DNA of 64,000 nt from assembly GCF_024748615.1 (NCBI RefSeq), contig NZ_CP087168.1:1984001-2048000 (forward strand), read 5' to 3'. Below are positions 1 to 64,000 of the stretch, piece by piece. The position numbers and the translations under genes were made by a program. Each line of letters opens with the position of its first letter. Within the stretch, counting starts at the first letter, position 1. This DNA is from Pseudomonas sp. B21-048 (GTDB lineage Bacteria > Pseudomonadota > Gammaproteobacteria > Pseudomonadales > Pseudomonadaceae). The notes under the pieces were generated by a model. That model was not told the origin of the DNA and did no database searches. It saw only the letters and a program-made list of their open reading frames with translations.

Positions 1-1139
1 TTCATGATGGTACTGAGCGCGGTACCGCCCATGCTGCCTTGCAAGCCGGCATCGCCCAGTTTGCCGGCCATGGCGGCGGCAACTTCCAGTTCAACGCCGT
101 AGGTTTTTGCCATGGGGGCGGCGTACTTCATCGTTTCGCCGAGCATCTGCAGGTTGGTGTTGGAGCGCGTAAAGGTGCCCACCAGCACATCGCCCAGTTT
201 GCCCATTTGGTCGGCACGCATGCCGAGTCCGGAGAGGATGTTTGAGGCGATGTCGGCAGTCTGTGCCAACTCTGCGCCACCGGCCGCTGCAAGGTCGAGC
301 ATGCCCGGCATCGCGGCTTTGATTGCCGCAGGATCGAAGCCGGCCATGCCGAGGAAGCCTTGAGCATCGGCTGATTGGCCGGCGGTGAATTGCGTTGAAC
401 CGCCCAGTGTTCGAGCTTGCTTGCGCAACGTCTCTAGTTCCGCTGAGTCTTTCTTAAGTCGGGAGATAGCCTGCACTTTGCTCATGCTGGCGTCGAAATC
501 GATGCCCGGCGCGAGCAGCTTGGTGCCCGCGTACAGCGTTGCGCCGCCGCCTGCTAGGGCGGTGGTTCCTTTGCCGGCCATGCCGCTGGCGAGGTTTTTA
601 GATTGATCAAAGGTCGCGCGTGCCGCTGCCAAGCGTCTTTGTTGAGCGGCCAACGCCGACAGTCGATGGGTCTGTTCGGCGATGCTGTGGTTGGTTGCGC
701 GGATCTGCTCGCGCAACTGGCGCTCATGGCCGCCGAGGTTTGTGGTGCTGATCCCGGCGGCCTGCAAACGGGTGCGCAGGCCTTGGAGCTGTTCGCTCTG
801 TTGCTGATGCTGCTGTTTGAGTTTCTGCGCTTCACGCACGGCGGTGCGAAAGTCTTTGGCCATTGCCTTGGTGGGCACGCCGGTGGCCGCGAACTGCTGA
901 CTGAGTGCCCTGACCTTGTCCCGGGCGGCGTTCAGGGCTTGCTCGGTCTGCTGGGCTGCCGCGCGCTGGGCACGCCAGGCGCTGACATCCTTCTGTTGGG
1001 TGTTGAGTGCCTTGAGCCGGTCGCGGGCGTCCTTCAGGGCGAGGGCGGCACCGATGCTCTCATTGTTGATCGCCTTCAGCGGCCGCGTGGCCCTGTCGAT
1101 GGCGCTGAGCAGCACCCGAAGTTTTAGATCATTCGCCAT
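1..1139 (-). CDS. T: Phage tail tape measure protein (P2 gpT-like), partial
   Basis: This is the N-terminal ~379 residues of a tail tape measure protein, which sets tail length and is injected with the DNA. The frame is open from ATG at 1139 to the window edge, so the C-terminus lies outside. The protein begins MANDLKLRVLLSAIDRATRP. A long Gln/Ala/Arg-rich coiled-coil stretch follows (residues ~35-190), then the core typical of the TP901 tape-measure family, with FDASMSKVQAISR, GSTQFTAGQSA and AAMAGKLGDAGL. The start overlaps the end of E' by 11 nt. The position after E/E' is the P2 T position. Family assignment is firm; full length cannot be seen. Confidence 0.9.
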   Translation of the reverse strand, partial: MANDLKLRVLLSAIDRATRPLKAINNESIGAALALKDARDRLKALNTQQKDVSAWRAQRAAAQQTEQALNAARDKVRALSQQFAATGVPTKAMAKDFRTAVREAQKLKQQHQQQSEQLQGLRTRLQAAGISTTNLGGHERQLREQIRATNHSIAEQTHRLSALAAQQRRLAAARATFDQSKNLASGMAGKGTTALAGGGATLYAGTKLLAPGIDFDASMSKVQAISRLKKDSAELETLRKQARTLGGSTQFTAGQSADAQGFLGMAGFDPAAIKAAMPGMLDLAAAGGAELAQTADIASNILSGLGMRADQMGKLGDVLVGTFTRSNTNLQMLGETMKYAAPMAKTYGVELEVAAAMAGKLGDAGLQGSMGGTALSTIM

Positions 1140-1326
1140 CGGCGACACTCCGCACCCTGGCGCGCTCGCGCCATTCCATCAGTTCTTGCAGGCCCAACTG
1201 ATCCATATCAGCCGGCGCCCAATGAAAGACCACCGCCAGGTCGGCCATGGCGTCCTCTACGCAACGAGGGAGGCATCCGTCTTCACCGACTTCTGCAACA
1301 AAAAACCGGAAATCTTGCTGCCACAC
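1129..1326 (-). CDS. E': Tail assembly chaperone E' frame (GpE family), read by -1 frameshift from E
   Basis: This frame encodes the GpE motif DAMADLAVVFHWAPADMDQL, typical of the P2 E' extension. In P2 it is not translated alone: ribosomes slip -1 near the end of E and continue here, giving an E+E' chaperone that loads onto the tape measure. The slip site is at 1299-1305. The fusion would run from 1577 to 1129, about 149 residues. The ATG at 1326 is probably not a real start. E' ends inside the first codons of T, as in P2. The family is seen in sequence; frameshift use is inferred from P2. Confidence 0.85.
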   Translation of the reverse strand: MWQQDFRFFVAEVGEDGCLPRCVEDAMADLAVVFHWAPADMDQLGLQELMEWRERARVRSVADGE

Positions 1327-1577
1327 GCAAGCAGGTCGGCGGGGTCCATGCCGGCGGCTTCCGGTGCGGTGATGCCTGGGTTGGTGATGCGCGGCAGGAT
1401 CTTGATCAGCGTGGCCACGTCCATGTTCAGCAACTCCATTAACTGCACGCCGCGCAGTTCGCCGGATTGCGGTTTGCGTAAGGTGAGGGTGTCGATTGTG
1501 GATTTGCCGCGAGTGATCGGTGTGTCGAGGGTGACGGTGTTGTCTTCTGCGATGGGCTGAATTTCGAGGGTTTGCAT
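1257..1577 (-). CDS. E: Phage tail assembly protein (P2 gpE-like)
   Basis: A 106-residue protein beginning MQTLEIQPIAEDNTVTLDTP, of the tail assembly chaperone family (P2 gpE). The features KSTIDTLTLRKPQSGELRG and GMDPADLLACGSKISGFLL are typical. It makes the short chaperone that guides tape measure assembly; a minority product is extended by the frameshift into E'. It lies between the tail tube gene and T, as in P2. A GGAA ribosome site precedes the ATG. Size and context agree with the family. Confidence 0.88.
   Translation of the reverse strand: MQTLEIQPIAEDNTVTLDTPITRGKSTIDTLTLRKPQSGELRGVQLMELLNMDVATLIKILPRITNPGITAPEAAGMDPADLLACGSKISGFLLQKSVKTDASLVA
1299..1305 (-). promoter_or_regulatory. 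Programmed -1 frameshift slippery site T_TTT_TTG in gene E
   Basis: On the minus strand, gene E reads GGT TTT TTG TTG. The heptamer TTTTTTG is in the frame needed for tandem -1 slippage, and the shifted frame enters the GpE-motif ORF directly. The same heptamer in the same place is the established site in the P2 FETUD operon. I did not identify a downstream stimulatory structure. Confidence 0.8.
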
Positions 1578-1604
1578 AGGGTTTTCCAGATGGTGTTAGG
1601 TAGG

Positions 1605-2120
1605 TTAGAGGCCAATGGCGGCGCGCTGCTTTTCAAGCAGGTCCACGCCGTTGACCTTCTCGATGAAGTTGAGCAAGTCGATCTCGATGATGTCTTCGTT
1701 GTCGACGATCAGCTTGTAGTAAGAGCAGGTGGTGGTGACGCTGTGCTCGGTGTCTTCGCCGGGCTGGTGGTCACCCATTTCTAGGGTTTCGTGGCGACCG
1801 CGCAGGACCACTTCCACGGCGCTGACATCACCGGTGTCGTCCTGCTGGAAAGAGCCCGCGAACCGCAGTGCAACGCCCGACGCATTGACGGCGCCGAACT
1901 GGCGCAGGGAAATCAGATCGAGGCCGCCGGTTTTCCATTCGAACTGGATGCCGTCGTCGGAGAAGCCCAGGTCAGCCTTGACCGGGCCATTCATGCCGCC
2001 GCCGCGATAGGCTTCCATCTTGCGTCCCAGGGGCGGCAAGGTGACCGACTTCACGACGCCAACGTAGCTGTTGGCATCGTTGAACAGGTTGAGGTTTTTC
2101 AATTTGCGCGGCAGGGCCAT
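1605..2120 (-). CDS. FII: Phage major tail tube protein (P2 gpFII-like)
   Basis: A 171-residue inner tube subunit of the contractile tail. The start MALPRKLKNLNLFNDANSY, the GLDLISLRQFGAVNASGV region and VLRGRHETLEMGDHQPGED are hallmarks of the FII family. Full family length, with no breaks. It sits 15 nt after the sheath gene, so the two main tail polymers are made from one message in the P2 F operon order FI-FII-E-E'-T. Confidence 0.95.
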   Translation of the reverse strand: MALPRKLKNLNLFNDANSYVGVVKSVTLPPLGRKMEAYRGGGMNGPVKADLGFSDDGIQFEWKTGGLDLISLRQFGAVNASGVALRFAGSFQQDDTGDVSAVEVVLRGRHETLEMGDHQPGEDTEHSVTTTCSYYKLIVDNEDIIEIDLLNFIEKVNGVDLLEKQRAAIGL

Positions 2121-2135
2121 GGCGCTGTTCTCCGG

Positions 2136-3305
2136 TTAGCGGTTGATCTGGCTGGCGAAGTTGATCAGGTAGCGGTCGGTGATGCGCTGACGCAGGGTGA
2201 GGTCCTCCAGCGGCGGTATCGGCGTGTAGTCGTAATCGAGCCAGAGCTTGCCGGCCTTGAGCGTGTCCTTGGTGTTGATGTCTTCGGGGTACCAGCAGCT
2301 CCCGCCGATCAGGTAACCGGCGGACACCTTGCTGCGGAACTCGGCATTCACACCTTCGATCATGTCGCGCACCAGGGAGGCGTGCAGCGGCTTGTCCATC
2401 GCCCACATCTGCGTGCCGGCCATGGTGTCGGCCAGCACTTGCGCGGTGCGGGTGTAGCTCTCGAAAGCGAACAACGGATCCTCGCTGCAGGTGCGGCTGC
2501 CCCAGAAGCGCAAGCCGCCCTCGTTGATCAGCGTGGTGACCTCGTGGCTGTTGAGGTAGTTGGCATCGGTGGCGGGGTTTTGCAGGTCCCAGAACACGTC
2601 GGCGTTGATGCCGGTGACACCGTTGACGGCGATGTTGGAGAGGGTTTTGTGCCAACCGGTTTGTTGGTCGATCTTGGCGCGCAGGCCGAGGGCGCGAGCG
2701 ACGGCGGTGGCATTGACGGTCTTGCTGGTGGCGGTGTCCCAGTTCAGGAAGTCTGGCCAAATGACCATGACTTCACGGGCGCCGAAGTTTTTGCGATAGG
2801 CAACCGCTTCCTCCTTGGTGTTGCAGCCCCAGGCGCTGACATAACTGAACGCCCGCAGTTGCTGGGCGATGGACACCAGTGCGGTGGCGACGGGTAGGGT
2901 ATCCAGGCCTGGGATACCGAGAATGCGCGGCACCAGGCCGAGTCTCGACTTGGCCGCGAGCAGGGCTTTCATGCCGGTGTATTTGCCTGTGTCGGTGGTG
3001 GTGCCGATCAGGGCGCTGGTGGTCTCGGCTTCATCCTGGCCTTCCTTGACACGCACCACGATGACGTAGGGTTTGGTTTGGTCGGCGATGGCCTGCAGGC
3101 TGACGGCGAGGGTGCCTTTCACGCCGGCTTTGCCGATGGCGGTTTGGACGTTGGTAATCAGGATTGGCGTATCAAATGGAAAGACCGTCGCGTCTGCATC
3201 GTCGGCGGTGCACACCATGCCGATGACGGCGGTGGGGATGGTGCGAATGGGGCGTGAACCATCGTTGAGTTCGATGACTCGCACGCCGTGAAGATAGTCG
3301 GACAT
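2136..3305 (-). CDS. FI: Phage tail sheath protein (P2 gpFI-like)
   Basis: A 389-residue contractile sheath subunit. It begins MSDYLHGVRVIELNDGSRPI. The SAWGCNTKEEAVAYRKNFG region and the C-terminal DYTPIPPLEDLTLRQRITDR are typical of the P2 FI group. Full length. It heads the FI-FII-E-T transcription block; a 119-nt gap separates it from tail-fibre assembly gene G. In P2 that gap holds the Z/fun moron; here it is empty. Confidence 0.95.
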   Translation of the reverse strand: MSDYLHGVRVIELNDGSRPIRTIPTAVIGMVCTADDADATVFPFDTPILITNVQTAIGKAGVKGTLAVSLQAIADQTKPYVIVVRVKEGQDEAETTSALIGTTTDTGKYTGMKALLAAKSRLGLVPRILGIPGLDTLPVATALVSIAQQLRAFSYVSAWGCNTKEEAVAYRKNFGAREVMVIWPDFLNWDTATSKTVNATAVARALGLRAKIDQQTGWHKTLSNIAVNGVTGINADVFWDLQNPATDANYLNSHEVTTLINEGGLRFWGSRTCSEDPLFAFESYTRTAQVLADTMAGTQMWAMDKPLHASLVRDMIEGVNAEFRSKVSAGYLIGGSCWYPEDINTKDTLKAGKLWLDYDYTPIPPLEDLTLRQRITDRYLINFASQINR

Positions 3306-3341
3306 GGTTTATCTGCGTGGTGATAAAGGACGCCACACAGG

Positions 3342-3377
3342 CTGCCGCGCTCATCGCATGTTGACGAGGCGCGGCAG
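3342..3377. repeat. Inverted repeat in the G-FI gap
   Basis: The arms CTGCCGCGC (3342-3350) and GCGCGGCAG (3369-3377) are perfect complements around an 18-nt loop. There is no T-run, so it is not a clear intrinsic terminator. It occupies the intergenic slot between the tail fibre block and the sheath block, where it could act in transcript processing or mark an old cargo insertion. Confidence 0.45.
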
Positions 3378-3424
3378 TTGTATCGAGCAGGTTAACAAGG
3401 TGCGAAATGGCAATTGGAAAGGAG

Positions 3425-3988
3425 TCAGGGCGTACCTACGGTTGGAGGCACTGGCCACTCCATGTTCATTGGAAATTCGGGGCTTTGCTCAAGACGATTG
3501 AGTTCGACGCAATAACGCATCCAACCCAGCAAAGCCGTTTGTTCGTCCTGTGTTATCAGCTGCAATTGTTCTGCATAGTGCAGCGGGGCGATGCGCAATT
3601 GGGCGTGCTGCATCAAGGTGTCACGCTCCAATAGCACCTGTGCCTTTTTCTCAGCCGCCAGTGCTGACTGATCCAGCTCCCAATCATCACCCGTCCAGTA
3701 ATAATGGGTGCCCGGCCAAGCTTTTGCCGTCACAGTGTTGGGGAGCTCGGCAACTTCTCGCCAAAGAAGTGATTTCCCATTGTCTGTTCGGTAGACGACG
3801 CCGCGGTAGTCCACCCGTTCCTCTGGCAAGCCATCAACCATGACCCAGACATGACCTGGTTTTGCATGCTCCAGTGGCTGTGTCAGTCGTACTGCGTTGC
3901 TGGGTATTTCCACCCCAAGACCAGGAACGACCGGAAACTCGACCGGCCCTATTAAAACACCCGCGTTATCGATCAAGTAATTAGTCAT
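3425..3988 (-). CDS. G: Tail fibre assembly protein (P2 gpG / Tfa-like)
   Basis: About 187 residues starting MTNYLIDNAGVLIGPVEF. I chose the ATG at 3988 because GAGGCAACG precedes it and an upstream start would overlap the fibre gene. The HYYWTGDDWELDQSALAAEK region and a C-terminal AEKKA...LGWMRYCVEL helix resemble the tail fibre assembly chaperone family, which helps fold or attach the fibre tip. It lies directly downstream of the fibre gene H, as expected of a fibre chaperone, whose pair usually co-varies. Confidence 0.78.
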   Translation of the reverse strand: MTNYLIDNAGVLIGPVEFPVVPGLGVEIPSNAVRLTQPLEHAKPGHVWVMVDGLPEERVDYRGVVYRTDNGKSLLWREVAELPNTVTAKAWPGTHYYWTGDDWELDQSALAAEKKAQVLLERDTLMQHAQLRIAPLHYAEQLQLITQDEQTALLGWMRYCVELNRLEQSPEFPMNMEWPVPPTVGTP

Positions 3989-3995
3989 CGTTGCC

Positions 3996-5345
3996 TCAAA
4001 TGATTTTGATCCGTCCTGGATATGCAATGTTTCGAGGTCGCGCTGTTGCAACCGTACCGACTTCGCTTCCTTCTAGAAGGTCAGATTGTTCAAATGCCAG
4101 TAAGCTTTCTTCATAACTCGCGTTTTCACCCAGATCGAATCCATGAATGTCGTGGGCTCTTACCAGGTGGTCTTGGGTGAGACTTGTGGTTAACGCGACA
4201 GCGTCGTCACCCCTGGCGTCGTAGGTTTGTCTTGAGCCCTTTTGCCAGGAACCAGGCGTCCGACCTGCATCCACTTTGCGTGACTCGTCCAGTATTCGAA
4301 GAAACTCCCCCCGGCCTTCTGGCCCGCGAAAGGTTAAACCGTCGTCTTGAACGGTCCATCCACCCTCGTTGCCTATGCTGTTTTGCTCTGTGTTGAGCAT
4401 TCCAGATTGCTGCGCGTGATCCCAAAGCCAGGGCCACTCTGAGCGTTGAAACGTTCGACCATTCAAAGCGGCGTACCCGCCCGGACTGAATTGGGTGGTG
4501 GTTTCAAAAACGGGATGCCCCAGCGGCAACGTATCCAGACGTCCGAGGGGCCACCAGTGACCCAATCCGTCTGCACACAAGTGCCACCAATCACCTGTGC
4601 CCATCAGGGGCAGGAATGGATAGCCGTTTTCGGAAAGATGCGTATGAAACAGGATGCGATCTGTTCCGTTGGCTTGAACAACAAGTCGATGGCCCGAGTG
4701 ATCTTTGCGACGTATCAGAATGTCTCGCCTCGTCAGTTTCGAATCAGACGGCGGTAGCCTTATCGTCACAGAACCATTGCTGGCGTCGCAGAGCACCAAA
4801 CCCATGTGTTCGGAGGTGAGGGTTTTCCCTTCGCGAATCAGGGTGTAGGGCCGCGCATGTGCATTTCGTAGAGAGCGGTCCACAAAGTCACGGGTAGCGA
4901 GCACCACAGAGGGGTCAATTTTCAACTGAATGTTGGCCGTGCCGTTGGTGATGATGTGCATCCGCACCACCTGGTTGCGTCCCGAACCTTGGGCCAACAA
5001 CGGTTTGTAGCTGGGTGCCAGATTCGCGACCGCCGAAAACACGCCGTCCTTATCTTCAAGGGCCAGTTCCGTCATCCACCAGCCGCCGACTTCAGGCGGC
5101 AACACCACTTCGGCAATCAACACGTTCGGATCGGTGGGGGAGACGCGCAGTTGATTGAGCTGCGCGCGGTGCACCTGATTGATCAGCCGTGTCTGTGACG
5201 GATCCGGCACCGGGTCGGTGCCGTTGGCATCACCGATCAGCATGTAGCTCGGTTCCCAAGGAATGCCGAGGGCGTCGCAGTTGGTTTTCTTGGCGGCTCC
5301 GAGGTGGGTGAGCATGCCGCCGAAAAGGGTGTTCTTATCAACCAT
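3996..5345 (-). CDS. H: Phage tail fibre protein (P2 gpH-like)
   Basis: A 449-residue receptor-binding fibre. The N-terminal ~160 residues match the tail-collar fibre domain (DUF3751), with the start MVDKNTLFGGMLTHLGAAKK and VVLPPEVGGWWMTELALED. The rest is variable and ends PRNIAYPGRIKII, like other phage fibres with a short tip domain. I chose ATG 5345, which overlaps the end of I by 8 nt. This is the host-range determinant of the particle; its C-terminal half is not assigned to a domain. Confidence 0.88.
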   Translation of the reverse strand: MVDKNTLFGGMLTHLGAAKKTNCDALGIPWEPSYMLIGDANGTDPVPDPSQTRLINQVHRAQLNQLRVSPTDPNVLIAEVVLPPEVGGWWMTELALEDKDGVFSAVANLAPSYKPLLAQGSGRNQVVRMHIITNGTANIQLKIDPSVVLATRDFVDRSLRNAHARPYTLIREGKTLTSEHMGLVLCDASNGSVTIRLPPSDSKLTRRDILIRRKDHSGHRLVVQANGTDRILFHTHLSENGYPFLPLMGTGDWWHLCADGLGHWWPLGRLDTLPLGHPVFETTTQFSPGGYAALNGRTFQRSEWPWLWDHAQQSGMLNTEQNSIGNEGGWTVQDDGLTFRGPEGRGEFLRILDESRKVDAGRTPGSWQKGSRQTYDARGDDAVALTTSLTQDHLVRAHDIHGFDLGENASYEESLLAFEQSDLLEGSEVGTVATARPRNIAYPGRIKII

Positions 5346-5964
5346 GAAGGTACACGTCCAGTTCGTCGAGGGTGTAAATGCTGGCGCCGCAATAGTTCTG
5401 AATGAACACATCGATGTCCGGGTTCACCCACGGATACACGTCGATTTCGTCGCCGTCATCGATGGCAATCGCTGCATGGGTATCGACGCGGGTTTCCAGA
5501 GTAATGTCGAGGCTGGTCAGGTGGCGGGTGAGCGGTTTGGCGTCGTCGATGAGCCAGGTCAGTTCTTGGTACATCTGTTCGGTGATGCCGGTTTCAGACA
5601 CGCTGATGTTCAGGGCAAACGTGGCGCGGGGGCCGAGCGGGATGGTCTGCCACCATTCCACGACTTCAATTACAAAGCCCAACGGCTCGACGACGCGGCG
5701 CAGTGAGCCGAGGGTGCCTTTGCGGGAGTGGATGTAGTAGGCGGAACGGATGGCGGATCGCTTGGCCGCTTCGGGCCACTGACTGTCCCAGCGGTCTACA
5801 GAGAAGGCCCAGGCCAGATAGGGCAGCAAGGGCAGGGGGCAGAGGTCTGGATTGTGGAGTTGGCGCAGAGGGATAGGTACGCGTTGGATCTGCGCCAGGG
5901 CTTGAGCGACTTGATGTTCCAGTGGTGTCGAGTTGGATGGAAGCAGTGAAGTCTCGGTCATCAT
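5338..5964 (-). CDS. I: Phage tail protein I (baseplate, P2 gpI-like)
   Basis: A 208-residue baseplate wedge component. The motif LPLLPYLAWAFSVDRWDSQW is diagnostic of the gpI family, followed by KRSAIRSAYYIHSRKGTLGS. Start and preceding stop overlap as ATGA with gene J, which indicates translational coupling in the V-W-J-I-H-G operon. A second ATG three bases on is possible. Full family length. Confidence 0.93.
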   Translation of the reverse strand: MMTETSLLPSNSTPLEHQVAQALAQIQRVPIPLRQLHNPDLCPLPLLPYLAWAFSVDRWDSQWPEAAKRSAIRSAYYIHSRKGTLGSLRRVVEPLGFVIEVVEWWQTIPLGPRATFALNISVSETGITEQMYQELTWLIDDAKPLTRHLTSLDITLETRVDTHAAIAIDDGDEIDVYPWVNPDIDVFIQNYCGASIYTLDELDVYLHG

Positions 5965-6872
5965 TCGACCCCCAGTAACAGGTCAATCGCCGTGCAATAG
6001 GGCGCTTGGTATTGGGTGGCGACGATATCGGTCCAGTTCTCCAGCACCACCTTGCGCACGCCCTCGACGTGCAGCGAGGCGTGGAGGATGGATTCAGATA
6101 CCTCCAGGCCCAATCGACGGCGTTGGTGCACAAATTTCAGTAGCCGTTCTTTGGCCGCTCTCAGGATCAGCTCTGACTCTGGCCCTGATGTCAGCAGGTA
6201 GAGTTCGGCGCTGATTTCGTAGTTGATGATTTGTGCGCCTTGAACCCTCAGGCGATCGCCCAACGGGCGGCGGTCGTCGTCGCTCAGGTAGGTTTTAACG
6301 GCGGCCAGCAGATCCGCCGAGGCGCTGCCATCGCCCAATGCGGATTGCACAGTGATGACTGCTTCGGCGGGTTTAGGACTTTCTGCTGTGGCGTCGGCCA
6401 CACGACCATCGGCGGACCGTGCGTGAAAGATGTAGCTGTTGCGTGGGCCTGCGGTGCTGAGACCTTCCCACGCCATTTGCGCACGTTCGCGTAGGCTGTC
6501 GTCGCTTTCCATCAGCTTTGGAATGGGCGGCATGGCTGAAGGGTTGGCGACCTGAATGACCAACCGTCTGACGTTGTAGTTCGCGGCCAGGTTCTCCAGG
6601 TCGGCGCCCTTGGCCAGGGCGAGCATATTCGCCACCGACGCCTCATTGACCCGCTGGCGCCAGACCATTTCGCGGTAAGCGTTCTCCTCGAGCAGTTTGG
6701 TCAGCGGCTCAGATTCCATGTTCAGGCGTGCTGCGATTTCCGTCTGTGCCTCGGCCGGCCAGAGGCTGATGGCATAGGCTTTGCGCTCGGCAAGGATTTG
6801 TTCGTAGTCGATCTGTTCGACGATCTGCGGCGCCGGCAGCTGGCTCAGGTCGATGGCGACGAAGGTGTTCAT
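5961..6872 (-). CDS. J: Baseplate assembly protein J (P2 gpJ-like)
   Basis: A 303-residue baseplate J-like protein. Features: N-terminal VAIDLSQLPAPQIVEQIDYE, the ALAKGADLENLAANYNVRR segment, and a C-terminal VHVEGVRKVVLENWTDIVA region. It joins with gpW and gpI to build the baseplate wedges around the spike. The start overlaps gene W. Intact, and in P2 order. Confidence 0.94.
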   Translation of the reverse strand: MNTFVAIDLSQLPAPQIVEQIDYEQILAERKAYAISLWPAEAQTEIAARLNMESEPLTKLLEENAYREMVWRQRVNEASVANMLALAKGADLENLAANYNVRRLVIQVANPSAMPPIPKLMESDDSLRERAQMAWEGLSTAGPRNSYIFHARSADGRVADATAESPKPAEAVITVQSALGDGSASADLLAAVKTYLSDDDRRPLGDRLRVQGAQIINYEISAELYLLTSGPESELILRAAKERLLKFVHQRRRLGLEVSESILHASLHVEGVRKVVLENWTDIVATQYQAPYCTAIDLLLGVE

Positions 6873-7213
6873 GCGCTGCCCCCCAGTTGCAGAGGTACGC
6901 TCAGGCTCAGCGGCTGGTTGCTGTCCACCAGGGTGCCCTCAAGATCCAGCGATGACTGCCCTTGCAGGTTCGCCCCGACAAACTGCACACGGCTCAGGCT
7001 GATGCGCTGTTCCCAGCGCATCAGGGCCATGACGGTGGCGGCGTACACCTGTAGGCGGGTGAAGTCGTTGAATGGCTGATCCACCAGTTCGGGCAGCAAG
7101 CTGCCGTATTCGCGTCGCATGACGCGGGTGCCGAGGCGGGTGGTGAGGATGTCGGTGATGGACTGGGTGATGTGTTCGACCAGGTCGAGGGCGGCGCCGG
7201 TTTCTCGGTTCAT
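6869..7213 (-). CDS. W: Baseplate protein W (P2 gpW, gp25-like)
   Basis: A 114-residue gp25-type lysozyme-fold baseplate protein. The signature RLGTRVMRREYGSLLPELVD is clear. It nucleates sheath and wedge assembly at the baseplate. It overlaps V by 4 nt and J by 4 nt. Full length. Confidence 0.94.
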   Translation of the reverse strand: MNRETGAALDLVEHITQSITDILTTRLGTRVMRREYGSLLPELVDQPFNDFTRLQVYAATVMALMRWEQRISLSRVQFVGANLQGQSSLDLEGTLVDSNQPLSLSVPLQLGGSA

Positions 7214-7782
7214 TCCGGCTTCCCCGTTTTTCCACCGCCGGACATGACGCCGCCGTGCAGGTGCTTGGTCAGGCTGATGTTCGCCGCGACCACATCCTCG
7301 GACACGATGACCTTACCTGTGACGGTCTGGTTGCCGGTCTGGGTGTAATCACCCTCATGGGTGATCGGGCCGACGATGTGAATGCCGCCGGGGCTGATCA
7401 GATTGGTGGTGCCGCCTTCGGCCAGTGTGGCGTTCAGGTGCTGGGTGACACTGTCGTACTCGATCACGGTTCCGTCGCGGTAAGTTCGGCGGTGCAGGCC
7501 TTCGCGATCGCCGTTCGCCCGGATGTGGTCGCTGAATAGGCCGGTCAAAACTATTCCATTGCCGAGCTGGCCGGAAGGGCTGAATAGAATGACTTGCTCG
7601 TCGACGGTGGGCGGGTGCCACTCGCGGTCGGCACCAGCCCGAGCGGCAATCCATGGGAGCCAGCCAGTGGTCAACGATCCAGTTTTTACCTGCACGCGCG
7701 GAGGCTTCATCTGGACGGCTTCGATGGTGCCGAGGCGGATGAGGTTTTCGATCAGGCGGGCGAGGGTGGCTAAGTCGTTCAT
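7210..7782 (-). CDS. V: Baseplate spike protein V (P2 gpV-like)
   Basis: A 190-residue membrane-piercing spike. The N-terminal OB-fold region (RLGTIEAVQMKPPRVQVKTG) and a C-terminal beta-helix tail (GIHIVGPITHEGDYTQTGNQ, TKHLHGGVMSGGGKTGKPE) are visible. The HLHGG segment probably provides the metal-binding tip seen in P2 gpV; this is inferred. It is the first gene of the baseplate block, preceded by an 82-nt gap and the cargo gene. Confidence 0.92.
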   Translation of the reverse strand: MNDLATLARLIENLIRLGTIEAVQMKPPRVQVKTGSLTTGWLPWIAARAGADREWHPPTVDEQVILFSPSGQLGNGIVLTGLFSDHIRANGDREGLHRRTYRDGTVIEYDSVTQHLNATLAEGGTTNLISPGGIHIVGPITHEGDYTQTGNQTVTGKVIVSEDVVAANISLTKHLHGGVMSGGGKTGKPE

Positions 7783-7864
7783 GGCGCCGATGGTGGCGCC
7801 AAGATCGAAAGTTTACAGCGTTAAGGATTTGTGCGGAGTTGATCTACAACTTGCTCGAGGCGAA

Positions 7865-8746
7865 TCACTGATTCGTTGAAGGCTCAAAACTCTTTTTTAA
7901 TCTGGCAGATTTCAGCGTTTCAGGAACATGCGCCGCAATATATATTAAAAATGAAAAGGCTTTTAGACTGTTCAGCTCTGTTCCATAGTCTGAAACTTCG
8001 CCGTGTATCACTTGGTGGCGATTTAAAGCATTAAACGTTTTTCCGCTAGCAATACTTTCTTTGTCTCGCTGGCCTTGGCTTTTCAATAGGCTCATGCTGC
8101 TGAGGTTTATTACTTGATGTAGTAAGTATTTTGCGTCTTGATTGTCCCCTACTTCGTCACTGACGTAGGTGCTTCCTCGAATTTTCCCACCGCTTCCACC
8201 CATAGGTTGTTGCAGGCCGGTTATCTCTGAGAATATGCCATCAGTCTGCGCCAAGAAGACTGGGATACTTAGGTAATATCCTTCTGATCCGCCGCGTTTA
8301 TGTGCATTTGCTGCAGCTTCAATCGCGTTTTTTCTTGCAGGATACATATCGGTGATTAGCTTGGTGTACCAGTCAAAATCTGCTGTGAAATGCTCCTTAA
8401 GTATTGCATCAACTTCCTCCGCTCCTGCTTCGCCAAGCTTGTCGATTAACTCTAGGGTATCTTGAAGTGAATTTTGCCAATTAAAAAACCATCCTCGCTC
8501 CGAGGCTCTAATCGTTGCCTCTTGCGAACGAGCTGGTAGGTTTTCGAGACGTTCGAGGTCTGCTTTCCAATCGATCTGGGCGAGTTTTTCCAAGTAAGGG
8601 GCTAAATCGGTTTGCACCTGTGTTAGCCATTGACCGAACTGTTGTGCGACTGCGTTTATGGCAGGAAGATACGGCACTACCATTTCGGATAAACGTTTTG
8701 CAAGCAGCTCGTTGCGCTCGGAAATTTTGTCAGCCAGATCTTTCAT
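7865..8746 (-). CDS. Unknown cargo (moron) protein with HEPN-like RxxxxH motif, in the P2 orf30 position
   Basis: About 293 residues, not a structural phage protein. The N-terminal ~100 residues are helical and charged. A SERGWFFNW motif follows, then NAHKRGGSEGYYLSIPVFLA, and near the C-terminus FNALNRHQVIHGEVSDYGTE. The RHQVIH part fits the R-x4-H pattern of HEPN ribonucleases, and I recall similar GWF...NRHxxLHG proteins in accessory regions. ATG 8746 is preceded by GGGGGCACT; a GTG at 8815 overlapping the stop of S is an alternative. Its base composition is lower in GC than the flanking tail genes. In P2 the same S-V gap holds moron orf30. A role in superinfection exclusion or defence is inference. 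Confidence 0.7.
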   Translation of the reverse strand: MKDLADKISERNELLAKRLSEMVVPYLPAINAVAQQFGQWLTQVQTDLAPYLEKLAQIDWKADLERLENLPARSQEATIRASERGWFFNWQNSLQDTLELIDKLGEAGAEEVDAILKEHFTADFDWYTKLITDMYPARKNAIEAAANAHKRGGSEGYYLSIPVFLAQTDGIFSEITGLQQPMGGSGGKIRGSTYVSDEVGDNQDAKYLLHQVINLSSMSLLKSQGQRDKESIASGKTFNALNRHQVIHGEVSDYGTELNSLKAFSFLIYIAAHVPETLKSARLKKSFEPSTNQ

Positions 8747-8811
8747 AGTGCCCCCAGGGAGATGTGCCATCGAGACAGATTTTTTGGTCTTTACCACAAA
8801 CTGTTGGCTGA

Positions 8812-9273
8812 TCACTCTCCCGCAAAATGAGTAAGCAGTCCGTCGCGGATTAGATCAATATCTGCGTTTGTAAAGCCTAGCATCTCTCGCTGTTCATATT
8901 TCACATCTGGAGCATCCTGTTCAGCACGATCCTTTGATCCGTATTGGTGAACTCTGGCAATTCGAGCAATCCGCCCGGTAAAGCCAACACTGATAGCATT
9001 CCCGTTGCCTTGCACCTTCAGAAAGCTCGCCGTGCGCAGCTTCTGAAACATCTTCACCTTCCGCTTCACCCGGCCTTGTTTACCACGCAGATTGCGCTGC
9101 TTGCGCGGTGCGTACTTGCTGCCGTCCGGGTTGCGCTGGACAATGATTCGTTGTTGTTGACTGCGACGCAACACTTGGCCGAGGCTGCGGGCCAGCTTGT
9201 TGCGCGATGCCGGTTCCAGTTGCTCAAGCAGGCCGGCTGCCCAGTCTTCCAGCGCCTCCAGGCGGTTGGTCAT
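8812..9273 (-). CDS. S: Tail completion / virion morphogenesis protein S (P2 gpS-like)
   Basis: A 153-residue tail completion protein. It begins MTNRLEALEDWAAGLLEQLE and contains NPDGSKYAPRKQRNLRGKQG and HQYGSKDRAEQDAPDVKY, characteristic of the phage virion morphogenesis family. ATG 9273 overlaps the end of R. It helps finish the head-proximal tail end in P2. Confidence 0.92.
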   Translation of the reverse strand: MTNRLEALEDWAAGLLEQLEPASRNKLARSLGQVLRRSQQQRIIVQRNPDGSKYAPRKQRNLRGKQGRVKRKVKMFQKLRTASFLKVQGNGNAISVGFTGRIARIARVHQYGSKDRAEQDAPDVKYEQREMLGFTNADIDLIRDGLLTHFAGE

Positions 9274-9746
9274 TCTCGCAACACCCATTCGCTGCTGCTG
9301 CCTTGGGCACTGGGTATCCAGTTCGGGTCGAGGAACGCGACGGCGCGTTGAGGTTCGCCGGGATGGCGGATGGTGGTATTGCCCTGATCGTCATTACCGA
9401 CCACCACCCGTTCGGTCAGCGGTAGGCTCAGGCTCAAATCGACTTTGCTGTTATCGAGAATGTCCGCCTCGAACTGGATGCCGTCAGCCGACTTATTCAG
9501 GTTCTCCAGCAACTCAGACTGATGAACACTCACCCAGCCAAGCACCGGCAGCATGATGCTATCAGGATGGCCAGCGAAGTCGGTGAGAATGATTTGCAGA
9601 TCAAAGCTGTATTCGAATGACAGGCTCGCGGCGGCTGTGCAGCGGACTTTGCCGTTGTCGATGAAGATCAGTAGCCGATCGGGGCTATGCTGGAGTTCGG
9701 GAATGGTGGCGAGCAGGTGAGAGCGCAGGCTTTCGGGTTTGTTCAT
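9270..9746 (-). CDS. R: Tail completion protein R (P2 gpR-like)
   Basis: About 158 residues starting MNKPESLRSHLLATIPELQH at ATG 9746. The segments FEYSFDLQIILTDFAGHPDS and FLDPNWIPSAQGSSSEW fit the P2 gpR family. It overlaps both the lysin (ATGA) and S. The direct overlap with the lysin leaves no room for the spanin genes that P2 carries at this point. Confidence 0.9.
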   Translation of the reverse strand: MNKPESLRSHLLATIPELQHSPDRLLIFIDNGKVRCTAAASLSFEYSFDLQIILTDFAGHPDSIMLPVLGWVSVHQSELLENLNKSADGIQFEADILDNSKVDLSLSLPLTERVVVGNDDQGNTTIRHPGEPQRAVAFLDPNWIPSAQGSSSEWVLRE

Positions 9747-10630
9747 GGGGCGACCTGCTGCTGTTGATGGACGTTTGCAGCTCGCGGTAAATCGACTGGG
9801 TTCTGCCCGCAGCCGCATTCAGCGTGCCGCTCAAAGGCGCGCTGGAGTTTGATGTCGTACAAATTTCGCTGATAGTCCGGCCCGTTGTAGTGCTTGGCGA
9901 ACACGGCCCATTGGCGGGTCTTCAGCGCTTTGTAGAGTGTAGGGTCGGTCTCGATGAAGCGCACGAAGGCATCAAACTGCTGCGACTCGTTTGCACTCAT
10001 GGCTGCGACGAAGTCTTGCACGCTGGCATAGCCCAAGCGTTTCCAGTGAAATCCCATGATCTGGAAGGCGCCCCAGGTAGCAGCTTCGGGAGCGGCAATG
10101 TCGTCAAGCACGCGGGCGCTGCCTAGCCGCTGATGTTCGGCGGCACCGCCGACGTAGCCACCGGCTTTCGGGTTGACGATGGCCGGGTGGGCGGCGGCGA
10201 GTTGATCGGCGCGGCGTTTGAGTTCGCCGGGGTTATCGCTTTCATGGCGAACGTTCGAGAGCTGGCGGTACATGATGTGCCGCTCGAACAGGATCACCGG
10301 CTTGCCGATGTCGAGAAAGCCGCGGCCTTTTGATTCGACTTCGTTGACGGCGTAGAGATTCGCCAACGGCATGTCGAGACGTTGTGCGGCGTTGACCAAG
10401 TCGGCGTGCTTCAGTAATTGCTCGCAGTCATCGCCGGCGAGGGCCGCCAGCGTTTTGCTGCCGGCGATGCCATCGGCGACCAGGCCGACGTTCAGCTGAT
10501 AGGCACGCACGGCCGCTTCGGTGGTGTCGCCGTAGTGCCCGTCAACGACCAGGCGTGCGCCGTTATTATTCAGGTTGGTTTGCAGGTGGCGTACCGCTTG
10601 CGAGCGGTCGCCGTGGCGTAATGGGGTCAT
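9743..10630 (-). CDS. Endolysin: peptidoglycan-binding domain plus N-acetylmuramidase (DUF3380)
   Basis: About 295 residues. The N-terminal ~65 residues form a peptidoglycan-binding type 1 repeat (RHLQTNLNNNGARLVVDGHY, TTEAAVRAYQ). The rest is an N-acetylmuramidase domain with ANLYAVNEVESKGRGFLDIG, whose Glu is the likely catalytic residue, and TWGAFQIMGFHWKRLGY. It degrades the host wall at lysis. No signal peptide is visible, so release depends on the holin just upstream (ATGA overlap). ATG 10630 begins the binding repeat cleanly. Confidence 0.9.
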   Translation of the reverse strand: MTPLRHGDRSQAVRHLQTNLNNNGARLVVDGHYGDTTEAAVRAYQLNVGLVADGIAGSKTLAALAGDDCEQLLKHADLVNAAQRLDMPLANLYAVNEVESKGRGFLDIGKPVILFERHIMYRQLSNVRHESDNPGELKRRADQLAAAHPAIVNPKAGGYVGGAAEHQRLGSARVLDDIAAPEAATWGAFQIMGFHWKRLGYASVQDFVAAMSANESQQFDAFVRFIETDPTLYKALKTRQWAVFAKHYNGPDYQRNLYDIKLQRAFERHAECGCGQNPVDLPRAANVHQQQQVAP

Positions 10631-10929
10631 CGTGAGGCTTCCTTGCGAATGAAAAATTTCCTGGCTGCGGCGCGGGTTCCTTCCACGCCGAGCAACCCGA
10701 TAATGCCACCGAAAAAAGGCGCGGTGGCGGCGGAAATACCCAGCAACGGCAAGCCATGGCTGGCGGCCAGTGCCAGGGCGCCGCACAATGGGGCTTCAAT
10801 GGCCATGCGGCGTAAGGTGCCGCCGCCGTAGATGATGCGAAGAGCGGCGATGATCAGGGCCAGCAAGCCGGCGTAGAGGGTCGGCCAATGCTGTTCGAGC
10901 CAGGCCCAGGTGTCGGGACGGTCAGGCAT
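10627..10929 (-). CDS. Phage holin, lambda/phage-holin-3 family
   Basis: 100 residues with three hydrophobic segments (LYAGLLALIIAALRIIYG, the PLCGALALAASHGLPLLG stretch, and FFGGIIGLLGVEG) and a basic tail ending RKFFIRKEASR. This is the topology of class I holins that time inner-membrane permeabilisation. It is translationally coupled to the lysin and follows X, the P2 lysis position. Confidence 0.85.
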   Translation of the reverse strand: MPDRPDTWAWLEQHWPTLYAGLLALIIAALRIIYGGGTLRRMAIEAPLCGALALAASHGLPLLGISAATAPFFGGIIGLLGVEGTRAAARKFFIRKEASR

Positions 10930-10959
10930 GTGTAGGGCTCCAGTGTCCAGAGTGGTGGG

Positions 10960-11172
10960 TCAGTCCCATAGGTTCACCCTTTGCCGTTGCGGTGCGGCTG
11001 TTTGTGCTTCAGGCATTTGCACGGTTATGCCCAGGGGCAGCACCGGGCCGTGATCGGCGAGGCCGGGGTTGGTTTTCAGCACGGCTTCGGTCACGCCAGC
11101 GGTGCGGCCGTAGTGACGCCAACACAGCGCGTCGACGGTGTCATGTTGCCGAGTGCGGACGGTGACGGGCAT
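10960..11172 (-). CDS. X: Tail protein X (P2 gpX-like)
   Basis: 70 residues with the LysM-like pattern of gpX: TVDALCWRHYGRTAGVTEAV, then NPGLADHGPVLPLG. It is a small tail-terminator associated protein. Its start codon overlaps the last base of L. Full family length. Confidence 0.93.
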   Translation of the reverse strand: MPVTVRTRQHDTVDALCWRHYGRTAGVTEAVLKTNPGLADHGPVLPLGITVQMPEAQTAAPQRQRVNLWD

Positions 11173-11633
11173 CAGATCAACTCCACGGTGGTGCGGCCTA
11201 GACCGAGGAAATCACGGACGGCCCAGCGCTGGTCGCGGCGTAGTTCGTCGATGCTGGGGGTGAGGTCGTCGGCGTTCTGGTGGCCGCTGTGGGTGGTGTC
11301 GTAAGAGCGGTAGCGTTCGCAGATTTCCGCACCGGTGGCGGCGTAAAGAGCGCGCCGGTAGAGGTGGATATATTCCGATGTGTTTTTGATTTTGCCGGCC
11401 GGCACATCGGCCAGCGTTGGGTAGCCGTCCGCCTGTTTGGCCAGGCGCCAATCCGCGAGTTCGCGGTTGAGGCTGATGGCGGCGGCGATGGTCGCGGTTT
11501 CCAGCCGGATCGATGTGACACTGGCATCGAGGCGCAGGGTGCCGCGCACGTCGTCGAGGTCGATGGAGGGCCAGAAGGGGTCGGTGTTGATGTGGCCGGC
11601 GGGCGCTTTGCCGCTGGCGATGAATCCGCTCAT
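11172..11633 (-). CDS. L: Head completion/stabilisation protein L (P2 gpL-like)
   Basis: 153 residues with DPFWPSIDLDDVRGTLRLDA and YRRALYAATGAEICERYRSY, typical of gpL. It stabilises filled heads and forms the connector for tail joining. It follows M after a 103-nt gap that contains only the out-of-frame tail of M. Confidence 0.93.
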   Translation of the reverse strand: MSGFIASGKAPAGHINTDPFWPSIDLDDVRGTLRLDASVTSIRLETATIAAAISLNRELADWRLAKQADGYPTLADVPAGKIKNTSEYIHLYRRALYAATGAEICERYRSYDTTHSGHQNADDLTPSIDELRRDQRWAVRDFLGLGRTTVELI

Positions 11634-11736
11634 GTCAGTGCGCTCTGCAGTGAGTCGCCGGTGGTCGGGGCTTCACGTTCAGGTACGTGGCCTGGCCGAT
11701 CCGCCCCGAGCCGGCGGGGTGCGTGGGGACGCTCGG

Positions 11737-12434
11737 TTATCCGCCAGTGGCGGTGAATTTTTTGAGCAGGCGTTCGGCCCGCTCCAGATCCTTTTTGCCG
11801 CCGCAGGCATCGTGCAAGGCGATGGCTTTTTCAGCAGGTCGATGCCAGCTTGCAGCTGGCCTGATTCGCCGGGTTGCTCTTCGGTGATGCCTTCCAGCGT
11901 CGCGCGGCCCATGGCAAGAAACAGCTTGGCGCGGGCCTGATCGGGCATGTCTTCGGCCTCGGTCAGTTGCGCGGTGCGGTGCAGAATTTCCAGGTCGAAC
12001 GACTCTCCGACTTTCTGCGCCTTGAAGGCCGCGGTGGCGACTTCTTCGGCGACCAGGCAGCCCAATGTTCGGGCGAAGCGGTCGGGCATGACCATCTTGT
12101 GTTTCAGCACGTAGACGGCGATGTCGAGGCCGCCGCTGAAGTCGCCAGCATCGAAACGCCAGACCATCACGGTGGTCAGCACTTCGTCTTGCGCCCCTAA
12201 GCCGGCCTCCAGTACGCCTTGCACGTAGGATTCGTAGGCGGGCAGCAGTTGCCGTTTGAGTTCGGCTTTGCCCTGGTTCGACTGCACCTGTTTCAGGCGC
12301 AGGCGGTCTTGCAGCAGCTGGTTGAGCTGATGCTCGTAAGCGTTGGCACCGGCCATGGTTTGGTTGGGTTCGACCGCTGCCGCCTCGATGGCGGCTGTGA
12401 CGCGTTGGAAGTGACGGCGGCAGGGGTTGCTCAT
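11737..12434 (-). pseudogene. M: Terminase small subunit M (P2 gpM-like) with one-base frameshift
   Basis: The frame from ATG 12434 gives MSNPCRRHFQRVTAAIEAAA through GQLQAGIDLLKK, a typical gpM. It then diverges into a non-homologous tail ending at 11679. The expected gpM C-terminus (AIALHDACGGKKDLERAERL, then LKKFTATGG) is present in the -1 frame and stops at 11737. The switch is at an A5 run (+ strand T5, 11827-11831), read CTG AAA AAG. One missing A, a sequencing error, or a real -1 slip on AAA AAG would each explain it. gpM binds cos and partners gpP in packaging. Confidence 0.8.
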
Positions 12435-13453
12435 GGGCGGCCGCCGTCTGCGATGTCGATATTTTCCGCGAGGGAGGCGCATTCCAGATCTTCGATGACA
12501 TAGGCGTCGTTGACCGACTCGTAGTTCTCGATGCGGTCGCGTTTCGCGTTGTCGAGGACGGTGCGACGGCGGCTGCCTTCCTGCCAGTAGATGGACAGGT
12601 TTTCCAGCTTGGTCACCAGCAGACCGCGCGCCGGGAAGTACGGCACGCGTACCGCCGGTAAGTTGCCCAAGCGCTTCTGGCTGGTGACGATGTCGGCGGC
12701 CAGCATTTCGCTCGGGGCGTGTTCTTTGTTGATGATCGGGAAGTACTTGTCAGCCAGCAGCTGGCGACCGCAGATCACCACCAGGTCAGGGTCTTCCTGA
12801 TACCACGGCGCGATGAACTCTTCGACCATGCTGAAGACCAGGGCGTCGAGGTTGCTGAAGTCCTTGCCGGCGCCAATGGTGATTTTGTTCGTACCTTCGA
12901 CGACTTCCTTCATCACCCGGGCGGCGTTCTCGGTACGCATCTTCTGCAGCCAGCCGATGTTGACGTCCTGGCGCAGCGGGTTGGTCGCGGGGTTCGACGT
13001 GGCGGCGCGGCTAGTACCGTTCCAGCCGATCAGGATACGGTCCAGCGCCTGGCGCTTGAGGATCGCGTCACGGATGCGTGCCTGGAAGTCGGGGAACTTG
13101 GCCCAGGCGTCCAGCTTGCTGTAGCGCAGGTGGGTGTCGAAGTTGGTCTGAGAGCAGAAGTAGCCACGATCATCGAGGGTGGTGATGTCGGTGGTTTCGC
13201 GATCTTTCTGGGTGGTGTCGGTGGTGCCAGCGTTCGGTCCGCCGATGCCCATGCCAATCTTTTCGCCCATCTGTTCGGTGACGCCGTAGATGTTGATCGC
13301 GCTGAGGAACTGACTGGATTCCTGCATGCGGGTTTCCAGCGTCTGGGTGACGCTCGGCGCGGTGGCGAATTTGGTGGTGACGTCGGGTACGCCATGCAGT
13401 TTGGTCAACTGGCCCAGGTAGGCGTTGAAGAGGTTGCGGGTGTCGTTGCGCAT
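12431..13453 (-). CDS. N: Major capsid protein N (P2 gpN-like)
   Basis: 340 residues, HK97-fold capsid of the P2 family. It begins MRNDTRNLFNAYLGQLTKLH and contains TRMQESSQFLSAINIYGVTE and WYQEDPDLVVICGRQLLADK. In P2 the protein is trimmed at its N-terminus by gpO. It overlaps M by 4 nt. Intact. Confidence 0.95.
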   Translation of the reverse strand: MRNDTRNLFNAYLGQLTKLHGVPDVTTKFATAPSVTQTLETRMQESSQFLSAINIYGVTEQMGEKIGMGIGGPNAGTTDTTQKDRETTDITTLDDRGYFCSQTNFDTHLRYSKLDAWAKFPDFQARIRDAILKRQALDRILIGWNGTSRAATSNPATNPLRQDVNIGWLQKMRTENAARVMKEVVEGTNKITIGAGKDFSNLDALVFSMVEEFIAPWYQEDPDLVVICGRQLLADKYFPIINKEHAPSEMLAADIVTSQKRLGNLPAVRVPYFPARGLLVTKLENLSIYWQEGSRRRTVLDNAKRDRIENYESVNDAYVIEDLECASLAENIDIADGGRP

Positions 13454-13494
13454 GGAAGTTGTCCTTGGTTATTCGGGGCTTGGCAGGCCGGCTG

Positions 13495-14325
13495 TCAGCA
13501 GTCGGTCATGACCTGGTTTCCGCCGCCGGTGACCGGAGGACGTGTTTTTTGGTTGTGGTCTTGGGTGGTGGATAGCTTGGTTTTCAGCTCGGTGAAGTCC
13601 TTGCTCAGTTGGTCGAGTTGAGTTTTCAGCTCAGCGGAAAATTGCTTCTCCGCGGCCAGCTGCTCGGGCAGGTCTTTGACGTGTTCGGCGATGGTCTCGA
13701 CGGCTTGGCCGATCTGGGCGAATTCGCTGTCGTCCTTAACCTGTTTGCCTTTGAGCAGGGTTTGCACCTTGCTGAAGAGCTGCGCGCCGCGACTGGGTTT
13801 CTCTTCAAGCTCTTCGAACTTCAGCTCGGCTTCCACTGCCTCGGTGAACATCGAGGTTGCGGAGTAGTGACGGTCCTTGAACGGGCTGACATCGGGTTTC
13901 TGCGCCGAGAAGGCGAGTACGTCAGTGCCGAGGCTGGCTGGGGAATCTGTCACTGCCAAGCCGACGATGTAGGCCTCACCGGTGTCGGCGAAGCTGTCGT
14001 CGATTTCGATTGATGTGTAGATCTTCTGCTTGGCCTTGTTCATGGCGATCAGGTCGGCGGTGGGCTCGACCTGGGCAAAAAGGGCCAGTTTTTTCTGGCC
14101 ATTGATGTCGATTTCTTCGGTCTTCACGGCGAGGACATCGCCGTAGGCCTTGAACGGGCTGTCCGGCAGCAAGCTGCGGAAATGCTCCAGCCAGATGCGG
14201 GCGCCATAGGTGGATGGGTTGAAGTTCTTGGCGGCCTGTTCCAGCCAGTCGCGTTTGATGGTGCGTTTGTCCGAGGTGGCGCCCTCGACGGCGACGCGGA
14301 ACCAGTTGCTGCGGAATTTCTTCAT
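13495..14325 (-). CDS. O: Capsid scaffolding protein and protease O (P2 gpO-like)
   Basis: 276 residues from ATG 14325. Asp19, His48 and the Ser in IYTSIEI (residue 105) line up with the Asp-His-Ser triad known in P2 gpO, which supports both this start and an active protease. The C-terminal ~110 residues (VQTLLKGKQVKDDS onward) are a coiled-coil scaffold. It assembles and then matures the procapsid. It is divergent from P, as in P2. Confidence 0.92.
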   Translation of the reverse strand: MKKFRSNWFRVAVEGATSDKRTIKRDWLEQAAKNFNPSTYGARIWLEHFRSLLPDSPFKAYGDVLAVKTEEIDINGQKKLALFAQVEPTADLIAMNKAKQKIYTSIEIDDSFADTGEAYIVGLAVTDSPASLGTDVLAFSAQKPDVSPFKDRHYSATSMFTEAVEAELKFEELEEKPSRGAQLFSKVQTLLKGKQVKDDSEFAQIGQAVETIAEHVKDLPEQLAAEKQFSAELKTQLDQLSKDFTELKTKLSTTQDHNQKTRPPVTGGGNQVMTDC

Positions 14326-14463
14326 GCCGGGAATTCTCAGTGCGTTGCAATGAGGGCATGGTCGTGACGCGCGCGGGTAGCGGCAATGGGGCGAGACTGT
14401 AGGGGCGCGGGGTACAAGGGGCGGTGCTATTGAGTCGCGGGCGTGGGCGGCAGCATCGTGGCC

Positions 14464-16221
14464 ATGACTCCGACCGCACTGTTGCCCATTGATCCCCGCC
14501 GCCAATCCAAGTTTTTGTACTGGATGGGTTGGCGCGTCTGTGAGATTGCCGGGGCCATCGGGGAAAAGGAGAAAACGCTACATAGCTGGAAGGTCCGCGA
14601 CGCGTGGGACCGGGCGAATAACGTCGAGCGCATTGGCGGGGCGCTGGAGGCGCGGCTGGTGCAGCTAATCCTCAAGGACTGCAAGAGCAGCGGGGACTTC
14701 AAGGAAATTGACCTGCTGCATCGGCAGTTGGAGCGGCAGGCCCGTATTCAGCGCTTTCAAGGTGGCGGTACCGAAACCGACCTTAACCCGAATCTGGCCA
14801 AACGCAACGAAGGGCCGAAGAAGAAAACTCCGAAAAACGACATTAGCGAAGAGCAGATAGAGCTGCTGCGCGAGGCGTTTATCGATGGCTGTTTCGACTA
14901 CCAGAAAGATTGGTACCGGGCTGGTAATCAGCGCACTCGCGTCATTCTCAAGAGCCGGCAGATTGGTGCGACCTATTACTTCGCCCGTGAGGCGTTTATC
15001 GATGCCCTGGACACGGGGCGGAATCAGATTTTTCTGTCGGCTTCGAAGAACCAGGCCTACCTGTTTCGTGGGTATATCCAGGCTTTCGCCCGTGAGGTAA
15101 TTGGCGTTGAGCTGACCGGCGACCCCATTGTTTTGCCCAACGGCGCCGAGTTGTTTTTTCTGGGTACCAACGCCCGTACCGCCCAGGGCTATCACGGCAA
15201 TTTTTACTTCGACGAATTCTTCTGGACGTTCAAGTTTGAAGAACTGAACAAGGTCGCCTCGGGCATGGCGATGCACAAAAAATGGCGCAAAACCTACTTC
15301 TCGACGCCGTCGAGCATGGCCCACGAGGCCTACACCTTCTGGACCGGTGAGCGCTTTAACAAGGGCAAGCCCGCCGCGCAGCACACGAAGGTGGATGTGT
15401 CCCATGGCGTGCTCCAGCAGGGGAGGCTCTGCGAAGACCGATTATGGCGGCAGATCGTCAACATTCTCGACGCGGAGCAGGGTGGTTGCGACTTGTTCGA
15501 CATCGAAGAGCTCCGCCGCGAGTACAGCCCCGAAGCGTTCGCCAATCTGCTGATGTGCGATTTTGTCGACGACGGGGCGAGCATCTTCCCGCTGGCGTTG
15601 TTGCAGTCCTGCATGGTCGACAGCTGGGTCGAGTGGTCTGAGGACTACAAACCGTTTGCCATGCGGCCGTTCGGCGACCGCCAGGTGTGGATTGGCTACG
15701 ACCCAGCCGAGACGGGCGACTGTTCGGGGCTGGTAGTGGTCGCGCCGCCGCTAGTACCGGGCGGCAAATTCCGCGTGCTTGAGCGGCATCAGTTCCGCGG
15801 CATGGACTTCGCGGCGCAGGCCGCTTTTATCAAGAGCGTCTGCGACCGCTACTGGGTGACCTACATCGGGATTGATGTCACCGGGTTGGGCAGTGGCGTG
15901 GCCCAGCTGGTTCGTCAGTTCTTCCCGGCCGTGACCACGTTCAGTTATTCACCCGAGGTCAAAACACGCCTGGTGCTCAAGGCTTACGACGTTATCCATA
16001 AGGGCCGGCTGGAGTTTGATGCTGGCTGGACGGATATGGCGCAGTCGTTGATGGCAATTCGTAAGACCGTCACCGCTGGTGGACGTCAATACACCTACAC
16101 CGCAGGGCGCAACGACAACACCGGCCATGCCGATCTGGCGTGGGCGCTCTTTCACGCATTGCACCACGAACCGCTTGAGGGGCAGACCGTTGGCAACACC
16201 GGGCGGATGGAGATTTACTGA
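14464..16221 (+). CDS. P: Terminase large subunit, ATPase P (P2 gpP-like)
   Basis: About 585 residues starting MTPTALLPIDPRRQSKFLYW; a GTG at 14443 is an alternative. An N-terminal helix-turn-helix (VCEIAGAIGEKEKTLHSWK) is followed by the ATPase with RVILKSRQIGATYYFAR as the Walker A-like element. A C-terminal nuclease-like region begins IGYDPAETGDCSGLVVV. It pumps DNA into procapsids and cuts cos with gpM. It overlaps Q (TGATG), forming the short plus-strand PQ operon. Confidence 0.95.
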   Translation: MTPTALLPIDPRRQSKFLYWMGWRVCEIAGAIGEKEKTLHSWKVRDAWDRANNVERIGGALEARLVQLILKDCKSSGDFKEIDLLHRQLERQARIQRFQGGGTETDLNPNLAKRNEGPKKKTPKNDISEEQIELLREAFIDGCFDYQKDWYRAGNQRTRVILKSRQIGATYYFAREAFIDALDTGRNQIFLSASKNQAYLFRGYIQAFAREVIGVELTGDPIVLPNGAELFFLGTNARTAQGYHGNFYFDEFFWTFKFEELNKVASGMAMHKKWRKTYFSTPSSMAHEAYTFWTGERFNKGKPAAQHTKVDVSHGVLQQGRLCEDRLWRQIVNILDAEQGGCDLFDIEELRREYSPEAFANLLMCDFVDDGASIFPLALLQSCMVDSWVEWSEDYKPFAMRPFGDRQVWIGYDPAETGDCSGLVVVAPPLVPGGKFRVLERHQFRGMDFAAQAAFIKSVCDRYWVTYIGIDVTGLGSGVAQLVRQFFPAVTTFSYSPEVKTRLVLKAYDVIHKGRLEFDAGWTDMAQSLMAIRKTVTAGGRQYTYTAGRNDNTGHADLAWALFHALHHEPLEGQTVGNTGRMEIY

Positions 16222-17246
16222 TGACTGAACAACTCGCCAACCAGGCGCTGTTACCCGTGACCACACCCGCCACCAGTGCCGCGACGCAGGTGTTTTCCTT
16301 CGGCGACCCTACGCCGGTGTTGGGTGGTAGGGAGGTGTTCGACTACCTGGAGTGCTGGTTTAACGGGCGGTGGTATGAGCCGCCGCTGTCGCTGAATGGT
16401 CTGGCCCGGTCGGTGGGGGCGAGCGTGCATCTGCATTCGGGGTTGATGTTCAAGCGCAACCTGTTGAGCAAGACGTTTATTCCGCATCCGCTGTTGTCGC
16501 GGGCTTCATTCGAGCAGTTTGCCTTGGACTTCCTGTGCCTGGGCAATGGTTACTTTGAGGGGCGGCGTTCGAGGTTGGGCGGCGTTCGCAAACTGGAAAC
16601 GCCGTTGGCCAAATACATGCGGGCCGGCCCGGACGGGCTGTTCTACCAGGTGCGAGGGTGGAAGGACGAACACGCCTTTAAGTCGGACAGCATTTTTCAT
16701 CTGCGCGAGGCGGATTTGCATCAAGAGATTTACGGGCTGCCAGAATGGATCAGTGCGTTGCAATCGGCGTTGTTGAACGAATCAGCGACGCTGTTTCGGC
16801 GCAAGTATTACGAGAATGGCAGTCATGCCGGGTTCATCTTGTACATGACGGATGCGGCGCAGACCGAGACCGACATCGATGCGTTGCGCAAGGCGCTGAA
16901 GGATTCGAAAGGTCCTGGTAATTTCCGTAATCTATTTGTCTATTCGCCGACTGGTAAGAAGGATGGGATTCAGCTGATTCCGGTGAGCGAGGTGGCAGCG
17001 AAAGATGAATTCAATTCAATCAAGAATCAGACGCGTGATGACGTACTGGCCAGCCTGCGTATTCCGCCGCAGTTGATGGGGATTGTCCCGCAGAACGCAG
17101 GAGGATTTGGGTCGATCAGGGAGGCAGCGCAGATCTATGCAGCCAACGAGTTGGAGCCCATTCAGACGAGGATGTTGCAGTTGAATGATTGGCTGGGTGA
17201 AGAGGTGGTGCGTTTCAAACCGTATGAACAGACCCCGGCCATTTAG
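16221..17246 (+). CDS. Q: Portal protein Q (P2 gpQ-like)
   Basis: 341 residues, phage portal of the P2/PBSX group. Features: FSFGDPTPVLGGREVFDYLE, the KSDSIFHLREADLHQEIYGL core, and C-terminal IPPQLMGIVPQNAGGFGS. It forms the dodecameric DNA gate on the capsid. Its last ~300 bases are duplicated, in decayed form, at 17930-18224. Confidence 0.95.
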   Translation: MTEQLANQALLPVTTPATSAATQVFSFGDPTPVLGGREVFDYLECWFNGRWYEPPLSLNGLARSVGASVHLHSGLMFKRNLLSKTFIPHPLLSRASFEQFALDFLCLGNGYFEGRRSRLGGVRKLETPLAKYMRAGPDGLFYQVRGWKDEHAFKSDSIFHLREADLHQEIYGLPEWISALQSALLNESATLFRRKYYENGSHAGFILYMTDAAQTETDIDALRKALKDSKGPGNFRNLFVYSPTGKKDGIQLIPVSEVAAKDEFNSIKNQTRDDVLASLRIPPQLMGIVPQNAGGFGSIREAAQIYAANELEPIQTRMLQLNDWLGEEVVRFKPYEQTPAI

Positions 17247-17270
17247 TCCGGGGCGCAATACTCATCAAGT

Positions 17271-17660
17271 TCAGTCGTCAAAAATGATGTCGCGTTGATC
17301 AATCATTCCATGGCTGGAGATCGAGATCTGGAATCGCTTAAAAAGGCTGAAAAATTCTACAAGGGGCATATCAAATCGAATCTTGCGAACCTTGAGCGGA
17401 TCGCCAGAATTTACTGCCGCTTGAACATCATCATACCCTTCGTAGTTCGTTGCCAAAGCGGTAACGCTAACGTCAGTAACCTGGGGCTTACCCGCTAATT
17501 CGGACGCGTACGCCTCTATGCCAACCAGAAACTCTCCCTGATTTATTAAGCCCTGACTTTCAAGGTATTTAGAGATACTGTCGTGATCACGGCGATCAGC
17601 AGCTGCTGTGCCTTTGAAGTCACCATATTGAACACTCGCGTGAAAATTCTCTTGCCCCAT
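17271..17660 (-). CDS. Unknown small protein between portal and decayed portal copy
   Basis: 129 residues from ATG 17660, which has AAGGA seven bases upstream. It begins MGQENFHASVQYGDFKGTAA and continues DRRDHDSISKYLESQGL and GEFLVGIEAYASELAG. No signal peptide, membrane segment or catalytic motif is visible. I do not recognise a named family with confidence. It is transcribed towards Q, alone, in the cargo slot between the portal and the cos side. A role in phage competition is possible from position only. Confidence 0.65.
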   Translation of the reverse strand: MGQENFHASVQYGDFKGTAAADRRDHDSISKYLESQGLINQGEFLVGIEAYASELAGKPQVTDVSVTALATNYEGYDDVQAAVNSGDPLKVRKIRFDMPLVEFFSLFKRFQISISSHGMIDQRDIIFDD

Positions 17661-17929
17661 CGTTCTTTTCCTTAAGTGAAAGTTACTTTCTAACTCTTCT
17701 GTTCTGAAATGGGCATAGTTGGCCAGCCGGCATGTCAATTTAGACGTAAGTTTTCGCTCTTGGCTGGTGTCAAATGCCTGCCGACCCTACCACCGGCAGT
17801 CCATATGGGCAAGCAGTGGGGGGCTGCGGGGCCTATAAATACGGGCGATGCAGATGTGATGTGGCCGTTAGAGAGCTGGTGCTATTGACGTACCACATGA
17901 CGCGGACGCGTGCTTTAGGCTTTGCGTCT

Positions 17930-18224
17930 ATTCGTGTACTCGCCGACAGGCAAAAAGGACGGCATTCAGCTGATCCTGGCCATCTAGGTGGCCACGATCA
18001 AGAATCAAACGCGGGACGACGTGTTGGCCAGCCTGTGGATTCCACCGCAGTTGATGAGGATTGTTCCACAGAACGCTGGAGGCTTCGGGTGGATTAGAGA
18101 AGCGGCCTAGATCTATGCGGCCAACGAGCTGGAGCAGATTCAGACGCGAATGTTGCAGCTGAATGACTGGGTGGGAGAGAAGGTTGTCCAATTTAAGCCA
18201 TACGATATCGGAGGGGAGGCGTAA
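17930..18224 (+). pseudogene. Decayed second copy of the portal (Q) 3' end
   Basis: This stretch aligns base by base with the last ~300 nt of Q at 16930-17246. Recognisable pieces include TCGCCGACAGGCAAAAAGGA, AATCAAACGCGGGACGACGT and TGGAGCAGATTCAGACGCGA. It carries in-frame stops (CTGGCCATCTAG, GCGGCCTAG) and a short deletion, and lacks the first two thirds of the gene. It differs from Q at many synonymous positions, so it came from a related phage, not a recent tandem duplication. It separates the small cargo gene from the MTase operon. Confidence 0.88.
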
Positions 18225-18292
18225 AGCCTCCAGAGCTAAAACGCTATGAAAATTTTTCTTTATACGTGCAAGGGAAAGAAATTCCCGTGCTT

Positions 18293-18967
18293 CTAAATGG
18301 CTAACGCGTACCTCTCATTGTCGAGATAAATAGTAACATTATTGACATATTCTTCTAGGAACGAAAGTACTTTACTCATTGCTTCTTTGAGCTCCGATGG
18401 GGTTGAGTCTTTACCCACCTCGGAAAAAGATTTATTTCCATGAGCGAGCCAATTCCTGTTGTCTTTTACCTTTTTAAGGTCGCGTCCGTCGGCAACAGAG
18501 TCAATTCCGTACTTTCTACAAACTGATCTAACTCCCTCGGCGTCTAAGTTGCCAGAGATACCCGCAATGAAGTCTTGGAAAGCAGGGCTCGATTCTGTTC
18601 TACATAAACAATAGACTTCATAAACCTTTCGTATTAACGTGTCGCGCGGAGTTGCGGAAATAGACTCATGGTGCGCGTGCCACCAAATTTCTTGTAGTTT
18701 TTCATTCAGGTCAAGGAAGGAGAGGCCATCGTCAGTGATTTTATTATAGATACTTCTTATGCCTTCGCGGACTGTCGCCTCCACTATATTGTATAAGACT
18801 AAATAGAAGGAGGCTTTTAAAGTTGTTGATTCTAGTGTGTTTATTTTATGAGTCTCGCCATCGTCATTGCTAATAATGATGTTGTCGCCACTGATAAATG
18901 AAACGAGTTTAAGGTAAGACTCTATCTCAAGCTTCCTTTTGTTGTATTCTTCCATGAAGTGTTTCAT
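18293..18967 (-). CDS. MAE_28990/MAE_18760-type HEPN-like nuclease
   Basis: 224 residues. The C-terminal motif KVKDNRNWLAHGNKSFSE contains R-x4-H (RNWLAH), the catalytic signature of HEPN ribonucleases. The middle helices TTLKASFYLVLYNIVEATVR and the IWWHAHHESISATPRD segment fit the MAE_28990 HEPN family. It is the third gene of the MTase-DUF262-HEPN operon, overlapping the DUF262 stop as ATGA. It is AT-rich compared with the phage late genes. Likely an RNA-cleaving effector or toxin; the substrate is unknown. Confidence 0.82.
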   Translation of the reverse strand: MKHFMEEYNKRKLEIESYLKLVSFISGDNIIISNDDGETHKINTLESTTLKASFYLVLYNIVEATVREGIRSIYNKITDDGLSFLDLNEKLQEIWWHAHHESISATPRDTLIRKVYEVYCLCRTESSPAFQDFIAGISGNLDAEGVRSVCRKYGIDSVADGRDLKKVKDNRNWLAHGNKSFSEVGKDSTPSELKEAMSKVLSFLEEYVNNVTIYLDNERYALAI

Positions 18968-20013
18968 TGAATGTTGCCCAAGAGCAAAAAGTTTTTGACA
19001 AAATTTATACGGGCTCGCAGACGAGGACCAGAATTGCTCCCGTGTGATGTGGTAAGTTTCTGGAAGTTATCGTTCTCGGTTAGCGTTTTTCCGTCTATGA
19101 TTGGTAGTTCAGGATGTTCTTTCAACGCTAGGTTAGACCCGATCGCTAAGGCTTCAAAACGAACTCTAGGGGTGGACGTGGCAGTCGGGCTTTTAGCAAA
19201 GCCGCCATCAAATGTTTTACTGACATAGGAAAGCATTGTTTTGAAATTTGTCCATAAGCCTTCTTCGTCATAGTCAGATTTATTCATGGCTATAACGTAT
19301 TCATTTAAGAAGCCTTTGACGCTATGCTTGAATTCTTGATATTTGTCACTGTACGCAAAATACCTTACAACAAGTTCTTCTCGTTCTCTACGAGATTTTG
19401 AATTTTCTGACATTGGGCATAGTTTGTTGAATTCTTCATCGTAGGCACATTTTTCAATAAATGTTGAAAATTTACCTGAGTAAGCACCCCGTCGGATTTC
19501 CGAAGCTTTAAGTTCTTGGCTACCCGTGTTTATCCGCTCAAACATATCTAAGCGTACGCTTAGGCTCACAGACGACGGAAGTACGACCATTCTCATCGGG
19601 CGATCGAGAAATTTATTCTGTTGAGCAGATGGTAAGTCTCTGAAGCAATACCCTTCAAGCAGGTCGAGCCTGTCGAGATTTTTCAGCTTCAGGCCATTGT
19701 CGCAAAACTGTTTGAGTGTTTGTATTCTTTGGGCGCCATCCAATATTTCCACAGTGCCATCTTCACACTGAACACCAAACATGAATGGAATTGGTAGTCC
19801 CATTAGAACAGATTCTATAAATTTCGATTTTTTTTGTTCTGGCCACGTGAAGTTGCGCTGGTATGAAGGGACAAATAACTTGTCTTCATTGAAGCGTTTG
19901 ACAATTACCTCTACTACATATTCCTTCGTATCATAGGCAATTGTTGATTGAAAGCTTGAGATCTGCTCATCAACCATCTCCAGATTAATTGCGGTAGAAT
20001 CAAATAAGTCCAT
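18964..20013 (-). CDS. DUF262 domain protein (ParB/Srx-like, GmrS N-terminal type)
   Basis: 349 residues with the DUF262 hallmarks: FVPSYQRNFTWPEQKKSKFI, VEILDGAQRIQTLKQF (the DGxQR motif) and FERINTGSQELKASEIRRG. The family resembles ParB/sulfiredoxin-fold NTPases and the GmrS half of the GmrSD modification-dependent enzyme. No C-terminal DUF1524 His-Asn nuclease is present, so the nuclease may be the HEPN partner. It starts 2 nt after the MTase stop and overlaps the HEPN start, giving strict coupling. Confidence 0.87.
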   Translation of the reverse strand: MDLFDSTAINLEMVDEQISSFQSTIAYDTKEYVVEVIVKRFNEDKLFVPSYQRNFTWPEQKKSKFIESVLMGLPIPFMFGVQCEDGTVEILDGAQRIQTLKQFCDNGLKLKNLDRLDLLEGYCFRDLPSAQQNKFLDRPMRMVVLPSSVSLSVRLDMFERINTGSQELKASEIRRGAYSGKFSTFIEKCAYDEEFNKLCPMSENSKSRREREELVVRYFAYSDKYQEFKHSVKGFLNEYVIAMNKSDYDEEGLWTNFKTMLSYVSKTFDGGFAKSPTATSTPRVRFEALAIGSNLALKEHPELPIIDGKTLTENDNFQKLTTSHGSNSGPRLRARINFVKNFLLLGNIQ

Positions 20014-20015
20014 TA

Positions 20016-21074
20016 TTATCGTCCTAGAGTACTTAAAATAAATCGCTTAGATAGTGCAGGGGGAACTGCGTTACCTATCATTTTTTGTAAGTTAGATCTT
20101 AAAGTCACTCCAGAGTAATCTAGCCAATCAGGAAGGCCTTGTATTCTTGCTGCTTCGTGTGGAGTGATAACCCTCTTCATTAAGGGGTGAACATATCTTC
20201 CTTGTCCCATAGAACCGAAGCCGCTAGTAATGGTTTGTGCGACATTGTCCCACTTTAAACGTCCGTACATCGACTTGTACGAGTGTTTTCCTTGGTGGCA
20301 AGGTGGTCGAAGTTCGTTGGGTAAGTCGTAGCTATCTGTCTCGAATAAGTATTCTGCTCTCAGCAGGTTTTCTTTTGTCATTTTCGACGGAGTATCAAAT
20401 AGGCTTGTTCCAGTGAAGGTTGTAAGGTCGCCTAATACATCCGATAAATTATTTCTTTGCTCCGTATAGATACCATCGATGACGCGATCTAAGTCTCCGT
20501 TCAAACTGCCAAAAATAACATGGCGTTTTCTGCTTTGAGGAATGCCGAGGCGCATAAAGTCGATTACAACTTCTCGTGTCGAGTAACCAAATTTTTCAAG
20601 AAGAAGCATTGATTTCGTGATAATACTCTCTTGCGAATGTATGACGGACGGAACATTTTCTATTAAGAAGTATTTTGGTTGTGTTAGTTGAATGAATTTA
20701 ATGGTTCTAAGATATAAAAAATTTCGGGGGTCGTTTCTACGACTGTGATTGTTTAAGTTGGAATGACCTTGGCACGGCGGACCAGCAAATAAAAAATCAA
20801 TATTTTTATTTTCAGATATTATCTTTTTTTCTGAATTATTGGGGGTGGCTGAAAAATTATCGCTGATCAGTTCCGATATGTCGCCGGAATGGAATTTTTT
20901 CAGGTGATTCGAAAAATTTTTAATGTAGAAAGAGGCGGCGCCTTGGTCGATATCACAAGCATATTTTATATTTGGTGTTCTATTCAGCTCTTGAATCGCT
21001 TCGATAGCTCCGATAGTCAAACCGCCCATTCCGCAAAATAAATCAGCGATATTTATAGTGCTTCGTACGCTCAA
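20016..21074 (-). CDS. DNA cytosine-C5 methyltransferase
   Basis: 352 residues from a TTG start. All key motifs are seen: motif I DLFCGMGGLTIG, motif IV FAGPPCQGHSNL with the catalytic Cys, motif VI ENVPS, motif VIII QSRKRHV, motif IX RIQGLPDWL and motif X GNAVPPALSKR. It transfers methyl from SAM to cytosine C5 in DNA. The target sequence cannot be read from the protein. No classical restriction endonuclease is adjacent; DUF262 and HEPN genes follow in one operon. The ATG-less start has no strong ribosome site, which suggests low expression. Confidence 0.92.
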   Translation of the reverse strand: MSVRSTINIADLFCGMGGLTIGAIEAIQELNRTPNIKYACDIDQGAASFYIKNFSNHLKKFHSGDISELISDNFSATPNNSEKKIISENKNIDFLFAGPPCQGHSNLNNHSRRNDPRNFLYLRTIKFIQLTQPKYFLIENVPSVIHSQESIITKSMLLLEKFGYSTREVVIDFMRLGIPQSRKRHVIFGSLNGDLDRVIDGIYTEQRNNLSDVLGDLTTFTGTSLFDTPSKMTKENLLRAEYLFETDSYDLPNELRPPCHQGKHSYKSMYGRLKWDNVAQTITSGFGSMGQGRYVHPLMKRVITPHEAARIQGLPDWLDYSGVTLRSNLQKMIGNAVPPALSKRFILSTLGR

Positions 21075-22229
21075 GACAAATTACTCTTTCGTTTAGAAGA
21101 TAAAGCTACTTTGAATGTATATGAAGTTGTCATGTATAGCCCTTCAAACACAGTCCTCAACTCGTCTAGCCTCGTTTCAGCCTTCGGCACCATTGGCAGC
21201 TTGTTTTCGACTGCTAGTAAAACCTCTTGGAGCAGCCCTTCATTTCACTCTCAGTGCAGCGAATCCAGCGGGTTGTTCAATAAAAACTCCGAAATTAAGC
21301 GCGCTCCTGCTTTACGGCTCGCCCTTCGATCTATGCCGAAACCGAATCCCTGGGCACCACAGCGCTGGGAGCGTCCCTTTTTAAGAGGCAAAAGAATACC
21401 AATTTAGCTGTGGGTTCATTCAAATTTATTGCTTCCCAGGAGGTCAGTCAGTGGATATCCCGGCGCGAGGCATGTTTGCAGGAAACCATCAGCAAGGATT
21501 TGAGGTCGCTGGCAGATGATGGAGAAGGGCTGTCAGAAAGGCCCCGATTTGGTGGGGGTGAGCGGGGGCTCGTTTTCCCTCGGGCGCGCGCCGTTGTCCC
21601 CCCACCTCGCCTGCGGGCTAAATGGGTCTTTTTTTCCGCACTTCTGCACCTCGCTGAGGACGGCAAAGACTGGGCGCTGGAGAGGGCGCTGTAGGGTAAA
21701 AAAACCTGCGAATCCCTGCGAGGGGTAGGCAAAAAAGAGAGGTCGCCACGATGATGCTTGACTGCTCTGTACTGATCGACGACCAAGCAAACATGGATTT
21801 TCGGGAAGACTGTCGGAAAAAGGTAATGGAGTGATGCGAGGGCGACGGCATCGCTGAAAGCCCCGTATTCATTGGCTTTTCTGGATTACCTCGGAAGGTG
21901 ATTTTGAGTAATGAGAAAGGTGATGTGAGCTTAAGTGATTGATTTTTAAGGGTTCTGTGAAATAGCAAATTACCTTGCTAAAGAGCAATTATCTTACTTC
22001 TACATTACTTAAAAATCACCTTGCTCGCAGTCTTCGAAAGCCAATGAAATCAAGGTTTTGACGTAAGAACGGGGAGTGTCGTACCAAAATTACTCGTTTC
22101 CGAGGGCTTTCCCGAAAACTAGCGGGCTCTGTGTGTCTGCTTGAACTTTATGTTCAAACGCACCAACAGACAAACTGTCACCAGTCTTGAGCAGTCAGGC
22201 TTCTGTACCGCTGGAAGCCTTGAAAATAG
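21075..22229. other. Phage cos-proximal non-coding region
   Basis: About 1.15 kb with no supported gene. It contains the cos-like site at 21593-21611, an A/T-rich tract at 21940-22020, and a hairpin TTGAAC/GTTCAA at 22141-22157. P2 replication gene A and the other early genes would be expected beyond cos but are not here. Short open frames in this stretch show no family features. Confidence 0.6.
21593..21611 (-). other. Candidate cos (cohesive end) site of the P2-like prophage
   Basis: On the minus strand the 19-mer GGCGAGGTGGGGGGACAAC starts with 12 bases that differ at one position from the 5' end of the P2 cohesive overhang (GGCGAGGCGGGG, as I recall it). Length and G-rich character agree with P2-type cos. 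It lies on the portal side, the P2 left-end arrangement, but 4.3 kb further out because of cargo. Assignment rests on recalled P2 sequence and position. Confidence 0.55.
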
Positions 22230-22286
22230 TGGAGCGGGTGAAGGGAATCGAACCCTCGTTATCAGCTTGGGAAGCTGATAACGAGG
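22230..22286 (-). pseudogene. tRNA-Gly(CCC) 3' fragment, probable attachment-site remnant
   Basis: On the minus strand the anticodon arm (CTTCCCAAG, anticodon CCC), T-arm GAGGGTTCGATTCCCTT and acceptor strand CACCCGCTCCA are intact. The 5' acceptor strand and D-arm are missing, so it is not a functional tRNA. This is the usual product of tyrosine-recombinase integration into a tRNA gene. In that geometry the inserted element lies at higher coordinates. No intact tRNA-Gly is visible in the window, so the junction is old or rearranged. Confidence 0.75.
22254..22286. repeat. Perfect 15+3+15 palindrome over the tRNA-Gly anticodon arm
   Basis: CCTCGTTATCAGCTT and AAGCTGATAACGAGG are exact reverse complements around GGG/CCC. 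A tRNA anticodon stem needs only 5 paired bases, so the extra 10 on each side are unexplained by tRNA structure. Symmetry around the anticodon fits a tyrosine-recombinase crossover core. Confidence 0.8.
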
Positions 22287-22481
22287 TAGTGTGGCGACTT
22301 AGTAAAGCAGCCATTTCAACGTGCTGCTCCGAGCGTAGCCCCCTAGACGGATTGTCGACCCCTGAATCGCCCAGAATTCCTTGGACACTCTCCAAACTCA
22401 TTCGCATAACGCTTTTCAAACTCTACTAGTGACAGCTGATTGTTGAACGTTTTAACGGGAGAAGGTTAGGCGTCTGTGCAC

Positions 22482-23615
22482 TCACTTCAGGCTGGCGGAG
22501 ACTCGAGCTATCAGAGGAGCTAAGTTGCCACCATCTGCTTCGTTTAGTGCTGAGTAGTACGCCACTGCGTCGGCTGTGAACTCTGAACCAATACCCTGGT
22601 TCAAAAGCTCTCGTGCCGCTTGATCGAGCAAAATTCTTGCGAGGCGCCCGTTTGCATCTAGAAACGGGTGTATGCACAGAAACTCATGGTGAAATTCGGC
22701 TAAGGTAGCTACGACTTCCTCTTTTTGACTCGCCTGGAGACGGGAGTGTTGCTCTTGCCACCTTACAATCCAAGAGTTAGTTAGATCAACAAGCTGTTCC
22801 GGTACTGGTGGCACATAGGTTGCTGTTTCTGGTGTTGAACCAGCGGGGCCTACCCAAACGTTGACTGAGCGAAGGCGACCGCGTACTGCTTCCGGAAGCC
22901 GACTGTCCTCTGTAATCACGCGATGCAACCAACAAAGAGTTGTTAATGAGAGAGACGCTGTGGGCATCTCTGGGTTCTCTGGTGCAGAGCCTTTCTGTCG
23001 CAGGTGCGATGGTTTTTCGAGTAGCGCGAAGCCAATTGCGTTTGTTCGCTCAATTATCAGATCTAACTTCTCATCCAATGTTCGAATTTGGCTTTCCCGT
23101 CTTTTTTCATGATCGACGAGCTTACGGACAATGTCTTGATTCATCGAACTCCAGAACGACCATTGCTCAGCGTCTGTCATTGAAATCCGAAGGTATTCCA
23201 AACGAATACCGCAACCCTTGGGGGCATCAAGAACACTGCGAATGCGTTCTAAGTGGTAAAGCTCTACTCGGCTTTGCCCTGCAAGTCCAAGAAGCTGTTC
23301 TCGTTCGCCGATTGTCAATGGCTGGTTGACGAAAAAGGCGAACGCTGAGGCATTGTTCGCTCGGACGCCCTCAATGTCATGTTCAAACTTCGACTTGATG
23401 ACTCTGAATTCAGATAGGGTCGACGGAAAGTACGCTGCGGCGACCCATGATAGACCGTCTTTGCAGCACAACACGTCTTTCAGTCCATCCGGGCCGCCAA
23501 GTGGATGCTGAGGATCAACAGCTTCGAACCCTTCAAGGTGCAAGAGCGCGGCGACCATTCTTTCAGCTTGTGTCTGGCCATAGCGCCACTCACGAAGTGC
23601 GGATTCAGTTGTCAT
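22482..23615 (-). CDS. Fic family protein with N-terminal nuclease-like domain
   Basis: 377 residues. The C-terminal half is a Fic domain with HPFLDANGRLAR, the active-site motif with Ala in place of the usual first Gly. Fic enzymes move AMP or related groups from nucleotides to protein targets. The N-terminal ~90 residues contain HPLGGPDGLKDVLCCKDGLS and VAAAYFP, which resembles a restriction-endonuclease-like (GPDG..KD) module; this is a resemblance only. A helical linker (MNQDIVRKLVDHEKRRESQI) joins them. GAGGG precedes the ATG. It diverges from the 100-aa gene across an operator region. Confidence 0.82.
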   Translation of the reverse strand: MTTESALREWRYGQTQAERMVAALLHLEGFEAVDPQHPLGGPDGLKDVLCCKDGLSWVAAAYFPSTLSEFRVIKSKFEHDIEGVRANNASAFAFFVNQPLTIGEREQLLGLAGQSRVELYHLERIRSVLDAPKGCGIRLEYLRISMTDAEQWSFWSSMNQDIVRKLVDHEKRRESQIRTLDEKLDLIIERTNAIGFALLEKPSHLRQKGSAPENPEMPTASLSLTTLCWLHRVITEDSRLPEAVRGRLRSVNVWVGPAGSTPETATYVPPVPEQLVDLTNSWIVRWQEQHSRLQASQKEEVVATLAEFHHEFLCIHPFLDANGRLARILLDQAARELLNQGIGSEFTADAVAYYSALNEADGGNLAPLIARVSASLK

Positions 23616-23772
23616 TGTAGCCCTCGGATAGATTGTTCATGTCGCCCAAGCACTCTAAGCCATTGTTTCTCTCAGATCTAACCTTGACAAACACGGCAGG
23701 AACTCGCCCGCCAGGATGCGGATGACCATTGATGCAGTGAGCTGAAACAGTGCTAGCTAGTCGATTAGCGCT

Positions 23773-23817
23773 CACTAAAAATATAGTGGTTGCTAAAAAT
23801 TTAGCGTTGGATATACT
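23773..23817 (+). promoter_or_regulatory. Promoter with two tandem palindromic operators
   Basis: CACTAAAAATATAGTG (23773-23788) and GCTAAAAATTTAGC (23792-23805) are related palindromes with centres 18 bp apart. A TTGCTA box (23790-23795), 16-bp spacer and TATACT (23812-23817) overlap the second operator. This would place repressor over the -35. The promoter drives the 23854 gene; no regulator is adjacent unless that small protein is one. Confidence 0.6.
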
Positions 23818-23853
23818 CCGCTAACGACTTTGAAAGCTCGAAGGAGGGCGACC

Positions 23854-24156
23854 ATGCTGAAGCGACATAGAGAAAACCTTGAAACCCGATTGGAAGGGGT
23901 TAAAACCCAAGGTTGGGCACACATCACTTGGAACGAGATCTATTTGTGGTACAGCGCCGAGCGGATCGCGGTAAAAACATACAAAGACATTCTTGCTACC
24001 TATCGAGATGTAATTGATAAGGACGACGCTGATCTTCTACTCACTGCTGTTGTCGGAGGGTTTTTGCTCACGAAGCCGACCGCAACGTCAACGCTCGATT
24101 CCATCATTGAGCATGGATACGACAGCGCCCCATCAATTGCGTCAATGGAAGGTTGA
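23854..24156 (+). CDS. Unknown 100-residue protein, operator-controlled
   Basis: ATG 23854 has an ideal AAGGAGG six bases upstream. The protein begins MLKRHRENLETRLEGVKTQG and is basic and helical at first, with NEIYLWYSAERIAVKTYKDI that could form a helix-turn-helix; the C-terminus ends DSAPSIASMEG. No family recognised. A DNA-binding, autoregulatory role is suggested by size and the tandem operators but is not shown. Confidence 0.65.
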   Translation: MLKRHRENLETRLEGVKTQGWAHITWNEIYLWYSAERIAVKTYKDILATYRDVIDKDDADLLLTAVVGGFLLTKPTATSTLDSIIEHGYDSAPSIASMEG

Positions 24157-24733
24157 AAGGCGCTCGCGATGGCGGATGTGCTTGGCGTGTCGAGCCAAGC
24201 ACGGATTAAGCTCTGAAAAAATGGGGGTAGCGGGGCAAGGATTGATTCCTGTGAATCTAAATCATTTCCTGCGACTGCCAAATCCGGACTAGTCCGGTTG
24301 TATTGTCCCTGATTCTAACTACGCATATGCCCAATGAGGTCTACGGGACAATAATCATGGAGTGGGTAATCGATGCTGGTGTGCTTAACTGCCTCCTACT
24401 CAAAATTTCCCTCCTCAAGCGTCGGTTAGCGATCGAGTCGTTTGGCTGTTTGGCTTCGTCTGAGCTGTCACATGAGGACACTTGTAAGGTGGTCACAATT
24501 TGTTGGTTTCTGAAAGGCACGTTCAACTAATAAAGGCATCGTGCCTAAAATCTCAAAATAGAGATTGTCGGTCGTAGATCTCCGAGCTAGCTATTTTGTT
24601 TTATATATGGTGTTTTAACCTAAGCGTATTGAAGTAATATGAAATCGTGAGGCTAGTTTCTCTACGTCACGATTGCAAGTTTATCCTTGACAAATCAAGT
24701 GCCTCATCAACTAATCGTCTAGTGGTAAATGAT
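24157..24733. other. Gap without supported gene
   Basis: Small open frames here lack ribosome sites and family features. The last ~130 bases are A/T-rich and probably hold the promoter of the SMEK-type gene. Nothing else stands out. Confidence 0.5.
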
Positions 24734-25762
24734 ATGCTGACAGAGCGACATAGATGTACCTACGAGATAACGTTTGCGCTTGGAAGCTATGTCACTCAGA
24801 TTCAGCTGTTAGCCAAAGAGGGGCAGACTGATAGTGCCAAGGCTGCCGAAGATTCACTAATTGATATTGTGAATATAGCTTATAATTGTAATTTTGTGAA
24901 CATGAATACTGTCAGGCCGAATCATCCAGGGATTGATTGGAAAGAAACTCGCTATGGCACCGGACTGCAGGTAACCGTTACGGAAACTTCCGCGAAGATC
25001 GAGAATAGCATAGACACAATAATACGAAACAATGTAAATACATCTCGTGTAATCTGGTTTCTAATGCTAACCACAAATAAACATGGTCAATCAGGAAGGC
25101 ATTCAGGGTACAACACTCAAACTATTACAATAAATGATCTGGTACGACAAATATGTGCGTTACCTGACCAGCTTTTTTTTACAGCGGTGGAGAAAATAAA
25201 AGAAAAGTTAGGTCCGTGGTTTTCGCGTCAAAACAATAGTGATTTGAAGGTGGGTGGCTACAAGCTACCCTCTGTTTCCCCTGTCGATTTCATAAATCAC
25301 CATAACCTCTGGGACCGTTTAGACTCCAAAGAAGAAGTGCCACCGGCAGTTTTTAAGCAACTCCAGGTCTTTGCAGATGACTTTTCTAAGCTCCCACTTC
25401 CAATCAGGATAGTTATCGCCAAAATCGTTCAGCACGCACCTACACCCAAAGACATTTTTCAACCTTTGGAGATTGAGTTGGATGAATTTTACTACCACCT
25501 TGGAGACGATGAACGGGACGAATTGGCGCAGATTCTAGGTGTCATCGAAAAGAAATATCACGGTCATCTAGCGCAAACAAACCCGCGCATTGCTGGTGAT
25601 GGCATAACCATTAATTATGACCATTACATCCAGCTTAGCTGGCGCACATCTGAGCCAGATATGAACATTTATACTGCGTTGAAAATTTACTACTTAGCCG
25701 CCTTAACTGTGGAAGACCTTTACAAGGCTTTCGAGCAGGTCGACTTCAGCTTATTGAGATGA
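24734..25762 (+). CDS. SMEK-type domain protein, putative defence component
   Basis: About 342 residues from ATG 24734 (a GTG at 24647 would add 29). The N-terminus MLTERHRCTYEITFALGSYV, followed by NHPGIDWKETRYGTGLQVTV and SAKIENSIDTIIRN, matches the SMEK pattern: a helix bundle, then a short nuclease-like core GID...GLQVT, then SxKI. SMEK proteins occur next to conflict systems. The C-terminal ~200 residues (PTPKDIFQPLEIELDEFYYH) are unassigned. AT-rich, isolated, and inside a run of defence-type genes. Function is inferred from neighbourhood. Confidence 0.62.
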   Translation: MLTERHRCTYEITFALGSYVTQIQLLAKEGQTDSAKAAEDSLIDIVNIAYNCNFVNMNTVRPNHPGIDWKETRYGTGLQVTVTETSAKIENSIDTIIRNNVNTSRVIWFLMLTTNKHGQSGRHSGYNTQTITINDLVRQICALPDQLFFTAVEKIKEKLGPWFSRQNNSDLKVGGYKLPSVSPVDFINHHNLWDRLDSKEEVPPAVFKQLQVFADDFSKLPLPIRIVIAKIVQHAPTPKDIFQPLEIELDEFYYHLGDDERDELAQILGVIEKKYHGHLAQTNPRIAGDGITINYDHYIQLSWRTSEPDMNIYTALKIYYLAALTVEDLYKAFEQVDFSLLR

Positions 25763-26836
25763 GGTCGTATCACGGCGTCCAAAAAAGGGCAGTAGCAGCG
25801 CGTACGAACTAAAGTCGCGCTCGTCGTCCCTAGAATCTGCTTGTGGCCGATGGCTGACGGTCAAACAAGGTCCAGTCCCATCACTCGCGCCAGGCCTTGT
25901 TTGATATGGCCAGTGTTGTCGCCGATTGTGTGAAGCAGCCCTCGCACGTTCTCGCCTTCCCCATCTTCTCGCTCAGCCTACAGCGTTAACCGTTAACCGT
26001 TAACCGTTAACCATTAACTCATCACCGTCGCTTCTAGGGCGAGTGGATTGTGGTATTGCTTTTCCAGCACATCCACCAGTCACGGTTATCGACACGTTTC
26101 GAAAGAAGTCAGTGTAGCAGCGGCAGTATTCGCGATTGGAGCCAAAAACGGTTGCTTAAAATTTACTATAGCGAACGGGAGGTGGCTTGGATTCAATAAT
26201 GTTTGAAACATTACTGGTACGAAATTGGTACGGGCGATTTCAAATGGCTTCGAGAGCCTTTATTTGCTGGGGGGTGGCGATTAGTGCGCCCAATCCATCA
26301 TCGGGGCGACGGAGAAGCGGCGGGAGAGGGCTGGTGAAGTGTTTGGAGCAAATGATGGGAACATTGGGTATCTAGGTGGGTAAGGCGAGGGATGGGAGTT
26401 TATCAGGAATGGGGTTGGATGGCTGAAGAGCGAATGCCTAGCTATCTGTTAGGACGGTAAGCGGAGGCCACGACTTGAAATCGTGGTCTTTCCCCTTAAT
26501 GAACTGGCGACACGGAGTGCAAGGTATTGCAAAGAACTGCAGCGGCTTTACCCGGTTTTACGACCAAGTCAAGGTAATAGCCGATCGCTAGAAGCCTTGA
26601 TTTGCAAGGGGAAGCGTTTAAAAACAGGGTTTTATCAAGTGTTTGATTTTGTGAAAGCTCGTAGGCTGAAGCTTTTGGCGTGTTTCAGCGAGGATAGCTC
26701 CTGTCCTGAACCCCCCGGCTGAGCGGGCTCTTTCGCCGTTCAGCGTATTTCACAGGTGAGCAATGCTGATACGACCTCAGGGAAAGAGAATTTCGAGTTC
26801 AACAGAACTTACTGTTGATAAATGTCCGAAAAAAAT
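25763..26836. other. 1.1-kb gene-poor stretch with remnants and repeats
   Basis: The minus strand at 25861-25983 reads as a short 3' coding remnant (NVRGLLHTIGDNTGHIKQGL, then ARVMGLDLV and stop) cut off by a TAG, origin unknown. A heptamer repeat lies at 25984-26018. A 15-bp palindrome AATGTTTGAAACATT is at 26198-26212, beside two copies of TGGTACG. CCACGA/TCGTGG form a hairpin near 26470. No intact gene is supported. Confidence 0.5.
25984..26018. repeat. Tandem heptamer repeat CGTTAAC x4 plus CATTAAC
   Basis: Four exact CGTTAAC units at 25984-26011 are followed by the variant CATTAAC. Each unit contains the palindrome GTTAAC. Too short for CRISPR. It may be binding-site iterons or slippage product at a rearrangement scar. 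Confidence 0.85.
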
Positions 26837-26863
26837 GCGGCAAGCGCTCGCACGCTTGCCGCA
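26831..26863 (-). terminator. Intrinsic terminator of the AIPR gene
   Basis: On the minus strand GCGGCAAGCG, loop TGCGAG, CGCTTGCCGC and then a run of seven T follow the AIPR stop by about 20 nt. A perfect 10-bp stem plus U-tract is a strong Rho-independent terminator. Confidence 0.9.
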
Positions 26864-26883
26864 TTGACTTGGCTGACAGCCTT

Positions 26884-28584
26884 TTAATTTATTATAGAGT
26901 CCACATTTCCTAGCACTGTCGCCGTGAGGGGGGGGGACTTCAGCAAGTCGCGTGAAATATCTGGATCAGGTATTGCGGTTTTAATCAAGAGTTCCAGTCT
27001 ATCAAACCAAGCACCGTCATTAGCAGAGAACAGGTTGTACAGCGCTTCGTTTTTTGTTTTGCAACCAAACTCTTTGAACATTGCTCCGCAAAACTTAGAT
27101 GCCGCTGTCATTACATGCCAGCGAAGCTTCGAGTATCGGCCATCAAATCTCTTGTTGCCTGTGAGGAGCCTCAAGCGGTAATAAATATAGCAGGCCGTGT
27201 AATAGTCTTCCTCATGCCGGCCTTGAGAAAAAACATCATTCAAAAGATCGCCTGTTAATCTGTTTGGATACCTACTTGATAAGTCAGGGCGCATCATAAC
27301 TACTGCGGCGTAACAGCGTGCCACTTCCCTCGCGTCGAATATACGCGCGGGTGCAACGTTCTCCGCTCTATACTGTCCTTTGCGACGTTCAAAGTAAATC
27401 CTATTCGCCTCTGTTGCGCCTCTTGCGTTAAAGTATTGTTCCAGAACTCGCAGGGCGTCTAGTGTAGATATAAACTGCGCATCTTCTACCTTTGACTGTC
27501 GATTTGTTGCCCGGACAATATCGTCTATTACTGATGGCTTGTCGGCCTCAATAAGCTTAATCATCAGGCTTACTGTGTTGTCAACTTGCTCGTCTAAAGA
27601 TATAAGTATGTTTGAGGTTTGGCATCCATTCACGATCTGGAAATCGCGAATGAAAATTTCTTGTCCTGCTGGCCGAATGCTGGATGCTACAATTGTAATG
27701 CCATTGTTCATAAGGCCAAAGCGTTGCTTTTTGTCCGCACTATTTAATGTTTCGGCAATTTCAGAGTTGACTTCGACATCTACTCCCAAGAAGTCGCGCA
27801 CGTTTTCTTCGAACAGTTTCTTTCGAGGACTTCCGTTTTGATCTTTGAGGACGGAGTCTATAAAATTTCGCGCAGTTACAGTGGCGACATACGCATTATT
27901 AATATCGGGCGCGGCGGGGAATGGGGCATAGCCGACAGTTGGTAGTCTTGCCTCCATTGGCCCATCAGCCGACAACCACAGCTCATGGATCAGCTCACGA
28001 TGGGCTTTAACGAGAAGAGTTTCGTTGGAGTACCCCATTCTCTTCAGTGCGGCTTCGCCGACCTGGAACGCAGCATTGATCTCGACCGCGTCCGTGTCTG
28101 GTGCTGCGGAAAAGAAATAAGCGTGAAGATCTGGCAACCCACCTCGAATTCGACCGATGTTTTCAAATACTTTGTTGAACATTTCTTTGAACGTAGCTAA
28201 GTACGGGCTATGAGGTTGTGCTGGTTCCTCTGATAAATAATCAACGATGGCGGCAACAAAAGAGTCAATCTCTTGCTTCGACCAATTCACCGATCTTTTT
28301 GCTTGAATTAGGGCAATTGTGACTTTATATTCGCGCCTGCTCGTTTCAAATATCTCATCTAGTTCTTCCAGTGAGAATACAGCGCGATCATCGAGGAATA
28401 GCAGGGCACCATCTATCCCGGGATCTGCACCTTCATAGACCAAGTCACTCGCTTCAACTCTATCTCCAGAATATTTGGAGAAAGCACAATAGTTTACAAA
28501 GGCCTCAAAGTTTTTCGACTCTTCATATGGAGCACCAAAATCTTTGCAGAAAGTATCAAAGTAAGATTTCGTTACGAGGTGCAT
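26884..28584 (-). CDS. AIPR family abortive-infection protein
   Basis: 566 residues from ATG 28584 with AGGGA upstream. The N-terminal part contains ADPGIDGALLFLDD and VTIALIQAKRSVNWSKQEI, a PD-(D/E)xK-type core in which QAK supplies the third motif. The central AIPR core has FGLMNNGITIVASSIRP and IRDFQIVNGCQTSNIL. AIPR proteins are linked to abortive infection phage resistance. A longer upstream frame is open but carries no family sequence. It has its own terminator and no partner gene, so it looks like a stand-alone system. AT-rich relative to the chromosome. Confidence 0.85.
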   Translation of the reverse strand: MHLVTKSYFDTFCKDFGAPYEESKNFEAFVNYCAFSKYSGDRVEASDLVYEGADPGIDGALLFLDDRAVFSLEELDEIFETSRREYKVTIALIQAKRSVNWSKQEIDSFVAAIVDYLSEEPAQPHSPYLATFKEMFNKVFENIGRIRGGLPDLHAYFFSAAPDTDAVEINAAFQVGEAALKRMGYSNETLLVKAHRELIHELWLSADGPMEARLPTVGYAPFPAAPDINNAYVATVTARNFIDSVLKDQNGSPRKKLFEENVRDFLGVDVEVNSEIAETLNSADKKQRFGLMNNGITIVASSIRPAGQEIFIRDFQIVNGCQTSNILISLDEQVDNTVSLMIKLIEADKPSVIDDIVRATNRQSKVEDAQFISTLDALRVLEQYFNARGATEANRIYFERRKGQYRAENVAPARIFDAREVARCYAAVVMMRPDLSSRYPNRLTGDLLNDVFSQGRHEEDYYTACYIYYRLRLLTGNKRFDGRYSKLRWHVMTAASKFCGAMFKEFGCKTKNEALYNLFSANDGAWFDRLELLIKTAIPDPDISRDLLKSPPLTATVLGNVDSIIN

Positions 28585-28904
28585 ATTTCTATCCCTAGAT
28601 GTGGTGGTCAATATTAGGCATGATTCGTGAAGAAGCACAATCCGTCCCTTCCCACCACGAAGCTCCAGCCAATCGTTGATTCGGGCATATCGAATGCAGC
28701 GATATTCTCGTCCGTCTGTGGGCGCGTAGCGTGCTGCTGGGAGAGGGCTGGGGTGGCGGTTGACTTGGTTGTTGGGGACATGGAGATATCTAAATAGAAT
28801 GAGGGGGAGGCGATGACGGAGTTTGTCAGGATTGGGGGGAGGCGCGCGTGTCGAGGGGATAAGGCACGCAAGTGAAGGCAGGGACGAATCCATAGATGCG
28901 TCTC

Positions 28905-29126
28905 ATCGGGGAGTGACGGTCCCCTATTCGACACCACCGCTGCCGCCAGCGGCGGCCCAGTGTCGCCGCCACCACAACCGACGGCATGGTTCATGGCGCC
29001 ACAAGAGCCCAACTTGACCCAGCGCATGCTCAACGAGTTATCGGCATCACCGATACCGGCGACCGAGGACTGATCACGTTGGCGGCCTGTCAGGCCTATG
29101 CCAAAGAAATCTTAACTCCGAAGTGA
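28905..29126 (+). pseudogene. Phage lysis (spanin-like) remnant in two overlapping frames
   Basis: Two overlapping frames look like the ends of a nested Rz/Rz1 pair. One gives GMVHGATRAQLDPAHAQRV, then IGITDTGDRGLITLAACQAY, ending at 29126. The other is Pro-rich, PPPQPTAWFMAPQEPNLTQR, ending at 29073. Neither has an intact start, lipobox or membrane anchor. Nested Pro-rich frames are the hallmark of two-gene spanins. This is a phage scar unrelated in position to the left prophage's lysis cassette. Family call is tentative. Confidence 0.42.
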
Positions 29127-29317
29127 AAAAGAGCAGCCGGGATGGATGCGTCAACATCCAACCCGGCCGTCGTCCCTGCAGATGGTCCCCTGCAGTTCAG
29201 CCAAGATCCCTCTCCGTGCATAAAACACGGAAAATTCACTCTGACCACCTTGTCTTCGGACGAAACAACAGTACCCTCATCAAAGACTGTTAATCCAAGG
29301 TGCCCGCTTTTCTCGGC

Positions 29318-29893
29318 TTATTTAGGGGTAAGTTGTTTATTCATTAGCTGTTGCAGTGTCGCAGGGGGGAGACCTCGTTCTATGGCTTTGTTCACTGTCT
29401 GAGCTTTCTCCTTTTCCGTTTCTGCTTGGGCCCTGTCGGTATCTGCCTGTGCCCTATCAAGATCAATAATTCTCACCGCAGAATCTATGGTTTTATTAAA
29501 GGCAGTTAGCAGTTCTGTGTTTGTATAGTCACGAGCCAGTGACTGTTCGCACAATCTATATAGAGACTCTCTCAGGAACATAATCATTTGCGTACGCTCG
29601 GCCAGTTTTACCACAGAAGAATTAAATTCAGCATTTCCATTGGCTTCACCGACTTCGACTTTTTTAATTGTCCCACTTAACTTGGTGATCAAGTTAAGTG
29701 CTACGTCAGGGGATGGTTCTGAGCAAGTTCTGACTTTTGATGTTTCCGGTATAAGGATCGCTCCTCGTCGCGTTCCGTCATAATCAATCCAGCTAGCTTG
29801 ACTTAGATCTACTGAGCTTTTTCGTGCGGGGGAAGTAAAAGTGGTGCAGCCACCGAGAGTTAACACAGCAAGAAATAGTGTCATTTTTTTCAT
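29318..29893 (-). CDS. Predicted lipoprotein of unknown function
   Basis: 191 residues. Signal MKKMTLFLAVLTLGGC ends in a lipobox (LGGC), so the mature protein is lipid-anchored. A middle helix (LNLITKLSGTIKKVEVGEAN) and a C-terminal coiled coil of repeated RAQADTDRAQAETEKEKAQ follow. I recognise no named family. ATG follows AGGAAAGTCCT. It is a single gene between phage scar and DUF6124 genes. Confidence 0.75.
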   Translation of the reverse strand: MKKMTLFLAVLTLGGCTTFTSPARKSSVDLSQASWIDYDGTRRGAILIPETSKVRTCSEPSPDVALNLITKLSGTIKKVEVGEANGNAEFNSSVVKLAERTQMIMFLRESLYRLCEQSLARDYTNTELLTAFNKTIDSAVRIIDLDRAQADTDRAQAETEKEKAQTVNKAIERGLPPATLQQLMNKQLTPK

Positions 29894-30040
29894 AGGACTT
29901 TCCTTGTAAAAAAATTGAGAAGCGACCCTGCAAGAGAAAACTTTAGTCGATGGCTAAATGATGTCAAGCTGAAGTAAAGAGCGCGGTTAATAATTTTACT
30001 TTTCTTGGATGGCTATTTTCGTGTCCTGGACTAGTTCGCA

Positions 30041-30349
30041 TTAGCTGCTTATGCGGTGTATTGGGAAAGACGTCCGACCATGGTCAAGCCCTCCGGCTGT
30101 GCTTTCGGCGTAGACTAGGCCTTGGCCGCTTAATGACGAAGCCTTGTCCGGAGCAAGTCGCGCAATCGTCACTTCGGTTAAAGCGGTAGAGGCAAACGGG
30201 GCAGGTTCTGAGCTTAGCCAGATCCATAAACGGCCGCACTTTTCGTAGACGCTCAGGCTGCGACCTTCTAGCGCGACCTGCGCCACATCGACCAAGGTGC
30301 GATACATATCAAAATTGTCAATTGGCTTGTAGATGACCCCGAGAATCAT
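30041..30349 (-). CDS. Hypothetical protein, probably N-terminally truncated
   Basis: 102 residues from ATG 30349, containing DMYRTLVDVAQVALEGRSLS and LWIWLSSEPAPFASTAL. The same frame stays open upstream for another ~27 codons with plausible coding sequence (ARSIEGLTLTLRDARQFDLI) up to a stop, but no ATG/GTG is found there. So either it starts at a rare codon or the 5' end was lost. Function unknown. Confidence 0.5.
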   Translation of the reverse strand: MILGVIYKPIDNFDMYRTLVDVAQVALEGRSLSVYEKCGRLWIWLSSEPAPFASTALTEVTIARLAPDKASSLSGQGLVYAESTAGGLDHGRTSFPIHRISS

Positions 30350-30562
30350 CCGTCCTGCCTCGATGAGATCGAACTGTCGAGCATCGCGCAGGGTCAGCGT
30401 AAGGCCTTCAATACTACGTGCAATATCATTCTGTTTATGGCATCACGCCAATGTCGGAGATTTCCCGCAACCCGCGTCGCCATCGCCCACCTTGCACTCC
30501 TCCAACCACCCAGATAACCTTCTCCCCGTCGCTGCAAAATCAGCGACAAGGGTGTGGAAGCC

Positions 30563-30745
30563 CTTCACAAGATCTAGGCGCACAAGCGCCACCTAAATTT
30601 CAGCGGGCGCTTTTTTCTCGTCTGCTGTTAAATTATGGCGGCTGTGCGCGGGGCACTTTCGGGTGCGCCGGGTTCCTAGATCCCCGGTCTTCCACACCTG
30701 CGTACAGCTGCCACCCATCATGTGGAAGTGATGCTGGCAGTTCCT
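30563..30745 (+). ncRNA. Multi-hairpin structured RNA leader upstream of DUF6124 gene
   Basis: GGCGGCTGTGCGC (30637-30649) pairs with GCGTACAGCTGCC (30700-30712) allowing two G-U pairs, closing a junction with two inner hairpins (GCAC/GTGC; CCGGG/CCCGG). A further CATCA/TGATG hairpin (30716-30733) follows, and a GGCGC/GCGCC hairpin plus T-run precedes. It resembles phage C4/P4-CI type RNAs in layout. A cis leader or a small RNA are both possible. Confidence 0.5.
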
Positions 30746-30769
30746 TAATTTAATTCTAGGAACAAAGCA

Positions 30770-31141
30770 ATGAAGAAAATCACTCCAAATCCCCCCGAAA
30801 TCTCAACCGTTTCCGACCCTCTCGATGAGCTCTCCAAAGCCACTCAACGCGCTGTCAGCAAACGCCTTCGTAACCCAAACCACGCCGACCCGGTCAGCCA
30901 CGTTTTCACCATCCTGCCAAACGTCGATACAGAAACCCTGTTAAGCCACGCCTGCGAAACCCTCGCGTCCCTAAACGTCCTAACCACCGACCTGGCCTGC
31001 GAACTCGAAGGTTCACACCGCAGTCTCGCGCTATCGATTCAGCAATTAGCAGTAGTCGGTGAGTTATTGGTAAACCGAGCCCTGGATAATCTTGAGCCGC
31101 CCGACGGTGAGACCGAGATTCCATCCGCTAGCCAAGCCTAA
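30770..31141 (+). CDS. DUF6124-type Pseudomonas small protein
   Basis: 123 residues with KKITPNPPEISTVSDPLDEL at the start and a helical core HACETLASLNVLTTDLACEL, then RSLALSIQQLAVVGELLVNR. This is a Pseudomonas-restricted family usually found with DUF3077 genes. AGGAAC precedes the ATG. It begins 25 nt after the structured leader, so leader control is likely. Function unknown. Confidence 0.75.
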   Translation: MKKITPNPPEISTVSDPLDELSKATQRAVSKRLRNPNHADPVSHVFTILPNVDTETLLSHACETLASLNVLTTDLACELEGSHRSLALSIQQLAVVGELLVNRALDNLEPPDGETEIPSASQA

Positions 31142-31178
31142 GCGGCCACGCTTGTTTACCTAATGGAGATTCAAAGCC

Positions 31179-31445
31179 ATGGCTCGATACATGCCAATCA
31201 CCGGCATCGACTGCGCAATTCCGTCGCTGTTGATCGACACCGAAGCACCCGTCGACGTGTTGCACGACACGGCCGCATACCGCATCCGCACCGTGACGCA
31301 GCTGCTGGAAACCCTTTCTCTGGGTGAAGGCATCAGTCGTGACGCATTGCTCCTGCAGGACTTCGCGCGGGTGTTGGCGATTCCGCTGCGCGATGGCTGC
31401 GATTTGCTGGATGTAGTAGGGCGGCGGTTGCAGGCGCAGGTTTAG
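31179..31445 (+). CDS. DUF3077 family protein
   Basis: 88 residues containing LIDTEAPVDVLHDTAAYRIR and SLGEGISRDALLLQDFARVL, typical of DUF3077. It lies 37 nt after the DUF6124 gene and is probably cotranscribed. Function unknown. A decayed piece of a second copy is at 31840-31900. Confidence 0.78.
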   Translation: MARYMPITGIDCAIPSLLIDTEAPVDVLHDTAAYRIRTVTQLLETLSLGEGISRDALLLQDFARVLAIPLRDGCDLLDVVGRRLQAQV

Positions 31446-31567
31446 GCGTTGTTGTTCTGATAGAAGAAGGCGTTCCTGAGGGGGCGCCCTTTTTATGCAT
31501 CAAGAAAACGCGATTGGGTATGTGGTAATCATAGAAACCCAGTCAGCGCCGGGATTTTTTTAAACAG

Positions 31568-31705
31568 TTAGTTGAGCTTGCCAGTGATCACAAACGTATC
31601 GAACACTTTCTGCCCATCACGCGCTGCTTCCCGAACATTCAGGAACGTCGACTCTTTATAAATGACCTTTCGGCGGGGCTTGTCGGTTTTTTTCGTGGTG
31701 GTCAT
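31568..31705 (-). CDS. Small basic protein, 45 residues
   Basis: Starts MTTTKKTDKPRRKVIYKEST at ATG 31705, with GGAG six bases upstream, and ends VFDTFVITGKLN. Highly basic N-terminus. No family recognised. The reading frame is open further upstream, but that part contains no second ribosome site and overlaps the DUF3077 remnant region, so I used the downstream ATG. Confidence 0.5.
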   Translation of the reverse strand: MTTTKKTDKPRRKVIYKESTFLNVREAARDGQKVFDTFVITGKLN

Positions 31706-31839
31706 CGGTTTCTCCGAACGACGTGGATTCATGCTGACCAGCTTATGGGATTGATGGTGTACCTCGTGACAGAGGCGTAGCAATGGTTGAGAGTACGGAC
31801 GATTCCTAGTGTCGTGTAGGACGTTACTCTTTTGACAGT

Positions 31840-31900
31840 TTGTCTGGGCGAGGGCATCAGTCGTGATGCGTTGCTGTTGCAGGATTTCGCGCAGGTGTAG
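31840..31900 (+). pseudogene. DUF3077 gene fragment
   Basis: The sequence encodes LGEGISRDALLLQDFAQV and stop. It closely matches the 3' half of the intact DUF3077 gene at 31320-31380 but has synonymous changes and no 5' part. It is a remnant of a second, diverged copy. Confidence 0.8.
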
Positions 31901-32066
31901 TCGCCGCAATGAAAATGGGGGATCTGAAGAGGTCGCCCATTTGCTTCATCTTCTGGAGCCTTCAGGGCAACACACCTTCATGACCCCGTCATTCAGGTCT
32001 ATGTCATCTCAAGCATGAAGGATTAAACTGCCGCAGATTTCTGCTTTCTAAACTCAAGGATGAAAC

Positions 32067-32567
32067 ATGATTCGACCCTCATTTTCTAGCGCGTGGGCGG
32101 CTTCTCAACGGATTTACGACACCATCAATCCATCTGAAAAAGTTGCGACAGTCATTGGCGGCAATGTTGCAATGAACATTAACAGCCGTGATCCGGCCTT
32201 AAGATGGGTCAACACGTGCGCGGTGCGTATGAGTTATATCCTCAATTACTCCGGTTCACTCATACCGCGAATAGTTGGCGAAACCGTGTCTGGCGCTGAC
32301 AAGCGCTGGTACTTTTATCGCGTCAAAAGCCTGATTGCCTATCTGGAACAGCAATGGGGAAGTGCCGAGACGGTCAGATACCCGGCCGCAAATGGCGGCA
32401 CCCTGGCGGGCCGGAAAGGTCTTATTTTGTTTGAAGTTTCTGGCTGGTCGGACGCTCAGGGGCATGCCACATTGTTTGACGGCAGAATGTGTTATGACCA
32501 CTGCTATTTCAATGAGCCGGGTATGAACTATCAAACCGACCGCGCAAACTTCTGGAGTTTGTCTTGA
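32067..32567 (+). CDS. tae4: Tae4-type type VI secretion amidase effector
   Basis: 166 residues. The catalytic Cys lies in WVNTCAVRMSYILNYSG and the His in SDAQGHATLFDG, the pairing of Tae4 NlpC/P60-like amidases that cut the D-Glu-mDAP bond of peptidoglycan in rival cells. No signal peptide, as expected for T6SS cargo. The stop overlaps the start of the immunity gene (TGATG). No T6SS structural, VgrG or PAAR gene is in the window, so it is an orphan effector locus. Confidence 0.82.
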   Translation: MIRPSFSSAWAASQRIYDTINPSEKVATVIGGNVAMNINSRDPALRWVNTCAVRMSYILNYSGSLIPRIVGETVSGADKRWYFYRVKSLIAYLEQQWGSAETVRYPAANGGTLAGRKGLILFEVSGWSDAQGHATLFDGRMCYDHCYFNEPGMNYQTDRANFWSLS

Positions 32568-33022
32568 TGAAGTATTTGACTGCGGTCTTGGTACTGGCTT
32601 GGGCAGCCGCACCTTCCAGCAGTTGGTCCAAGGATGATCCGACCAACTCCCCACAGGCAGGCGGGCGCACCTACGCGCAAAATTACAAGGATATGGTGCT
32701 GGCAGACTGCATCGCTACAGCTTACAAGAGCGAACCTGAAGCCGCCCAGGACGCCGGAAGCAGTGCCAGTGCGCTTATGGACTGGACCTATTTCGATCTG
32801 GAGCAAGCACCTCAAGCCGGTAGGCCTCTGGTTGACCAGTTTCTGGCTCGTGATTATCACAATCTACTGGTCGAATCAGAGCGTCAAGGTGTTCGCTTTG
32901 AGCTGCTCAAATGCCTGGACCTGTATCACAGCAAAGAGTTGGACAGCCAGGTCAGGCAATTGGTCATCAATCCTGAGCATACCTATCGTCAGGACAACCC
33001 GCCACGACCCCAAAAGGATTGA
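32567..33022 (+). CDS. tai4: Tai4-type periplasmic immunity protein
   Basis: 151 residues from ATG 32567. A signal peptide MKYLTAVLVLAWAAAPSSSW targets the periplasm. The mature part has YKDMVLADCIATAYKSEPEA and CLDLYHSKELDSQVRQLV, with two Cys, as in Tai4 proteins that plug the amidase active site. Overlap with the effector gene ensures co-expression. Confidence 0.82.
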   Translation: MKYLTAVLVLAWAAAPSSSWSKDDPTNSPQAGGRTYAQNYKDMVLADCIATAYKSEPEAAQDAGSSASALMDWTYFDLEQAPQAGRPLVDQFLARDYHNLLVESERQGVRFELLKCLDLYHSKELDSQVRQLVINPEHTYRQDNPPRPQKD

Positions 33023-33178
33023 CCCTGCACCGCGATTGACAATGAGCAGCCGTAACGATGATGGCAGCTGAACCCATGCTGTCGCTCTGCAATGTTTCAT
33101 CAAGTTTGGCAGGCTCGCGGCGTAGGATGCTCACCTAAGATCGTGTCACCACGCTTCCACCCCACAGGAAACTGAAAA

Positions 33179-33376
33179 ATGATCTCGAACCTCTTCAAAG
33201 TCGTGATGATCTCCAGTGCAGTGCTCCTGAGCGCCTGTTCGGGCGTGAGCACCAGCACGTGTTTTTCAGAAGCCTGCCAACAGTTCGATGGCCATAGCGC
33301 CAACAAGTTAAACCTTGGCGGGAGCGCTATCGGCAACAGCTTCAATGAATACAGCTCAGGCTTGCTGCACGATTAA
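33179..33376 (+). CDS. Small lipoprotein
   Basis: 65 residues. MISNLFKVVMISSAVLLSAC gives a clear lipobox (LSAC). The mature 45 residues include ACQQFDGHSANKLNLGGSAI. CAGGAAACTG precedes the ATG. It follows the tae4/tai4 pair by 156 nt and may or may not be linked to it. Function unknown. Confidence 0.65.
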   Translation: MISNLFKVVMISSAVLLSACSGVSTSTCFSEACQQFDGHSANKLNLGGSAIGNSFNEYSSGLLHD

Positions 33377-33507
33377 AGATGACGCAACGGCTGAAATGCT
33401 TCCGCCGTTGCGTGATCTGCCTGATGCATCGCGAGTTCTGATTTTGCGACTGCTGCGCAATCGAACGCAGGCTTCGCCAGCTGCTACATGGAATGAATAG
33501 CAGCGGG

Positions 33508-34299
33508 CTATTTCGCCTCTGGCACCGCAATCCACTGACCCAAAATTTTCTGGTAATTCCCCGTCACCTTGGCCAGGTGCAGCCACTGATCGACATACAA
33601 CTTCCAGCTAATATCATCACGCGGCAGCAGATAAGCCTTCTCCCCATATTGCATGTATTGCGTCGGGTTGACCGCGCACAAACCCGGTTTGAGTTTCTGC
33701 TGGTACAGCGCTTCCGAAGCATCGGTAATCATCACGTCAGCCTTCTTATCCAGCAGTTCCTGGAAGATGGTCACGTTGTCGTGAAGCTTCAATTGCGCCT
33801 TGGGCAGGAAGGCGTGGACGAAGGCTTCGTTAGTGCCGCCGGCCGGTTCGACCAGGCGAACCGAAGGTTGGTTGATTTGTTCGATGGTCTGGTATTGCGC
33901 CTGGTTTTCGCAGCGCACTAGTGGGATTTTGCCGTCGACGTCCAGCGTGGTGCTGAAGAAGTTTTTTTTCTGGCGTTCCAGGGTGACGGAGATGCCGCCG
34001 ACGCCGATGTCGCATTTGCCCGCGAGCATGTCGGGCATCAGGGTTTTCCAGGTGGTCTGGACCCACTCAACTTTGACGCCGAGGCTGTCGGCCAGCGAGC
34101 GGGCCATGGCGATGTCGATTCCCGAGTATTCGCCGTCTTCACCTTTGAAGGTATAGGGTTTGTAGTCGCCGGTCGTGCAAACGCGAAGTTGGCCTTGTTG
34201 CAGGACGGTGTCCAGATGGGAAGGGCTTTGCTCTGCCTGAACGCCGCTGGCTAACGCGAGCAGGCCACAGAGCATCATTGTGCTTTTTATGGTTTTCAT
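33508..34299 (-). CDS. Periplasmic cyclohexadienyl dehydratase-like / amino-acid-binding protein (PheC family)
   Basis: 263 residues with a signal peptide (MKTIKSTMMLCGLLALASGV). The fold is that of periplasmic amino-acid-binding proteins. CTTGDYKPYTFKGEDGEYSG, EPAGGTNEAFVHAFLP, DNVTIFQELLDKKADVMITD and EKAYLLPRDD follow P. aeruginosa PheC closely as I recall it. PheC dehydrates prephenate/arogenate in the periplasm. No ABC permease or ATPase gene is adjacent, which favours the enzyme over a transport role. Catalysis is not proven from sequence. Confidence 0.7.
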   Translation of the reverse strand: MKTIKSTMMLCGLLALASGVQAEQSPSHLDTVLQQGQLRVCTTGDYKPYTFKGEDGEYSGIDIAMARSLADSLGVKVEWVQTTWKTLMPDMLAGKCDIGVGGISVTLERQKKNFFSTTLDVDGKIPLVRCENQAQYQTIEQINQPSVRLVEPAGGTNEAFVHAFLPKAQLKLHDNVTIFQELLDKKADVMITDASEALYQQKLKPGLCAVNPTQYMQYGEKAYLLPRDDISWKLYVDQWLHLAKVTGNYQKILGQWIAVPEAK

Positions 34300-34454
34300 T
34301 GTTATCGGGCTTTTGTGATGGAGTGGGGTTCAAGCGGTAGTCAGTGTAGTGAAAGCACTTCTTGACTGTCATCCACTGTCCCAATTACCCCATTCACTCC
34401 AGCGCATGGTACGTGTCAGGCAAGGCCCGACACGTATCCCTTCACATGAGTTGT

Positions 34455-34796
34455 TTATCCACAAGCCACGGACTTCGAACTCTTAAGATGCGCTTCAATC
34501 GAGTTGCTGGCAGAGTGGACTCTTACTCCCTTGAGTTTATCGAGTGGCGGCTCTTTCCAAAGTTTTGATGCGTCGATGGGAAGGATGACCTGTATAGCAG
34601 CTCCTTGGGGCGGATCAGCAACAAAATCGAAGTCTTGAATGCCGTCTGGCGGGAACTGAATGTAAATCCGCGGCTCCAGTCTCGGGTTTGTCCATCCACC
34701 AGAATTCACAAGGCCAATTGCCGATATGTGTAGCTGCGGTGGGTTTGATTTAAGTATTTTTAAGTCGACATCCACTACCTTCATTATTTCAGCCAT
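34455..34796 (-). CDS. Conserved hypothetical protein
   Basis: 113 residues with GLVNSGGWTNPRLEPRIYIQ and GIQDFDFVADPPQGAAIQVI. I recall similar short proteins in several Proteobacteria without assigned role. GGAGATCG precedes the ATG. No signal peptide or membrane segment. It is flanked by unrelated genes. Confidence 0.68.
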   Translation of the reverse strand: MAEIMKVVDVDLKILKSNPPQLHISAIGLVNSGGWTNPRLEPRIYIQFPPDGIQDFDFVADPPQGAAIQVILPIDASKLWKEPPLDKLKGVRVHSASNSIEAHLKSSKSVACG

Positions 34797-34948
34797 TTTC
34801 GATCTCCTTTTCGATAAGTGCGCCTCTTTTTCACCTTGGCGCTTGGGTGTTGAACCCTATGGCTTGAAATCTGGTGATTAGACGCTAGTAAAGGACTCTT
34901 ACCCTGTCCACTGACTGCTCTGGCCGGTCATCGGATGTTTTCATTTCC

Positions 34949-35872
34949 CTACAGGGCGCCCATCTCCGGACTCAACGTCCCCAACCAAGCCACCAACCCC
35001 ACAATCACCACCGCCGCCGCCAATTCCACCACCACACTACGCCGCAACGCATTGGCGGCGACCGTGTATTGCCCGTCCTGCAACGATCGCTCCAGAAACG
35101 GCCCAAGGTGAAACCGATTCAACGCGGCAAGCACGAGCATCCCGGCAAACAGCACCACTTTGATGAACAGCAAAACCCCATAAGTAGTGAGAAAAACTTC
35201 ATCCAGTTTCGGCCCGACGATGAACAGATAATTCACAACCCCCGTCACCGTGATGACCACCACGATGACCGCGCCAATCACCTCAAATCGATTAACCGCG
35301 CGGGCCAGTAACCTGATGTGCGCTTCGGTTCGCAGTGCATTGATTTTCGCCATCAGCGCAAACGCCACCAATGCACCCAGCCACGCCCCCGCCACCAGGA
35401 GGTGCAGAATGTCTACCGCGAAATGCCAATCACGACGACTGCCTTCATCCATCGCGCCATGTCCGTTCCAGGCCAGGCTGGAGAGGGCGATACCGCCGGC
35501 AAAAGCTGCGATTAACAAGCTGAAACCAGGCGCACGGAGCATCACCGCCAAACCGGCAGTCAGTAGCGCAACGATGCGAACCACCCAAGCCAGACCCACG
35601 TCCGTCTCAAACACCATCATCTCGATGTGTGGACGAAGTTCGGCGAAGTCCGATTCCCCGCTCATTGCACTCGCCATCATCAACATGCTGGCAGCGGACA
35701 ACACCGCACCCAGCACTGCCGTCCCCGCCAACATCGACCGGAACGGCAACACTGCGCCCGACATCCGCTCCCGCCCTTTAAGGCTGTACAGCCCAAAAAG
35801 CGCCACGCCAAACAACAGCATCAAATCCACATACAACGCAAAGCGCAGGGCAATGCTGATTGAGTCGCTCAT
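34949..35872 (-). CDS. copD: Copper resistance membrane protein CopD
   Basis: 307 residues with about eight hydrophobic segments, for example LRFALYVDLMLLFGVALFGL and DEVFLTTYGVLLFIKVVLFA. HFAVDILHLLVAGAWLGALV carries the conserved His-Leu-Leu..Gly-W element of the CopD family. It is thought to move copper across the inner membrane together with CopC. Last gene of copABCD, 3 nt after copC. Confidence 0.9.
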   Translation of the reverse strand: MSDSISIALRFALYVDLMLLFGVALFGLYSLKGRERMSGAVLPFRSMLAGTAVLGAVLSAASMLMMASAMSGESDFAELRPHIEMMVFETDVGLAWVVRIVALLTAGLAVMLRAPGFSLLIAAFAGGIALSSLAWNGHGAMDEGSRRDWHFAVDILHLLVAGAWLGALVAFALMAKINALRTEAHIRLLARAVNRFEVIGAVIVVVITVTGVVNYLFIVGPKLDEVFLTTYGVLLFIKVVLFAGMLVLAALNRFHLGPFLERSLQDGQYTVAANALRRSVVVELAAAVVIVGLVAWLGTLSPEMGAL

Positions 35873-35875
35873 CCA

Positions 35876-36259
35876 TCACTTCACTTTGAACGTAACGTTG
35901 CCGGTGATCGGGTGAGTGTCCGAAGACACGGCGCGCCATTCGACTCTGTAGCTGCCGGTGGGCAGCGGCGAGAGCGGGGTGATAACCATGGTTTTCGGGT
36001 CGCTGCCGCCGGAGACTTTGGCCTTCATTGGCATGGGCGAGTGGGCCATGCCGGGCATGGCGGTCATGACCAGTTTGGCGCCGGAGAATTGGGTCACGAG
36101 GTTTTCGGAGAAGCGCAGTTCGATAGTGCTCGGTGCTGCGCCTTCCGCGCCTTCAGCCGGGGTAGAGGAGAGCAGTTTCGGATGGGCTTGAGCCAGTGCG
36201 CTCATGAACAGCCCGGTGGAAAGTGCGATGGCAACAGCGATGGTTTTGATTGTGCGCAT
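35876..36259 (-). CDS. copC: Periplasmic copper-binding protein CopC
   Basis: 127 residues. Signal peptide MRTIKTIAVAIALSTGLFMS ends AQA; the mature protein starts HPKLLSSTPAEGAEG, giving the N-terminal His used for Cu(II). VMTAMPGMAHSPMPMKAKVS supplies the Met-rich Cu(I) site, and WRAVSSDTHPITGNVTFKVK the conserved C-terminal His. It shuttles copper in the periplasm. Full length. Confidence 0.92.
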   Translation of the reverse strand: MRTIKTIAVAIALSTGLFMSALAQAHPKLLSSTPAEGAEGAAPSTIELRFSENLVTQFSGAKLVMTAMPGMAHSPMPMKAKVSGGSDPKTMVITPLSPLPTGSYRVEWRAVSSDTHPITGNVTFKVK

Positions 36260-36313
36260 GCAAGGCCTCTTACCGCTTTAAGCGGTTGGTTTTTAGGTTT
36301 TTGAGTTAATACA

Positions 36314-37204
36314 TTAGAACCACAGCCGAACGCCGACGACGAGGCGGGCTTCGCTGCGGTCCTCGCCTTCGTCCCTGGCGTAATCGGCGGTTTTGCCATA
36401 GGTGCGGTTCCAGGTCACGCCGATGTAGGGCGCGAATTCCCGACGGATTTCATAGCGCAATCGCAGGCCGGCTTCGGTGTTGGACAGCCCGGAGCCGATG
36501 CCCCGTTGCGGGTCGTTTTTGCCATAGACGTTGAGCTCGGCGGTCGGCTGCAAAATCAGTCGGTTGGTGAGCAGGATGTCGTAGTCACCTTCAAGGCGTG
36601 CGGCGGTCTGGCCACCTTCGCCGATGAAGGCGGTGGCTTCGGTTTCGAAGTTGTACAGCGCCATGCCTTGCACGCCGAATGCGGCCCAGGTTTGCGGATC
36701 GCCGGGTTTGAAATCCTGGCGCACGCCGGTCACCACGTCCCACCATGGGCTGATCGCATGACCCCAAAGGGCCTGGATTTCCGCGTCTTCGGTTTTGCCA
36801 TTGACGCGCTCGCCTTCGGAGCGCAGCCACAGGCGATCGATGTCGCCGCCGATCCACCCGGACAGATCCCAGGCCAACGCGCTGCCGTCGTCGGCGTCCT
36901 GCCACTCGAGTTTGTCGGCGAGGAAGTAATAGTTGAGTGCGGTGTCATGCACGGCGTGGCCGGCGGGGCTGACGTAGACGGCGGCGCGGTCGGCGTCGGT
37001 CAATGCCGGGATCGGCGTGCGGCTTTGGGTCGGCGCGGCGGGCTGCATCTGGCCATCGTCCATGCTCTGCATTTGGCTGTGATCCATGCCCGACATCTGG
37101 CTATGGTCCATGCCCTGCATGTCACCGGTAGCGGCCATCGCCGAAGAGACCGTGAGGCCAGTGAGCGCCAAAGCGAGGCGGGTAGAGCGAATCAATCTGG
37201 TCAT
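36314..37204 (-). CDS. copB: Outer-membrane copper resistance protein CopB
   Basis: About 296 residues from ATG 37204, 10 nt after the copA stop with GAGGCG upstream. Signal peptide [21 protein letters not shown] Met/His/Asp repeat ([17 protein letters not shown]) binds copper, and the remainder is a beta-barrel domain ([20 protein letters not shown]) ending in Phe (LVVGVRLWF), an outer-membrane signature. It sequesters or exports copper. Confidence 0.92.
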
Positions 37205-37214
37205 GGGTAGCGCC

Positions 37215-39008
37215 TCATTCTTCCACGCGAACTTCACGGAACATGCCCATTTCCATGTGATAAAGGAGATGGCAGTGATAGGCCCAGCGGCCGAGCGCGT
37301 CGGCGGTGACCCGGTAGCTGCGCTTTGATCCCGGCGGCATGTCGATGGTGTGTTTGCGCACCATGAACTGGCCGTTCTCGTCTTCGAGGTCGCTCCACAT
37401 GCCGTGCAGGTGAATGGGGTGAGTCATCATCGTGTCGTTGACCAGCACCACCCGGATTCGCTCGCCGTACTTAAGTCGCAGCGGTTCGGCATCGGAGAAT
37501 TTCACGCCGTTGAACGACCAGGCGAATTTCTCCATGTGGCCGGTCAGGTGCAACTCGATGGTGCGACCGGGCTCGCGGCCGTCCGGGTCTTCGAAGGTGC
37601 TGCGCAGGTCGGAGTAGGTCAGCACGCGGCGGCCGTTGTCGCGCAAGCCCAGGCCCGGGTCGTCGAGTTTTGGCGAGGTGGTCATGGCTTGCATGTCCAC
37701 CAGCGGGTTGTCTTTTTCCGTGTTTGGATGGGATTGCATACCGGCCATGCCGCCCATGGCCATGCTGCTATGATCCATCCCGGCCATGTTGTCCATGCCC
37801 TGGATGTCACCGCCGTCCATGCCCGTCATGCCTTGCGTGGCACTGTGATCCATCCCCGCCATGTCGCCGCCCATGCTGCCGTGATCCATCCCGCCCATGC
37901 CCATGTCATCCATGGTCACCAGCGGTCGCGGATCCAGCGGTGGCACCGGCGCCGACAACCCGGCTTTCGCCGCAAGCGTGCCTCGGGCAAACCCCGTTCG
38001 ATCCATCGACTGCGCGAACAGGGTGTAGGCGTCCTGGGTCGGCTCGACGATCACATCGAACGTCTCCGCCACCGCGATACGGAACTCGTCGACGCTCACC
38101 GGTTTGACGTGTTGGCCATCCGCCGCGATCACGGTCATTTTCAGGCCTGGGATGCGCACGTCGAAGTAGGTCATTGACGAGCCGTTGATGAACCGCAGTC
38201 GCAGCTTTTCGCCGGGGCGGAATACGCCCGTCCAGTTCATGTTCGGCGCCTGGCCGTTCATCAAGTAGGTGTAAGTGGCGCCGCTGACGTCAGCCAGATC
38301 GGTGGGGTTCATCTTCATCTCGGCCCACATCTTGCGATCGGCCACCGTCGAGCCCCAGCCTTTCTCGCTGACGTCGTGGATGAAATCGCCCACGGTACGC
38401 TTGTGGTAGTTGTAGTAATCCGATTGTTTCTTGAGTTTATTCATCAGGCCGACGGCGTCTTCGTCGGTCCAGTCGGTGAGCATCACTACATAGTCGCGGT
38501 CGTACTGGAATGGCTCCGGATCCTTGGCATCGATCACCAATGGCCCGTAAACACCGGACTGTTCCTGAAAACCCGAATGGCTGTGGTACCAGTAAGTGCC
38601 GTTCTGCCGGACTTTGAACTGGTAGACGTACATCCCATCTGGCTCGATGCCGTGAAAACTCAGACCCGGCACGCCGTCCATGTTGGCGGGCAGCAAGATG
38701 CCGTGCCAGTGAATCGAGGTGCTGTCCTTGAGTTTGTTTTTTACCCGCAGGGTGACGGTGTCGCCTTCACGCCAGCGCAGCAGGGGACCGGGAATGCCGC
38801 CGTTGATGGTCATCGCGGTTCGAGGGTTGCCGGTGATGTTGACCGGGGTTTCGCCGATGAGCAGGTCGAAGTCGGTGCCGGCCAGCACGTTCGGTTCGCC
38901 GGGGCTGGTGACCGCCCAGACCGGCGTGCGCCACAGCCCGAAGCCAGCGAGGACTCCGCCAGCGGCCAGGCCCTTCACGAAGGTGCGTCTTGAGGTGTTG
39001 GAATGCAT
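37215..39008 (-). CDS. copA: Periplasmic multicopper oxidase CopA
   Basis: 597 residues. Twin-arginine signal [20 protein letters not shown] exports the folded enzyme. All four copper ligand motifs are present: [31 protein letters not shown] and [13 protein letters not shown]. Between domains lies a Met/His-rich insert with repeated [16 protein letters not shown] that binds extra copper. It oxidises Cu(I) and protects the periplasm. First gene of copABCD; no copRS pair is adjacent. Confidence 0.94.
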
Positions 39009-39122
39009 GCCGTTTTTCCCGCCCGTCAGCCTGATGTAGCCCTCACGTCCATCCTGAGCGGAGGGAGAGAACTTCTATGAGACGAGGCTAACGAGTGGCG
39101 CCTTTCAGCAGACTGAGGCCAA

Positions 39123-39139
39123 GATTACATTTCTGACAG
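39123..39139. promoter_or_regulatory. Candidate CopR-type box upstream of copA
   Basis: On the minus strand CTGTCAGAAATGTAATC has the TGNCA-N4-TGTAAT layout of CopR/PcoR-type boxes. It lies 115 bp upstream of copA. The match is by eye, and the regulator is not encoded in the window. Confidence 0.4.
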
Positions 39140-39152
39140 TTTCAATCTGTGT

Positions 39153-39863
39153 TCATTGATTTCCAGTCAGCCTGGCCGAGTCCGCCACGGTGGCGTTACC
39201 GCAATTGATATACGAAGAAGATTTCAACCAGCGCTGATCTGGATAGTAAGAAAACAACAGCTGCCCATCCTTCATCGAGTCGATCAGCTGATGCGCAATC
39301 GCAGGCCTCACTGCCGGGCAACCCAGGCTTCTGCCGATCCGGCCATTCGCTCGGGCCAGGTCGGGACTGACATACGGCGCGCCATGAATAACGATTGCCC
39401 GCTCGAAAGCGTTGTCGTTGAATCCCGGCTCCAGACCTTCCATGCGCAACGAATAACCGTTCTGCCCGACATAGCTGGACTGGGTTCGGTACAAACCCAG
39501 ACTAGTGGCGAAGCTGGCATTGCGGTTGGAGAACTGACGGGCCATGTTTTCGCCGCTGTTGCGACCGTGGGCGACCAGTTCATGGAACAACAATTTGCGT
39601 TGTTTAAGGTCGAACACCCAAAGACGCTGCGCGGTCGAGGGCAGGGAATAATCGATCACTGCTAGTCTTTGCACCGGAGCCGCACTTTTAGCCCGGCTGC
39701 ATTGGGAAGCGCGTACGGCCAGGGCGATTACCTTGGCGTTGGCATTGGGGGCCGCTTTGATCAGCGCGGCTTCAAGCGAATCGGCGTAGGCTGCCGGTAA
39801 TGTAAAAGCGGTCAGCAACAGGGCCGTCATTAAAAAGCCGAAGCGGTCTGGGGCCATATGCAA
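39153..39863 (-). CDS. Murein L,D-transpeptidase catalytic-domain protein (YkuD-2 type)
   Basis: 236 residues with signal peptide (FLMTALLLTAFTLPAAYADS). The YkuD-type motif is IVIHGAPYVSPDLARANGRI followed by GRSLGCPAVRPAIAHQLID, where His and Cys are catalytic. It belongs to the smaller secreted group with unclear substrates. It diverges from the large L,D-transpeptidase over a 75-bp gap, so the two are likely coregulated. Confidence 0.85.
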   Translation of the reverse strand: MHMAPDRFGFLMTALLLTAFTLPAAYADSLEAALIKAAPNANAKVIALAVRASQCSRAKSAAPVQRLAVIDYSLPSTAQRLWVFDLKQRKLLFHELVAHGRNSGENMARQFSNRNASFATSLGLYRTQSSYVGQNGYSLRMEGLEPGFNDNAFERAIVIHGAPYVSPDLARANGRIGRSLGCPAVRPAIAHQLIDSMKDGQLLFSYYPDQRWLKSSSYINCGNATVADSARLTGNQ

Positions 39864-39938
39864 GTCTCATCTGATTGTTTCGAGTCTAGCAGCGTGCACG
39901 ACGCTAGCCGGTTGAAAACGAGAGATTAAGGATTATCC

Positions 39939-41690
39939 ATGGGGCAGTTAACAAGGTTATTCGTCATAAGCCGCATATTTTTTATGGGCTTTCTGATAAG
40001 CGGCATGGCAATTGCGGAAACTTCGCCGATTGAGCCGCCATCTCCCATTAGCGTGGTCGCGGAGGCAGCGCCTGGCGATTACGTTGGTCAGGCGATTCAG
40101 GCTGCGTTGGCGCCATTGAGTTCGGCGTTTCCCCCGTTGCTCACCTCGCCGCGTCATCAACGGGTCGACGTTAACCGAGCTGTGCTGGATTTTTATAGCC
40201 ATCGTGGCTATCGCGCCGCCTGGACGGACGATGACGATGTCGTCCAGTTATTGAAAAGCCTGAGTGACACCGGGGTTGATGGCCTGGACCCCGAGGATTT
40301 TCGAATTGCCGAACTGGTCACGGCCAGAAACTCGATGCAGACAACGGCGCCAACCCCCGGGCAGCAGGCAGCTTTTGATATCTCGGCGACCCAGACGTTC
40401 ATCACGGCGCTGCTGCAGTTGCGGCGCGGCAAGGTCGACCCTTCGCGGCTGGACATCCATTGGAATTTCGACCCGGTCGGCATCGATCCTCGGGAGGACG
40501 TCAATCTTTTCTTCGCCGCCCTCGACAGCCATGAGGTCGCGCGTGCGTTCGCCCAGGCGCCGCCACAAGAAGCGATTTATGGCACGTTGCGACAGGGGCT
40601 GGCGCAACTGCGCAGGGTTCGGGACAGTGGTGGCTGGCCAAAGATTCCAGCAGGGCAGACCCTCAGGCCCGGCATGGACGACGCCTCGGTTGCGCAATTG
40701 CGAGCTCGTTTAGTGGCGGGTGGTTATCTAACCGCGAAAATGAACGCGCGCTCCGACTACGACGACACCGTCATGGCGGCGGTGAAGAAGTATCAGGCTG
40801 AGCAATATCTAGGGGCGGATGGTGTGGCGGGGCCGGCGACACTCGCGGCGCTGAATGTGCCGGTCGAGGCGCGAATCGACCAGGTCCGCGTGAACATGGA
40901 GCGGGCGCGCTGGCTGCTGTACAAACTTCAGGGCACCTTTGTCATCGTCGACATCGCCGGGTACAAGGTTTCGTTCTATCGTGATGGCAAGCTGATATGG
41001 CGCTCCCGGGTGCAGGTGGGTAAACCGTATCGCAGCACACCGATTTTTCAATCCGAGATCACCTACGTCACGTTCAATCCGACCTGGACCGTGCCGCCGA
41101 CCATTCTGGTTAAGGATATGCTGCCGAAGATTCGCAACAATCCCGGCTACCTCGATGCAAACCGGATTCGCGTGATCGATCGGGAAGGCAATGTGCTCGA
41201 CCCGTTGACCGTCGATTGGGACAACCCGCGCGGCCTTACGCTGCGTCAGGATGCAGGGTCGGATAACTCGCTGGGGCAGGTGGTCATTCGCTTTCCCAAT
41301 GACTATGCGATTTATCTGCACGACACACCGCATCGCGAGTTGTTTGCGCAATCCAATCGCGCGACCAGTTCTGGCTGTATTCGGGTAGAAAACCCGCTGC
41401 AATTAGTGGAGCTGTTGTTCAATGACCCGGTTCGCTGGGACAGCGCCGGGATTCAAAAGCAGTTAGCCAACGGCAAGACAGAGAACATCCGGCTCCCCGT
41501 GAAAGTGCCGGTGCTGTTGGCCTATTGGACGGTAGACCTGAGTCTTGACGGGCGAGTGACGTTCAAACCAGATGTGTATGGGTACGATAACCCGGTGTTA
41601 CGGGCGCTGAATCTGCCTTCGGAACGGCCAACGCTGGACGGGAGGCGAGCGGCGCCTCCCTCGATGGCGGTGGGGCAGAACAAGCTGTAA
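39939..41690 (+). CDS. L,D-transpeptidase, YcbB/LdtD type
   Basis: 583 residues. N-terminal signal/anchor (RIFFMGFLISGMAIAE), an N-terminal scaffold domain (YSHRGYRAAWTDDDDVVQLL), a peptidoglycan-binding repeat (DASVAQLRARLVAGGYLTAK) and the YkuD catalytic domain with IYLHDTPHRELFAQSNRATS and SGCIRVENPLQLVELL containing the active-site Cys. It makes 3-3 cross-links between mDAP residues. Length and domain order match YcbB. Confidence 0.92.
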   Translation: MGQLTRLFVISRIFFMGFLISGMAIAETSPIEPPSPISVVAEAAPGDYVGQAIQAALAPLSSAFPPLLTSPRHQRVDVNRAVLDFYSHRGYRAAWTDDDDVVQLLKSLSDTGVDGLDPEDFRIAELVTARNSMQTTAPTPGQQAAFDISATQTFITALLQLRRGKVDPSRLDIHWNFDPVGIDPREDVNLFFAALDSHEVARAFAQAPPQEAIYGTLRQGLAQLRRVRDSGGWPKIPAGQTLRPGMDDASVAQLRARLVAGGYLTAKMNARSDYDDTVMAAVKKYQAEQYLGADGVAGPATLAALNVPVEARIDQVRVNMERARWLLYKLQGTFVIVDIAGYKVSFYRDGKLIWRSRVQVGKPYRSTPIFQSEITYVTFNPTWTVPPTILVKDMLPKIRNNPGYLDANRIRVIDREGNVLDPLTVDWDNPRGLTLRQDAGSDNSLGQVVIRFPNDYAIYLHDTPHRELFAQSNRATSSGCIRVENPLQLVELLFNDPVRWDSAGIQKQLANGKTENIRLPVKVPVLLAYWTVDLSLDGRVTFKPDVYGYDNPVLRALNLPSERPTLDGRRAAPPSMAVGQNKL

Positions 41691-41693
41691 AGC

Positions 41694-42176
41694 TTAAAGC
41701 CCCAACCCTTCTTGCACCGCCAAGAGCAGGTTGTGTTCGGTCAGTGCGATCGCATCCGGTTGTTGTCCGGATTGCTCGATCGCCTGAAGCCACCACTGCG
41801 TTCCGCCGTGTTCGTCCACGGTTCGCAACAGGGCGAGTTCCTTGCCTGTCGAGTGAATCTCGATCCGCCCGGCACCGTCGGCGGTGAAGCGAGCGACAGG
41901 GTCGAAGGTGATGCTGTGGTGGTTGCCTTCGATCAGCAGTTGGTCGATGGCGTAATCGTAACTCGCCCCGTCCGGAGCCCTCTCGAACACGTGAGTGGAA
42001 TTGCGTCGCAGCTTCAGGCCCACTTCGATCAGTGGCTGCAGCCAGGCTTCAATCTGGTGATACAGCTCGTAGACCTGGGCGGGCCAGCTGTCGATGGCCT
42101 GATCGGCGATGGTCGCGTCGGTACTGGTTGGCCGGGATTGTTTCAGCTTCTCGGCGAGCTCGTCTGCTTTACTCAT
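41694..42176 (-). CDS. Conserved hypothetical protein
   Basis: 160 residues starting MSKADELAEKLKQSRPTSTD, with QVYELYHQIEAWLQPLIEVG and a C-terminal ALTEHNLLLAVQEGLGL. Cytoplasmic, no known motif. I recall similar proteins in Pseudomonas without function. Convergent with the L,D-transpeptidase, 3 nt between stops. Confidence 0.75.
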   Translation of the reverse strand: MSKADELAEKLKQSRPTSTDATIADQAIDSWPAQVYELYHQIEAWLQPLIEVGLKLRRNSTHVFERAPDGASYDYAIDQLLIEGNHHSITFDPVARFTADGAGRIEIHSTGKELALLRTVDEHGGTQWWLQAIEQSGQQPDAIALTEHNLLLAVQEGLGL

Positions 42177-42514
42177 ATCGATTTCCTGTGCTGATGTCAG
42201 TTAATCGTAGCTTCTTCAAGGTAGTGCAGTTTTGCCATGCGTCATGTGATTGAAACAGCGCGTGACAAAACCATTCTTCGGCTCTTTGCCGGGCCAATCG
42301 ATCATCCCGAATTGACGGTCGATTTCATCGGGGATAATGTCTGTCAGTTAAGTAGCGGAACCATTTATCCCCCCAGCTCTGCGCTTACCTCGCCCAACCC
42401 CGTAGACTAAGCGCACAAAAAAATAGGGGTTTGGGCCTCTGCCCATGCCTACCCTTCAGGACGCGCTTTTTGCCTATCCCCCTTCCCGATTTACATCCCG
42501 CATCCGGTGGTGCC

Positions 42515-44041
42515 TTGAAGCGGTTGCCCCTGCTCAAAGCCGCAGTGCTGTTTATTGCCGCGGTGTGCCTCTGCCTTTGTGGGCTGCTGTACCTGCAACT
42601 GGAGCAATCGCGTCGACACGATCTGGCGTTGGCCGAGGTTTCTTCGTCGAACCTGACCCGGGCCATGGCGCAGCAGGCCGAAGACACCTTTATGAAAGCC
42701 GATCTGGTGCTGACCAGTCTGGTGGACGGGATTCAGGCTGAGGGCTTCGACGCTGCCCAGACGCCCCGCATGCAAAATAACTTTTCGCGGCGAGTGCAGA
42801 CACTGCATCAGTTGCACGGGATATTCCTGTTCGACAGACAGGGGCAATGGGTCGTGACGTCGTTCGACAATCTGCCTCGTGGCCCAGGTGTGGCGGATCG
42901 GGAATACTTCAGGTTTCACCAGCAGAACATATCGTCCCGGGCACACATCGGCCCGGCGATTCGCAGTCGGGAGAATGGCGAGTGGATCATTCCGGTTTCC
43001 AGGCGAATCAACGATCAGAACGGCAATTTCCAGGGCGTATTGCTCGCTGGAATCAAGATGTCGTGCTTCGATCAATTCTTCAAAAGCTTCAGCCTCGATG
43101 ACAACGGCGCAATGTTTTTGGCGTTGACCGATGGAACACTGCTGGCGAGACGACCTTTTGTGGAATCGCAGATCGGCACGTCATTGGCCCAGGGCGAAAT
43201 TTTTCAAAAACTTCTGCCCAATGCGACATCAGGCAACGCCATGATTGATTCGGTGGTGGATGGCATTGTCCGCTTGTATGGTTATCGTCAGCTCGATACC
43301 TATCCAGTGGTGGTCGCGGCGGCGGCGTCCAGGGATGCGATCCTCAAGGACTGGTGTGACACGGCCATCCAATCCAGTGTGATCGTCGCTCTGGTCATCC
43401 TCGGCGTGGGGTTGTTCGGTTGGGTGTTCGTTCATCAGGTTCGAGCAGGCGAGCGGATCGAGGCCGATTTGCGCCAGGCGCAGAAAACCCTGGAATTGAT
43501 CGCCACCCACGACAGCCTGACCGGGTTGGCCAACCGTCGATTGTTCGAGCGGGCGCTGGAGGCCGAGTTTGGACGCGGTGCCCGACGCTTGAGTCCGCTG
43601 AGCTTGATCATGCTCGATATCGACTATTTCAAGCGCTATAACGACACCTACGGTCATGTGGCCGGGGACCATTGCCTGGCTGAAGTGGCGCGAGCGCTGA
43701 AGAGTTGCTGTCATCGCACCGTCGATCTGGCGGTGCGCTATGGCGGTGAGGAGTTTGCAGTGTTGCTGCCCGATACCGATATCCACGGTGCGCTGACGAT
43801 CGCCGAACAGATCCGTCGCGGCGTCATGGACAAGAGCATCATCCACAGCGGCTCACCTACGGGCTACGTGACGGTCAGCCTAGGCTGTTATTCGTTTGTG
43901 CCCACGGGGCATGACAGCACGGAAATGTTGATCAAGCGCGCGGATGCGGCGCTGTATCAGGCTAAACATTCGGGACGAAATCGTTCGGCGGTGTTGTCCA
44001 TGGAAGGAGGTGTCGAGGCACTGATGCGCTCCGACCGCTGA
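42515..44041 (+). CDS. Membrane sensor diguanylate cyclase (dCache-GGDEF)
   Basis: About 508 residues from a TTG start at 42515; the frame is open to TTG 42431 and the start is uncertain. TM1 LLKAAVLFIAAVCLCLCGLL, a periplasmic Cache-like sensor (~260 residues, with GIFLFDRQGQWVVTSFDNLP), TM2 SSVIVALVILGVGLFGWVFV, then GGDEF. The active site is RYGGEEFAVLLP and the inhibitory I-site RTVD lies five residues before it. It should make cyclic-di-GMP with product inhibition. The ligand is unknown. Confidence 0.88.
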   Translation: MKRLPLLKAAVLFIAAVCLCLCGLLYLQLEQSRRHDLALAEVSSSNLTRAMAQQAEDTFMKADLVLTSLVDGIQAEGFDAAQTPRMQNNFSRRVQTLHQLHGIFLFDRQGQWVVTSFDNLPRGPGVADREYFRFHQQNISSRAHIGPAIRSRENGEWIIPVSRRINDQNGNFQGVLLAGIKMSCFDQFFKSFSLDDNGAMFLALTDGTLLARRPFVESQIGTSLAQGEIFQKLLPNATSGNAMIDSVVDGIVRLYGYRQLDTYPVVVAAAASRDAILKDWCDTAIQSSVIVALVILGVGLFGWVFVHQVRAGERIEADLRQAQKTLELIATHDSLTGLANRRLFERALEAEFGRGARRLSPLSLIMLDIDYFKRYNDTYGHVAGDHCLAEVARALKSCCHRTVDLAVRYGGEEFAVLLPDTDIHGALTIAEQIRRGVMDKSIIHSGSPTGYVTVSLGCYSFVPTGHDSTEMLIKRADAALYQAKHSGRNRSAVLSMEGGVEALMRSDR

Positions 44042-44175
44042 AGCTTTCCTCCTTCGGGAGGATCACCCACTGCAAGCCTCGCGCCTTTAGTCGCCTGATT
44101 TACTCGCCGCGGCAACTGCCATGGCGCTGCCCGGTCACAACTGGATACCGCCCAATCCGTTGCGAGCGTCGGATC

Positions 44176-44970
44176 ATGAAGAACCTGAAAATCGCCACCT
44201 TCAACGTCAACGGCCTGCGCGCCCGCTTGCCGAATCTGCTGGCCTGGCTTGCGCGAGAACAGCCAGACATCGCCTGCTTGCAAGAACTTAAATCGGTCGA
44301 CGGCGCGTTCCCCGTCGCCGAACTGGAGGCGGCCGGGTATGGCGCCGTCTGGCACGGCCAGGTGTCGTGGAACGGGGTGGCGATTCTGGCGCGTGATGCG
44401 CAACCGCTGGAGAGCCGGCGCGGTTTGCCGGGTGATGACAGCGATACCCATAGCCGTTACGTGGAAGCTGCCGTGCATGGGGTTCTAGTGGGTTGTCTGT
44501 ACCTGCCCAATGGCAATCCGCAGCCGGGACCGAAGTTCGATTACAAACTGGCGTGGTTCGAGCGGCTGATCTCGCACGCCAAGGACCTACAGAGCAGCGA
44601 CCATCCTGTGGTGCTGGCCGGCGATTACAACGTGGTGCCCACTGATCTGGACATCTACAACCCGCGCTCCTGGCTCAAGGACGCGCTGCTGCAACCCGAG
44701 AGCCGTGCGTGTTATCAGCGGCTGCTGGATCAGGGTTGGACCGATTCTCTGCGTTATCTGTATCCAGAGGAGCGGATCTACACCTTCTGGGATTATTTCC
44801 GTCAGCACTGGCAGAAAAACTCGGGGTTGCGAATCGATCATTTGCTGCTCAACCCGGCACTGAGTCCTTACCTGCAAGAGGCCGGCGTTGATGCCTGGGT
44901 TCGCAACGAACCTCATGCCAGCGATCATGCGCCGACATGGATTCGATTGGGTTCGCGCAAGCGTCGATAG
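44176..44970 (+). CDS. xth: Exodeoxyribonuclease III family (AP endonuclease)
   Basis: 264 residues. ATFNVNGLRARLPNLLAWL, CLQELKS, VVLAGDYNVVPTDLDIYNP and the final SDHAPTWIRL are the metal and catalytic motifs of ExoIII/APE enzymes, all present. It nicks DNA at abasic sites and trims 3' ends in base excision repair. Full length; stand-alone gene 206 nt downstream of the cyclase. Confidence 0.92.
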   Translation: MKNLKIATFNVNGLRARLPNLLAWLAREQPDIACLQELKSVDGAFPVAELEAAGYGAVWHGQVSWNGVAILARDAQPLESRRGLPGDDSDTHSRYVEAAVHGVLVGCLYLPNGNPQPGPKFDYKLAWFERLISHAKDLQSSDHPVVLAGDYNVVPTDLDIYNPRSWLKDALLQPESRACYQRLLDQGWTDSLRYLYPEERIYTFWDYFRQHWQKNSGLRIDHLLLNPALSPYLQEAGVDAWVRNEPHASDHAPTWIRLGSRKRR

Positions 44971-45083
44971 TCTTGGCGTGTGCGGCGATTGGCTAAATCA
45001 ATTGTCAGTCCGACCGTGTTTTCCCTTATACATGGCGCCCATCGGCGGAGCGATCCGCGGACCTCTGCATAAAGGATTGAGCG

Positions 45084-45923
45084 ATGAGCGAGACACGACT
45101 GAAAAATCTTGCGCTGTACCTGCAGCGCCTGGGCTTCGATGCGCCCCCGGCGCCGACCCTGGAAACCCTGCGCCAACTGCAACTGCGTCACACGGGTGCC
45201 TTCCCGTTCGAAAACCTCACCACGTTATTGGGCGAACCGGTGCTCATCGATCTGCCGTCCATAGAGCAGAAAGTCCTGCACGACGGTCGTGGTGGCTACT
45301 GCTATGAGCTCAACAACCTGTTCCTGGCCTTGCTTCAGGCACTGGGCTTCGACGCACGTGGCATCACCGGTCGCGTGGTCATGGGTCAGCCCGAAGGCGC
45401 ATGGACCGCTCGCACCCACCGCTTGAGCCTGGTGACCCTCGACGGCGTGCGCTACATCACCGACGTCGGCTTCGGCGGTATGGTGCCCACCGCACCGCTA
45501 ATGCTGGATACCGACGCCGAGCAGTTCACCCCTCACGAACCCTATCGCATCGAACCGCACGCCGACGGCTACACCCTGCGCGCCAACGTCGGCGGTGAAT
45601 GGCGGGCGATGTACATCTTCGATCTGCAGCGTCAGGAAGACATCGATTACACCCTCGGCAACTGGTACGTCTCGACCTATCCCGAATCGTCCTTTCTCAA
45701 ACAATTGATGGTGGCGCGGACCGGGGAGGGATGGCGGCGGACGCTGAACAATGGCAGTTTTGCCATTCATCGCATGGGCACCGCCAGCGAGCGGCGTGAG
45801 GTGACGGATGCGCAGGAGTTGATTGGGTTGCTGGAAAGTGAATTCGGAATTCGTGTGCCGGCGCAGGAGGTATTGAAGCGGGTACTTGACCGGTTGATTG
45901 GGCCTGTATCACAGGCAAATTGA
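45084..45923 (+). CDS. nat: Arylamine N-acetyltransferase
   Basis: 279 residues. The catalytic triad is Cys73 (GRGGYCYELNNLF), the His in ARTHRLSLVTL and the Asp in YITDVGFGGMVPT. FPFENLTTLLG is the usual N-terminal motif. It transfers acetyl from acetyl-CoA to arylamines and hydrazines. Full family length. A hairpin terminator follows at 45932-45965. Confidence 0.93.
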   Translation: MSETRLKNLALYLQRLGFDAPPAPTLETLRQLQLRHTGAFPFENLTTLLGEPVLIDLPSIEQKVLHDGRGGYCYELNNLFLALLQALGFDARGITGRVVMGQPEGAWTARTHRLSLVTLDGVRYITDVGFGGMVPTAPLMLDTDAEQFTPHEPYRIEPHADGYTLRANVGGEWRAMYIFDLQRQEDIDYTLGNWYVSTYPESSFLKQLMVARTGEGWRRTLNNGSFAIHRMGTASERREVTDAQELIGLLESEFGIRVPAQEVLKRVLDRLIGPVSQAN

Positions 45924-45931
45924 GCACTCGC

Positions 45932-45965
45932 GAAGGGGCGGATCTGATCCATTCGCCCCTTTTGC
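45932..45965 (+). terminator. Intrinsic terminator after nat
   Basis: AAGGGGCG and CGCCCCTT pair around a 13-nt loop and are followed by TTGCTTTT. It sits just before brnA's stop on the opposite strand and may end both transcripts. Confidence 0.7.
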
Positions 45966-45983
45966 TTTTGGTCGGTGTTGTGT

Positions 45984-46328
45984 CTAGGAGCGAACTTCAA
46001 GCTCCATCACATGATGGATTTCGCTGAGGGCCTCTGACAATTTTTTTTCCAGGCTTTTCAGCTCGGAGGCGGTGATGCCTTTTTTGAAATGCCCGACATC
46101 GGTAACAGCAGTGTTCTGATCGGGCTTCGCCGTTTTGCTTGTGTCGCTGAGCAATGCCTGGCGCAACGTATTGTTGATCACCGTCTGGTAGCCATACCCC
46201 TCGCTTTCTGCCGACGCACGCGCGGCCTCTATGACGACATCATCGAGCATGATGGTGATTCGGGTCTTGCCTTTGCTGGAGGCAACCGCTCCACGCTTGG
46301 CGTTGCTGAAGTCGTATTCATCTTTCAT
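45984..46328 (-). CDS. brnA: BrnA-type antitoxin
   Basis: 114 residues. TRITIMLDDVVIEAARASAE and YGYQTVINNTLRQALL form the ribbon-helix-helix DNA-binding region of BrnA antitoxins. It neutralises BrnT and represses the operon. It starts 3 nt after brnT, the usual toxin-first order. The C-terminal tail (ITASELKSLEKKLSEALSEI) is longer than in some members. Confidence 0.82.
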   Translation of the reverse strand: MKDEYDFSNAKRGAVASSKGKTRITIMLDDVVIEAARASAESEGYGYQTVINNTLRQALLSDTSKTAKPDQNTAVTDVGHFKKGITASELKSLEKKLSEALSEIHHVMELEVRS

Positions 46329-46331
46329 CGG

Positions 46332-46613
46332 TCAAGCCTCCATATAGTGGCGACGCTCGTTTTTGGTGGCGATGCGCGCGGAAATGATTCGCACGAAATT
46401 CGGGTCGCGGTAGGTGTATGCAACGACCAGCAGTCGACCTTTGGCATCCAGCCCGATGATGATCCATCGCGGCTCATCATGGTGGTTGTCCTGAAGCGTC
46501 AGCGCTCGTTCGTCATAAAACACGGGTTCTGTCTCTGCGAGGCTGACGCCTTGATGCTTTAGTTTGTTGGCCGCGTTCTTTGCCTTGTGGTACTGAATTT
46601 CGAATGACTTCAT
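46332..46613 (-). CDS. brnT: BrnT-type ribonuclease toxin
   Basis: 93 residues from ATG 46613. AANKLKHQGVSLAETEPVFY, WIIIGLDAKGRLLVVAYTYR and VRIISARIATKNERRHYME match BrnT, a RelE-fold RNase. The conserved HxVxF-like start is here HQGVSLAE. An AT-rich promoter with TATACAT/GTATGCATAA half-sites lies directly upstream, the expected place for BrnTA autoregulation. Confidence 0.82.
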   Translation of the reverse strand: MKSFEIQYHKAKNAANKLKHQGVSLAETEPVFYDERALTLQDNHHDEPRWIIIGLDAKGRLLVVAYTYRDPNFVRIISARIATKNERRHYMEA

Positions 46614-46787
46614 TATGCATACTTTATATGTATAAGCGAGAGGCGGCCGTGCCGGCGGTCGCTTGGAAAGCAAAAGATTAGCGGTGGGGAGGGAAAGGGG
46701 AGGAAGGATGTATTTCAAGAGTTTTTTAGGCTGGGGGCTCTATGGCTAAAGGGCGGTGTGAACATCTGTCCATAATTTGACTAGCTG

Positions 46788-46799
46788 GTTGTATACAAC
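46788..46799. promoter_or_regulatory. Palindromic operator-like site upstream of permease
   Basis: GTTGTATACAAC is a perfect 12-bp palindrome, 70 bp before the permease ATG. TTGTATACAA is the form bound by many GntR/FCD regulators. It suggests substrate-controlled repression. Confidence 0.5.
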
Positions 46800-46869
46800 T
46801 CTATAGACATTTGTCCTGACTATTGAATACAGTGTGCGCACAACAAAAACCAGGGAACCCCCCCCAACC

Positions 46870-48387
46870 ATGAAAACGCCCCATGTTTCACAACAACGGC
46901 CCGAGGATGAGAATCTCGGGATCGGCGCGAATATGGCTTACGGCCTGCAACACGTTCTGACCATGTATGGCGGTATCGTCGCGGTGCCTTTGATCATCGG
47001 CCAAGCGGCCGGGCTCTCGCCGGCGGACATCGGTTTGTTGATTGCTGCTTCATTGTTTGCAGGGGGGCTGGCGACGTTGCTGCAGACCCTGGGTTTACCG
47101 TTTTTCGGTTGTCAGTTACCGCTGGTGCAGGGTGTGTCGTTCTCCGGCGTTGCGACCATGGTGGCGATTGTCAGCAGTGGTGGGGAGGGCGGCTTTCAGT
47201 CGATTCTCGGGGCGGTGATTGCCGCGTCGCTGATCGGCTTGCTGATCACGCCGGTGTTCTCGCGAATCACCAAGTTCTTTCCGCCGCTGGTGACGGGCAT
47301 TGTGATCACCACTATCGGCCTGACGCTGATGCCGGTGGCCGCACGCTGGGCCATGGGCGGCAACAGCCATGCCCCGGACTTCGGCAGCATGGCAAACATC
47401 GGTCTGGCGGCGGTGACGCTGGTGCTGGTACTGCTGCTGAGCAAAATCGGCAGTGCGACCATCTCCCGTTTGTCGATTCTCTTGGCCATGGTCATCGGCA
47501 CGCTCATTGCCGTGGTCCTCGGCATGGCGGATTTCTCGTCCGTCACCCAAGGCCCGATGTTCGGCTTCCCGGCACCGTTTCATTTCGGCATGCCCACCTT
47601 CCACTTCGCCGCGATTCTGTCGATGTGCATTGTGATCATGGTGACCCTGGTGGAAACCTCCGCCGACATCCTGGCCGTCGGTGAAATCATCGGCACCAAG
47701 GTCGATTCCAAACGCTTGGGCAACGGCCTGCGCGCCGACATGCTGTCGAGCATGGTCGCGCCGATCTTCGGTTCCTTCACCCAGAGCGCCTTCGCCCAGA
47801 ACGTCGGGCTGGTAGCGGTAACCGGGATCAAGAGCCGTTTCGTGGTGGCCACCGGTGGGGTGTTCCTGGTGGTGCTTGGATTGCTGCCGTTCATGGGGCG
47901 GGTTATCGCCGCCGTGCCGACCTCCGTGCTCGGCGGCGCCGGCATTGTGCTGTTCGGCACCGTGGCGGCCAGTGGCATTCGGACGCTGTCCAAGGTCGAC
48001 TACCGCAACAACGTCAACCTGATCATCGTCGCCACCTCCATCGGCTTCGGCATGATCCCCATCGCCGCTCCGAACTTCTACGACCACTTCCCCAGCTGGT
48101 TCGCGACAATCTTCCACTCGGGCATCAGCTCCTCGGCGATCATGGCCATCGTCCTGAACCTGACCTTCAACCACCTCACGGCCGGCAACTCGGATCAACA
48201 ATCGGTGTTTGCGGCCGGTACCGAGCGTGTCTTGCGTTATCAGGACCTGGCGGCGTTGCGGGAGGGGGATTACTTCAGCGAAGGCAAGCTGCGTGACTGC
48301 GACGTGAATGAGATTCCGGTGGTGGAGGCAGAGCATGGACATACAGAGCCGCGGGCGGCGCATGCGAAAAGCAGTGAGCATGTCTGA
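46870..48387 (+). CDS. Nucleobase:cation symporter-2 (xanthine/urate-type permease)
   Basis: About 505 residues with 12-14 membrane segments. The NCS2 signature QNVGLVAVTG is present, and GLQHVLTMYGGIVAVPLIIG and VETSADILAVGEIIG are typical of the xanthine/uric-acid branch. It imports purine bases with protons or Na+. ATG 46870 follows a C-run; a GTG at 46834 is less likely. The exact substrate is not decided by sequence. No purine catabolic genes adjoin. Confidence 0.88.
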   Translation: MKTPHVSQQRPEDENLGIGANMAYGLQHVLTMYGGIVAVPLIIGQAAGLSPADIGLLIAASLFAGGLATLLQTLGLPFFGCQLPLVQGVSFSGVATMVAIVSSGGEGGFQSILGAVIAASLIGLLITPVFSRITKFFPPLVTGIVITTIGLTLMPVAARWAMGGNSHAPDFGSMANIGLAAVTLVLVLLLSKIGSATISRLSILLAMVIGTLIAVVLGMADFSSVTQGPMFGFPAPFHFGMPTFHFAAILSMCIVIMVTLVETSADILAVGEIIGTKVDSKRLGNGLRADMLSSMVAPIFGSFTQSAFAQNVGLVAVTGIKSRFVVATGGVFLVVLGLLPFMGRVIAAVPTSVLGGAGIVLFGTVAASGIRTLSKVDYRNNVNLIIVATSIGFGMIPIAAPNFYDHFPSWFATIFHSGISSSAIMAIVLNLTFNHLTAGNSDQQSVFAAGTERVLRYQDLAALREGDYFSEGKLRDCDVNEIPVVEAEHGHTEPRAAHAKSSEHV

Positions 48388-48413
48388 CGGCGGTACCCGA
48401 TAAAAAGGCAGGT

Positions 48414-48450
48414 AAAGTCAAAAGATCGCAGCCTGCGATCTTTTGACTTT
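48414..48450. terminator. Long hairpin after the permease (18-bp perfect stem)
   Basis: AAAGTCAAAAGATCGCAG pairs perfectly with CTGCGATCTTTTGACTTT around one base. The GATCGCAG core is a common Pseudomonas intergenic hairpin. It may end transcription in either direction. Confidence 0.65.
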
Positions 48451-48510
48451 ATGGCGAGCACAAAAAAGCCCCTGAACCTTTCGATTCTGGGGCTTTTCGA
48501 TTTTGCTGTC

Positions 48511-48586
<76 letters not shown>

Positions 48587-48811
48587 ATGGCGTCTATGTT
48601 ACTGATTCAAAAAGAGAAGTCAAGCCTCTGTTGGCGGTTTGATGTTTTCATCGGATCAGAGGGGGTTATCGGTCATTGGCGGTTACCAGAATCGCGGTAG
48701 AGGTCTACCATGGTCGCCCGGAAGTGGTGACACGCGCTGCCGGCCCTCAGCCGAAAAGGTATGCGCCATGAATCACCCAATCCTCACACCTCAAAACAGT
48801 GGGGTGTTCGC

Positions 48812-49042
48812 ATGAGCATCGCTCAGATCAGCCTACCCAAAGGCGTTGGCCCGCACGCCGAGAAACTGTTCGACGCAATCACTCAGGCCAGCACCGCTGA
48901 TGAATTGAGCCGCGCAGGCGGCAAGGCCGAAGGTTTTGTCTTGGGCCTGGAAAGCACCAAGGCGATCAAAAGCCAGGTGGCCGAGTCGCTTTATGTGGCC
49001 TATGACGACGCAGCCAGCCAGCGTGCAACCGAATTGGCTTAA
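48812..49042 (+). CDS. Conserved hypothetical protein, 76 residues
   Basis: Starts MSIAQISLPKGVGPHAEKLF at ATG 48812 and continues AITQASTADELSRAGGKAEG and AESLYVAYDDAASQRATEL. Soluble and helical. No family name known to me. Convergent with the next gene, overlapping its end by 4 nt. Confidence 0.65.
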   Translation: MSIAQISLPKGVGPHAEKLFDAITQASTADELSRAGGKAEGFVLGLESTKAIKSQVAESLYVAYDDAASQRATELA

Positions 49043-49239
49043 CCGCCGAAGGTAATGGTGCCGAGCATCAGCTTGGCGTACAGCATCGTGGCGGCCAGTT
49101 GCACCAGCCACAACGCCAGGCCGCCAAGAAACACGCCCGCAGCCACTTGCAGCACCAGGTTATTACCGCGCTTGGCCGAGGAGCGGGGCACAAAGTGGTC
49201 CAGCTCGTCGCGGTCGGCGCGTAAGTCATCGTTTTTCAT
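49039..49239 (-). CDS. Small membrane protein
   Basis: 66 residues from ATG 49239. Charged N-terminus MKNDDLRADRDELDHFVPRS, then one long hydrophobic stretch LVLQVAAGVFLGGLALWLVQ continuing LAATMLYAKLMLG. Likely one or two membrane spans. Function unknown. Confidence 0.65.
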   Translation of the reverse strand: MKNDDLRADRDELDHFVPRSSAKRGNNLVLQVAAGVFLGGLALWLVQLAATMLYAKLMLGTITFGG

Positions 49240-49365
49240 GTGGGTTCTCAAGAATTCTCGGGTGTACTCATAACCTATGGGGTCGCCGCATCGCCGGTCC
49301 CACATTTTGATCTGCGTGCAGTCTAGAGCGACCGGTCGCCGAACTGGGAATTATCAAAGACAAAC

Positions 49366-49397
49366 AAAAAACGGGAAGCCACATGGCTTCCCGTTTT
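49366..49397 (-). terminator. Intrinsic terminator of the aminotransferase gene
   Basis: On the minus strand AACGGGAAGCC, loop ATGT, GGCTTCCCGTT and then TTTTG form a strong hairpin and T-tract, 16 nt after the stop codon. Confidence 0.85.
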
Positions 49398-49412
49398 CAA
49401 TCACGCGAAGAC

Positions 49413-50609
49413 TCAGATCACCTGAACGATGGCCTTGGTCACGGCATCGATGTTGCTCTGGTTCAGCGCGGCGACGCAGATGCGGCCGGTGTCCAGGGCG
49501 TAGATGCCGAACTCGCTGCGCAGACGGGTTACCTGCTCAACCGTCAGGCCGGAGTAGGAGAACATGCCGCGCTGGCGGCCGACGAAACTGAAATCACGCT
49601 GTGGAGCGTTTTTCGCCAGCAGGTCGACCATCTGGATGCGCATGCCGCGAATCCGCAGGCGCATTTCTGCCAGTTCTTCTTCCCACTGGGCGCGCAGGAC
49701 CGGGCTGTTCAGCACCGCGGCGACGATGCTTGCACCGTGGGTCGGCGGGTTGGAGTAGTTGGTGCGGATCACGCGTTTGACTTGCGACAGTACGCGCGCG
49801 CTTTCTTCTTTCGACTCGCTGACGATCGACAGGGCGCCCACGCGCTCGCCGTACAGCGAGAAAGATTTGGAGAACGAGCTGGAAACGAAGAAGGTCAGGT
49901 CCGATTCGGCGAACAGACGCACGGCCGCGGCGTCTTCATCGATACCGTCGCCAAAGCCCTGGTAGGCCATGTCGAGGAACGGCACGTGACCTTTCGCTTT
50001 CACGACTTCCAGCACGTTTTTCCAGTCCGCCGGGCTCAGGTCCACGCCGGTCGGGTTGTGGCAGCAAGCGTGCAGCACAACGATAGAGCCGGACGGCAGG
50101 GCGTTCAGGTCTTCCAGCAGGCCGGCGCGGTTAACGTCGTGGGTGGCGGCGTCGTAGTAGCGATAGTTCTGCACCGGGAAACCGGCGGTTTCGAACAGTG
50201 CGCGGTGGTTTTCCCAGCTCGGGTCGCTGATTGCCACGACGGCGTTCGGCAACAGTTGCTTGAGGAAGTCGGCACCGATTTTCAGCGCGCCGGTACCGCC
50301 GACAGCTTGGGTGGTGATAACCCGGCCAGCGGCGATCAGCGGCGAATCATTGCCGAACAGCAGTTTTTGCACGGCCTGGTCGTAGGCAGCGATGCCGTCG
50401 ATCGGCAGGTAGCCACGGGAAACGTGTTGAGCGGCGCGAATCGTCTCGGCTTCGACAACGGCGCGCAGGAGTGGAATTCGCCCCTCCTCGTCGCAGTAAA
50501 CACCAACCCCCAGGTTGACCTTGTTGGTGCGGGTATCGGCATTGAATGCTTCGTTGAGGCCCAGGATTGGATCGCGTGGTGCCATTTCGACAGCGGAGAA
50601 CAGGCTCAT
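49413..50609 (-). CDS. tyrB: Aspartate/aromatic amino acid aminotransferase (class I PLP)
   Basis: 398 residues. The PLP lysine lies in VSSSFSKSFSLYGERVG; the AspC/TyrB-type start PRDPILGLNEAFNADTRTNK and LHACCHNPTGVDLSPADWK are clear. It transfers amino groups from aspartate or aromatic amino acids to 2-oxoglutarate. Sequence alone does not separate AspC from TyrB; Pseudomonas uses one such enzyme for both (PhhC-like). It is divergent from uvrB. Confidence 0.87.
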   Translation of the reverse strand: MSLFSAVEMAPRDPILGLNEAFNADTRTNKVNLGVGVYCDEEGRIPLLRAVVEAETIRAAQHVSRGYLPIDGIAAYDQAVQKLLFGNDSPLIAAGRVITTQAVGGTGALKIGADFLKQLLPNAVVAISDPSWENHRALFETAGFPVQNYRYYDAATHDVNRAGLLEDLNALPSGSIVVLHACCHNPTGVDLSPADWKNVLEVVKAKGHVPFLDMAYQGFGDGIDEDAAAVRLFAESDLTFFVSSSFSKSFSLYGERVGALSIVSESKEESARVLSQVKRVIRTNYSNPPTHGASIVAAVLNSPVLRAQWEEELAEMRLRIRGMRIQMVDLLAKNAPQRDFSFVGRQRGMFSYSGLTVEQVTRLRSEFGIYALDTGRICVAALNQSNIDAVTKAIVQVI

Positions 50610-50945
50610 TATTGCGGCGGCTCTGAATGGAGTGTGGAGGGACGTGTCGCGCTCCAGCCGAATGCACTAGAGCGGTGCACAAACGGGGAGCTAGTATAGA
50701 GGCCATTAATGATTGATGGCGACAGGGGATTCGGCTTTTACGGTAAGTTTTTCGAATTATTTTTCGGTCGTTGGTCGAGCGGTGTCGTCAAAGGATCTAG
50801 TCGATGTAGGACGTTTGCCTTGAAAGCGATGGCAATCGGCTCCACATTGAGCGTAATCCAGTTTTTTCTTCGGGCGACCTCGGTCGTTTGCGGTCTTTTT
50901 CGTTCGTGCCCGGTCAGCCGTGCAGATGCGAACCCAGAGGTAGTT

Positions 50946-52961
50946 ATGTCTGAATTCCAGCTAGTCACTCGCTTCGAGCCCGCCGGCGATCAGCCGGAAG
51001 CCATCCGCCTGATGGTCGAGGGCATTGAGGCCGGGCTGGCGCACCAGACGTTGCTCGGTGTGACGGGCTCGGGCAAGACCTTCAGCATCGCCAACGTGAT
51101 CGCCCAGATACAGCGCCCGACGCTGGTGCTGGCGCCCAACAAGACGCTGGCCGCGCAGTTGTATGGCGAATTCAAGGCGTTCTTCCCGAACAACGCGGTT
51201 GAATACTTCGTCTCCTATTACGACTACTACCAGCCCGAAGCCTACGTACCGTCGTCCGACACCTTCATCGAGAAGGATGCCTCGATCAACGACCACATCG
51301 AGCAGATGCGCCTGTCTGCAACCAAGGCGCTGCTGGAGCGCAAGGACGCGATCATCGTCACCACGGTATCGTGCATCTACGGTCTGGGCAGTCCGGAAAC
51401 CTATTTGAAGATGGTGTTGCACGTCGATCGCGGCGACAAGCTCGACCAGCGCGCGCTGCTGCGTCGCCTGGCCGACCTGCAATACACCCGCAACGACATG
51501 GACTTTGCCCGGGCGACCTTCCGGGTGCGTGGCGATGTGATTGATATCCACCCGGCGGAATCCGATTTCGAAGCGATCCGCATCGAGCTGTTCGATGACG
51601 AAGTGGAGAGCCTGTCCGCCTTCGACCCGCTGACCGGTGAAGTCATTCGCAAACTGCCGCGTTTCACCTTCTATCCGAAGAGCCACTACGTGACGCCGCG
51701 CGAAACCCTGCTCGAGGCTATCGAAGGGATCAAGGTCGAATTGCAGGAGCGCCTGGAATACCTGCGTTCCAACAATAAATTGGTGGAAGCCCAGCGACTG
51801 GAGCAGCGCACCCGTTTCGACCTGGAGATGATCCTCGAACTGGGTTACTGCAACGGCATCGAAAACTACTCGCGCTACCTGTCGGGCCGTGAGTCCGGCC
51901 AGGCGCCGCCTACTTTGTTCGATTATCTGCCGGCCGATGCCTTGCTGGTGATCGACGAATCCCACGTCAGCGTGCCGCAAGTCGGCGCCATGTATAAGGG
52001 CGACCGTTCGCGTAAAGAAACGCTGGTGGAATACGGTTTTCGCCTGCCCTCGGCCCTGGATAACCGGCCGATGCGTTTCGATGAATTTGAAAGCATCAGC
52101 CCCCAAACGATTTTTGTCTCGGCCACGCCGGGCAATTACGAGGCGGAGCACGCTGGCCGAGTGGTCGAGCAATTGGTGCGACCGACCGGTCTGGTGGACC
52201 CGCAAATCGAAATCCGTCCGGCATTGACTCAGGTCGACGACCTGCTCTCGGAAATCACCAAACGCGTGGCCCTGGAAGAGCGGGTACTGGTCACCACGCT
52301 GACCAAGCGCATGTCCGAAGACTTGACCGATTACCTGGCTGACCACGGCGTGCGCGTGCGTTATCTGCACTCGGACATCGACACCGTGGAGCGGGTCGAA
52401 ATTATCCGTGACTTGCGTCTCGGCGTCTTCGATGTGCTGGTGGGGATCAACCTTCTGCGTGAAGGCCTGGACATGCCGGAAGTCTCGCTGGTGGCGATTC
52501 TCGACGCGGACAAGGAAGGTTTCCTGCGTTCCGAACGCTCACTGATCCAGACCATCGGCCGGGCGGCGCGCAACCTCAATGGGCGGGCGATTCTGTATGC
52601 GGATCGCATCACCGGCTCCATGGAGCGGGCGATCGGCGAGACCGAGCGTCGTCGCGACAAGCAGATCGCCTTCAACCTAGCCAATGGCATCACGCCCAAG
52701 GGGGTGTTCAAGGACGTCGCCGACATCATGGAAGGCGCGGTCGTGCCGGGTTCGCGCAGCAAGAAGCGCAAAGGCATGGCCAAGGCCGCCGAGGAAAGTG
52801 CCAAGTACGAGGCCGAACTGCGCTCGCCGAGCGAGATCAGCAAACGCATTCGTCAGTTGGAAGAAAAGATGTACCAACTCGCCCGCGATCTGGAATTCGA
52901 AGCCGCGGCGCAGTTGCGCGACGAAATCGGCAAGCTGCGGGAGCGGTTGTTGGTCGTTTGA
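50946..52961 (+). CDS. uvrB: Excinuclease ABC subunit B
   Basis: 671 residues from ATG 50946 ([20 protein letters not shown]). Walker [14 protein letters not shown], the beta-hairpin [45 protein letters not shown] and a C-terminal UVR motif ([19 protein letters not shown]) are all present. It verifies DNA damage loaded by UvrA and recruits UvrC. An upstream in-frame extension to 50709 has no family sequence. Intact core gene. Confidence 0.97.
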
Positions 52962-52985
52962 TCTTTGTGTTGTCTGTGAAGGTCT

Positions 52986-53041
52986 CTTCGCGGGCAAACC
53001 TCGCTCCTACGGTCCTGTAGGAGCGAGGCTTGCCCGCGAAA
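52986..53041. repeat. Pseudomonas REP-type inverted repeat
   Basis: TTCGCGGGCAAACCTCGCTC and its near-complement GAGCGAGGCTTGCCCGCGAA flank CTACGGTCCTGTAG. This is the common Pseudomonas intergenic palindrome (GTAGGAGCGAGGCTTGCCCG core). It lies just after uvrB. Confidence 0.85.
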
Positions 53042-53187
53042 GGCGCGCCACGATCCAAAGCGCTTCCCCGGCCTGCAACCCCGACATCAATCTTCTTAAA
53101 TACCCCACTCACTGGAGCCGGGCGGCTATCGCCTGTTACCATTCGCCTCTTGTTTGATCTTCGCTTTTATTCTTTTCGAGACATGCC

Positions 53188-54669
53188 ATGACCACCGTCC
53201 GCACTCGCATCGCGCCATCGCCTACCGGGGACCCCCACGTAGGTACCGCTTACATCGCTTTGTTCAACTACTGCTTTGCCAAGCAGCATGGCGGTGAGTT
53301 CATCCTGCGGATCGAAGACACCGACCAACTGCGTTCGACCCGCGAGTCCGAGCAGCAGATTTACGACGCCCTGCGCTGGTTGGGTATCGACTGGAGCGAA
53401 GGCCCGGACGTCGGCGGCCCGCACGGTCCTTACCGTCAGAGCGAGCGCGGCGACATCTATCAGAAGTACTGCCAGCAATTGGTCGACATGGGGCATGCCT
53501 TCCCGTGCTTCTGCACGGCCGAAGAATTGGACCAGATGCGCGCCGAGCAAATGGCGCGTGGCGAAACCCCGCGTTACGACGGCCGTGCGCTGTTGCTCTC
53601 TGCGGATGAAGTCGCGCGCCGCCTGGCCGCCGGCGAGCCACACGTCATCCGCATGAAAGTGCCGACCGAAGGCGTGTGCGTAGTGCCTGACATGCTGCGT
53701 GGCGACGTCGAGATCCCGTGGGATCGCATGGACATGCAAGTGCTGATGAAGACTGACGGCCTGCCGACGTACTTCCTGGCCAACGTGGTCGATGACCACT
53801 TGATGGGCATTACCCACGTTCTGCGTGGTGAAGAGTGGTTGCCTTCGGCGCCGAAACTGATCCTCTTGTACGAATACTTTGGCTGGGAACAACCGCAGCT
53901 GTGCTACATGCCGCTGCTGCGTAACCCGGACAAGAGCAAGCTGTCCAAGCGCAAGAACCCGACCTCGGTGACCTTCTACGAGCGCATGGGCTTCATGCCG
54001 GAAGCAATGCTCAACTACCTGGGCCGCATGGGTTGGTCGATGCCGGACGAGCGCGAGAAGTTCTCGCTGCAGGAAATGGTCGACAACTTCGACCTGAAGC
54101 GCGTTTCCCTCGGCGGGCCGATTTTCGACATCGAGAAGCTGTCGTGGCTCAACGGCCAGTGGCTGCGTGACCTGCCAGTGGAAGAGTTCGCCGCTCGTTT
54201 GCAAAAGTGGGCACTGAACCCTGAGTACATGATGAAGATCGCACCGCACGTGCAGGGCCGGGTTGAAACCTTCAGCCAGGTCGCACCGCTGGCCGGCTTC
54301 TTCTTCGCCGGTGGCGTGAACCCGGACGCCAAGCTGTTCGAATCCAAGAAGCTCTCGGGCGATCAGGTTCGTCAGTTGATGCAGTTGATTCTGTGGAAGC
54401 TGGAAAGCCTGCGTCAGTGGGAGAAGGACAGCATCACTGCAACCATCCAGGCGGTGGTCGAATCACTGGAATTGAAGCTGCGTGATGCCATGCCGCTGAT
54501 GTTCGCCGCGATCACGGGGCAGGCCAGCTCGGTATCGGTGCTCGACGCGATGGAAATCCTCGGGCCGGACCTGACCCGTTTCCGTCTGCGCCAGGCTATC
54601 GACCTGCTGGGCGGCGTGTCGAAGAAGGAAAACAAGGAGTGGGAAAAATTGTTGGGCAATATCGCCTAA
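53188..54669 (+). CDS. gltX: Glutamyl-tRNA synthetase
   Basis: 493 residues. Class I motifs: HIGH-like [13 protein letters not shown] and KMSKS-like [10 protein letters not shown]. It charges tRNA-Glu with glutamate. Full length for the non-discriminating bacterial GluRS. It lies directly upstream of the tRNA-Ala/tRNA-Glu array, which includes its own substrate tRNA. Confidence 0.97.
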
Positions 54670-54859
54670 ACGGCGTTTGACTCTGTTGGAGCTGCCGAAG
54701 GCTGTGATCTTTTGATCCTGATCTTCGGCGCTTCTCCCGAATTTGCGGGGGGAGGGCGGTAAGTGATTGTTATGGCGACAAAAAATTTTGAAAATTGTTA
54801 AAAATAAGTTTGACAGCCTTCCGATGCGCCATTAAGATTCGCCCCGTCCTCAGCGATGA

Positions 54860-54935
<76 letters not shown>

Positions 54936-55014
54936 ATTTACACTTCAAGGTCTGGCCACACCGGCCTTGAAGCGATCAACACTCAGCGTTGATCAGTTGT
55001 ATAGAAGGGTTTGC

Positions 55015-55090
55015 GTCCCCTTCGTCTAGTGGCCTAGGACACCGCCCTTTCACGGCGGTAACAGGGGTTCGAGTCCCCTAGGGGACGCCA
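55015..55090 (+). tRNA. tRNA-Glu (TTC), copy 1
   Basis: 76 nt, GTCCCCTTCGTCTAGTGGCC through GGGGACGCCA. Anticodon loop CTTTCAC gives TTC. Encoded CCA. Probably cotranscribed with tRNA-Ala. Confidence 0.96.
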
Positions 55091-55143
55091 GTTTTACAGA
55101 AGCGATATTGCAAGATGTCGCTCCGCCGCGAGGCGAAAAATCC

Positions 55144-55219
<76 letters not shown>

Positions 55220-55299
55220 ATTTTACAGTTCAAGGTCTGGCCACACCGGCCTTGAATCGATCAGCTCTCAGCACTGATCAGTTGTATAGAAGGTTTTGC

Positions 55300-55375
55300 G
55301 TCCCCTTCGTCTAGTGGCCTAGGACACCGCCCTTTCACGGCGGTAACAGGGGTTCGAGTCCCCTAGGGGACGCCA
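55300..55375 (+). tRNA. tRNA-Glu (TTC), copy 2
   Basis: Identical in sequence to the copy at 55015-55090. Last gene of the array; a hairpin with T-run follows at 55402-55434. Confidence 0.96.
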
Positions 55376-55401
55376 CGATTACCCGCTCTGCGGGATTTTA
55401 T

Positions 55402-55434
55402 AAGGGTCATTCAATTATTGAATGGCCCTTTTGT
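55402..55434 (+). terminator. Intrinsic terminator of the tRNA array
   Basis: AAGGGTCATTCAAT and ATTGAATGGCCCTT pair almost fully and run into TTTGTTTG. Position directly after the last tRNA fits array termination. Confidence 0.85.
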
Positions 55435-55557
55435 TTGTCTGGCATTTGGCCAACTCTCCTTTTTCCTCAAACTGTTCTTCAGACCAGCGGTCGCATTCAC
55501 GACTTGCGAAAAATTATTATGAGAATAATATTCTATTCGTAATATTCGGAGGCAACG

Positions 55558-56097
55558 ATGAACGATAAAAAAGCTCAAACCCGCGAACGCATCCTCAAGG
55601 CTGCCAGTGCAGCGCTGATCCAGCGCGGCCCGGCTGAGCCGAGCGTGGGCGAAGTGATGGGCGCGGCCGGCCTGACGGTCGGCGGCTTCTACGCACACTT
55701 CGAAAGCAAGGATGCATTGATGTTGGAAGCGTTCAAGCAGCTGCTCAGCCATCGTCGTGACTTGATCGACGGTATGGACGCCACGTTGACCGGTGAGGAG
55801 CGTCGCGCGTTGGTCGCAGCGTTCTACCTGTCGCGCAAACACCGTGATTCCACCGAGCAGGCGTGCCCGATTCCGGCATCGGTCGGCGAGCTGGGCCGTC
55901 TGCCCGACGAATTTCGTGTGGCGTTGAATGAACATGTTGAGTTGATGGTCGCGCAGTTGGCGGCCAGCCCGGAAGAGGCCGACAAAGCCTTGGCTGATAT
56001 GGCCTTGATGGTCGGTGGTTTGGCTCTGGCGCGGGCGCTGGGGCCAGGAGAGTTGTCCGATCGATTGCTGCGCGCCGCCAAGTCGGCGGTGCTATGA
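55558..56097 (+). CDS. TetR/AcrR family transcriptional regulator
   Basis: 179 residues. The N-terminal helix-turn-helix ILKAASAALIQRGPAEPSVG followed by GLTVGGFYAHFESKDALML is typical. The C-terminal ligand domain has the AcrR/TetR_C layout (AFYLSRKHRDSTEQACPIPA). It is 30 nt upstream of an alpha/beta hydrolase and probably represses that operon. GGAGG lies before the ATG, and AT-rich GAATAATATTC-like dyads precede it as candidate operators. Confidence 0.9.
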   Translation: MNDKKAQTRERILKAASAALIQRGPAEPSVGEVMGAAGLTVGGFYAHFESKDALMLEAFKQLLSHRRDLIDGMDATLTGEERRALVAAFYLSRKHRDSTEQACPIPASVGELGRLPDEFRVALNEHVELMVAQLAASPEEADKALADMALMVGGLALARALGPGELSDRLLRAAKSAVL

Positions 56098-56127
56098 CCT
56101 AAAGGCGTCAGCCTGAGGAGATGGGCG

Positions 56128-56961
56128 ATGAACACGTTGAGCTGGGTTCGTGGCGTTAATGGCACCTTGGGCTGGTTCGCGCCGAAGTTGGTGGCGAGCA
56201 AGATGCGCCTGGCATTCATGACCCCGCGGGAATTACCGCCGCGTGATTGGGAATTGCCGCTGCTGGCGAAATCTGAACGAATCACATTGCGCTTCGGCCT
56301 CTCCGCGCTGCGCTGGGGCCAGGGTCCGGCGGTGTTGTTGATGCACGGCTGGGAAGGCCGGCCAACGCAGTTTGCCGCGCTGATCACGGCGCTGGTCGAT
56401 GCCGGTTACACCGTGGTTGCCCTGGACGGCCCGGCTCACGGTCGTTCGCCTGGTCGCGAGGCTAATGTGGTGCTGTTCGCTCGGGCCATGCTCGAAGCGG
56501 CCGCTGAATTGCCGCCGCTGCAAGCGGTGATCGGTCACTCCATGGGCGGCGCCAGTGCCATGCTCGCGGTTCAGTTGGGCTTGCGCACCGAAACCCTGGT
56601 CTCGATCGCCGCCCCGGCGCGAATTCTCGGGGTACTGCGTGGGTTCGCACGCTATGTGCGCCTGCCGCCCAAAGCGCGTTCGGTGTTTATTCGCCAGGTC
56701 GAGAAAGACGTCGGCATGCGCGCTGCTGCGCTGGATGTTGCGCGCTATCAGCTCGACATGCCGGGGCTGATCGTTCATGCCGAGGACGACAACTTTGTTC
56801 CGGTCAAGGAATCCCAATTGATCCACGAAGCCTGGTTCGACAGCCGCCTGTTGCGCCTGGAAGAGGGCGGGCATCAGCGGGTGCTCGCCGATCCGCGGGT
56901 GATCGACGGCGTTCTTTCGTTGCTGGCCGGTCGCAGTCTGCAATCGCGCCAATCGGCCTGA
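56128..56961 (+). CDS. Alpha/beta hydrolase
   Basis: 277 residues. Nucleophile elbow AVIGHSMGGASAML (G-H-S-M-G), oxyanion LMHGWEGRPTQFAAL, acid in LIVHAEDDNFVPV and His in LEEGGHQRVLADPRV. Substrate unknown; the family includes esterases and lipases. Likely in an operon with the TetR gene and perhaps the thioesterase 48 nt downstream. Confidence 0.88.
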   Translation: MNTLSWVRGVNGTLGWFAPKLVASKMRLAFMTPRELPPRDWELPLLAKSERITLRFGLSALRWGQGPAVLLMHGWEGRPTQFAALITALVDAGYTVVALDGPAHGRSPGREANVVLFARAMLEAAAELPPLQAVIGHSMGGASAMLAVQLGLRTETLVSIAAPARILGVLRGFARYVRLPPKARSVFIRQVEKDVGMRAAALDVARYQLDMPGLIVHAEDDNFVPVKESQLIHEAWFDSRLLRLEEGGHQRVLADPRVIDGVLSLLAGRSLQSRQSA

Positions 56962-57009
56962 GCATCCGTTACACTGCCTCGGTCGAAATAATCTGACCGG
57001 GAGTGGGGC

Positions 57010-57447
57010 ATGGGCTGGGATCGGGCAACGCCGTTTATCATTGATCTGGAAGTGGGTGCCGAGGACATCGACGGGCTGGGCCACGCGAACAACGCGGTGT
57101 ACGTGACCTGGCTCGAGCGCTGCGCCTGGCGCCACTCGCAACGGCTTGGGCTGGATCTGGTCGAGTACCGACGGCTGGACCGGGCAATGGCGGTGGTGCG
57201 GCACGAGATCGATTACCTGGCGGCGGCCTATGAGGGCGACGAACTGCAACTGGCGACCTGGATCGTCGATTGGGATCAACGCCTGAAAATGACCCGACAC
57301 TTCCAGTTGAAGCGTCCCAGCGACAACACAACGTTGCTGCGGGCGCAAACCACTTTCGTGTGCATCGAACTGTCGACCGGCAAGCCCAAGCGCATGCCGG
57401 CGGAATTTATCGAGGGCTACGGCCCGGCATTGCAAGTCGCGGGCTAG
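57010..57447 (+). CDS. Acyl-CoA thioesterase, 4HBT/YbgC hot-dog type
   Basis: 145 residues. DIDGLGHANNAVYVTWLERC carries the hot-dog catalytic region with Asp (D..GHAN..Y), followed by VVRHEIDYLAAAYEGDELQL. It hydrolyses acyl-CoA thioesters. GGGAGTGGGGC precedes the ATG. Acyl chain preference cannot be told. Confidence 0.85.
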   Translation: MGWDRATPFIIDLEVGAEDIDGLGHANNAVYVTWLERCAWRHSQRLGLDLVEYRRLDRAMAVVRHEIDYLAAAYEGDELQLATWIVDWDQRLKMTRHFQLKRPSDNTTLLRAQTTFVCIELSTGKPKRMPAEFIEGYGPALQVAG

Positions 57448-57533
57448 TTGACGCCTTCGTCCGGTCTGACGAAATACCTTCTGCGCGCCGAAACCAGTAA
57501 ACTGCCGCACGTTTTTCGTTGAGTGTGTTTTTC

Positions 57534-58493
57534 ATGCAAATTGCTTTGGCGCCCATGGAGGGGTTGGTCGACAACATCCTGCGGGACGTGCTGACCCGTG
57601 TGGGCGGTATTGATTGGTGCGTGACCGAATTCATTCGGATCAACGATCAGCTGCTCACGCCTGCCTATTACCACAAGTTCGGCCCGGAACTGCTGACTGA
57701 CGCCCGAACCGCGTCCGGTGTGCCGCTGCGGGTGCAACTGCTCGGCTCCGATCCTGTGTGCCTGGCGGAAAACGCTGCACTGGCCTGCGAGTTGGGTTCC
57801 GAGGTCATCGACCTGAACTTTGGCTGCCCGGCCAAGACCGTCAACAAATCCCGTGGCGGCGCGGTGCTGCTCAAAGAGCCTGAACTGCTCAACCAAATCG
57901 TCGAACACGTCCGTCGTGCCGTACCCGCGCATATCCCGGTGACCGCCAAGATGCGCCTCGGTTTTGACAGTCCGGACGGTGCGCTGGTTTGTGCCACGGC
58001 CCTGGCTGAAGGCGGCGCGGCGCACATCGTGGTTCACGCGCGGACCAAGACCGATGGCTACAAGCCGCCAGCCCACTGGGAATGGATCCCTCGGGTGCAG
58101 GACGTGGTCAAAGTGCCGGTGTTTGCCAACGGCGATATCTGGAGCGTTGAAGACTGGCGTCGTTGCCGCGAGATCAGCGGCGTCGAAGACATCATGCTCG
58201 GTCGTGGACTGGTATCGCGCCCGGATCTGGCCCGGCAAATCGCTGCCGCCCGCGCCGGTGAAGACGTAATCGAGATGACCTGGGCCGAGCTGCTGCCGCT
58301 GATTCAGGACTTCTGGCTGCAAGCCAAAGCGCAGATGACACCGCGTCAATCGCCGGGCCGCTTGAAGCAATGGCTGGCGATGTTGACCCGCAATTATCCC
58401 GAAGCGGTAGAGCTGTTCACCGTCCTGCGTCGTGAGACCGAACTGGATAATGTCTCGCGTTTACTGGGCCTGCAGGTGTCTGAAGCGGCCTGA
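57534..58493 (+). CDS. dusC: tRNA-dihydrouridine(16) synthase
   Basis: 319 residues from ATG 57534 ([20 protein letters not shown]). FMN barrel with [19 protein letters not shown], in which the Cys is the catalytic acid, and [20 protein letters not shown], typical of DusC. It reduces U16 of tRNAs. Full length. Confidence 0.93.
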
Positions 58494-58531
58494 ATCTACT
58501 AAAAAAAATGAAAAAAATCTGAAAAAAATCT

Positions 58532-58560
58532 CTTGAAAAGCAATCAGCGGTCCTTATTTA
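58532..58560 (+). promoter_or_regulatory. Candidate sigma-32 heat-shock promoter of ibpA
   Basis: CTTGAAA (58532-58538), 13-bp spacer and CCTTATTTA (58552-58560) match the sigma-32 pattern CTTGAAA-N11-16-CCCCATNT well at -35 and partly at -10. It precedes the ROSE-type leader. Confidence 0.7.
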
Positions 58561-58631
58561 AGGATTACGCGATGCCGAAATCGGGTCGCGGAGACAAAAA
58601 ACTTGCTGATTATGTTCAGGAGATTTGAATC
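58561..58631 (+). ncRNA. ROSE-type RNA thermometer in the ibpA leader
   Basis: The leader's last hairpin can pair TTGCT (58603-58607) with the AGGAGA Shine-Dalgarno (58618-58623), the hallmark of ROSE elements controlling Pseudomonas ibpA. An upstream hairpin GCGATGCCGAAATCGGGTCGC is also visible. At low temperature the ribosome site is closed; heat opens it. Confidence 0.78.
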
Positions 58632-59078
58632 ATGAGTACTGCATTTTCCCTGGCCCCACTGTTCCGTTCCTCGGTAGGTTTCGACCGCTTCAACGACCTG
58701 TTCGAAACTGCCCTGCGCAATGAGCCAGGCAGCACCTATCCACCCTACAACGTTGAAAAATACGGTGACGACCAATACCGCATTGTCGTAGCGGCCGCCG
58801 GTTTCCAGGAAGAAGACTTGGACCTGCAAGTGGAGAAAGGTGTGCTGACCATCAGTGGCGGCAAGCGTGACGCGGACGAAAGCGTCACTTACTTGTACCA
58901 AGGCATCGCTCAGCGCGCCTTCAAACTGTCGTTCCGTCTGGCAGACCATATTGAAATCAAGGCCGCCGAGCTGCGCAACGGTTTGTTGAGTATCGATCTG
59001 TTGCGTGTGATTCCGGAAGAAGCGAAAGCCAAACGCATCCCGATCAACGGGACGGAAAAACCGGCTCTGCAGCACTGA
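58632..59078 (+). CDS. ibpA: Small heat shock protein IbpA (Hsp20)
   Basis: 148 residues, alpha-crystallin domain. Features: GFDRFNDLFETALRNEPGST, YNVEKYGDDQYRIVVAAAGF, and the C-terminal I-x-I-type anchor (RIPIN). It holds unfolding proteins for DnaK/ClpB. Sigma-32 promoter and ROSE leader give double heat control. A terminator follows at 59128. Confidence 0.95.
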   Translation: MSTAFSLAPLFRSSVGFDRFNDLFETALRNEPGSTYPPYNVEKYGDDQYRIVVAAAGFQEEDLDLQVEKGVLTISGGKRDADESVTYLYQGIAQRAFKLSFRLADHIEIKAAELRNGLLSIDLLRVIPEEAKAKRIPINGTEKPALQH

Positions 59079-59127
59079 GTCATTCGAAGAAATACATTCG
59101 TTTGAACAGGCTGTAACCCGCTGAATG

Positions 59128-59156
59128 AAGGCCCCGACTTGTCGGGGCCTTTTTGT
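59128..59156 (+). terminator. Intrinsic terminator after ibpA
   Basis: AGGCCCCGAC and GTCGGGGCCT pair around TT and are followed by TTTTGTTT. Strong. Confidence 0.92.
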
Positions 59157-59267
59157 TTCCAGGCAAAAAACAGCCATACAAGCTTTGCCGCTTTGCGACG
59201 GTTTCTCTACAATCCGCGCCAGTTTTGCCGACCCCCATCCTGCCAGGTCTGCCCGGAGCTTTTTTTC

Positions 59268-59966
59268 ATGGAAGAGATACAACAGCGTTGGCTGTGCGGT
59301 CTATCTGCGCCGATGGTGGCCCTCAATCCTCGCGCCCGTTACGACGAGCCTGCTTTCTACTCCGATCCGCAATTCATCGACCTGCAATGCAGCTGGGGCA
59401 TCAGCGACCGGCCGCAGTTATTAAGCATGCTTGAAGGGATGGCGGACGACGGTCATGCCTCTCATCTCGATGGGGCGTATCGGTCGTGGCAGCGTTGCTT
59501 GCCGAGCGAATGGCAGGCACTGCTTGAAACGCTGTCACCCCGCGAGCGCGACTTGCACGAGTTCGCCGGGCGTACCTTCGGTGGATGCGGGCCGGGTGGT
59601 ATCAGGGCTTGGGATCTCGGGCGCATGGGGTTTCTCTTGCGCTGTGGCTTGCGCAATGAGTGGATCGATTTAACTGAAAGTCTTTGGCTACATGGCCGAC
59701 TCGCCGTAAGAGCGCAATACCATTACGGCAGTTGGTTCTCCTATTTCAATGGTTTCCTGGCCGGTCATGCGTTCTGGAGCTGTCTGGGCAACAGTGACGA
59801 ACAGATGGCTCACGAGCTTGATCGGCAAGGGGAGTTTTCGCGTAGCGCTTTCATTGCGCGTGGTCTTGCGCGCGACACCTCTTCTTTCCTGGCTGATTTG
59901 CCTTGGCACACGGACCTTGATGCGCTGCCACGCCCGGCGTCCCTTGAGGAGTTCGACTGGTCATGA
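59268..59966 (+). CDS. DUF1266 domain protein (YbeU/YbeR type)
   Basis: 232 residues from ATG 59268 (MEEIQQRWLCGLSAPMVALN), with CCGGAGC upstream. The DUF1266 core is DLGRMGFLLRCGLRNEWIDL and YGSWFSYFNGFLAGHAFW. Function is unknown, but in E. coli such genes cluster with djlB/djlC and hscC. Here too it overlaps (ATGA) the J-domain gene that follows. Confidence 0.85.
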   Translation: MEEIQQRWLCGLSAPMVALNPRARYDEPAFYSDPQFIDLQCSWGISDRPQLLSMLEGMADDGHASHLDGAYRSWQRCLPSEWQALLETLSPRERDLHEFAGRTFGGCGPGGIRAWDLGRMGFLLRCGLRNEWIDLTESLWLHGRLAVRAQYHYGSWFSYFNGFLAGHAFWSCLGNSDEQMAHELDRQGEFSRSAFIARGLARDTSSFLADLPWHTDLDALPRPASLEEFDWS

Positions 59967-62644
59967 GTTGCTGGATACGCCTGGGTATAGAACCCACCAA
60001 AGACCAGACACTTATTCGAAATGCCTACCGCGCGCGTCTGCCGGAGCATCATCCGGAGAGTGATCCTGAGGGCTTTCAGGCACTGCGTGAGGCCTATGAA
60101 AGTGCCAACCGTTTCGCTCGTCATGAAGAGGTCGAAATCGAAGATGAAGGCGCTGCTGCCTCCGAGATTCCGCAGACCTTGGTGGATTTTTACGCATTGC
60201 TCGAAGATCCGGCCCGGCGCTTCAATCCAGAGGCCTGGCGAGCGTTCGTTAAAGCGTTGGATCAGCTGCCTCTGGACGCTCTAGATGACCTCGGTTGGGG
60301 GTTGTTCCATGCATTGGCCAATGCCGGGTCGCTGTCTTACTGCTGCGCGAATCTGCTGGCGCAACGGATGGGTTGGGAACACCAGTTGCTGGATCTGGGG
60401 TTCGAGCAGGCGAATAAAGTCGAACAGTTCCTGCAACGCATCAAGACGCCAGACCCGTTCGATACGACACTGATGAGCGGCTGGTCCGAGCCTGCGCAGA
60501 TGGAAACCCTGTGGTATGCCCGAAGCCTCGACTACCTCTTCGAGCATCGTCCGCTCCATGAATTCGAAGACTTTGCCAGCCATCACACCTGTTTGCCACT
60601 GCCGGCGGACGAAGCATTCATCAAGCGTTTGCTGGTGCGGTTCACCCAGGCGGGTATCGGTGGTGCAGGTCTGCAGCAACTGTGTGTCGAACAACAGAGC
60701 CAAGCGCCAGACGATGTCGATTGGCTTTACTTGTTGGCTTGTCAAAACAGTTTGTTGGGGCTTGAGGATCAGGCGCTACCCTGCTGGATCCGGCTCTGGC
60801 TGGAGTATCGTCACCCGAAGGCTGAAAGTTACTTGCTGGAGCTTTGCGCCAAACGTCAGCCAGACTTTCTCGCGCTGCTGATTCAGGCATTTGACCGTCT
60901 GGAAAATTTCCGTGACTGGTCCCATGACCTCGACGATGTCACTCAAGAATATGGCAGCCCTTCACAGCGTCCCGAAACGCTGGCTCGCTGGCTTGGGGTC
61001 GGGCAACTCAATCTGCAAGGATTGGCAGCCTCATTTGTCGATTGGCGAATGACGGGGGATGAACTGCCTCTGCTGGCATTGCTGCTAGGGGAGCATGCGG
61101 ATTCCCGCTTGCAGCGTCTGTACCGGCATGCTTGGGCCTTGCATCGTGGGGATGTGTGGTTGTTGCAACAAATACTGGACGAGCCGCATCCGTTCGATGC
61201 CCTTGAGGGGTTGGTGTTGAGCGGGTTCAAGTATCAGGCAGAGCAGCAACTCTGTTGGTTGAATCAGGCGCCGATTCCGTTGGCAATGAAGGCCTTTCTC
61301 AACAGCCGTTCAGTTGAGCCGCAACTCGCCGAGGAACTGACAAAAGGCGAACCGCACAAGATTTGTCGCCTGTGGTTGAGCAGGCTGCGGGCTTACGACC
61401 CGTCTGCCCTGGTGCGGATCGATCAGGCATTTGACTTGGTGGACGCAGAAGCGGACGTGAACTTGCGGAGCTTGAGTCTGCTGGTCCAATTGGGACAGCG
61501 AGGCGCAGTCCTGCCGGTCATTGTGCAAGGCGAGGCGGCGTGGCAATGGCACGCTCAATCGGTATTCCTGCTGGCATTGCTCGAACAGCCTGAGCGTTGG
61601 TTGACGTTGATCGATACGCAATGCCTGGAGCGGCTGGAGCTCAACCCGGCTCATCCCCTGAGTCGGCTCCAGCCGTTGTTGCGGCGTTTGCAGCGTGAGC
61701 AAGGCAACTGCACCGGTTTGCTGGGATGGCTGCAAGGTACCGATCCGGTCCATGGCTTGCTCGTGCAGCAGCTGTTCAATGTGCAACAGGCCCTGGACAG
61801 CACAGCGCTGCCCGGTAATGCGCAGCTCTATACCTGCATTGAAAGTGATCCTGATGCGTGTGGCGAGGATTTGCTGGGGCTGATGCTGCTCTGGGGTGTG
61901 CTGTATCACGATCCGAGCCTTGACGCCGAGCAGCATCGCGCACTGTTGCAATCCATTGCCGCTATCAGTTGTGAAGATGACTGGTTCGAAGCGTTCCGTA
62001 ATGGTTTGATCAAGGGGGATCCTGTTTGGCCGCCTCGCAAAGTGCTGACGGATTTCGACGTCGACAAGCTGCTGGTCTATGAAGTCCTCGATACGCTGAG
62101 AAGCCTGATTCGTTATGGCGCGGCAGGCGTGCCGAGGACCAAGGTGCTGCAACAGTTGCAGCGCGGAAAGGATGAAACCGCGAACAGTGTGGGCCTGCGT
62201 CTGGCATTGACTGCCTTGCTGTCCTGGAGCGAGCGCCTGCTCCTGGCCAAAAGCGACACTCGCCCGGTGCCGTCTGCTGCGGTCTGGCGCTTGGGCACGC
62301 GATTGGGACGCAAGGCGTTTATCGGGCAGGTGCTGGGATGTGTGGTGATCACCCCGATCGTGGCGCTACTCAGCGGCACTGCCGTCTCGGGGGTTGTCAT
62401 GCTGCTGCTGGGCATCGGGTTGTTGCTCAGTGCGACTCTGCGTCGGCTGCATGACATTGGCCGCGGGATTCCCACACTGCTGATTATTGCCTGTCTGACG
62501 CCGGTTTTGCCGTTCCTGCCTCTGGTGTTGTTCGGCTTTTCCGGCGACAAGCTGCCTAACCGCTATGGTGTGCCGCCGGACAGCGTCGGAGAGGACTCGC
62601 TGCCCGGTGGCTTGCAGACGACCCTGCGGCGGCTTAACGGCTAA
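59963..62644 (+). CDS. J-domain co-chaperone fused to DUF805 membrane domain
   Basis: 893 residues. The N-terminal J domain has [20 protein letters not shown], with HPE where classical DnaJ has HPD, as in the DjlB/DjlC group. A long helical middle (~650 residues, TPR-like in appearance) follows. The C-terminal ~130 residues are DUF805, with membrane segments [20 protein letters not shown] and [20 protein letters not shown] around [14 protein letters not shown]. So the co-chaperone is membrane-tethered. It converges on the Hsp70 gene, their stops overlapping by 4 nt. Confidence 0.85.
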
Positions 62645-64000
62645 AGGCGCAGTTGATCCAGCGCTTTATTGAGTTGAGACCGATGGCTGGCAATCTCCAC
62701 CGATTGCTGGCCACCGAGCACGGCGGTAAAGGCATCCAGCCAACCGGCAATTTGTTCGCGCTCATCGCCCAGGCTTTGCGTCCACGCACGCTCCAGCCGT
62801 GCCAGCAGGGTGCGGTTGGGCAGCGCGTCTCGTGGATGGATTTTCAGGGCGCTGAGCCGTTCATGGCTGTTTTGCCGTGATTGCGGGTCGAGCCCGGTGG
62901 GGCTGCGATCAATGCTGTGGCTGTGGCGTTCGCCGCTGGCCAGCAGGGTCACGTCAACTTCAAGCAAGCCGTTGATGTCGTAGCTGAAGCGCACATCCAG
63001 GGCTTGTATCTGGTCGCCGGGTGTCACCGCGACGTCGAAGGCATCGATGAAAATATTGTCCCGCACCCACGGCCGTTCACCCTGATAGACCGCGATACGG
63101 ATTTGGTCTTGCTGCGGATGGGTGGTGTAAAAGCGTTGCACCCGAGAGGTAGGGATCACGGTGTTGCGTTCGATGATCGGCGAGAAGGCGCCGCTGACGT
63201 CTTCACCGCGATGGGTCGAGATGCCCAGAGTGTACGGGCAGACGTCGGTCAGGATCAGCTCCTCGATTGCGCTATCGCGGGCCTTGCACGCCGCCTGGGT
63301 GGCGGCGCCCAGTGCGACAATCGTGTCCGGGTCGAGATGGCGATAGGGCAGGCGCCCGAACAGTGTGGCGACCATCTGCTGCACGGCTGGCATCCGCGTA
63401 GCACCGCCGACCAGCACCAGACTGTCGAGGTCCCGGGGCTTGAGCCGTGCATCGCGCAGGGCTTGTTCGATGGGAGCGCGCAACCGGGCCAGCAGCGGTT
63501 CCCAGATTTTCAGCGCGGCGGCCTCATCCAGCGACCACTCGCGCAAGACGTCGGCGCCATTCCAGTTCAGATGCTGGGTGCCTTCACTGAGTTTGCATTT
63601 GAGTTGCTCCAGAGCATCCCCCAGGCTGGCCAACCCCTGGCCGTCGATCAGCTGTGGGGTGAGTTGCCAGTCTTTCAGGCAGGCCTGCAACAATGCTGCG
63701 GTGAAGTCTTCACCGCCTAGGAAGTTGTCGCCGGTGGAAGCGTGCACTTCAATCAGCGGCAGTGCGTATTCCAGGACCGTGACATCGAAGGTGCCGCCGC
63801 CCAAGTCGAAAATCAGCGTGCGCTCGAACTTCTGCTCGTGCAGCCCGTACGCCATGGCGGCGGCGGTCGGCTCGTTGATCAGCCGCGACACCGTCAAGCC
63901 CGCCAGCTCGGCGGCAAACAGCGTGCGTTTGCGTTGCTCGTCACTGAAGTAGGCCGGCACCGAAATCACCGCCTCATGCACCGGATGGCCCAACCAGGCT
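62641..64000 (-). CDS. hscC: Hsp70 family chaperone, HscC-type, partial
   Basis: The C-terminal ~453 residues; the N-terminus lies beyond the right edge. Hsp70 ATPase motifs: [47 protein letters not shown] and [19 protein letters not shown]. The substrate-binding domain ([20 protein letters not shown]) ends early with a short helical lid, as in HscC rather than DnaK. The neighbouring DUF1266 and HPE-type J protein support HscC. Expected total length about 560-570 residues. Confidence 0.88.

Follow-up and report, generated by a model that had tools for sequence, protein, structure and literature searches.

A DUF262–HEPN pair beside a C5 cytosine methylase: a candidate RNase-executed restriction-like operon next to a Pseudomonas prophage

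Within a 64,000-nucleotide stretch of Pseudomonas sp. B21-048 (contig NZ_CP087168.1, positions 1,984,001 to 2,048,000; hereafter the window), a P2-type prophage is flanked by three adjacent genes that encode a C5 cytosine DNA methyltransferase (MTase), a DUF262 protein and a MAE_28990-type HEPN protein. We propose that these genes constitute a restriction-modification-like anti-phage operon executed by an RNase, and we give this whole proposal a probability of about 0.5. A defence function of the operon is highly probable, and we are just as confident that DUF262 and HEPN act as one effector unit; that methylation is the self mark and its absence the trigger we hold at even odds. The proposal builds on the observed parts, the co-inheritance of the pair, a DUF262 clade tied to C5 methylases and a hotspot in relatives; each biochemical step is inferred.

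Organization of the three-gene operon

The operon spans window positions 18293-21074 on the minus strand and consists of three co-directional genes, all full length and with the expected motifs:

20016..21074, minus strand: C5 cytosine DNA methyltransferase, operon gene 1; 352 aa, TTG start (PF00145 2e-48; PADLOC MTase_II 4.8e-93)
18964..20013, minus strand: DUF262 / GmrSD N-terminal domain protein; 349 aa (PF03235 2e-23)
18293..18967, minus strand: MAE_28990-type HEPN protein; 224 aa (PF18737 5.5e-20, over cut-off)

The MTase and DUF262 genes are separated by 2 nt, and the DUF262 and HEPN genes overlap by 4 nt. Specifically, the MTase contains the motifs PCQ, ENV and GNAVP, and has its TTG start and 352-aa length in common with the MTase of phage contig L033; the DUF262 protein carries DGAQR at residues 92-96, and the HEPN protein carries RNWLAH (R171-x4-H176). 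Pfam, PADLOC and NCBIfam revealed no nuclease domain in the operon, except for a match of the PADLOC 'Type II restriction enzyme' model (REase_II) to the DUF262 protein at 1.1e-15, and no DUF1524 match turned up in any of the three operon proteins or in the neighbour proteins scanned. These domain matches, motifs, coordinates and strands agree with an earlier sequence-only reading of this DNA, which had described an intact C5 methylase, a DUF262 protein with DGxQR and no DUF1524, a HEPN protein with R-x4-H, the same spacing and the absence of an ordinary restriction enzyme; no DNase domain was found in the triple.

The G+C content is about 38-42% over most of the operon and about 58-62% in the adjoining phage genes; this relative A+T richness points to a probable import of the operon. 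The 5.71-Mb host genome holds one match to the window HEPN, a single DUF262 match and three places with C5 methylase matches. A second such methylase match lies near the same prophage, at contig positions 1980167-1980658, just left of the window. Promoter-like sites were fewer than the shuffle mean (5 versus 7.3) and terminator-like sites, mostly intragenic, were more frequent than in shuffles (11 versus 3.7); nothing is read into either count.

Position in a P2-type prophage

Left of the operon lie P2-type genes for the tail sheath, baseplate, endolysin, major head protein, scaffold, terminase and portal. The features nearest the operon on this side, and the scanned genes of interest on the other, are as follows:

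16221..17246, plus strand: P2-type portal of the flanking prophage (PF04860 1e-16; phrog_68 portal 4.9e-148)
17271..17738, minus strand: 155-aa ORF, located between the intact portal gene and the decayed portal copy and not counted as a component of the system (phrog_28692, unknown function, 6.6e-7)
17928..18206, plus strand: decayed second copy of the portal C-terminus (portal residues 238-336), adjoining the HEPN gene (tblastn 79.8% identity over 99 aa)
22482-23615: Fic protein
24647-25762: SMEK-domain protein
26884-28893: AIPR / Abi-alpha-like protein
32067-32567: Tae4 amidase

The decayed portal copy (blastn 74.7% over 297 columns) has stops in frame, and Pfam, PADLOC and NCBIfam gave no match to the 155-aa ORF at E values up to 0.1. 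Because both sit between the portal and the operon, they suggest a possible history of repeated cargo exchange, or stacked insertions, at the portal end. On the right side the prophage looks incomplete, since no replication endonuclease, other replication gene or integrase occurs among the 11 ORFs scanned (21.6-34.3 kb). The sequence-only reading had placed the operon between portal and cos; of this placement the window shows the portal side only. Judged from its gene content, the region right of the operon looks like a defence island. The gene at 32564-33022, after the Tae4 amidase, could be an immunity gene, which is a guess.

Structure of the DUF262 protein and relation to known systems

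The AF2 model of the DUF262 protein (pLDDT 90) shows a ParB/Srx fold with a helical C-terminal region, and its best structural matches are BrxU (top), ParB and SspE. It aligns with BrxU residues 1-422, not with the rest of the 580-residue chain. Searches against PDB sequences gave no match for the DUF262 protein and, for the HEPN protein, eight matches at E ≤ 1, to S100 proteins among others and with a best value of 0.001, which we took as chance; Foldseek with the HEPN model gave no match at E ≤ 0.001.

The same three parts have been described before. Table 1 of Anantharaman et al. 2013 lists the MAE_28990 HEPN as 'in operon with a ParB nuclease and DNA methylase genes' (PMC3710099), i.e., a MAE_28990-family HEPN, a ParB-fold gene and a DNA methylase gene. 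In the window, ParB chains match the DUF262 model and the HEPN protein belongs to PF18737 and has R-x4-H, so both features of the 2013 operon are found. That work also proposed HEPN genes beside restriction-modification (R-M) systems as RNA-directed suicide arms (PMC3710099); in the portions of its text used here, MAE_28990 is a table entry, given without methylase chemistry, clade structure, P2 hotspot or test. Along this line, the DUF262 protein could, by virtue of its ParB fold, be a DNA-cutting restriction subunit, and HEPN a PrrC-type latent suicide RNase released when restriction is blocked. The general 2013 proposal, its term 'ParB nuclease', reports of nuclease-active ParB-fold proteins (PMC4619093) and the REase_II match are consistent with such a backup. 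Against it, the 349-aa protein contains no recognised nuclease domain and its model leaves the remainder of BrxU uncovered; we consider this explanation distinctly unlikely.

In PADLOC, the window DUF262 protein matches best to NsnA (3.6e-59), which we take to be a component of Menshen, and second to PD-T4-2_A (1.9e-34). The DUF262 proteins of ten relatives likewise match NsnA and PD-T4-2_A, and their HEPN proteins match no system partner, bar two weak matches in L059. PD-T4-2, a tested anti-T4 defence (Vassallo et al. 2022), is listed with DUF262 and HEPN domains, the latter of the PF18735 family (PMC10952713), and T4 plating increases when it is deleted from the native strain. The window HEPN also matches PF18735 (3.5e-7, Pfam), and PADLOC, which may not include such a model, lists no PD-T4-2 partner match for it. 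The passages cited for PD-T4-2 mention no methylase, whereas the window DUF262 falls in a methylase-bearing clade. In Menshen, the partner of DUF262 is a predicted OLD nuclease (PMC10952713), and no OLD or ABC gene was found among the scanned window neighbours. Plain membership in PD-T4-2 or Menshen was rejected, because the partner genes in the window do not match by PADLOC.

With GmrSD and BrxU the window protein shares DUF262 (PF03235), DGxQR and the ParB/Srx fold, but no DUF1524 HNH nuclease was found with it, and it is accompanied instead by a HEPN protein and a methylase. SspABCD-SspE likewise ties a DUF262 NTPase to DNA modification, with phosphorothioation and a DUF1524 nuclease there and C5 methylation and HEPN here. 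As for Type II R-M, the window has the methylase, but a cognate endonuclease with a recognisable nuclease fold was not found in the operon; a classical Type II system with a hidden endonuclease was rejected on the same ground, the lack of any nuclease domain found in the operon. Taken together, the operon is of a type already known. The sequence-only reading had overstated its novelty, since the three-gene arrangement was printed in 2013 and a DUF262-HEPN pair is, according to the sources cited for PD-T4-2, an already tested defence.

Distribution and a DUF262 clade tied to C5 methylases

Of 398 genomes sampled from the phylum, 15 had PF18737 HEPN matches, and of 390 sampled from the order, 23 did, the host genome being counted in each; the window HEPN as query matched 5 of 298 genus genomes, its own included. 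Among 37 places re-fetched from these three sets, DUF262 accompanies HEPN in 31 (about 1.7 kb apart in L074), HEPN occurs without DUF262 in three (L064, L086, L089), and no HEPN was found by profile in three (L065, L066, L088). A further search of genome contigs yielded 18 loci, with DUF262 in 17 (shortened in L018 and L029) and a C5 methylase in 15. L005 and L034-L052 were dropped from the locus table as short versions of re-fetched places or of the window. Of 65 loci, 64 retain R-x4-H and 64 retain DGxQR. Lack of conservation of the triple elsewhere had been named beforehand as grounds for refutation, and the operon survived this test: the pair or triple recurs across phyla, so the operon is not a chance assembly.

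We built a tree of 62 DUF262 proteins of at least 300 aa out of 65 two-gene loci, leaving out L013, L018 and L029 (< 300 aa). A C5 methylase adjoins DUF262 in 33 members of a 34-member clade (support 91/89, not starred), a count that includes the split MTase frame of L001; the exception is L019. The other 28 tree loci have a C5 methylase in none and an amino-methylase nearby in eight (Pfam), within 20 nt in six of these loci, and for 20 of them no methylase was found in the fetched stretch. Absence was judged within the fetched stretches, by profile for C5 types and by motif search plus Pfam for amino types, and is not judgeable for L029, whose stretch ends 21 nt past the HEPN gene. The C5 state amounts to two changes on the DUF262 tree. 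Every one of the 33 C5 rows has DG[STA]QR, as do L011, L015, L019 and L063; the middle residue is L, V or Q in the remaining 25 rows. The MTase as a lone passenger is disfavoured by the 33/34 versus 0/28 distribution.

Some pairs persist without a C5 methylase. In L019 (Aphanizomenon) the methylase is gone at 6687-6876 beside an intact DUF262-HEPN pair, and a 38-bp match to the L030 methylase gene remains; other C5 methylase matches occur at seven places in this genome. L011, L015 and L063, tree neighbours joined with weak support (84/48), have no MTase in the fetched stretch, and L013 lacks a C5 MTase as well. Conversely, a methylase survives with a broken partner in L018, where DUF262 is shortened, and in L031, where HEPN is truncated and no DUF262 was found. 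If methylation marked self, the methylase would be expected to die last; the order of decay gave examples both ways and no conclusion was drawn, as HEPN-seeded searches under-sample dead effectors.

Co-inheritance of DUF262 and HEPN and exchange of the methylase

We compared pairwise distances over the 32 intact triples among the 65 loci, the rest having no C5 methylase or too short a gene. The correlations were 0.943 for DUF262-HEPN, 0.673 for DUF262-MTase and 0.639 for HEPN-MTase. After thinning to 20 diverged loci, DUF262-HEPN stayed at 0.658 (0 of 2000 permutations as high), and DUF262-MTase and HEPN-MTase were 0.152 (257/2000) and 0.079 (424/2000), respectively. The tree of 33 methylases, from which three of five cyanobacterial outsiders were left out because the filter found no reading frame, contains two groups (7 and 26 members) that are 27-33% identical to each other, depending on region; their deep join is unsure, since the tree tool warned of long branches meeting. 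A methylase from a Rubrobacter plasmid, where the annotation shows neither a DUF262 nor a HEPN gene within 4.5 kb, falls in the same group as the window methylase, and methylase position and strand have changed at least five times. From the thinned correlations, the two groups, the Rubrobacter join and these rearrangements, it follows that DUF262 and HEPN are a stable, co-inherited and co-evolving core, and that the methylase is replaced and moved, the clade keeping C5 chemistry and not one enzyme.

Two other explanations bear on these data. DUF262 might simply restrain HEPN in a toxin-antitoxin-like manner and sense a phage protein or nucleotide, with the MTase as a stabilising or unrelated passenger. 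The constancy of the pair, the 20 loci outside the C5 clade with no methylase in the fetched stretch, the mobile position of the MTase and the failure of its distances to track the pair after thinning all fit this; a passenger is, however, hard to reconcile with the C5 distribution and with the amino-methylases lying within 20 nt in six further loci, and we judge the explanation very improbable.

Alternatively, modified phage cytosines might switch DUF262 on, as in the Type IV-like GmrSD and BrxU, with HEPN as effector and the MTase as tolerated background, decoy or separate second defence. BrxU and SspE are described as responding to modified DNA (PMC10952713), PD-T4-2 is reported to act on T4, and pairs without a C5 MTase persist (L011, L013, L015, L019, L063). 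But a methylase beside the pair in nearly every clade member would be suicidal if any 5mC triggered the effector, and C5 methylases of two groups are retained next to the same clade; we regard this alternative as unlikely.

Related operons at the P2 hotspot and on mobile elements

The interval from the portal to the replication endonuclease is a P2 defence hotspot (Vassallo et al., PMC9519451). Relatives of the operon occur in phage P24B2 (L001) and in E. coli chromosomes, where the P24B2 stretch as query matched 7 of 5426 genomes. All three E. coli contexts read, P2-like prophages, show portal, DUF262, HEPN, convergent methylase and replication endonuclease, the last directly next or after two small genes. 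The earlier description of the set as cargo of a P2-type prophage is supported by relatives at this hotspot. In L001 the MTase is split over two frames, which may be a record error, as a 100.0% identical E. coli copy is annotated as a single 1047-nt gene. In a Klebsiella plasmid copy, a short remnant resembling the portal (28 and 22 aa, E 2.5e-6) persists close to the DUF262 gene. Because the window, P24B2 and Klebsiella plasmid copies fall in different parts of the DUF262 tree and the gene order of the window differs, such systems seem to have arrived at the P2 site more than once.

Additionally, the triple is found on plasmids of Klebsiella, Roseomonas, Rhodococcus, Rhizobium and Phaeobacter and in a Moraxella phage (L002). 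A search of phage DNA with the cargo returned portals only; among viral contigs a single-protein query found none and an alignment query two. In phage contigs L032 and L033 the triple is accompanied by an additional C5 methylase, at a distance of roughly 1.9 and 1.4 kb, respectively. Genes for Vsr (very short patch repair) endonuclease are annotated beside the C5 methylase in L090 (7420-7833, Rhizobium plasmid triple) and L103 (3803-4426, Rubrobacter plasmid). Vibrio phage L9-1 (Peduoviridae; L003, 1368-6686) encodes a C5 methylase and a 646-aa DUF262 protein together with another two genes, of which the first begins like an ATPase; the set is possibly a methylase-bearing relative of Menshen. 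On an E. coli IncX1 plasmid (L092, 4414-6054), a DUF262 gene is followed by a shorter annotated HEPN gene undetected by the HEPN profile, which may represent another effector type beside DUF262.

Proposed mechanism

In the proposed mechanism, the C5 methylase would write a cytosine mark on resident DNA, as expected from its family. Reading the modification state of DNA with an NTP switch would fall to the DUF262 protein, a ParB-fold NTPase of the GmrS/BrxU type that lacks the HNH half, as suggested by GmrSD, BrxU and SspE and by the match of one DUF262 clade to C5 methylases. It would control HEPN, its constant partner, with which it is co-inherited; once unmarked DNA is detected, HEPN would cut RNA and halt the infected cell, in keeping with the R-x4-H HEPN family. 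Carriage by prophages and plasmids would presumably serve superinfection defence. The sequence-only reading had given the three proteins much the same roles, and the analysis bears that reading out in part.

The direction of sensing is the weak point of this proposal. We favour the absence of methylation as the trigger because the methylase is nearly always present in the clade and because the DUF262 protein SspE is reported to cause growth arrest without modification genes (PMC12707154). Speaking against simple self-marking, L019 lost its MTase with an intact pair, though its genome has those other C5 methylase matches, and L011, L015 and L063 show no MTase in the fetched stretch. A more specific version, which is possible although doubtful, is that the DUF262 NTPase sits on C5-methylated self DNA and holds HEPN off, and that the NTP switch releases the RNase when methylated DNA is lost, diluted or outnumbered by unmethylated DNA of a phage. 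DUF262 would then read methyl chemistry and not one site, so that any C5 methylase could be swapped in, and sister clades would be re-tuned to N6/N4 methylases. If true, this would be restriction without DNA cutting.

Discussion

The openly licensed literature, as far as its accessible text goes, contains no test of the triple, no split of the family by methylase chemistry and no methylase exchange. The family is suited to testing the 2013 proposal: it is a compact three-gene set, with one clade tied to C5, relatives beside other chemistry and natural methylase-less loci. Among these, L019, with its methylase lost and DUF262-HEPN intact, is a natural test case. If the proposal is true, it would explain why DUF262, so far linked to modified-DNA sensing with a DNase, stands beside an RNase-type partner, and it would show that restriction can act through RNA cleavage, licensed by DNA methylation.
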